From positions 1 through 27,228 of IMG/VR virus record IMGVR_UViG_3300048015_000344: 27,228 bases of DNA. The stretch is one strand, 5' to 3'. The DNA is from a virus. The notes beneath the pieces were generated by a model, which had not been told where the DNA came from, ran no database searches, and saw nothing but the letters and a program-made list of their open reading frames with translations. Positions 1 to 27,228 of the stretch are shown one piece after another. A program made the position numbers and the translations under genes. How positions within the stretch are numbered: the first letter of the stretch is position 1; each line of letters starts with the position of its first letter.

Positions 1-300
1 ATGCCCTTAGCATCCATCGCCTGGACCCCCGCCCAGGACCAAACGCTGCGACGCATGCGGGCCGAAGGGGAGACCTGGAACGCGATCAGCGCCGCGCTCG
101 GGGCGACCCTCTACGCCACCATCGAGCGGGGCCGGAAGATCGGCGCACCCCGCCCCCCGCTCGGCCAGGCGCAAGGCCCCGCCTTCCGCGACGACCCGCA
201 TCGCGGCGCCCTGCCGCCCGGCCACCCGCGCAGTTGGGAGCCGCTGACGCGGGGCACCGTGCTCGCCGGGTCCGGCTACCCGCTCCCCGTCTTCCTCTGA
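1..300 (+). CDS. GcrA-like small helix-turn-helix protein
   Basis: A 99-residue protein. Its first 45 or so residues follow the pattern of the GcrA N-terminal DNA-binding domain: an opening W-T-P, then a helix (Q-T-L-R-R-M-R-A-E-G), then W-N-A-I-S-A-A-L-G and a second helix ending R-G-R-K-I-G. In Caulobacter and relatives GcrA binds methylated GANTC promoters and recruits sigma70 holoenzyme. Full GcrA proteins are longer (about 170 aa) and carry a C-terminal sigma-interaction domain. Here the C-terminal half is proline-rich with no recognisable domain, so it could bind DNA without activating. The ATG is the first base of the window, so a longer upstream start cannot be excluded. It lies 35 bp before the DUF6362-like gene on the same strand. 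The family link is by motif reading and is moderately secure; any cell-cycle role is inference. Confidence 0.6.
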   Translation: MPLASIAWTPAQDQTLRRMRAEGETWNAISAALGATLYATIERGRKIGAPRPPLGQAQGPAFRDDPHRGALPPGHPRSWEPLTRGTVLAGSGYPLPVFL

Positions 301-335
301 ACCGCTCCCTCCACCCCAGCCGGATCGGACCCGCC

Positions 336-875
336 ATGACCGTCATCGCCTTCCCCACCGCCGTCGCGCCCGCCTCCCGCGCCGCCCGGAGCCTGCCGCT
401 CGACCATCCGCGCCGGGCCGCGCTGCCCGCCGACGCCGAGTATGTCGTCTACCGGCTGGAGGAGGCGGGCCGGTCGCTGCTTGCGCTCCCGCGCACGGGC
501 TACACGACCGGGCTGCGCTGCTCCTCGCTCGACATCGTGCGCGGCGCCGCCGAGAGCTACGGCTGGAGCGAACGCCAGCTTCGCCCCGCCATCCCGTCCG
601 CCGCCATGATCACGCGCATGGACGAGGCGCTGTGCTGGATCTCGCTCATCCCGCAGCAGCGCTACGTGCTGCGCCGGATCGTGGGCGCGCGTGCGCTCGT
701 GAGCCCGGTGACGGAGCGATACCTCTACTCGTGGCGCCGCCTCGCGGCCCTGGTCGGTGCGGACCACAAGGCGGTGCAGCGCTGGCACGCCCAGGCGATC
801 GACATGATCGTGACCGCGCTTAACGCCGCGGCGCTCGACGCCCGCCCCCTCGGCACAGGCGAGCGGGGCGTATGA
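336..875 (+). CDS. DUF6362-like phage protein
   Basis: A 179-residue protein. The central part (about residues 45-155) matches the layout of DUF6362 proteins, which commonly lie just upstream of terminase genes in alphaproteobacterial prophages. It has a segment with E-S-Y-G-W-S-E-R-Q-L-R-P-A-I-P-S, then R-M-D-E-A-L-C-W-I, then an R-R-L-A-A-L-V-G helix-turn-helix-like end with H-K-A-V-Q-R-W. The ATG at 336 is chosen; a TTG at 234 in the same frame would run into the preceding gene. The function of the family is unknown; a DNA-binding or late-gene regulatory role is inferred from the helix-turn-helix character and position. Its stop codon directly abuts a strong hairpin (880-905). Confidence 0.65.
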   Translation: MTVIAFPTAVAPASRAARSLPLDHPRRAALPADAEYVVYRLEEAGRSLLALPRTGYTTGLRCSSLDIVRGAAESYGWSERQLRPAIPSAAMITRMDEALCWISLIPQQRYVLRRIVGARALVSPVTERYLYSWRRLAALVGADHKAVQRWHAQAIDMIVTALNAAALDARPLGTGERGV

Positions 876-879
876 AAAG

Positions 880-905
880 GGGGCGGCCCGTCGCCGGGCC
901 GCCCC
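880..905 (-). terminator. Rho-independent terminator of the minus-strand cassette
   Basis: A perfect 11-bp GC inverted repeat pairs 880-890 with 895-905 around a 4-nt loop (TCGC). Read on the minus strand the stem is followed by C-TTTT (complement of 875-879), which fits an intrinsic terminator for the PEP-CTERM gene ending at 931. On the plus strand no T-run follows, but the hairpin starts 5 bases after the DUF6362-like stop and may also stop or slow plus-strand transcripts. Confidence 0.7.
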
Positions 906-930
906 GCTGAGATGCAGTCTGGTGGAAAAA

Positions 931-1638
931 TCAGGTCCGGCGGAAACGCCGGGTCAGAAAGCCGCCCAGCGCCGTGCCGAGCAGCAGCACGGTTGCGGGT
1001 TCGGGAACGGGAGGCGGCGGCGGCGTCTGCGACGGCGTCACCGTCACGTTCGCGAACAGCGCCGTCGCATCACTGCCGCCCTGCGCGAGCGCGGCCGTCA
1101 GCGTCAGCGTCTCGGAGGCGGCGGTCGCCGTGAAGGTCGCGGTCTCGATGTCGAACGGAACCGAAGCGTCGTCGAATGTCGTAACAGGCGTAACCATGTG
1201 GCTCGCGATCAGCGTCACGCCGCCCAGGCTCGCGCTGACCAGCGGGTTGTCGCTGCTGGCGAAGCGGGCGTTGTCCATGAAGGCGAGCGTGTAGCTGCTC
1301 CCCACGGTCAGCGAGAGCGTCTGGCTCAGCGACGCCATGGCCGCTCCGGTGAAGACGTGGATGAACCCGACATTGCCGGAGACGCCCGTCGCAGCGCTGC
1401 CGTTGTCCCAATAAACCCCGCCCGCATCGACGTAGGGAGACGATCCGGTCTGGTAGGGCGGCGCGGCGGGCGTCTGGGTCCAGCCGGCGATCGGCCCCTC
1501 ATAGGGCGGGAAGGCGGGGCCGGCCGGGTCGAAATTGGGGTTGGCGACGATCGCGGCGCGCGCCGCACCGACATGCGCGAGCGGTGCCGCGAGCACGACC
1601 GCGAAAATCCACGCGCGGCCCACTGTCCTCCGCACCAT
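931..1638 (-). CDS. PEP-CTERM sorting domain exported protein
   Basis: A 235-residue secreted protein. The N-terminus is a Sec signal peptide: R-R near the start, a hydrophobic stretch (W-I-F-A-V-V-L-A-A-P-L) and a likely cut after A-A-R-A near residue 28. The body is rich in G, T, S and aromatic residues and looks like a beta-sandwich (galactose-binding/DUF642-like; inference). The C-terminus has a poly-proline linker and then the sorting tripartite tag: V-P-E-P-A at about 211-215, a transmembrane stretch (T-V-L-L-L-G-T-A-L-G-G-F-L) and an Arg-rich tail (R-R-F-R-R-T). Such proteins are processed by exosortase/EpsH in hosts making extracellular polysaccharide; no exosortase is in the window. 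The ATG at 1638 has an AGG about 7 bases upstream; a TTG at 1659 is less likely. It is transcribed against the phage late genes and looks like host-derived cargo. Confidence 0.85.
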   Translation of the reverse strand: MVRRTVGRAWIFAVVLAAPLAHVGAARAAIVANPNFDPAGPAFPPYEGPIAGWTQTPAAPPYQTGSSPYVDAGGVYWDNGSAATGVSGNVGFIHVFTGAAMASLSQTLSLTVGSSYTLAFMDNARFASSDNPLVSASLGGVTLIASHMVTPVTTFDDASVPFDIETATFTATAASETLTLTAALAQGGSDATALFANVTVTPSQTPPPPPVPEPATVLLLGTALGGFLTRRFRRT

Positions 1639-1820
1639 CACCCGACCTCGCTCGATCAATCCGTCATTGCGCCGGAACGGTACAGCTCACAATTCCGTTA
1701 CGCGCCGCTCCTGATCAAGAGATGAGCAACGACCGTGCCAGGAGGTAAGTGCCTGTTCTCCTTCGCATGTGCGGCACGCGTTGGACCGGGCTGTAAAGTC
1801 CGCCGACGACAGCGTGACGG

Positions 1821-3449
1821 TCAGGCGGCGGCCCGCACCTCCTGACGCGCGTCCTCGCGAATCATGTCGGCCGCTTTCTCGGCGATCATCATGATCGGCG
1901 CGTTCGTGTTGCCCGATACCAAGGTCGGCATGATCGAGCCGTCCACCACACGCAGACCGGCGATTCCGTGCACGCGCAAGCGGTCGTCCACCACCGCCAT
2001 CGGGTCGTGGCCCATCTTGCAGGTGCCGACCGGGTGATAGACCGTCTGGCCGTTGTTGCGGGCCCATTCCAGCCACTCGTCGTCAGTCTGCACCTTGTCG
2101 CCCGGGTTCATCTCGAAATCGCGCCAGCGGTCGAGGATCGGGTTGTGGATGATGCGACGCGCGAGCTTCATGCCGGCGACGAGGCTGCGGCGATCCGCCT
2201 CGGCGGCGAGGAAGTTCGGCCGGATCGCCGGTGCTGCCATCGGGTCGGGTGATTTCAGATGAATCGATCCGGTCGATTCCGGCCGGAGCTGGCAAATCGT
2301 CACCGTCATGCCCGGCAGCGTGTCGAGCTTGCGCTTGGCGATGCTGCTGTAGCTGGCGTGCGCGAAGTGGTACTGAATGTCGGGCGTCTCGAGTTCCGGC
2401 CGCGTGCGCACGAAGCCGTAGACGATGCCCGCGGTGAAGGTCAGCGCGCCGCGCTGCATCAGGTAGTATTTCGCGACTTCCTGCGCGAGCCGCACGCCGC
2501 GCGTCTGCTCGTTGAGCGTCTCGCGCACCTTCACGCGGTAGTTCATGCGCGGCGCGAAGTGGTCCCGCAGGTTCTCGCCCACGCCGCGCAGCTCGTGGCG
2601 TACCTCGATGCCATGCGCGGCGAGCACCTCCGGTCGGCCGATGCCCGACAGCTCCAGGACGTGCGGAGACTGCACGGCGCCGGCGGCCAGCAGGACCTCA
2701 ACGTTGCACCGTGCCTCGCGGTCGGTCCCGCCCTGGCGATAGCGCACGCCGACGCAGCGCTTGCCCTCCAGCAGCAGCCCCGTGGCCTGTGCGTTGGTGA
2801 TCACGTGCAGGTTCGGGCGCCCGCGTGCCGGGTCGAGATAGGCCCGCGCGGAGGACCAGCGCTTCCCGTTCTTCTGCGTGACCTGATAGTAGCCGAAGCC
2901 TTCCTGGTCGCCGTTGTTGTAGTCGGGGTTGCGGGGGAACCCCTCGGCGACGCCGGCCGCGATGAACGCGTCCAGCAGCGGCGCGCGCTCGCGCATGTCG
3001 GCCACGTTCAGCGGTCCGCCGCGCCCGCGCGTCTCGTCGCCGCCGCGCTCGAAATTCTCGGATTTCTTGAAGTAGGGCAGCACCGACTCGTACGACCAGC
3101 CGCGATTGCCGAACTGCGACCACGTGTCGTAGTCGAGCGGCTGTCCGCGCACGTAGAGCATGCCGTTGATCGAGCTCGATCCGCCGAGCGCCTTGCCGCG
3201 CGGAATCGGGATCTTCCGGCCGCGCACATTGTCCTCGGGCTCGGTCTCGAACAGCCAGTTGTAGGTCGGGTGGTTCATCAGCTTGGTGAACCCGGCCGGG
3301 ATGTCGATCCAGAACCCGTTGTCGCGCCCGCCCGCTTCCAGCAGCAGGACCTTGCAGGACGTGTCCTCGGTCAGCCGCGCCGCCAGCACGCAGCCGGCGG
3401 AGCCGGCGCCCACGATGATGTAGTCGTACGATCCCGTCGGCGTTTCCAT
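1821..3449 (-). CDS. GMC family FAD-dependent oxidoreductase (choline/alcohol dehydrogenase-like)
   Basis: A 542-residue complete GMC oxidoreductase; the family oxidises alcohols or choline-type substrates using FAD. Visible motifs: the N-terminal Rossmann dinucleotide-binding loop G-A-G-S-A-G-C (residues about 13-19) followed by E-A-G-G; the first GMC signature G-K-A-L-G-G-S-S-S-I-N-G; the second signature around G-A-V-Q-S-P; and the active-site end Y-H-P-V-G-T-C-K-M-G with His472 as predicted catalytic base, then S-G-N-T-N-A-P with Asn516. No signal peptide is seen, so it is probably cytoplasmic. The ATG at 3449 is preceded by GGGAGA at a good distance; longer starts to 3572 would overlap the lipoprotein gene. 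It lies 31 bp downstream of the lipoprotein gene on the same strand, so the two probably share a transcript. The substrate cannot be read from sequence. A gene of this class inside a phage late region is unusual. Confidence 0.92.
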   Translation of the reverse strand: METPTGSYDYIIVGAGSAGCVLAARLTEDTSCKVLLLEAGGRDNGFWIDIPAGFTKLMNHPTYNWLFETEPEDNVRGRKIPIPRGKALGGSSSINGMLYVRGQPLDYDTWSQFGNRGWSYESVLPYFKKSENFERGGDETRGRGGPLNVADMRERAPLLDAFIAAGVAEGFPRNPDYNNGDQEGFGYYQVTQKNGKRWSSARAYLDPARGRPNLHVITNAQATGLLLEGKRCVGVRYRQGGTDREARCNVEVLLAAGAVQSPHVLELSGIGRPEVLAAHGIEVRHELRGVGENLRDHFAPRMNYRVKVRETLNEQTRGVRLAQEVAKYYLMQRGALTFTAGIVYGFVRTRPELETPDIQYHFAHASYSSIAKRKLDTLPGMTVTICQLRPESTGSIHLKSPDPMAAPAIRPNFLAAEADRRSLVAGMKLARRIIHNPILDRWRDFEMNPGDKVQTDDEWLEWARNNGQTVYHPVGTCKMGHDPMAVVDDRLRVHGIAGLRVVDGSIMPTLVSGNTNAPIMMIAEKAADMIREDARQEVRAAA

Positions 3450-3480
3450 CGCGTTTTCTCCCTGCGTCGTGGCGGACAGC

Positions 3481-3942
3481 CTAGCCGCGGCGCAGCGCCA
3501 CGGTCCACCGGCACGCGCCCGAAACCAGCGTGCCGTCGATCCGCCGCGCGCCGTCCGCGTCCCGCGATGCAACCGCGTCGAGCCGCATGGTCAGGGTTGT
3601 CTGCGCCCCCATGCGCCGCGAAGCCTCGCCCGCGAGCCGCCCCGCATCGTCGACCGTGCCGTGCAGCACCGTGGTCGACTGGAACGGGTCGAAGCCGAAC
3701 GTGTCCCGCCCGATCGTCATCAGGCCGGTGCTGCGCGCCGGGCCGCAGGCGGGATCGGACGACGTGACCGGCCCGGTCCAGCGCCCCTCCAGCCCGCTCA
3801 CAGCGACGACTTCGCCCGTGCCAATGTTGCGAGAGACGCGGCCCGGCAGCGCCGCGACGTCCGAGCATCCGGCGGCGAGCAGCACCGGAAGAAAAAAAAC
3901 CGCTACTAGGAAAATCCGCCTTGCCCGAGTGCCCCAGTCCAT
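3481..3942 (-). CDS. Small lipoprotein of unknown function
   Basis: A 153-residue protein with a clear type II signal peptide: basic N-region (T-R-A-R-R), hydrophobic core (I-F-L-V-A-V-F-F-L-P-V-L) and lipobox L-A-A-G-C with Cys26 as the predicted lipidated residue. The mature part is about 128 residues, probably beta-rich, with two cysteines (D-P-A-C-G and G-A-C-R-W) that could form a disulfide in the periplasm; it repeats the style W-T-G-P-V-T / L-H-G-T-V-D / I-D-G-T-L of small outer-membrane or periplasmic beta-barrel lipoproteins. I do not recognise the family. The ATG at 3942 has GGAG about 7 bases upstream; an in-frame start at 4092 would run through the divergent terminase-side region and lacks the signal peptide at its end. 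It is the first gene of the minus-strand pair with the GMC oxidoreductase. Confidence 0.75.
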   Translation of the reverse strand: MDWGTRARRIFLVAVFFLPVLLAAGCSDVAALPGRVSRNIGTGEVVAVSGLEGRWTGPVTSSDPACGPARSTGLMTIGRDTFGFDPFQSTTVLHGTVDDAGRLAGEASRRMGAQTTLTMRLDAVASRDADGARRIDGTLVSGACRWTVALRRG

Positions 3943-3959
3943 CCTATCACTCCGGCCAT

Positions 3960-3998
3960 GATGGCGGCGTGTGCGCGAGAGGGCGCAGCGCCGCCATC
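3960..3998 (+). promoter_or_regulatory. Strong hairpin in the divergent region before the terminase operon
   Basis: A perfect 10-bp inverted repeat (3960-3969 with 3989-3998) is continued inwards by a G-T pair and a 5-bp stem (3972-3976 with 3983-3987), closing a 6-nt loop. On the plus strand it is followed by TTCGTTTC, a weak T-rich tail. It sits between the lipoprotein start (3942, minus) and the small-terminase-like start (4034, plus). It could be a plus-strand terminator/attenuator controlling entry into the late operon, or a 5' UTR structure of the minus-strand transcript. I could not identify a convincing promoter in either direction. Confidence 0.5.
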
Positions 3999-4033
3999 TT
4001 CGTTTCAGGGACCCCGGATCGCGAACCGCCGCC

Positions 4034-4303
4034 ATGAACATCGCCGACAACCCGACGCCGCTCGATGTGCTCCTGGAAGCGATGATGGACAAGTACCGCG
4101 TCGGGGACCTCGACTCGGCGGCGAATTACGCCCGCCTCGCCGCTCCCTACTGCCACGCGCGGAAAGTTCCGACGCCCCGCGCTGCTCCCCCCACCATCGA
4201 GGCGCGAAACCTTGCCGATGCCGAGCTCGATCGACTCGACCCATGCTTCGACCTTCGCGCACGAGCGACAGACCCGCCAGCGGATCCGCACCGACCTGCA
4301 TGA
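4034..4303 (+). CDS. Putative small terminase subunit-like protein
   Basis: An 89-residue protein directly before the large terminase. The segment P-L-D-V-L-L-E-A-M-M-D-K followed by A-A-N-Y-A-R-L-A-A-P-Y-C-H-A-R-K resembles the conserved stretch (L-x-F-L-L-x-V-M ... A-A-K-A-A-A-P-Y-x-H-P-R) found in short TerS-like proteins preceding TerL in alphaproteobacterial phages. It is shorter than typical TerS and lacks an obvious N-terminal helix-turn-helix. The ATG at 4034 is chosen because this motif starts just after it. Its 3' end overlaps the TerL start by 92 bases in another frame, so the last 30 or so residues, which look like unstructured sequence, may be constrained by TerL. The role is inferred from position and motif. 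Confidence 0.5.
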   Translation: MNIADNPTPLDVLLEAMMDKYRVGDLDSAANYARLAAPYCHARKVPTPRAAPPTIEARNLADAELDRLDPCFDLRARATDPPADPHRPA

Positions 4304-5633
4304 GTGGGCGGTCGCGGCCGGGTTCCACCCCGCCGCGCACCACGCACTGCTGCTCGACGAGCTCGCACGCGTGGCCGACGGCAGCACCGACCGGCTGATG
4401 GTGTTGATGCCGCCGGGCAGCGCGAAGTCGACCTACGCCTCGATCCTGTTTCCCGCCTGGTGGTTCGTGCGCCATCCGGGCAGCTCCGTCATCGCCGCCT
4501 CGCACACCGCCGACCTCGCCGAGCATTTCGGCCGCCAGGTGCGCGCCCTCGTCGTCGAACACGGGCCGCGCCTCGGCTACGCGCTCACTGCCGACAACCG
4601 CGCCGCCGCGCGCTGGCAGATCTCGCGCCGCGGCCAGTACTACGCGACCGGCGTGCGCGGCCCGATCACCGGCCGCCGCGCCGACCTCGCGATTATCGAC
4701 GACCCGGTGCGCTCGCAGGCGGACGCCGACAACAAGGCGCTGCGCGACTCGACCTGGACCTGGTTCCGCTCCGACCTCACCACGCGCCTCAAGCCGCGCG
4801 GGCGCGTCATCGTCATCATGACGCGCTGGCACGTCGACGATCTCTGCGGCCGCCTGCTGGCCTTGCAGCCGGACGAGTGGCGCACGCTGCGGCTGCCCGC
4901 GCTCGCCGAGGCGAACGACCCGCTGGGCCGCGCGCCGGGTGAGGCGCTCTGGCCCGAATGGGAGGATCGCGCGGCGCTCGAACGCAAGCGCGCCATCGTG
5001 GGCGAGCGCGCCTGGTCGGCGCTGTTCCAGCAGGATCCGCGGCCCGACGCGGGCAACATGTTCCGCGTCGAGCGGATCGCGGTTTTGGCGGCGCTCTCCG
5101 TGCCGCCCGGCAGCCGCACGATCCGTGCCTGGGACCTTGCCGCCACCGCGGAGCGCGAGGGCGGCGACCCGGACTGGACGGCGGGGGTAAAGCTGTCGCT
5201 CGACGATGCCGGGCGCGTCGCCGTGCTCGACGTGGTGCGCCTGCGCGGCGATGCGGCCGAGGTCGGCGCCACGATCGCGCGCACCGCCAGCCGGGACGGG
5301 CGCGAGGTGGTGATCGGCCTGCCGCAGGACCCCGGGCAGGCGGGCAAGACGCAGGTGACCTACTTGGCGAAGGAGCTGCGCGGCTACACCACGCGCGCCT
5401 CCCCGGAGACGGGATCGAAGATCAAGCGCGCCGAGCCCGTGATGGCGCAGGCGCAGTCCGGCAACCTCGCCGTGCTGCAGGCGCCCTGGACGGCCGCCTT
5501 CATCGACGAGCTGCGCGAGTTTCCGCACGGCGCCAAGGACGACCAGGTGGACGCGCTCTCCCGCGGCTTCGCCCTGCTGATCGCCGAGCCGGAGCCGGGG
5601 CGGCGCGCGCGGGTGGAGATCATGGGCCGGTAG
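4212..5633 (+). CDS. terL: Phage terminase large subunit
   Basis: A 473-residue packaging motor: ATPase plus nuclease that translocates and cuts phage DNA at the portal. Walker A is visible as P-P-G-S-A-K-S-T (residues 67-74), Walker B as L-A-I-I-D-D-P (about 159-165), and the coupling motif as V-I-M-T-R-W-H. The C-terminal RNase H-like nuclease is marked by A-W-D-L-A (Asp308) and by the terminal K-D-D-Q-V-D-A-L-S acidic cluster (Asp443/444 and Asp447). Length is normal for the family. The TTG at 4212 has GAGG 9 bases upstream; the ATG two codons later (4218) is the alternative and is further from the ribosome-binding site. It overlaps the TerS-like gene and is followed by a 92-bp gap before the portal gene. 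Confidence 0.95.
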   Translation: MPMPSSIDSTHASTFAHERQTRQRIRTDLHEWAVAAGFHPAAHHALLLDELARVADGSTDRLMVLMPPGSAKSTYASILFPAWWFVRHPGSSVIAASHTADLAEHFGRQVRALVVEHGPRLGYALTADNRAAARWQISRRGQYYATGVRGPITGRRADLAIIDDPVRSQADADNKALRDSTWTWFRSDLTTRLKPRGRVIVIMTRWHVDDLCGRLLALQPDEWRTLRLPALAEANDPLGRAPGEALWPEWEDRAALERKRAIVGERAWSALFQQDPRPDAGNMFRVERIAVLAALSVPPGSRTIRAWDLAATAEREGGDPDWTAGVKLSLDDAGRVAVLDVVRLRGDAAEVGATIARTASRDGREVVIGLPQDPGQAGKTQVTYLAKELRGYTTRASPETGSKIKRAEPVMAQAQSGNLAVLQAPWTAAFIDELREFPHGAKDDQVDALSRGFALLIAEPEPGRRARVEIMGR

Positions 5634-5725
5634 CCAACGGCGAACCGGCCGACCCGAGATATCGACCCGCGCCGCCCACGCGGTCTCTCCCGCCGCGATC
5701 GCGGCTCACGACCAACGGACATCGC

Positions 5726-7174
5726 ATGTTCCAGACCCTCTGCGACCTGCTGCCGCGGGACGCGGCGCTGCCGGCGCGCGCCCGCGCGCTCGACGCGTTG
5801 CGGCGCGTGCTCGACGGCTCGATCTACGACGTGCTGCCGCACCAGTTCCACGAGGAGCGGGGCGCCGGCGGCGAATACATCCCGCTGCGCATGCGCCGCC
5901 CGAGCGTGCGCTACGCGCTCGCCCGCGTCGTCGTCGAGGACAGCGTGGCGCTGCTGTTCAGCGAGGGCCATTTCCCGCGCTTCGACAGCCCTGACCACGC
6001 CGTCCGCGACGTGCTCGCCGACGTGGTCAAGGAGTGCCGGCTCAACCAGGTGATGATCGACGCGGCGCTGCGCGGGGCGGTCGGCTCCGTCGCGATCCAG
6101 ATGCGCGTGCTGCGGGGCCGGGTGTTTTTCGCGGCTTTGGACACGACCTGGCTCACCCCGGCCATGGACCCGGAGGCGCCCGACACGCTGATGAGCGTGC
6201 GCGAGCGTTACAAGGTCGCGGGCGCCGCCCTCGCCGCGGCCGGCTACGACCTGCCGGACCCGGACGCGGAGTACTGGTTCGCGCGCATCTGGGATGCGAC
6301 CGACGAGACGTGGTTTCTGCCGCAACCGGTCGGCGACGATACGCCGCCGGCGCCCGACCCCGTGCGCAGCGTGCGTCACGGCCTCGGCTTCGTGCCGCTC
6401 GTCTGGGTGCGCAACCTGCCGGGACCGTCGTCCACCGGCGACGCGGCCGACGGTGCCTGCACCTTCCGCGCCGCGATCGAGAGCCAGATCGAGATCGACT
6501 ACCAGCTCAGCCAGGCCGGGCGCGGGCTGAAATACAGCAGCGACCCGACGCTGCTGATCAAGGAACCCGCGACCTCCGACGGCGAGATCGTCAAGGGCGC
6601 GGGTAACGCGCTCGTCGTCAGCGAGAAGGGCGATGCGCGGCTGCTGGAGATCGGCGGCACTGCGTCGGCGGCCGTGATCGAGTATGTGCGCACTTTGCGC
6701 GAACTCGCGCTGGAGAGCGTTCACGGCAACCGCGCCAGCGCCGACCGCCTGACCGCGGCGCAGTCCGGCCGCGCGCTCGAGATGATGAACCAGGGCCTGA
6801 TCTGGCTCGCCGACAATCTGCGCGTCAGCTACGGCGAAGGCGCGCTCCTGGCGCTCGGTCGCATGGTGCTCGCCGCCTCGCGCATCTATCCGCTGCGCGT
6901 GATGGGTCACGCGGTCGGCCCGCTCGACCCGAACGCGCGCCTGTCGCTCGTGTGGCCGCGCTGGTATGCGCCGAGCGCCGAGGATCGGCAGCGCGACGCG
7001 CAGACCCTCGGCACGCTCGCCGGCTCCGGCCAGATCAGCCGCGAGACCGCCGTGCGCGCGATCGCCGACAGCTACGACATCGAGGACGTGCCCGCCGAAC
7101 TCGCGCGCATCGCCGCCGACCGCGCGGCTATCCCGCGCGCGCCAACCGACCGCAAACCGAGCAGGAAACCGTGA
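5726..7174 (+). CDS. Phage portal protein (SPP1 gp6-like)
   Basis: A 482-residue protein in the portal slot, between TerL and the scaffold/capsid genes. The portal forms the dodecameric ring at the capsid vertex through which DNA enters and to which the neck attaches. Sequence features fit SPP1 gp6-type portals: an N-terminal helical clip/wing region (about 1-110), the segment E-I-D-Y-Q-L-S-Q-A-G-R-G-L-K-Y-S-S-D-P-T-L-L-I in the middle, and a long helical stem/crown (R-A-S-A-D-R-L-T-A-A-Q-S-G-R-A-L-E-M-M), ending in an acidic/helical tail. The ATG at 5726 is chosen; the same frame is open far upstream but antisense-like composition there does not look like protein. Its TGA overlaps the next ATG by one base (TGATG). 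Confidence 0.88.
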   Translation: MFQTLCDLLPRDAALPARARALDALRRVLDGSIYDVLPHQFHEERGAGGEYIPLRMRRPSVRYALARVVVEDSVALLFSEGHFPRFDSPDHAVRDVLADVVKECRLNQVMIDAALRGAVGSVAIQMRVLRGRVFFAALDTTWLTPAMDPEAPDTLMSVRERYKVAGAALAAAGYDLPDPDAEYWFARIWDATDETWFLPQPVGDDTPPAPDPVRSVRHGLGFVPLVWVRNLPGPSSTGDAADGACTFRAAIESQIEIDYQLSQAGRGLKYSSDPTLLIKEPATSDGEIVKGAGNALVVSEKGDARLLEIGGTASAAVIEYVRTLRELALESVHGNRASADRLTAAQSGRALEMMNQGLIWLADNLRVSYGEGALLALGRMVLAASRIYPLRVMGHAVGPLDPNARLSLVWPRWYAPSAEDRQRDAQTLGTLAGSGQISRETAVRAIADSYDIEDVPAELARIAADRAAIPRAPTDRKPSRKP

Positions 7175-7578
7175 TGGCCGACCCCGTCGATCCGGGCGCC
7201 GACAAGGCGCTCTCGGAGCTGCGCGCCCGCGCCGAAGCGCTGGAGCAGCAGCTCACCGCCGTGCAGAAGGACACCGAGGCCCGCCTGATCCGCGCCGAGA
7301 TGAAGGCCGAGGCCGTGCGGCACGGCATGGTCGATCTCGACGGCCTCAAGCTGCTCGACATGGGCGCGCTCAAGCTCGGCGAGCACGGCGCGGTCGAGGA
7401 CGCAGCGGGCGTGATGACGCGCCTCAAGCGCGACAAGCCCTGGCTGTTCGGCACCGCGAGCTCCTCCAGCACCGCCGCGGCGCCGCCGGCGCAGCCGCCC
7501 ACCGAAAAGCGCGCCACCGACATGACCGACGCCGAGTACCGCGTCGCCCGCGCCGCCCTCCTCAAGCGCCGCTTCTGA
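7174..7578 (+). CDS. Putative capsid scaffolding protein (gp20-like)
   Basis: A 134-residue highly charged protein between portal and major capsid gene, the normal scaffold position. Residues about 8-50 form a predicted coiled coil (A-L-S-E-L-R-A-R-A-E-A-L-E-Q-Q-L). The middle has T-R-L-K-R-D-K-P-W-L-F-G, the hallmark Lys-Pro-aromatic-Leu-Phe element of gp20-type scaffolds. A low-complexity Ser/Ala/Pro linker follows, and the C-terminus ends in a basic helix (A-R-A-A-L-L-K-R-R-F), a plausible coat-binding element. It overlaps the portal stop by one base; AGGAAA lies about 8 bases before the ATG. Scaffold function is inferred from position and features. Confidence 0.7.
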   Translation: MADPVDPGADKALSELRARAEALEQQLTAVQKDTEARLIRAEMKAEAVRHGMVDLDGLKLLDMGALKLGEHGAVEDAAGVMTRLKRDKPWLFGTASSSSTAAAPPAQPPTEKRATDMTDAEYRVARAALLKRRF

Positions 7579-7594
7579 GAAAGGAACCGACACG

Positions 7595-8917
7595 ATGGGT
7601 ATCCAGAACTTCCCCGCCGCCCTGCAGCCGATCATCCAGCAGGGTTTCTTGGAGCGCGAGTTCCAGCAGGCGCTGACCTCCCGCCTCGGCTACCGCGCGG
7701 TCGCCGACCGCGAGACGATCGCCGTCGGCATCGGCGAGACGCTGACCAAGACCCGCGCCGGCCTGAAGCCCTCGGTCACGACGCCGCTCGCGCCGGCGAC
7801 CAACACCAATCTCGACAACGGCCTGACGCCCGGCACCTGGGGCGTCGAGCAATACACGCTCTCGATCAACCACTACGCCGCGACCACCGACCTCAACATG
7901 GTGACGTCGCGCGTGGGCATCGCCAGCCAGTTCATGCAGAACGCGCTGGCCAACGGCGAGCAGGCCGCGCGCAGCCTCGACGAGCTGGCGCGCAACGCGC
8001 TGTTCGGCGCCTATTTCGGCGGCAACACCCGCGTGCGCACCACGCTCGGTGCGCCGGGCACGCAGGTCGCGGTCGATGACGTGCGCGGCTTTCAGACCAC
8101 CTTCGTCAACGGCGTGCCGGTCGCGGTCGGCGGCGCGGGCTCGCTCACCGTCACCATCGGCGCGGGCGTCTATACGCTGGTCGGCGTCGCGGTGGACGCG
8201 ACCAACGCCTCGACCGCGCCCAACGGCATGTCGGGCGTGCTGACGCTCTCGGCCAACGTATCGGTCAGCGACGGCACGGCGGGCAACGCCGTCACTGCGG
8301 CGAGCGCGTCGGTGATCGTCCGTCCCGCGCAGCGCGCGACCACGGCAGCACTCGGCGCCAGCGACACGCTGACCATGTCCTGCCTGCTCGACAGCGTCGC
8401 CAAGCTGCGGCTCAACGCGGTGCCCGAGATCGACGGGGTGTACAACTGCTACCTCGATCCCGTCTCCGCGCGTCAGCTCTTCGCCGATCCCGACTTCCGC
8501 CAGCTCTTCCAGGGCGCGACCTCGGCGAACCAGGTGTTCCGCCAGGGCATGGTCAACGACTTCCTCGGCCTGCGCTTCATCCCGACCACCGAGGCCTATG
8601 TGCAGGCGCACCCGACGCTGTCGGGCCTCGTCGTGCGCCGGCCGATCATCTGCGGCAAAGGGGCGCTGATCGAGGGCGACTTCGAGGGCATGGCCGCCGA
8701 CGACGTGGCGCCGAAGGACAGCATCGTCAGCGTGGTCGACGGCGTCGCCATGGTCACGCGCGAGCCGATCGACCGGCTCCAGCAGATCATCGCGCAGTCC
8801 TGGTACTGGATCGGCGGCTTCTGCGCGCCGTCGGACACGACCACCAACCCGACCACGGTGCCCACCGCGACCAACGCCGCGTTCAAGCGCGCGGTGATGG
8901 TCGAGCACGTCGGCTGA
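7595..8917 (+). CDS. Major capsid protein
   Basis: A 440-residue protein, the main shell subunit, placed after the scaffold with a strong ribosome-binding site (GAGAAAGGAA). The N-terminal part (1-145) contains a long helix region (F-L-E-R-E-F-Q-Q-A-L-T-S-R-L-G-Y-R-A-V) and a P-G-T-W-G-V-E-Q-Y segment; the C-terminal part (263-440) has L-D-P-V-S-A-R-Q-L-F, a conserved R-P-I-I-C-G-K-G-A-L and a final Q-S-W-Y-W-I-G-G-F. Between about 146 and 262 sits a Gly/Thr/Ala/Val-rich, beta-type stretch that looks like an inserted domain. The fold is probably HK97, possibly P22/gp5-like given this insertion and the absence of a neighbouring head protease; that assignment is inference. Confidence 0.88.
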   Translation: MGIQNFPAALQPIIQQGFLEREFQQALTSRLGYRAVADRETIAVGIGETLTKTRAGLKPSVTTPLAPATNTNLDNGLTPGTWGVEQYTLSINHYAATTDLNMVTSRVGIASQFMQNALANGEQAARSLDELARNALFGAYFGGNTRVRTTLGAPGTQVAVDDVRGFQTTFVNGVPVAVGGAGSLTVTIGAGVYTLVGVAVDATNASTAPNGMSGVLTLSANVSVSDGTAGNAVTAASASVIVRPAQRATTAALGASDTLTMSCLLDSVAKLRLNAVPEIDGVYNCYLDPVSARQLFADPDFRQLFQGATSANQVFRQGMVNDFLGLRFIPTTEAYVQAHPTLSGLVVRRPIICGKGALIEGDFEGMAADDVAPKDSIVSVVDGVAMVTREPIDRLQQIIAQSWYWIGGFCAPSDTTTNPTTVPTATNAAFKRAVMVEHVG

Positions 8918-8942
8918 ACCGGCAACAAGGGGCGGAACGACC

Positions 8943-9251
8943 ATGTCCATCGGATCCTCGCAGCCTTTCCGCCCCGCCGGCACGGCTTCGCTCGCCGCCG
9001 GGACCGCGTCGGCGAGCGTCGCCCTCGCGGGCGGCGGCGACAGCCTCCTCGTGACCAACGCCTCGGCCGCAACCGCCTTCGTCCGCCTCGGCGCCGACCC
9101 CACGGTCGCCGCCACGGCGGCCGACATGCCGGTGCTGCCGAACGGGCGCGCGCTGCTCGGCGTCAATCCGCTGATCACCTACGCGGCGGCGCTGCTGACG
9201 ACGGGCAGCGGCACCGTGTTCTTCACGCGCGGCGACGGGTCATACGTCTGA
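8943..9251 (+). CDS. Small phage structural protein, possibly capsid decoration or connector
   Basis: A 102-residue protein directly after the major capsid gene. It is rich in Ala, Gly, Ser, Thr and Val with alternating pattern, and contains S-L-L-V-T-N-A-S-A-A-T-A-F-V-R-L-G, a run typical of short beta-sandwich virion proteins; it ends F-F-T-R-G-D-G-S-Y-V. The position is where decoration or head-completion proteins lie, but I do not recognise a named family. Its TGA overlaps the next ATG by one base, so translation is probably coupled. Confidence 0.6.
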   Translation: MSIGSSQPFRPAGTASLAAGTASASVALAGGGDSLLVTNASAATAFVRLGADPTVAATAADMPVLPNGRALLGVNPLITYAAALLTTGSGTVFFTRGDGSYV

Positions 9252-9628
9252 TGCCGTTCACCGACGCGGAGAAGACCGACGCGCGCCGGTTCTGCGGCTA
9301 TCCGGCGTACGGGGCAGGGGCGGCCGGCTTCCAGGGCTGGCGCTTCTTTCAGGCCTACGGCGTGCTCGAATACCGGCTCGGCAACCTCTCGGACGCGGAG
9401 CTCGCGGTCGCGCGCAGCTATCTGGCCACGCTGCGCGCGCTGGAGGCGGCGGTGCCGCAGGCGGCGGCCAATCTCGACACCGACCAGGCGGCGGTGTGGA
9501 CGCGCAACCGCGACGAGCTGCGTGAGCGCACCGCGCTGCTCGCGCAGTGGTCGCGTCGCCTGTGCGGCTTCCTCGGTGTCCCGCCCGGGCCGGCGCTTGC
9601 CGACCCCGGGATCGGGCTGGTGGTGTGA
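9251..9628 (+). CDS. Head-tail connector-like phage protein
   Basis: A 125-residue mostly helical protein of the neck region. The opening T-D-A-E-K-T-D-A-R-R-F-C-G-Y-P and the following L-E-Y-R-L-G-N-L-S-D-A-E-L-A-V-A-R-S-Y-L pattern resemble small connector/adaptor proteins that dock below the portal. A second long helix contains R-N-R-D-E-L-R-E-R-T-A-L-L. It overlaps the preceding gene by one base and is separated by one base from the next, fitting a coupled neck-gene string. Connector function is inferred from order and helical content. Confidence 0.6.
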   Translation: MPFTDAEKTDARRFCGYPAYGAGAAGFQGWRFFQAYGVLEYRLGNLSDAELAVARSYLATLRALEAAVPQAAANLDTDQAAVWTRNRDELRERTALLAQWSRRLCGFLGVPPGPALADPGIGLVV

Positions 9629-9629
9629 G

Positions 9630-10274
9630 ATGGACCCGACCCTCCTGCAGGACCGGATCAGCCGCGGACTCGGCGCCGCCGCGCGCGCGATCGGGCGGCT
9701 GACGGACGCATACCGTCCGTCGGCCGCCGACGATCCGCTCGCGCGCACCAACCGCTTCCTGCGCCTGCCGGCCGCGTTCTCCGCGCCCGACAACCGCTTC
9801 GCGCGGCCCAACGCGTTCGGCGCCGCGCTGTGGCACGGCGTATTTGACGCGGCCTATACGCGCGTCGGCGACTATCTGGTGCAGGGCGAGGACGTCTGGT
9901 TCGTCGCCGCGCAGCAGAAGCTGCTGCCGGTGCTGTGCGTGCAAGCGAACCGCACGATCTCGCTCGCCCGTCCCGCCGCCCCGGCTGCGCCCGGCGCAAA
10001 CGCATATGGCGGCGTAACCCTGTCCGCGGCGACGCCGCTGATGGGCAACTGGCCGGCGAGCGTGCTCGGCGCGGGCGGCAGCGGCCGGCCCGAGGCCGAT
10101 CTGCCGAGCGACGCCAGCGTGCCGTACTGGACCGTGCTGCTGCCCGCATGGCCCGGCGTCACGCTGCGCACCGGCGACCTGGTCACCGACGATCTCGCGC
10201 GCACCGCGGTCGTCGCCGCCGCCGAGCTCACCCCCCTCGGTTGGCGACTCTCGGCCAAGCAGGCGACGACCTGA
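9630..10274 (+). CDS. Phage neck/head-completion protein (stopper-like)
   Basis: A 214-residue protein. The central stretch G-D-Y-L-V-Q-G-E-D-V-W-F-V-A-A-Q-Q-K-L-L (about residues 75-95), followed by P-V-L-C-V, is a small beta-barrel pattern as found in head-closure ('stopper') proteins. The N-terminal part is helical and the middle is Ala/Gly/Pro-rich. The ATG at 9630 begins 1 base after the previous stop; longer in-frame starts run inside the preceding gene. The end overlaps the next gene as TGATG. The specific role is an inference. Confidence 0.55.
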   Translation: MDPTLLQDRISRGLGAAARAIGRLTDAYRPSAADDPLARTNRFLRLPAAFSAPDNRFARPNAFGAALWHGVFDAAYTRVGDYLVQGEDVWFVAAQQKLLPVLCVQANRTISLARPAAPAAPGANAYGGVTLSAATPLMGNWPASVLGAGGSGRPEADLPSDASVPYWTVLLPAWPGVTLRTGDLVTDDLARTAVVAAAELTPLGWRLSAKQATT

Positions 10275-11086
10275 TGGCCGACCAGTCGGATGTGGAAATC
10301 GCGCTCGTGGGCGCGGTCGCGGCCGCGCTCTATCCCGCCGGGACCGACGCCGACAGCGTGTGCGGCGTCGATTGCCGCGTCTTTCGCGGCTGGCCCAACC
10401 CGGCGGCGCTGGACGCGGACCTCGCGGCCGGGCGCGTCAACGTCACCGTCTTCCCGGTCGATCACGCGACGCGCAACACCACGCGCTACCCGAACGCCTG
10501 GCAAGTGACGGCGCAGCCCGCGCCGGCGCTGCGCGCGACCGTCACCGGCGATATGGTCGCCTTCGCGGGCGAGGCGAGCGCGGGCCAGCTCGCGGGCGTG
10601 CTCGCGGACGGGATCAGCACCGTCCACCGCACGCTCGCGGGCGACACGCCGGAATCGGTCGCGGCCATCCTCGCCGCGCTGATCCGCGCCGAGCGGACGG
10701 TGCAGCTCGACGGTGCCACGCTCGCCATCCCCGGCGTCTCGCGCCTCGTCGCGCGCACGGTTGCCGACGGCACGGGCGTGCAGGAGACGCGGCGGCAGAT
10801 GCAGCGCTTCCGCATCGTCTGCTGGTGCCCGACGCCGGCCAAGCGCGACACGGCGGTGGCCGCGATCGACGCGGCGCTCGCGGGCGTGGCGTTCCTGCCG
10901 CTCGCCGACGGCACGCCGGCGCGGCTGCGCTTCGAGGGCACGACGGTGTTCGACCAGTCGCAGGACGCGTCCCTGTATCGCCGCGACCTGCTCTACGACG
11001 CGGAATACCCGACCACGCTCGTGCAGGCGCAGCCGGCGATGCTGTTCGGCGACCTCGTGCTCAACGCCGCTTCCTTCACCGGATAG
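10274..11086 (+). CDS. Tail terminator-like phage protein
   Basis: A 270-residue protein immediately before the sheath block. The N-terminal part (M-A-D-Q-S-D-V-E-I-A-L-V-G-A-V-A-A-A-L-Y-P) with C-R-V-F-R-G-W-P, and the C-terminal part (R-F-R-I-V-C-W-C-P; R-R-D-L-L-Y-D-A-E-Y-P-T-T-L) look like two halves of a tail-terminator fold, with an inserted segment at about 85-155 containing G-D-T-P-E-S-V-A-A-I-L-A-A-L-I. Terminators cap the tail tube and bind the head-completion proteins. Length is greater than a simple terminator because of that insertion. The assignment rests on position and these motifs. Confidence 0.55.
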   Translation: MADQSDVEIALVGAVAAALYPAGTDADSVCGVDCRVFRGWPNPAALDADLAAGRVNVTVFPVDHATRNTTRYPNAWQVTAQPAPALRATVTGDMVAFAGEASAGQLAGVLADGISTVHRTLAGDTPESVAAILAALIRAERTVQLDGATLAIPGVSRLVARTVADGTGVQETRRQMQRFRIVCWCPTPAKRDTAVAAIDAALAGVAFLPLADGTPARLRFEGTTVFDQSQDASLYRRDLLYDAEYPTTLVQAQPAMLFGDLVLNAASFTG

Positions 11087-11100
11087 TTTCAGGAGACAGC

Positions 11101-11244
11101 ATGGAGATCTTCTTGGTGGTGGCGAGGCCGTTCGGCGGCTTCGCCCGCGGCGACGTCGTGACCGACGCCGCGCGCATCGCGGAAATCCTGGAAGGCGAGC
11201 ACGCCGGCTGCGTCGTGCGCGTCCTCCGCCGGCAGGAGGGCTGA
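11101..11244 (+). CDS. Conserved 47-residue phage protein before the sheath
   Basis: A tiny protein with a good ribosome-binding site (AGGAGA, 5 bases before the ATG) and codon use like its neighbours. Its start M-E-I-F-L-V-V-A-R-P-F-G-G-F and later D-A-A-R-I-A-E-I-L-E-G form a short beta strand plus helix. It lies 14 bases after the terminator-like gene and ends 3 bases before the sheath ATG. The presence of a ribosome-binding site, tight spacing and protein-like sequence support it as a real gene. The function is unknown. Confidence 0.65.
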   Translation: MEIFLVVARPFGGFARGDVVTDAARIAEILEGEHAGCVVRVLRRQEG

Positions 11245-11247
11245 GCC

Positions 11248-12807
11248 ATGCCGATCGTCCAGCAGGGCAGCATCAACACCACCGCCCTCGTCGTCCCCGA
11301 TCTCTACGTGCAGATCGTGGCACCGCAGAACCTGGTGCTCAACGGCGTGCCGACCAACGTGCTCGGAATTGTCGGCACCGCGTCCTGGGGGCCCGTGGGG
11401 CAGCCGGTGATCGTGGCGACGATGGCGGATTATGCGCGCATCTTCGGCCCGATCGTCGCGCGCAAGTTCGACATGGGCACGCAGGTCGCGGTCGCGGTGC
11501 AGCAGGGCGCACAGGATTTCCGCTGCGTCCGCGCGACCGACGGCACCGACACCGCCGCCCAGATCGCGATCCCGGGCACCACCGCGACCATCACCGCGCT
11601 CTATTCCGGCACGCTCGGCAACGCCATCGCGGCGACGCTCGCGCCGGGCAGCCGCGCCGGCTCCTGGCGGCTCACCGTGACGCTGCCGGGGCTGCAGCCG
11701 GAGGTGTTCGACAACATCGCCGGCGCGGGTGCCGCGTTCTGGACGGCGCTCGCCGCCGCGGTCAACACCGGGACGGGCGTGCAGCGCGGACCCTCCCAGC
11801 TCGTCGTGCTCAACGCAGGCGGCACCACCGCGACGCCTTCGGCCTTCGCCGTCACGCTCGGCGCCGGCACGCCCGGCAGCGACGGCGCGCAGGTCTCGGC
11901 GGCCACCCTGGTCGGCGCAGACGTGGTGCCGCGCACGGGCATGTATGCGCTGCGCGGCCAGAATTGCGGCATCGCGCTGCTGGCGGACGCGGACGATCCG
12001 GCGCAGTGGACGACCCAGGCGGGCTTCGGCCTCTCCGAGGGCGTCTACATGATCCTCACCGGACCGGCGGGCGACAGCGTGCAGAACGCGATCGCCACCA
12101 AGCAGTCGGCCGGCCTCGACAGCTACGCGGCCAAGCTGATGTTCGGCGACTGGCTGTGGTGGAACGACCGTGTCAACGCGACCGTGCGGCTGGTATCGCC
12201 GCAGGGCTTCGCCGCCGGCCGCCTCGCCAACCTCTCGCCCGAGCAGAGCAGCCTCAACAAGCAGCTCTACGGCGTCGTCGGCAGCCAGAAATCCGGCGCG
12301 CCGGGGACCGGGCAGGCGACCTCCTACTCGGCCGCCGAGCTCTCCGCGCTGCTCGGCGCGGGCATCGACGTGATCGCCAATCCGCAGCCGGCGGGCGCGT
12401 TCTGGGGCGTGCGCGGCGGCCACAACGCGTCCTCCAACGCGGCGATCAACGGCGACAACTATACGCGCATGACGAACTACATCGCCGCCACGCTCGCCGC
12501 CGGCATGGGCCAGTATGTGGGGCAGGTCATCAACGCCGACCTGTTCCGCCGCGTGCGCGCGACGCAGCTCAGCTTCCTGCAGAACATGCTCTCGCAGGGG
12601 CTGCTCGGCAGCACCGACGGATCGGCGCCGTTCGCCGTCGTGTGCGACACGTCGAACAACCCGGCGAGCCGCACCGGCCTCGGCTACGTCCAGTCCGACG
12701 CGCAGGTGCGCTACCAGGCCATCAACGAGAAGTTCATCGTCAACATGGAGGGCGGCCAGACCGTCCAGGTCAGCCGTCAGACGCTGCCCTCCGGTCAGCC
12801 GGCCTGA
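11248..12807 (+). CDS. Contractile tail sheath protein
   Basis: A 519-residue tail sheath subunit; it forms the outer tube that contracts to drive the inner tube through the host envelope. The N-terminal strand (I-N-T-T-A-L-V-V-P-D-L-Y-V-Q-I) and following G-I-V-G-T-A-S-W-G-P-V-G are typical, as is the C-terminal domain with Q-P-A-G-A-F-W-G-V-R-G-G-H-N and N-Y-T-R-M-T-N-Y-I-A-A-T-L, ending in a strand that interlocks neighbours. Length is usual for P2/Mu-type sheaths or slightly longer. The presence of sheath plus tube and gpJ/gpW/gpV genes proves a contractile tail. Confidence 0.93.
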   Translation: MPIVQQGSINTTALVVPDLYVQIVAPQNLVLNGVPTNVLGIVGTASWGPVGQPVIVATMADYARIFGPIVARKFDMGTQVAVAVQQGAQDFRCVRATDGTDTAAQIAIPGTTATITALYSGTLGNAIAATLAPGSRAGSWRLTVTLPGLQPEVFDNIAGAGAAFWTALAAAVNTGTGVQRGPSQLVVLNAGGTTATPSAFAVTLGAGTPGSDGAQVSAATLVGADVVPRTGMYALRGQNCGIALLADADDPAQWTTQAGFGLSEGVYMILTGPAGDSVQNAIATKQSAGLDSYAAKLMFGDWLWWNDRVNATVRLVSPQGFAAGRLANLSPEQSSLNKQLYGVVGSQKSGAPGTGQATSYSAAELSALLGAGIDVIANPQPAGAFWGVRGGHNASSNAAINGDNYTRMTNYIAATLAAGMGQYVGQVINADLFRRVRATQLSFLQNMLSQGLLGSTDGSAPFAVVCDTSNNPASRTGLGYVQSDAQVRYQAINEKFIVNMEGGQTVQVSRQTLPSGQPA

Positions 12808-12822
12808 AGGAGATCGTAGATC

Positions 12823-13251
12823 ATGGCGAACCCCACTTTCTCCCTCGGCCGCGACTGTCAGCTCGTGGTCATCGGCCCCGCGGGGCGCATCGACCTGACG
12901 CATGTGACCGGCTTCGAATCGCGCCAGGTCACGCAGCCGGTGCGCGTCGACCGGCTCGACGGCACGCAGATGGCGGCCGAGTTGCCGAAGGGCTGGGACG
13001 GCAGCTTCGACATCGAGCGCGGCAACTCGGCGGCCGATGATTTCATCGCCGCCGCCGAGACGCAGTACCATGCGGGCTCGGTGGTGCCGTCGGGCACGCT
13101 CTACCAGTACGTAACCGAGCCGGACGGGTCGACTTCGACCTATCAATACGACCGCGTCGTGTTCAAGCTCGCCAGCTCCGGGCAGTGGAAGGGCGACAGC
13201 AGCGTCAAGCAGAAGCTGGAGTTCTTCGCCGCCCGGCGGAGCCGCGTCTGA
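12823..13251 (+). CDS. Tail tube protein
   Basis: A 142-residue protein directly after the sheath. It has a compact beta pattern (T-F-S-L-G-R-D-C-Q-L-V-V-I ... G-R-I-D-L-T-H-V-T-G-F-E-S-R) and ends with a strand K-L-E-F-F-A-A-R. The size and position match the tube that lines contractile tails. AAGGAGA lies about 11 bases before the ATG. Its stop overlaps the next ATG by one base (TGATG). Confidence 0.85.
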   Translation: MANPTFSLGRDCQLVVIGPAGRIDLTHVTGFESRQVTQPVRVDRLDGTQMAAELPKGWDGSFDIERGNSAADDFIAAAETQYHAGSVVPSGTLYQYVTEPDGSTSTYQYDRVVFKLASSGQWKGDSSVKQKLEFFAARRSRV

Positions 13252-13601
13252 TGACGCCGAGTGCCGCGATCGTCGCCGCTGCCGCCGCCGCGCATGACGT
13301 GCGCGACGCGGAGGGTCGTGTGCTGACGATCGCGCGTCTCGGCGTGCTCGACCGGCTGCGGCTGTTCAAGGCGGCGGGTGCGGAGCTGGCGCGCAACGAC
13401 ACGTGGCTCGGGATGGCGATGCTTGCCTGCTCGGTGCGCGCGATCGACGGCGTGCCGATGCCGCAGCCGGCGAGCGAGGCGATGATCGAGGCCGCGGTCG
13501 CGCGGTTGGGCGAGGCGGGCATCGCCGCCGCCGCCGCTGCCTTCGCCCCCGAGGAGGCGGCGCCACCGCGCGCGCAGGTGGCGGCCGACGCGGGAAACTG
13601 A
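13251..13601 (+). CDS. Tail assembly chaperone, short (zero-frame) form
   Basis: A 116-residue protein in the slot of lambda gpG/P2 gpE: between tube and tape measure. It has an N-terminal helical domain (A-A-A-A-A-H-D-V-R-D-A-E-G-R-V-L-T-I-A-R), a segment G-V-L-D-R-L-R-L-F-K-A-A-G-A-E-L-A and an Ala-rich C-terminus. The ATG overlaps the tube stop by one base. The last two sense codons (GGA AAC) together with the preceding G form a slippery heptamer just before TGA; most ribosomes should stop here and make this short chaperone, which in related phages helps the tape measure and tube assemble. Confidence 0.85.
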   Translation: MTPSAAIVAAAAAAHDVRDAEGRVLTIARLGVLDRLRLFKAAGAELARNDTWLGMAMLACSVRAIDGVPMPQPASEAMIEAAVARLGEAGIAAAAAAFAPEEAAPPRAQVAADAGN

Positions 13602-13765
13602 GCCGGCACCCCGACCTGATCGACTGCCTGTATCTGGTCAGGAACGGGGTGCCGTTCGACGTGGCGTTCAGCCTGGACGAGACCGAGCGGCTGGCCTGGG
13701 TGGTGGCCCTCGGCACGCTCGACGGGCGCGCGTTCGACTGGCGCGCGCTGGCCTGGGTCGATTGA
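13251..13765 (+). CDS. Tail assembly chaperone, -1 frameshift (GT-type) fusion
   Basis: Predicted 171-residue product when ribosomes slip -1 on G GGA AAC at 13592-13598. The shifted frame continues G-K-L-S-R-H-P-D-L-I-D-C-L-Y-L-V and ends D-W-R-A-L-A-W-V-D at 13765. This 56-residue extension has a protein-like helical composition (D-E-T-E-R-L-A-W-V-V-A-L-G-T-L-D-G-R) of the sort found in GT-type tail-chaperone extensions, and no start codon of its own with a ribosome-binding site. In lambda the fused form recruits the tail tube protein to the tape-measure scaffold. The extension overlaps the short form only at the slip site. The 3' end lies 11 bases before the next ATG. Synthesis by frameshifting is inferred; the signal is seen directly. 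Confidence 0.85.
13592..13654 (+). promoter_or_regulatory. Programmed -1 ribosomal frameshift signal
   Basis: The heptamer G GGA AAC (13592-13598) is in the right frame (X XXY YYZ) and directly precedes the zero-frame stop TGA (13599-13601). After a 5-nt spacer (13599-13603) a perfect 10-bp stem begins: 13604-13613 pairs with 13645-13654. Inside it a second stem pairs 13615-13622 with 13635-13642 (five Watson-Crick pairs, then a G-T, C-G and G-T). The arrangement of slippery site, short spacer and stable stem-loop is the classic frameshift architecture, here on a tail-chaperone gene as in lambda (G GGA AAG). Confidence 0.88.
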
Positions 13766-13776
13766 GGGATGTTGCG

Positions 13777-14175
13777 ATGATCGTCTGGCGGCAAGGCGGC
13801 GGCGCGCTCGCGGCGCTCGATCGGGCGCTTGCGCGCGCGACGGCGGCGGCGTCGGAAGCGGCGCGCGCGGCGCTCGCCGCGGAGGCGGCCTCGCTCGCGG
13901 GCGCGGTCGCGAGCGTGCTGGCCGATCCGCCCGGCGGCGACCATCGCGTGCCGTGGCGGCGGACGGGCGCGCTGCACGACAGCATCGGCGACGCGGCCGA
14001 GGGCGAGCGGGCGACGGTCGGCTCGACCGATCCGGCCGCGGTCGATCAGGAGCTGGGCACGCGCAGCATTCCGCCGCGCCCGTTCCTCGCACCCGTCGCC
14101 GCCGCGGTAGCGCTGGATGCGGCTTCGCGCGTGGGCGCGGCGGCGGCGGATGCGATCGGGGAGGCGCTGCGGTGA
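13777..14175 (+). CDS. HK97 gp10-like tail completion protein
   Basis: A 132-residue protein. The first half is an Ala/Arg-rich helix; the second half contains W-R-R-T-G-A-L-H-D-S-I-G, V-G-S-T-D-P-A-A-V-D-Q-E-L-G-T and I-P-P-R-P-F-L-A-P, the conserved sequence of HK97 gp10-type minor tail/tail-completion proteins. Such genes normally lie before the sheath/tube genes; here it sits between the chaperone and the tape-measure candidate. The ATG at 13777 has GAGG 9 bases upstream; the TTG at 13762 is rejected. The TGA overlaps the next GTG (GTGA). Confidence 0.75.
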   Translation: MIVWRQGGGALAALDRALARATAAASEAARAALAAEAASLAGAVASVLADPPGGDHRVPWRRTGALHDSIGDAAEGERATVGSTDPAAVDQELGTRSIPPRPFLAPVAAAVALDAASRVGAAAADAIGEALR

Positions 14176-15227
14176 TCGACGCCTATACGATCGGCATCAC
14201 GCTCGCGCTCGAGGACGGCGTGGGCGCGGGCATCGCCGCGATCCGCGCCGAACTCGCTGCCCTCGACCGCGCGACGGAGGCCTCCGCCGCCCGGCTCCGG
14301 GCGCTCCGGGCGCTGGCCGCCGAGGCGGGCGCGCCCGCGCTTCCGACGCCGCACCCGGCCGCTGTGCCGCCCTGGCCGCAGCCGGCGCCTGCACGCGCTG
14401 CGACGGTGGAGGCGGGCGATCCGGTCGAGGCCGCACGGCGCGTGGTCGTGGCGGCGCGCGATGTCTCCGGAACGCCCGCGCCCGCGGCGGAGCGGCCCGC
14501 GCCGGTGCCGGCACCGGTCGCATCGCCGGCGCCTCGGCCTGCACCGATCTCGCTCGCGCCAATCGTCGTGACCCGAACGGCACCGGCCGCGTCTGACCCG
14601 CCCGCGCCGTTGCCGCCTCCGCTCCGCGCCGAAGAGCCGGCACGACCCGCCGTGGCGCCCGCGCGTGCGGAGCCGATCCCGAACGCGCCGCGCCCACCGG
14701 CCATCGCGCCGGCACCGCCGGCTCAGACGCCGTCCGCCGCGCCGGCGCGCGAATCGGCGGCGCACGCGCCAGCGCCGCACGCGCGGGCGCATCGCGAGCC
14801 GGCGCCGCGCCCGCACGCGGCACGGCTTGCCACGGGATCGGCGCCGCTCGCGTCGCCCGTTCTCCGTCCGCCGGCATTGTCGCTCCCCGCCGCAAGTCCG
14901 GCGCGGCGCGACGCGCCGCCGAGCGTCGCGCCGCTGGCGCCACCGGCATCGCCGCCGTCCAGGGCGGCGCTGGATCCGATCGTCGGCCGGCCGGCGGCCC
15001 CTGCCCGCGCGCCGGCGACGGACGCGGCGGAGGCCTCGCGCACGACCGCCGCAACGGCGGAGCGGCGGTCGGAGGGGGCGGCGGTTTCGGTCTATCTCGA
15101 CGGCGCCGTGATGGCGCGCTGGCTCGACGACACGCTGGCGCGCGCCATCGTCCGCCCCGGCGCGGGCACGAGCGGCGTCGATCCGCGCATCACCCCGCTC
15201 TGGCCCGGCGCGCCGACCGGCCATTGA
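14172..15227 (+). CDS. Short Pro/Ala-rich tape measure candidate
   Basis: A 351-residue protein in the tape-measure position, starting with GTG that overlaps the previous stop by 4 bases. Residues 1-50 form a helix (I-D-A-Y-T-I-G-I-T-L-A-L-E-D-G-V-G-A-G-I) like the start of tape measures from related phages. From about 55 to 300 the sequence is nearly all Pro, Ala, Arg and Ser; I count about 68 prolines in the whole protein (about 19%). The last 50 residues return to a folded pattern (V-S-V-Y-L-D-G-A-V-M-A-R-W-L-D-D) ending I-T-P-L-W-P-G. Tape measures set tail length and are usually long and helical, often with hydrophobic segments; none is seen here. It may be a very short tape measure, a degenerated one or another tail factor. 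No other candidate exists between chaperone and baseplate genes. Confidence 0.6.
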   Translation: MIDAYTIGITLALEDGVGAGIAAIRAELAALDRATEASAARLRALRALAAEAGAPALPTPHPAAVPPWPQPAPARAATVEAGDPVEAARRVVVAARDVSGTPAPAAERPAPVPAPVASPAPRPAPISLAPIVVTRTAPAASDPPAPLPPPLRAEEPARPAVAPARAEPIPNAPRPPAIAPAPPAQTPSAAPARESAAHAPAPHARAHREPAPRPHAARLATGSAPLASPVLRPPALSLPAASPARRDAPPSVAPLAPPASPPSRAALDPIVGRPAAPARAPATDAAEASRTTAATAERRSEGAAVSVYLDGAVMARWLDDTLARAIVRPGAGTSGVDPRITPLWPGAPTGH

Positions 15228-15238
15228 CGGAGACGCAC

Positions 15239-15412
15239 GTGATCCACGGCATCCGCATGCCGATCCTGGTCCATCGCGACGAGGACGGCCCGCCCGACCT
15301 GTCCGGCTTCATCGACCCGATCCGCATTCCGGCGATCCTCGTGACGGGGACCGAACCGGCGCGTCCGCTGCGACACCCTGAAGGCACCGCGCCATGTCCG
15401 ATGTCGTCCTGA
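15239..15412 (+). CDS. Small phage tail protein of unknown function
   Basis: A 57-residue protein starting with GTG at 15239, chosen because GGAG lies 6 bases upstream; a TTG at 15224 that overlaps the previous stop is the alternative. The core reads H-G-I-R-M-P-I-L-V-H-R-D-E-D-G-P-P-D-L-S-G-F, with Ile/Leu/Val-rich strands, then A-I-L-V-T-G. It overlaps the start of the next gene by 19 bases in another frame. I do not recognise a family; the tight arrangement and ribosome-binding site support expression. Confidence 0.5.
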   Translation: MIHGIRMPILVHRDEDGPPDLSGFIDPIRIPAILVTGTEPARPLRHPEGTAPCPMSS

Positions 15413-16137
15413 TCCTCGGTCCGCTCGCCTTCCAGGATTTCGAGGTCGCTTCCGCCGTCGCGTTCGGCGGCGAGCAGCGGATCGCCGTGCACGATCTGCC
15501 GGGCGGCGGGCGCGTGATCGACGCGCTGGGCCGGGCCGAGACCGAGATCACCTTCTCCGGCATCTTCACCGGACCCGACGCGACCCTGCGCGCCCGCACG
15601 CTCGACGAGCTGCGCGCCTCCGGCGCCGTGCTGCCGCTGACCTGGGACGTGTTCTTCTACTCCGTCGTCGTGAGCCGCTTCGCCGCCGAGTATCAGAACG
15701 GCGGCTGGGTTCCCTATCGCGCTACCTGCACGGTGCTGCGCGACGAGGCGGGCGCGCTGATCGACACCGCGCTCTCGCTCGCGGGCGGCGTGCTGGCCGA
15801 TCTTGCCGGCGCAGCCTTCGCCGCGGCCGGCCTTGCCGATCTGTCGACCGCACAGGCCGCGACGGCGGCGCCCGGCTTCGCCACGCGCGGCGCCGCTGCC
15901 TACGACGCGGCGCGCGCGGGCCTGGCCGGCGCCGACCTTAGCCTCGCGGCCGCGGCGGCCGGGCCGGAATCGTCCGTGGTCGGGCTCGGGGGCGCGCTGT
16001 TCGGCACGGGCGGGCCCGCGGGCGTGGTCGCCGCGATCGGCGCCGCCGCCGACGCGTCGGGCGCGCTCGGACAGCTCGCGCTCGCGCGCGCCTTTGCCGG
16101 CCGCGCGGCCGTCAATCTGGCGAACGCGAGCACCTGA
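15394..16137 (+). CDS. Baseplate protein, Mu gp43 (DNA circulation N-terminal)-like
   Basis: A 247-residue protein. The N-terminal 115 residues form a recognisable beta domain: L-G-P-L-A-F-Q-D-F-E-V, F-G-G-E-Q-R-I-A-V-H-D-L-P-G-G, R-V-I-D-A-L-G-R ... I-T-F-S-G-I-F, then P-L-T-W-D-V-F-F-Y and W-V-P-Y-R-A-T-C-T-V-L. This is the layout of the N-domain of Mu gp43-like baseplate proteins that link tube and hub. The C-terminal half is Ala/Gly-rich and helical with low complexity. It is placed before gpX and gpD, which matches Mu gene order (43-44-45). The Mu protein's old name 'DNA circulation' does not describe its structural role. Confidence 0.75.
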   Translation: MSDVVLILGPLAFQDFEVASAVAFGGEQRIAVHDLPGGGRVIDALGRAETEITFSGIFTGPDATLRARTLDELRASGAVLPLTWDVFFYSVVVSRFAAEYQNGGWVPYRATCTVLRDEAGALIDTALSLAGGVLADLAGAAFAAAGLADLSTAQAATAAPGFATRGAAAYDAARAGLAGADLSLAAAAAGPESSVVGLGGALFGTGGPAGVVAAIGAAADASGALGQLALARAFAGRAAVNLANAST

Positions 16138-16154
16138 CAAACAGGCGATCGAAC

Positions 16155-16340
16155 ATGCGCACCATCACCATCGCCGGCGGCAACCTGTTCCGCATCGCCG
16201 CCGACCAGCTCGGCGACGCGACGCAGTGGATCCGCATCGCGGAGCTGAACGGGTTGTCCGACCCGATGATCTCGGGCGTCGTGACCCTGCTTCTGCCCGA
16301 CCCCGATCCCGGTGCCGGCGGCGGGATCGCCGCGCAGTGA
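16155..16340 (+). CDS. gpX-like LysM tail protein
   Basis: A 61-residue protein matching P2 gpX (Phage_tail_X), a small LysM-fold protein that joins hub and tube. The pattern is I-A-G-G-N-L-F-R-I-A-A-D-Q-L-G-D-A-T-Q-W, then I-A-E-L-N-G-L, then a strand L-L-L-P-D-P. It is the usual partner immediately before gpD and overlaps the gpD start as GTGA. Confidence 0.88.
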   Translation: MRTITIAGGNLFRIAADQLGDATQWIRIAELNGLSDPMISGVVTLLLPDPDPGAGGGIAAQ

Positions 16341-17455
16341 GCGGGACGCTGCTTGCGCGCGCCGACCTGCGCACGCCGCGCCTGCGCGTGCTCGCCGCCG
16401 GGCAGCCGCTCGCGGGCGTCGAATGGGCCGAGGTCACGTCCAACAACCATTACGGCGCCGACCATTTCGCGCTCGCCGTGGCGCTCGGCGCGGCCGGACC
16501 CGCCGGCGCCGCGTTCTGGGCCGCCACCGCCGACATCGCGATCGACGTGCAGTTCAGCCTCGACGGCCTCGCCTTCATCAGCCTGCTGCAAGGCAGCGTG
16601 GACACGGTCGAGCTCGACCCGGTGCGCGGCACGCTGCGCCTCGACGGGCGCGACCGCTCCGCGCCGCTGATCGAGACCCGCACGCAGGAGACCTTCGCGA
16701 ACCGCACCGCGAGCGAGATCGCCGCCATCCTCGCCGGCCGCCACGGGCTGCAGGCGCAGGTCACGGCGACGACGACGCCGGTCGGCCGCTACTACCAGGC
16801 GGAACACGACCGCATCACGCTCGACCAGTTCAGCCGCGCGACGACGGAGTGGGACCTGCTCGCCTTCCTCGCGCGCCAGGAGGGGTTCGACCTGTTCGTC
16901 TCCGGCAACACGCTGTTCTTCCAGCCGCAGTCGCCGGACGGGGCGGCGCCGCTCGCGGTGCTCACGCCCGCCGACGTGACCGACCTGCGCTGCGAGCGCG
17001 CGCTCACGCTCGCGCGCGACATCGAGGTGACGGTGAAGAGCTGGAACAGCCGCCAGCAGAACGCCTTTACGCAGACCGCGCGCGGGCCGTCGCGCCGGCA
17101 AGGCGGGAGCGGCGGCGGCACGGGCGCGGGCGGACCGCCGCAGCGCTACGTGTTCGTGCAGCCGAACCTGACGCCCGACCAGGCGCTGAAACTCGCGCAG
17201 GCGCGGCTCGCCGAGCTGTCGCGCCACGAGCGCGTGGTGTCGATCACGATGCCAGGCGAACTCGCGATCACGCCGCGCGGACGCATCGCACTCGCCGGCA
17301 CGGGCACCGCCTTCGACCAGAGCTACTACGTGGACCGTATCGCGCGACGGCTGCACGCGCATGGCGGCTTCACGCAGCATCTGCGCGCGCGCAATACCTC
17401 GCCCGCGTCCCAGGCGACGACGCCCGCCGACATCGTGGGCAGCGTCACCAACTAG
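16337..17455 (+). CDS. gpD-like baseplate hub protein
   Basis: A 372-residue hub protein (P2 gpD, Mu gp44, T4 gp27 family; 'late control protein D' is the older name). It begins with GTG at 16337 overlapping the gpX stop. The N-terminal beta domain (R-T-P-R-L-R-V-L-A-A-G-Q-P-L) is followed by the strand pair around L-L-Q-G-S-V-D-T-V-E, then the typical sequences I-E-T-R-T-Q-E-T-F-A-N-R-T-A-S-E and Q-F-S-R-A-T-T-E-W-D-L-L-A-F-L-A-R-Q-E-G-F-D-L-F-V. A Gly/Ser-rich loop lies at about 250-270, followed by a helix (T-P-D-Q-A-L-K-L-A-Q-A-R). The trimeric hub anchors the gpV spike encoded next. Confidence 0.9.
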   Translation: MSGTLLARADLRTPRLRVLAAGQPLAGVEWAEVTSNNHYGADHFALAVALGAAGPAGAAFWAATADIAIDVQFSLDGLAFISLLQGSVDTVELDPVRGTLRLDGRDRSAPLIETRTQETFANRTASEIAAILAGRHGLQAQVTATTTPVGRYYQAEHDRITLDQFSRATTEWDLLAFLARQEGFDLFVSGNTLFFQPQSPDGAAPLAVLTPADVTDLRCERALTLARDIEVTVKSWNSRQQNAFTQTARGPSRRQGGSGGGTGAGGPPQRYVFVQPNLTPDQALKLAQARLAELSRHERVVSITMPGELAITPRGRIALAGTGTAFDQSYYVDRIARRLHAHGGFTQHLRARNTSPASQATTPADIVGSVTN

Positions 17456-17479
17456 CGCCTCCATTAACGGACGAACGAC

Positions 17480-17980
17480 ATGGAACGCTTCATCAACGCG
17501 ATGAAGGCGCAGGCGGGCGCGCTCGACCAGGCGCAGGGACAGGCGCGATTCGGCCTCGTCGCGTCCGTCGATCCCGCCGCCGCGACCGCGCGCGTGACGC
17601 TGCAGCCGGAGGGCGTGCTCACCGGCTGGCTGCCGGTGCTTTCGCCCTGGATCGGGGCCGGCTGGGGGATGTCCTGCCCGCCCTCGCCGGGCGACCAGGT
17701 GCTGGTGTTGGCGCAGGAGGGCGATGCCGAGCACGGCGTGATCGTCGGCCGCGCCTTCAGCGACGCGCGGCCCGCGCCGGCCGCGCCCGCGGGCGAGCTG
17801 TGGCTCGTCCATCAGTCGGGCAGCTTCATCAAGCTCGTCGCCGACGGGACGGTGCGCGTGCAGGGCGACCTGCATGTCAACGGCGATGTCTATGACCGCA
17901 GCGGCTCGCTCGACCGGCTGCGCCGCCACTACGACGTGCACACGCATGGCGGCGGCGCGACGCCCACGCCGCAGGATTGA
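17480..17980 (+). CDS. gpV-like baseplate spike protein
   Basis: A 166-residue spike (P2 gpV/Mu gp45 type). The N-terminal OB-like domain has R-F-G-L-V-A-S-V-D and C-P-P-S-P-G-D-Q-V-L-V-L; the central region is beta-helical (S-F-I-K-L-V-A-D-G-T-V-R-V-Q-G-D-L-H-V-N-G), and near the C-terminus is V-H-T-H-G-G with His154 and His156, the H-x-H motif that binds an iron at the tip of membrane-piercing spikes. The tip sequence after it (G-G-A-T-P-T-P-Q-D) is short. It acts at the distal end of the tube and pierces the outer membrane. Confidence 0.92.
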   Translation: MERFINAMKAQAGALDQAQGQARFGLVASVDPAAATARVTLQPEGVLTGWLPVLSPWIGAGWGMSCPPSPGDQVLVLAQEGDAEHGVIVGRAFSDARPAPAAPAGELWLVHQSGSFIKLVADGTVRVQGDLHVNGDVYDRSGSLDRLRRHYDVHTHGGGATPTPQD

Positions 17981-18014
17981 GCGCCGCCCTTCCCGCGAAG
18001 GACCACTCCGAATC

Positions 18015-18392
18015 ATGACCGACATCGCGCACCAGTTCGGCTCGGACCTGACCACAGGTCCGACCGGCGACATCGCGACCGCGTCCGGCCCGTTGCTGAC
18101 GCAGCAGCGCGTGCTGCGGCGGCTGCTGACCAATCCGGGCGACTATGTGTGGCAACCCGACTACGGCGCGGGGCTGGCCGCGATGGTGGGCCAGCCCGCC
18201 GATGCGCTGCGCATCCGCGCCGTCATCCGCGGCCAGATCTTCAAGGAGCCGGCGGTCGCGCGCACGCCCGAGCCGGTGATCGACGTGCAGTCGGCGCCGG
18301 GCGGGCAGAGCGGCACGGTCGCCGTCGCCGTGCGCTACGCCGACGCCGACACTGGCCAGACGCAGATCCTGTCCCTCACCGTGGGGGCCTGA
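18015..18392 (+). CDS. gpW/gp25-like baseplate wedge protein
   Basis: A 125-residue protein of the T4 gp25/P2 gpW family. Family traits visible: an opening D-L-T-T-G-P-T-G-D-I-A-T-A-S-G; R-V-L-R-R-L-L-T-N-P-G-D-Y-V-W-Q-P-D-Y-G; and an end with strands V-A-V-A-V-R-Y-A-D. It connects the baseplate wedges to the sheath and triggers contraction. It lies between gpV and gpJ genes in standard order. The ATG at 18015 is 34 bases after the spike stop. Confidence 0.9.
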   Translation: MTDIAHQFGSDLTTGPTGDIATASGPLLTQQRVLRRLLTNPGDYVWQPDYGAGLAAMVGQPADALRIRAVIRGQIFKEPAVARTPEPVIDVQSAPGGQSGTVAVAVRYADADTGQTQILSLTVGA

Positions 18393-18395
18393 CCG

Positions 18396-19520
18396 ATGCA
18401 GCTCGAATTGCGCAATTTCTCCTCGCTCGTGCAGGGCATGGCGGCGGCCGTCCAATCCTCGGCGACGCAGCTTCTGGACCTGACCGTCGGCTCCACGCTG
18501 CGCGCGGTGCTGGAGGCGAATGCGGGCGTCGCGCTCTGGATGCAGTGGCTGATCCTGCTCGTGCTGCGCTCGACGCGCGCGGCGAGCAGCACGGGGCCGG
18601 ACCTCGACACGTGGATGGCCGATTTCGCGATCACGCGCCTTGCCGCGGTGCCGGCCACGGGCACGGTGACGCTCGCGCGCTACACGCCGGGCCTCGCTGC
18701 ACTCGTGCCCGTGGGCGCAGTCGTGCGCACCGCGGACGGCGCGCAACTGTTTTCGGTGACGCAGGACGAAGGCAATGCGGCGTGGTCGGCCGCCTCGGGC
18801 GGCTACGTGCTGGCGGCGAGCGCTGCTTCGCTCGACGTTCCGGTCGCGGCGCAAGCGCCCGGCGCGGCAGGCAACGTGCAGGCCGGATCGGTGACGCTGC
18901 TCGCGACCGCGATCCCGGGCGTCGATACCGTCACCAACGCGGCGGCCTTCGCCAACGGCCTCGATGCGGAGAGCGACAACGCGCTGCGCGCGCGGTTCGT
19001 CAACTACATCAACAGCCGCTCGCGCGCGACGCCGGTCGCGATCGGCTACGCGATCGACGGCATCCAGCAGGGCCTGCAATACGCGATCCAGGAGAATATG
19101 GACGCGGGCGGGAATGCGCGCATGGGCCATTTCGTCGTCACTGTCGACGACGGATCGGGCAGCCCCGCCGCCTCGCTGCTGACCACGGTCGCGAACGCGA
19201 TCGACGCGGTGCGCCCGGTCGGCACGAGCTTCGCCGTGCAGCCGCCGACGGTGACGCCGGTCGCGGTGTCGCTCACCGTCGCGGTGATGCCGGGCGCGCA
19301 GAAGCCGGCGGTCGCGAGCGCGGTGGGTGCGGCCATCGCGAGTTATCTGAACACGCTGCCGATCGGTGCCGCGCTGCCGCTGACCCGCATTGCGCAGATT
19401 GCCTACGGCGCGCACGAGGCGGTCGCGAACGCCGCCCAGATCACGCTGAACGGCGCCGCGGCCGACATCGCGCCCACGGTCTCGGGCGTGATCAAGGCCG
19501 GCACCGTCGTCGTCGATTGA
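18396..19520 (+). CDS. gpJ-like baseplate wedge protein
   Basis: A 374-residue protein with the J-like baseplate pattern: N-terminal helical part up to residue about 80 (M-Q-W-L-I-L-L-V-L-R-S-T-R-A-A-S), a beta core with T-G-T-V-T-L-A-R, G-A-A-G-N-V-Q-A-G-S-V, and A-E-S-D-N-A-L-R-A-R-F-V-N-Y-I-N-S-R-S-R-A-T, the best-known family segment. The C-terminal domain repeats alpha/beta units (V-A-V-S-L-T-V-A-V-M-P). It forms the baseplate periphery together with gpW and the gpI-like protein. It starts 3 bases after the gpW stop. Confidence 0.92.
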   Translation: MQLELRNFSSLVQGMAAAVQSSATQLLDLTVGSTLRAVLEANAGVALWMQWLILLVLRSTRAASSTGPDLDTWMADFAITRLAAVPATGTVTLARYTPGLAALVPVGAVVRTADGAQLFSVTQDEGNAAWSAASGGYVLAASAASLDVPVAAQAPGAAGNVQAGSVTLLATAIPGVDTVTNAAAFANGLDAESDNALRARFVNYINSRSRATPVAIGYAIDGIQQGLQYAIQENMDAGGNARMGHFVVTVDDGSGSPAASLLTTVANAIDAVRPVGTSFAVQPPTVTPVAVSLTVAVMPGAQKPAVASAVGAAIASYLNTLPIGAALPLTRIAQIAYGAHEAVANAAQITLNGAAADIAPTVSGVIKAGTVVVD

Positions 19521-19548
19521 CGCCTGCCCCATCGCAAGGACCGCCCTG

Positions 19549-20229
19549 ATGATCGGCGACATGCAGGACATGCTGGCGCGCCTGAAGGCGACGCTGCCCG
19601 CGCGCTGGTTTCCCGACGCGACCCCGCTTCTGGACGCCATGCTCGCGGGCCTCGCCGCGTCCTGGGCGTGGCTGTACGAGCTGCTCGCCTTCACCCGTGC
19701 GCAGACGCGCATTGCGACTGCGACCGGCGTGTGGCTGGACGTGATCGCGCAGGACTTCTTCGGCTCGAGCCTGTTGCGCGCGCCCGGTCAGGGCGACGAC
19801 GCCTATCGCGCCCGCATCGGCCGCGCGCTGCTGCGCGAGCACGGCACGCGCGGCGCGATCGTCGCCGTGCTGACCGACCTGACCGGCCGTGCGCCGGCCG
19901 TGTTCGAGCCCGGGCGCGTGAGCGACACCGGCAGCTGGGGCGGCCGCGGACCGGGTCAGGGCGCCTGCGCGTTCGGCTACGGCGCCGCCGGCGGCTGGGG
20001 CAGCCTCGCGCTGCCGTTCCAGTGCTTCGTCACCGCCTACCGCCCGCACGGCAACGGCATCGCCGCTGTCGCCGGCTGGGGCAGCGCCGCGGGCGGCTGG
20101 GGTGGCGGCGGGATCGAATACGCAAGCCTCGACATGGTGCAGGGCCAGGTCACCGACGCCGAGATCGCGCAGGCGGTCGCCGGCGTGCTGCCCGCGACCG
20201 CGATCGCCTGGACCCGCATCAGCAACTGA
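19549..20229 (+). CDS. gpI-like baseplate/tail fibre attachment protein
   Basis: A 226-residue protein following gpJ, the position of P2 gpI. The N-terminal helix segment R-L-K-A-T-L-P-A-R-W-F-P-D and W-A-W-L-Y-E-L-L-A-F-T-R-A-Q-T-R with G-V-W-L-D-V-I-A-Q-D-F-F is typical of this wedge/fibre-docking protein. Residues about 125-190 are Gly/Trp-rich (S-W-G-G-R-G-P-G-Q-G; G-G-W-G-S-A-A-G-G-W-G-G), an unusual stretch. The ATG has AAGGA at about 9 bases. The gpI assignment is by order and N-terminal motif. Confidence 0.75.
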   Translation: MIGDMQDMLARLKATLPARWFPDATPLLDAMLAGLAASWAWLYELLAFTRAQTRIATATGVWLDVIAQDFFGSSLLRAPGQGDDAYRARIGRALLREHGTRGAIVAVLTDLTGRAPAVFEPGRVSDTGSWGGRGPGQGACAFGYGAAGGWGSLALPFQCFVTAYRPHGNGIAAVAGWGSAAGGWGGGGIEYASLDMVQGQVTDAEIAQAVAGVLPATAIAWTRISN

Positions 20230-20246
20230 TCCCCACGGAGCGCATC

Positions 20247-21485
20247 ATGGACCGCACCCTCGTCTATCCCGGCAGCATCCCGCTCGACACCGACCTGCTC
20301 TCCGTCAACCGCAACGCCATGATCGCGATCGGCTATCTCGCGCAGGCGGTGCTCGGCACCAACACGGTGGTCGACGGCCTCGCCTGCGCGCCGACGCTGC
20401 CCGCCTCGATGACGGTCACGGTGGGGCCGGGCTCGATCACGCAGCTCGGCGTCGTCGACGCGCTCGCCTACGGATCGCTGCCGGCGGACGCGACCGATCC
20501 GCTGCTGAAGATGGGCGTCAATGTCGCGCCGACGTCGTTCACGCTGACCGCGCCCACCACCTCGGGGCAGGCGGTGAACTACCTCATCCAGGCGACGCTG
20601 CTGGAGAGCGACACGGCGCCGATCATTCTGCCCTATTACAACGCGGCCAACCCGTCGCAGCCCTATAGCGGGCCCAACAACAGCGGCGTTGCGCAGAACA
20701 CCGCGCGGCTGCAGCGCGTGTCGCTTCAGCTCAAGGCCGGCGCGCCCGCCAATGCGGGGTCGCAGGCGACGCCGCCCACCGACAATGGCTGGGTCGGGCT
20801 CTATGTCGTCACCGTCAACTACGGCCAGTCGGCGATAACCGGCGCGAGCATCGCCGCGCTGCCCGCGGCGCCGTTCGTGCCGTTCAAGCTGCCGTCGCTG
20901 CGGCCGGGCTTTGCCTCCGGGCGGCAGGTGTTCACGTCCTCGGGCACGTTCGTCGTGCCGGCCGGCGTCACGCTCGTCGAGGTGACGGTCACCGGCGGCG
21001 GCGGCGGCAGCGCGGCCTGCACCAACGGAACCTCCTCCGGCGGCGGCGGCGCGGGCGGCACCGCGATCCGCGCCTGCACCGTGACGCCGGGCTCTTCGAT
21101 CGCGGTGACGGTGGGCGGCGGCGGCGGTGGGGGCGGCGGCGGGAGCGGCGGCAACGGCGGCACGTCCTCGTTCGGCGCGTTCTGCAACGCTACCGGGGGC
21201 ACCGGGTCGAGCTCGCAGGGCTACACCGGATTTCCGTCCGGCGGCGCGGGCGGCGCGGGGGCGGGCGGCGACATCAACATCATCGGCGGCTACGGCTCGG
21301 ACGGTGCATCCAACGGCGTGGGCGGTGGCGGCGGCGCTTCGCTCTGGGGCGGCGGCGGCCGACCGGTGTCGGGCGGCGGTGCGCCGGGCAACGGGCAGGC
21401 CTACGGGTCCGGCGCCGGCGGCCCCTACAACGGCGCGTCGAATGGCTGCCCCGGCGCGGCCGGCGTCGTGATGGTCCGCTGGTAG
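20247..21485 (+). CDS. Tail fibre with Gly-rich tip domain
   Basis: A 412-residue tail fibre. Residues 1-220 form a baseplate-attachment part with [14 protein letters not shown] and a beta-type stalk. From about 225 starts [21 protein letters not shown], the entry strand of Gly-rich tip domains; then 250-410 holds long polyglycine runs (up to 10 consecutive Gly) separated by short Ser/Thr/Asn turns and ends G-V-V-M-V-R-W. Such tips, as in T4-type gp38 adhesins, probably pack polyglycine helices that display variable loops to the receptor. The start at 20247 follows an earlier, unrelated reading frame and is chosen because sequence before it is not protein-like. Confidence 0.8.
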
Positions 21486-21538
21486 CGCGCCCCCCGTCCT
21501 GACCGCACGCACCCACCCTCGCATCCCAGGAGCGTTCG

Positions 21539-22033
21539 ATGCCCACCACGGCCACCCATGTCTGGCGCCCGAGCAGCGCGCGCGTCCTGCTGCTCGACAG
21601 TTTCGTCCCCGTGCCCCGCGGCAGCGTGGCGGTGGCGCTGCCGCCGCTTTCCTGGCCGGCCAAGGACCCGGCCGATGTGCTCGACTATCAGTTCGACATC
21701 TCGGCCGCGCTGGTCGGCAATGACGGCGATGCGATCGCCTCGCTCGACGTCACGATCAGCCCCGACGCACCGGGCGATCTGACCGTAACGGCGAGCTCGG
21801 CCGACGGCGCGGCGGCGGTGCTGTGGCTCGCCGGCGGGCAGAGCGGCACGACCTACACGGTGACGCTGGTGATCGGCACGCTCAACGGGCGGGCGGTGCA
21901 GCGCAGCGTGCTGCTGCCGGTGCTCGCGCTCTCGACGCCGGCGGCGGGCGTCGCCGACCTGACCGACGCGACCGGCGCGCCGGTGACGGACCAGAACGGC
22001 AATCCGCTGGTGCTGGCGCCCGCCGCGCCCTGA
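21539..22033 (+). CDS. Phage fibre-tail adaptor protein
   Basis: A 164-residue beta-sandwich protein. It contains [36 protein letters not shown] and a final V-L-A-P-A-A-P, the hallmarks of the small adaptor that joins fibre proteins to the tail in a group of bacterial phages. CAGGAG precedes the ATG by about 7 bases. Its placement between two fibre genes supports this role. Confidence 0.75.
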
Positions 22034-22079
22034 TCCGCCTTCGCTCCCTTCCGATCCAACCGCAAAGCGCGAGGCGCCG

Positions 22080-23087
22080 ATGCCCACCATCACGCAGTTG
22101 CCGCAGGCGACGCAGGTCAACCCGCAGGACGAGCTGCTGCTGAGCCAGAACGGCGTCGCGAGCGTCGCCACCGTCGCGACCGTTCTGACCGGGCTGCAGC
22201 CGGCGGTGATCGCGCCGACCGGGCAGTTGCTCGGGCGGGTGAGCGTCGGCCCGGGCGGGCCAGAGCCGGTGGCGGTCGGCACCGGGCTGACGCTGTCGGC
22301 GGCGGTGCTGGCGGCGACGGGCGCCGACCATGCGGGCTTCCCGCCGCAGACGAGTCTGATGGCGACCGACGAGGTGGTGCTCAACAGCGCGGGCGCGCCG
22401 CGGCGCATGGCGCTGTCCCTGCTGCGCGGGCTGTTCTCGGCCGGCAGCAACGTCGCGATCGACGCCAACGGCACGATCTCGGCGACGTCCGGCGGTGGCG
22501 GAGGCGGCGCCGGCGTGCAGGGTCCGCCCGGCCCGCAGGGTCCCGCCGGCCCGTCGGGGGCAGCGGGCGCGACCGGCCCCGCCGGTCCGGCCGGGCCGCA
22601 GGGGCCGACGGGTCCGGCCGGGCCGCAGGGGCCGACGGGTCCGGCCGGGCCGCAGGGGCCGACGGGTCCGGCCGGGCCTGCCGGCGCAACCGGCGCGGCT
22701 GGCGCCACCGGGGCAACCGGCGCGGCTGGTCCGGCGGGCGCTGTCGGACCGACGGGGCCGGCCTGGGTGCCGCCGTTCCGCGCGAGCGCGACCGCGGCCG
22801 ACACGCCCACGCTCGCCGACAGCCTCGGCTTCATCGCCTACACCGGCAGCGCCGCCGTGACCGTCACCGCGAACGATCTGGGTGCCGGGATTTCCTACAC
22901 CGTCCAGCAGCAGGGCGCGGGGCAGGTGACGGTGCAGGCCGGCACGCTGGTCGCGGGCGTCGCGGGCAGCGTCACGCTCGTCTCCGACAAGTCGCCGGCG
23001 AGTTTCACGACCGCGCGGCAGGGGGCGGCGATGACGCTCGTCTGCACCGGCGCGGGGCGCGTCTTCGTGGTCGGCAACACGCAGTAG
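22080..23087 (+). CDS. Collagen-like tail fibre protein
   Basis: A 335-residue protein. Residues 1-135 form a globular part ([18 protein letters not shown]) likely for baseplate docking. Residues 145-228 are 28 uninterrupted G-X-Y triplets, mainly G-P-A, G-P-Q, G-P-T and G-A-T, which should form a collagen-type trimer rod without hydroxyproline. The last 105 residues form a beta-rich head ([14 protein letters not shown]) that may trimerise and contact the host. Three identical 27-bp DNA repeats lie inside the triplet region, so length variation by slippage or recombination is likely. Confidence 0.85.
22584..22678 (+). repeat. 27-bp tandem repeat, three identical copies
   Basis: Units at 22584-22610, 22611-22637 and 22638-22664 are identical, followed by 14 matching bases. 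Each encodes nine residues as three G-X-Y triplets (about G-P-A, G-P-Q, G-P-T). Identity at third codon positions points to recent duplication, not selection on protein alone. Confidence 0.9.
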
Positions 23088-23100
23088 GAGACGCGCGACC

Positions 23101-25707
23101 ATGTCGATCTACGCGCCTTCGCTGAGCGGGCTGCGTGCGCATCGCCGCGTGGCCTTCGCCGGCGGTCTCGGCCTCGTCTCGCCCGCCGCCGGACGCGTCT
23201 TTCAGCGCGACACGCGCGCGGGCGGTGCCTTCTCGCGCGGCGCCGGCGCCTGCGCGATCCAGATCGCGCCCGCCGTGCCGGTCAGCCTGCTCGAATACCG
23301 GCTGCGCGACGCGGGCGATCCGTCCGGCGCGCCGCTGCAGGACTGGACCGACAGCCGGCTTGCGACCGCTGCGGCGCCGCTCGCGGCCGGCGCGGGAAGC
23401 GTGACGCTCACGCTGCCGGCGTCCGGCACCTGGTATCTGCTCGACCTGCGCGCCAACGGCGAATACGGCTCAATCGCGACCACCGCGAAATTCGGCGTGG
23501 GCGAGGTGATCGCCGCCGCCGGGCAGTCGCTCGCTGCCGATTTCTGGGGCACGACGGAGAGCGGCGACGCGACCACGCTCGCGGGCGCGGGCACCGCCGC
23601 CGATCCGCGCGGCACCTGCCTCGCCGCTTGGGACGGCGCCGCGCTGCCGACGGCCGCGACCGCCTGGGCGTCGCCCGCGGATGCGGGGCCGTACCGCTCG
23701 GCCTTCGCCGCGGAGTTCCTGCGCCTCGCCGTCGCCGGCACGGGCGTCACCTGCGCGCTCGCGGGCTACGCCTACACGGGCACGTATTCGGCGCAGTGGC
23801 TGCCGGTGGCCGCGAGCTACAACGGCGTCGGTCTCTTCGCGGCGCTCTCCTCGGTGCTGCAGGCGGCTGGCGGGAAGTTCGCCGCGTTCCTCTGGTGCCA
23901 GGGGCACAACGACGCGCGGCTGAGCGGCGGCAACGGCGTGCTGAATACCGAGGCCGGCTACAAGGCGAATCTCGCGACGTTCTTCGCCGCGCTCGCCGCG
24001 TCCTTCCCGGCCGCGTCGTTCAAGCGGCTGCTGTCGAGCATCCCGTCGATCACCAGCGATGCCGCCGCCAAATACGACGTGCCGACCATCGGCCTGATCC
24101 GCGCCGGCCAGCAGGATTACATCGCCGCCGACCCGCTCGCCCTCGAGGTGGATGGGCTGGACGCGGCGATCATGACCGCGAACGGCGGCGTGCATCCCAC
24201 GCAAGCGGGCAACGTGACCTTCGCGCGGCACTTCTACCGCGCCTTCGCACGCGCGATCGGCCTTGATCCCTGGGGCGACCAGGGACCGACCTTCGCCGGA
24301 GCGCCCACGCGCGCGGCGGGATCGGCGCAGATCCTGCTGCCGGTCGCGCAGGCGGGCGGCACCGCGCTCGTGCAGACCGGCACCGCCGCGTCGCAGTTCA
24401 CCGTCTATCCGGCGGGCACGCGCACCGGCGCGCTCGCGATCACCGCCGTCGACACGTCGAGCCCGACGCGCATCGCGCTCACGCTCGCCGCCGCGCCCGC
24501 CGACACGCAGGCGCTCGACATCTGGTATCGCCTGCCGTGGGACAGCGCGACGGCGATCGCCTCGGGCATCTACGACAACAACACCGCCGACGGCGTGGGC
24601 GGCAACGGCCGGCAACTCATGCTCACCGGCGCCGCCGCCGCGATGACGGCGCCCGCGCCCGCGGCCGCGACCGTCTCGGGCAGCGCCGCGACGCAGGGCA
24701 CGGCGTGGAATTTCACCTACGCCCTCGCGACCCCGCCCGCCTACATCGTGCTCAACACCGCGGGCGCCGACGAGGGGACGCGCCAGCCGATCGCCGGCGC
24801 GTCCGGCAGCATCGCGCTCACGCCGCAGCGCTACGGCTCGTACCGCGCGCTGATCTACGCGGCGGCGACGGGCGGCACGCCGCTCGCGGCGAGTGCCGCG
24901 TTCACCGTCGCGGCCTCGCCCGCGCTGCCGGCGCTCGCGAGCCCGGTCGCGCAGTTCGACGTGTCGGACCCGTCCTCGGTGTTCGCGGACGCGGCGCGCA
25001 CGACGTGGCAGGCGACCAATTTCGGCCCGGTGCAGGGCTTGGCCGACCTGTCGGGCAATGGCTGGCACGTCGCGCAAACGACGGCCGCGAAGGCGCCGGC
25101 GCTCATCCTGAACCGCCGCAACGGCCTGCCCGGCCTGCGTTTCCAATCGGCGTCGGGCCAGTTCCTGCAGAACCTTGCGGGGGCGAGCTGGATGCAGGGC
25201 CTGATGGGCGGCCCGCTCACCGTGCTCGCGGTGTTCGAGCTGGTGTCGGACGCGAACAGCTCGACGCCGTACGTGCCGGTCTCGCTCGCCTACAGCGGCA
25301 ACACGACGGGGGCGAACTCGTTCAACGTGCAGGCCTCCACGACGGGCACGCCGTGGGTCGGGGCCGGGCGCAACCCGGTCGGCAATTTCGGCTCCTGCAA
25401 GGACAGCAATGCGTCGCTGACGCAGAAGAACGTGTTGCTGAAAGTGGCCGGCAGCTTCAGCAGCACGGCCTCCACGATGAGCGTGGTGGTGGACGGCGAC
25501 ACGACGCTCGCGCCGAAGACGGGCATCACCGGCAGCCTGAGCCAGGCCGGCTCGGTGTGGGACTCCTTCTTCCTCGGCGGCCAGCCCGGATCGCCCGCGT
25601 TCACCTTCGACGGATATCTCTACGAGGTGGATATCTGGGCCGCCGCGGCGACGCAGACCCAACTGCAGGCGCTGGTTTCATACGCAACGAGCAAGTGGGG
25701 CTCGTGA
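23101..25707 (+). CDS. SGNH-hydrolase tailspike (polysaccharide O-deacetylase-type)
   Basis: An 868-residue tailspike. Residues about 1-130 form the attachment and beta domains. About 134-390 is an SGNH/sialate O-acetylesterase-type domain: A-A-G-Q-S-L with Ser143 as predicted nucleophile, W-C-Q-G-H-N-D-A (264-272) as block V (normally Q-G-E-S-D, here the Glu-Ser replaced by His-Asn), and G-G-V-H-P-T with His365 as catalytic His. About 395-610 is beta-rich. About 616-868 forms a LamG/concanavalin-like domain (D-L-S-G-N-G-W-H-V; F-D-G-Y-L-Y-E-V-D-I-W) that would bind glycans. The likely job is removing O-acetyl groups from host capsule or O-antigen. It is the last of the host-recognition genes. 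Confidence 0.8.
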   Translation: MSIYAPSLSGLRAHRRVAFAGGLGLVSPAAGRVFQRDTRAGGAFSRGAGACAIQIAPAVPVSLLEYRLRDAGDPSGAPLQDWTDSRLATAAAPLAAGAGSVTLTLPASGTWYLLDLRANGEYGSIATTAKFGVGEVIAAAGQSLAADFWGTTESGDATTLAGAGTAADPRGTCLAAWDGAALPTAATAWASPADAGPYRSAFAAEFLRLAVAGTGVTCALAGYAYTGTYSAQWLPVAASYNGVGLFAALSSVLQAAGGKFAAFLWCQGHNDARLSGGNGVLNTEAGYKANLATFFAALAASFPAASFKRLLSSIPSITSDAAAKYDVPTIGLIRAGQQDYIAADPLALEVDGLDAAIMTANGGVHPTQAGNVTFARHFYRAFARAIGLDPWGDQGPTFAGAPTRAAGSAQILLPVAQAGGTALVQTGTAASQFTVYPAGTRTGALAITAVDTSSPTRIALTLAAAPADTQALDIWYRLPWDSATAIASGIYDNNTADGVGGNGRQLMLTGAAAAMTAPAPAAATVSGSAATQGTAWNFTYALATPPAYIVLNTAGADEGTRQPIAGASGSIALTPQRYGSYRALIYAAATGGTPLAASAAFTVAASPALPALASPVAQFDVSDPSSVFADAARTTWQATNFGPVQGLADLSGNGWHVAQTTAAKAPALILNRRNGLPGLRFQSASGQFLQNLAGASWMQGLMGGPLTVLAVFELVSDANSSTPYVPVSLAYSGNTTGANSFNVQASTTGTPWVGAGRNPVGNFGSCKDSNASLTQKNVLLKVAGSFSSTASTMSVVVDGDTTLAPKTGITGSLSQAGSVWDSFFLGGQPGSPAFTFDGYLYEVDIWAAAATQTQLQALVSYATSKWGS

Positions 25708-25734
25708 CCGACGAACAGACACAGGAGACGCGCG

Positions 25735-26079
25735 ATGCGTCAGCCGGCTTCGCTCAACCTGCCGCCGCCTTCCGTTATCGCCGACGAGGTCGTGGACCGG
25801 CTGGCGCGGCTCGAAGAACAGATGCGCCACGTGGTGATCGCGCTCGAGAAGCTCGCGCTGCGTGACGCGGAGCTGGACGCGGCGCTGCGCGGCATGTCCG
25901 ACCGCTTCACGGCGGCGCTGGCGGGTCAGGCGGAGCTGTTCCGCGAGAGCCTGAAGGACGTCGCGGAAAAATTCGTCAGCCGCGAGGATTGGGCGTTCTG
26001 GCGCAGCCTGCTCACCGCCGCGCTGCTCGCGCTCGCGGCCTATGGCTGGAACACGGCGGTCGGGTTCGTCCACCGCTGA
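25735..26079 (+). CDS. Coiled-coil protein with C-terminal membrane segment, possibly lysis-related
   Basis: A 114-residue protein. Residues about 20-85 form a coiled coil (D-R-L-A-R-L-E-E-Q-M-R-H; A-L-R-G-M-S-D-R-F). Residues about 88-108 form a single membrane segment (W-A-F-W-R-S-L-L-T-A-A-L-L-A-L-A-A-Y-G-W) near the C-terminus, so the coil probably faces the cytoplasm. CAGGAG precedes the ATG. It lies directly before the endolysin, suggesting a holin/antiholin or membrane-anchored tail-release role. The family is not named with confidence. Confidence 0.6.
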   Translation: MRQPASLNLPPPSVIADEVVDRLARLEEQMRHVVIALEKLALRDAELDAALRGMSDRFTAALAGQAELFRESLKDVAEKFVSREDWAFWRSLLTAALLALAAYGWNTAVGFVHR

Positions 26080-26133
26080 GCGGCGGTCAGGCAAGCCGGG
26101 GCCGGTGTCACGATCATTCGGGGACGGCGTGAG

Positions 26134-26661
26134 ATGAGCTTGTTCGACCAATGCCTCGCCGTCGTCGTCGACAGCGAGGGCGGCTTCTCGCGCGACGCTC
26201 GCGATCCGGGCAACTGGACCGGCGGGCGTTGCGGCGCGGGGGCGCTGAACGGCACCAAGTTCGGCATCAGCGCCGCCGCCTATCCGGACGAGGCGATCGA
26301 GGCGCTGACCTTCGCCCAGGCGGGCGCGCTCTACCGCCGCGACTTCTGGGACCGGGTGGCGGGCGACCAGCTTCCGCCGCCGCTCGCGCTGCTGGTGTTC
26401 GACGCGGCGGTGAACAACGGCGTCGCGCGCGCCGCGTGCTGGCTGCAAGCGGCGCTGGGCGTGGCGCAGGACGGCGCGATCGGGCCGGGTACGCTCGCCG
26501 CGCTGCATGCGCGCGCGGGCGAGGGCGCCGCCCTGTGCGCCGAGTATCTCGCGTTGCGGCTCGCCTTCATGGCGGGGCTGCCGACCTGGCGCGCGTTCGG
26601 CGCCGGCTGGGCGCGCCGGCTGTGCCGGCTGCCGTATCAATCCCTCGCTCTCACCGCATAG
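26134..26661 (+). CDS. GH108-family endolysin (lysozyme)
   Basis: A 175-residue peptidoglycan hydrolase. The N-terminal domain opens with the S-E-G-G motif (Glu15 predicted catalytic acid), D-P-G-N-W-T-G-G and T-K-F-G-I-S (41-46), the GH108 core. The C-terminal part (about 90-170) with V-F-D-A-A-V-N-N-G and G-V-A-Q-D-G-A-I-G-P-G-T matches the peptidoglycan-binding half of these two-domain lysozymes. No signal peptide is present, so export depends on a holin. The holin gene follows 9 bases later. Confidence 0.9.
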   Translation: MSLFDQCLAVVVDSEGGFSRDARDPGNWTGGRCGAGALNGTKFGISAAAYPDEAIEALTFAQAGALYRRDFWDRVAGDQLPPPLALLVFDAAVNNGVARAACWLQAALGVAQDGAIGPGTLAALHARAGEGAALCAEYLALRLAFMAGLPTWRAFGAGWARRLCRLPYQSLALTA

Positions 26662-26670
26662 GAGGCCGCC

Positions 26671-27228
26671 ATGGGCGCGCTCATTCCGCTCGTCATCTCA
26701 CTCGCGCCGGAGATCGCGAAATGGCTTTTCGGCAGCACCGCCGAGACGGTCACCCGGCAGGTGGGTGAGGTGGTGGCGACCGTCACCGGCACGCCCGACG
26801 CAGCGGCGCAGGCGGCCGTGGTGGCGCGCGACCCGGAGGCGGCGGGCAAGCTGCGCGTGGAGCTCGCGCGCATCGCGGCGGACGCCGAGGCGGCGTCGCG
26901 CAAATCCGACATGGACGCGCTGGCGGCACAGCTCGCCGACGTCGCCAATGCGCGCGGGCAGACGGTGGCATTGGCGCAGGCAAAGTCGGCGGTGGCGTAC
27001 AGCGCGCCGGTGGTCTCGCTGGTGGTTCTCGTCACGTTCGGGCTGGTGATGTGCGTCGCGCTGACCAAGGCGCTGCCGGCGGGGAGCGAGACGGTGCTGA
27101 ACCTGCTGCTCGGCTCGCTCTCGGCGATGGCGACGTCGGTGGTGAGCTACTGGGTCGGCTCCTCCGCCGGCTCCGCCCGCAAGGACGAGCACCTGGCGCA
27201 GCTCGCGGGAGCGGGGAAGAGCGGGTAG
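26671..27228 (+). CDS. Phage holin, 'holin of 3TMs' (GTA-type) family
   Basis: A 185-residue membrane protein starting after AGGAGG. An N-terminal amphipathic/hydrophobic segment (L-I-P-L-V-I-S-L-A-P-E-I-A-K-W-L-F-G) is followed by a charged Ala-rich helical region, then membrane segments at about 109-131 (V-V-S-L-V-V-L-V-T-F-G-L-V-M) and 138-160 (L-N-L-L-L-G-S-L-S-A-M-A-T-S-V-V-S-Y-W). The ending S-Y-W-V-G-S-S-A-G-S-A-R-K is the family signature. The protein would form membrane lesions releasing the endolysin. The stop codon is the last base of the window. Confidence 0.85.
   Translation: MGALIPLVISLAPEIAKWLFGSTAETVTRQVGEVVATVTGTPDAAAQAAVVARDPEAAGKLRVELARIAADAEAASRKSDMDALAAQLADVANARGQTVALAQAKSAVAYSAPVVSLVVLVTFGLVMCVALTKALPAGSETVLNLLLGSLSAMATSVVSYWVGSSAGSARKDEHLAQLAGAGKSG

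Follow-up and report, generated by a model that had tools for sequence, protein, structure and literature searches.

Comparison of sequences makes it very probable that a programmed -1 ribosomal frameshift produces two proteins from one tail assembly chaperone gene in the viral DNA analysed here. The window, that is, the whole stretch of 27,228 nucleotides that was analysed, corresponds to IMG/VR record IMGVR_UViG_3300048015_000344. The slippery heptamer GGGAAAC (13592..13598, plus strand) falls into the codons G GGA AAC when read from the ATG at 13251 and is followed directly by the zero-frame stop UGA (13599..13601, plus strand), exactly as the sequence-only reading of this DNA had reported. 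This stop, an "intercodon" adjoining the heptamer, is the only one of the 667 stop codons in any frame of the window to be adjoined by an X XXY YYZ heptamer (Y = A or T). Heptamer, stem, stop and coding in the -1 frame are all conserved, and hundreds of related phages, from alpha-, beta- and gammaproteobacteria, carry the conserved frameshift signal.

The genes of the window follow the order terminase, capsid, sheath, presumed tube, chaperone gene, connector-like gene and a 351-aa ORF. The tail sheath gene (519 aa, 11248..12807, plus strand; PHROG 23 tail sheath, E = 4.7e-44) is followed by a presumed tail tube gene (142 aa, 12823..13251, plus strand), which is named from its place after the sheath, matches PHROG 12993 (function unnamed) and has 269 relatives on viral contigs. 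Its TGA overlaps the ATG of the chaperone gene (TGATG), which lies directly 3' and encodes a short product of 116 aa ending in A-G-N-stop (13251..13601, plus strand). Next come a connector/virion-morphogenesis-like gene (13777..14175, plus strand; PHROG 5 "tail completion or Neck1", E = 9.8e-9) and the Pro/Ala-rich 351-aa ORF (14172..15227, plus strand), which had no family match and is placed as the tape measure from position only. The tape-measure region of relatives holds ORFs of mostly about 250-430 aa, and of 742 aa in phiKX1. Elsewhere in the window, genes for a PEP-CTERM-sorted protein (TIGR02595; 931-1659, minus strand) and a choline-dehydrogenase-like GMC oxidoreductase (NF002550 above cutoff; 1821-3572, minus strand) stand between phage-type early ORFs and the terminase and are possibly cargo genes or host sequence, and a presumed tail fibre ORF (22080-23087) contains collagen-like GPxGPx repeats at 22500-22730.

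The earlier naming of the gene as a tail chaperone fits the order sheath, presumed tube, this gene. The short product matched PHROG 20383 (E = 1.9e-22, function unnamed) and had no match in Pfam or NCBIfam. Its AF2 model was of high confidence (pLDDT 92); a PDB fold search placed the HK97 chaperone 2ob9 second and fourth with non-significant E-values, and a search of viral models returned several annotated chaperones with probabilities up to 0.96, these matches being weak by E-value (0.04-0.9). The assignment rests mainly on gene order and on the frameshift itself, and the fold fits it weakly.

Related loci were gathered with the tube and the extension as queries, and comprised 80 from viral contigs, 80 further loci from bacterial genomes (mainly Acetobacteraceae and Rhodospirillales), 14 loci near phiKX1 and more added by the extension query; the chaperone itself as a query against viral contigs gave no match. 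After duplicates and near-duplicates were dropped, 163 Acetobacteraceae-type representatives less than 95% identical were retained. Among these, the heptamer was GGGAAAC in 142, AAAAAAC in 20 and GGGAAAT in one, and the change between GGG and AAA was always concerted, with no mixed forms. A slippery site needs such a block-wise switch and the protein does not, which supports a slippery site. One locus has lost the heptamer (L124) and another carries a 1-nt deletion (L063), and heptamer and abutting stop recur in phage regions on Pantoea, Aquitalea, Paraburkholderia and Rhodovastum plasmids. On the Rhodovastum atsumiense plasmid RHOApd (L268, around 2780-2836), C CCU UUG is found 18 nt before the stop, not an abutting A-type heptamer. 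Four Acetobacteraceae hosts (L256, L257, L259-L263, L265) encode both tRNA-Lys(UUU) and tRNA-Lys(CUU); we suggest that AAG may slip poorly with tRNA-Lys(CUU) present, which may be why heptamers end in AAC, but the Pantoea clade uses AAC as well.

Folding of the RNA 13590-13660 and comparison of homologous loci, both proposed with the sequence-only reading, bore out a hairpin downstream of the heptamer. The segment folds with a minimum free energy of -35.6 kcal/mol (z = -4.36), and none of 200 shuffled sequences was as stable; across relatives, heptamer and stem are kept and other synonymous sites vary. The perfect 10-bp stem 5 nt from the heptamer that had been read is present in the window (13604-13613 with 13645-13654, spacer TGAGC, plus an inner stem), but its tenth pair, 13604-13654, is broken in about half of the relatives (54% weighted). 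The presumed stimulatory hairpin (13605..13653, plus strand) is thus best described by the conserved 9-bp stem 13605-13613/13645-13653, with a 6-nt spacer and a 31-nt loop, which is kept as 8-9 bp across relatives. Its pairs hold in roughly 93-100% of sequences (weighted), with changes mostly between C-G and U-G, and in 58 diverse sequences the nine pairs are nearly always intact, the replacements being U-G, G-U and two U-A. The inner 8-bp stem likewise exists in the window but is not conserved pair by pair, its pairs being broken in 9 to 32 of the 58 diverse sequences, and neither a conserved inner stem nor any other long-range pairing stood out. Pair 16-60 differs between clades: 162 of 163 Acetobacteraceae-type sequences have C-G, and 52 of the 60 others have A-U. 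In relatives on Pantoea plasmids and in similar viral contigs, the stem reads GAACCCCGG/CCGGGGUUC, with one pair A-U for C-G. In the most distant relatives (L339-L346), heptamer and stop are retained and this hairpin is absent; Rfam held no match to the element. Within the Acetobacteraceae-type set alone, the stem varies too little for shuffle controls of covariation to be more than weak, and support for the stem comes from synonymous freezing and between-clade covariation.

The -1 frame extension (13598..13765, plus strand) runs to the TGA at 13763-13765 and adds 55 residues from the slip on, beginning with Leu, so that the predicted fusion product has 171 aa. The 56 residues given earlier include the Lys of the heptamer, and counting its Gly-Lys gives 57. 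Of the changes at loop codons 8-17, 63% are synonymous in the -1 frame vs 10% and 12% in the other two, which indicates translation of the -1 frame immediately 3' of the heptamer; across relatives, the ORF is conserved as a protein and lacks a start of its own. The public annotations of the relatives examined on Rhodovastum, Pantoea and Paraburkholderia plasmids omit this extension and leave about 165-200 nt unannotated 3' of the chaperone gene (L268 2837-3032; L269 3313-3493; L349 3316-3480; L350 3245-3413).

Could the downstream frame instead be a separate gene, with its own start codon or re-initiation after the UGA? The lack of an own start claimed by the sequence-only reading is not readable from the window, where the -1 frame is open for about 300 nt upstream and offers a GTG at 13403; moreover, a GTG at heptamer position 58 is invariant, and the annotators of phiKX1 placed an independent CDS there, beginning a short way past the stop. 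The claim does hold in the relatives, however, with any start codon absent from -60 to +15 in 157 of the 163 representatives and the -1 frame closed by a stop 22-50 nt upstream in many. Since codons 8-17 are under -1 frame protein constraint and lie upstream of the invariant GTG, and since those 157 representatives are startless, the -1 frame would have to be entered at the heptamer. Homologues with an independent extension gene and a lack of conservation of heptamer and stem had both been named as grounds for abandoning frameshifting; among the homologues found, none encodes the extension in a gene of its own with a conserved start, and both elements are conserved, which a separate gene would leave unexplained. 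We regard a separate gene as very unlikely. Slippage by RNA polymerase during transcription, for which the six-A run of the AAAAAAC variants would be a suitable substrate, appears more improbable again: the 142 GGGAAAC representatives, which include the window, have at most three identical bases running, and a conserved hairpin 6-7 nt downstream together with an abutting stop is the layout of ribosomal frameshifting. We give almost no credence to the idea that heptamer and stem reflect amino-acid constraint only (G-N, R-H-P, G-V-P) plus GC-rich codon bias, with no recoding signal. These residues are well conserved, but codon choice is frozen further than they require: Gly-19 is GGG in 160/162 and Val-20 is GTG in 163/163, for which usage predicts 27% and 49%, and Pro-21 uses all four codons. 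Codons 1-7 and 18-20, which cover heptamer, spacer and stem arms, have a codon homozygosity 1.6-3 times that expected from usage in the same genes; at codon 21 and most later codons this ratio is about 1. It is also raised at a few loop codons, including Leu codons 9 and 15, which may reflect partly a second stop at +18 and partly the inner stem. In the Pantoea clade, codon 6 changes from His to Asn and Val-20 from GTG to GTT, and the pair is kept.

Returning to programmed ribosomal frameshifting, the stop itself appears to be part of what is conserved. It abuts the heptamer in 142 of the 163 representatives (UGA 128, UAA 12, UAG 2). Such a stop might arise incidentally, with no function of its own, where Leu-CTG precedes Ser-AGC in the -1 frame, given that these genes use CTG more than any other Leu codon (52% of CTN) and that 21 representatives lack an abutting stop. 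The choice of Leu codon at the site nevertheless follows the stop: where the next base is A, CTG or CTA is used in 139/145 (expected 56%), and where it is G, so that CTG gives no stop, CTG is used in 0/18. In beta/gammaproteobacterial and other distant relatives, where the next codon is mostly Ala, Leu is CTA (giving UAG) in 10 of 12 clusters (less than 75% identical) in which only CTA gives a stop, a codon that otherwise makes up 1.8% of CTN. Furthermore, all 21 representatives without an abutting stop have one at +18 nt, vs 72 of the 142 others (p = 5e-6), in a comparison that, like the other stop-retention tests, controls for relatedness only partly and roughly, by clustering. Because three different stops are kept through different codons, we argue for selection on the abutting stop itself, and consider a functionless by-product improbable.

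Most simply, the stop would end the zero-frame product before out-of-frame residues are added, merely avoiding a junk C-terminal tail; possibly, release-factor competition at the stop keeps the fusion output low. For the HIV-1 element, frameshifting is reported to fall when a stop intercodon is present and, in bacteria, to have been abolished by additional RF2 (PMC4373837). A more tentative proposal, to which we lend less than even weight, is that the stop intercodon works within the signal, with release-factor decoding competing with slippage and setting the short-to-fusion ratio, and that this termination-tuned layout is shared by at least two chaperone families of proteobacterial phages that are unrelated in sequence.

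We infer slippage, its rate and the roles of the two products along the following lines. Most ribosomes would decode the heptamer as G GGA AAC and be released at the adjoining stop, yielding the 116-aa chaperone. The hairpin, about 6 nt further on, would make a minority pause; their tRNAs for Gly and Asn would re-pair one base back on GGG AAA, and translation would go on from CUG in the -1 frame to give the 171-aa fusion. Lambda G/GT suggests by analogy that the short form may coat the tape measure and the fusion may recruit the tube protein; lambda needs a product ratio of about 30:1 (PMC5009743). The heptamer-stem spacing of 6-7 nt is consistent with a slip that takes place while AAC occupies the A site and the stop is still undecoded. 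The junction peptide is therefore probably A-G-N-L-S, given slippage after AAC decoding, rather than the A-G-K-L-S proposed for mass spectrometry, which would arise only if the slip precedes decoding.

It is debated whether slippage waits until the next codon has entered the A site, and in nature stops beside -1 slippery sites are known from a few eukaryotic viruses. The present phage group offers a natural series in which the stop codon is of three kinds and lies at 0, +6 or +18 nt, the heptamer is of the G- or the A-type, and the hairpin covaries or is absent. It is a clean system in which to study how a ribosome decides between termination and slippage. Its junction residue, Asn or Lys, reports the timing of the slip, a readout that lambda GGGAAAG, with Lys in both cases, cannot give. 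Two-product tail chaperones that arise by -1 frameshifting are a known class; as far as literature searches show, this chaperone family, its covarying hairpin and its selected abutting stop are undescribed.

As in lambda G/G-T, a -1 slip would occur near the 3' end of a tail gene on a G GGA AAN heptamer and give a short and an extended product. However, the lambda GGGAAAG lies 15 nt before the stop, whereas here GGGAAAC abuts it, a conserved hairpin follows, the extension is 55 residues long, and there is no sequence family match. In P2 gpE/gpE+E', 18 nt separate TTTTTTG from the stop, and the tape measure comes immediately after; here a connector-like gene stands between. In two phage sets analysed with PRFect, heptamer and stop were on average 26 and 36 nt apart (PMC10885494). 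Closer in layout are the Caulobacter phages phiCbK (AAAAAAC|UAA) and CcrColossus (GGGAAAC|UGA), also phages of Alphaproteobacteria, with the same heptamers adjoining the stop, although these are siphophages with a sequence-unrelated pre-tape-measure chaperone and a longer extension. Where these slippery sites are named in the literature, stop adjacency is not discussed (PMC3556154). Among ten members of that family examined, heptamer and stop are 0 nt apart in six, 3 nt in three and 39 nt in one. AAAAAAC or GGGAAAC abuts the stop in unrelated siphophage chaperones of phiCbK, Colossus and Citromicrobium, Dinoroseobacter and Rhodobacter phages (L352 7278-7287; L353 16055-16064; L357, L359 and L360). 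The stop-abutting heptamer, which the sequence-only reading held worth describing in this phage group, is thus conserved here but shared with these others. Beyond phages, the arrangement resembles sites of eukaryotic viruses in having a stop codon immediately 3' of a -1 slippery site, although those are read by eukaryotic ribosomes and lie in unrelated genes.
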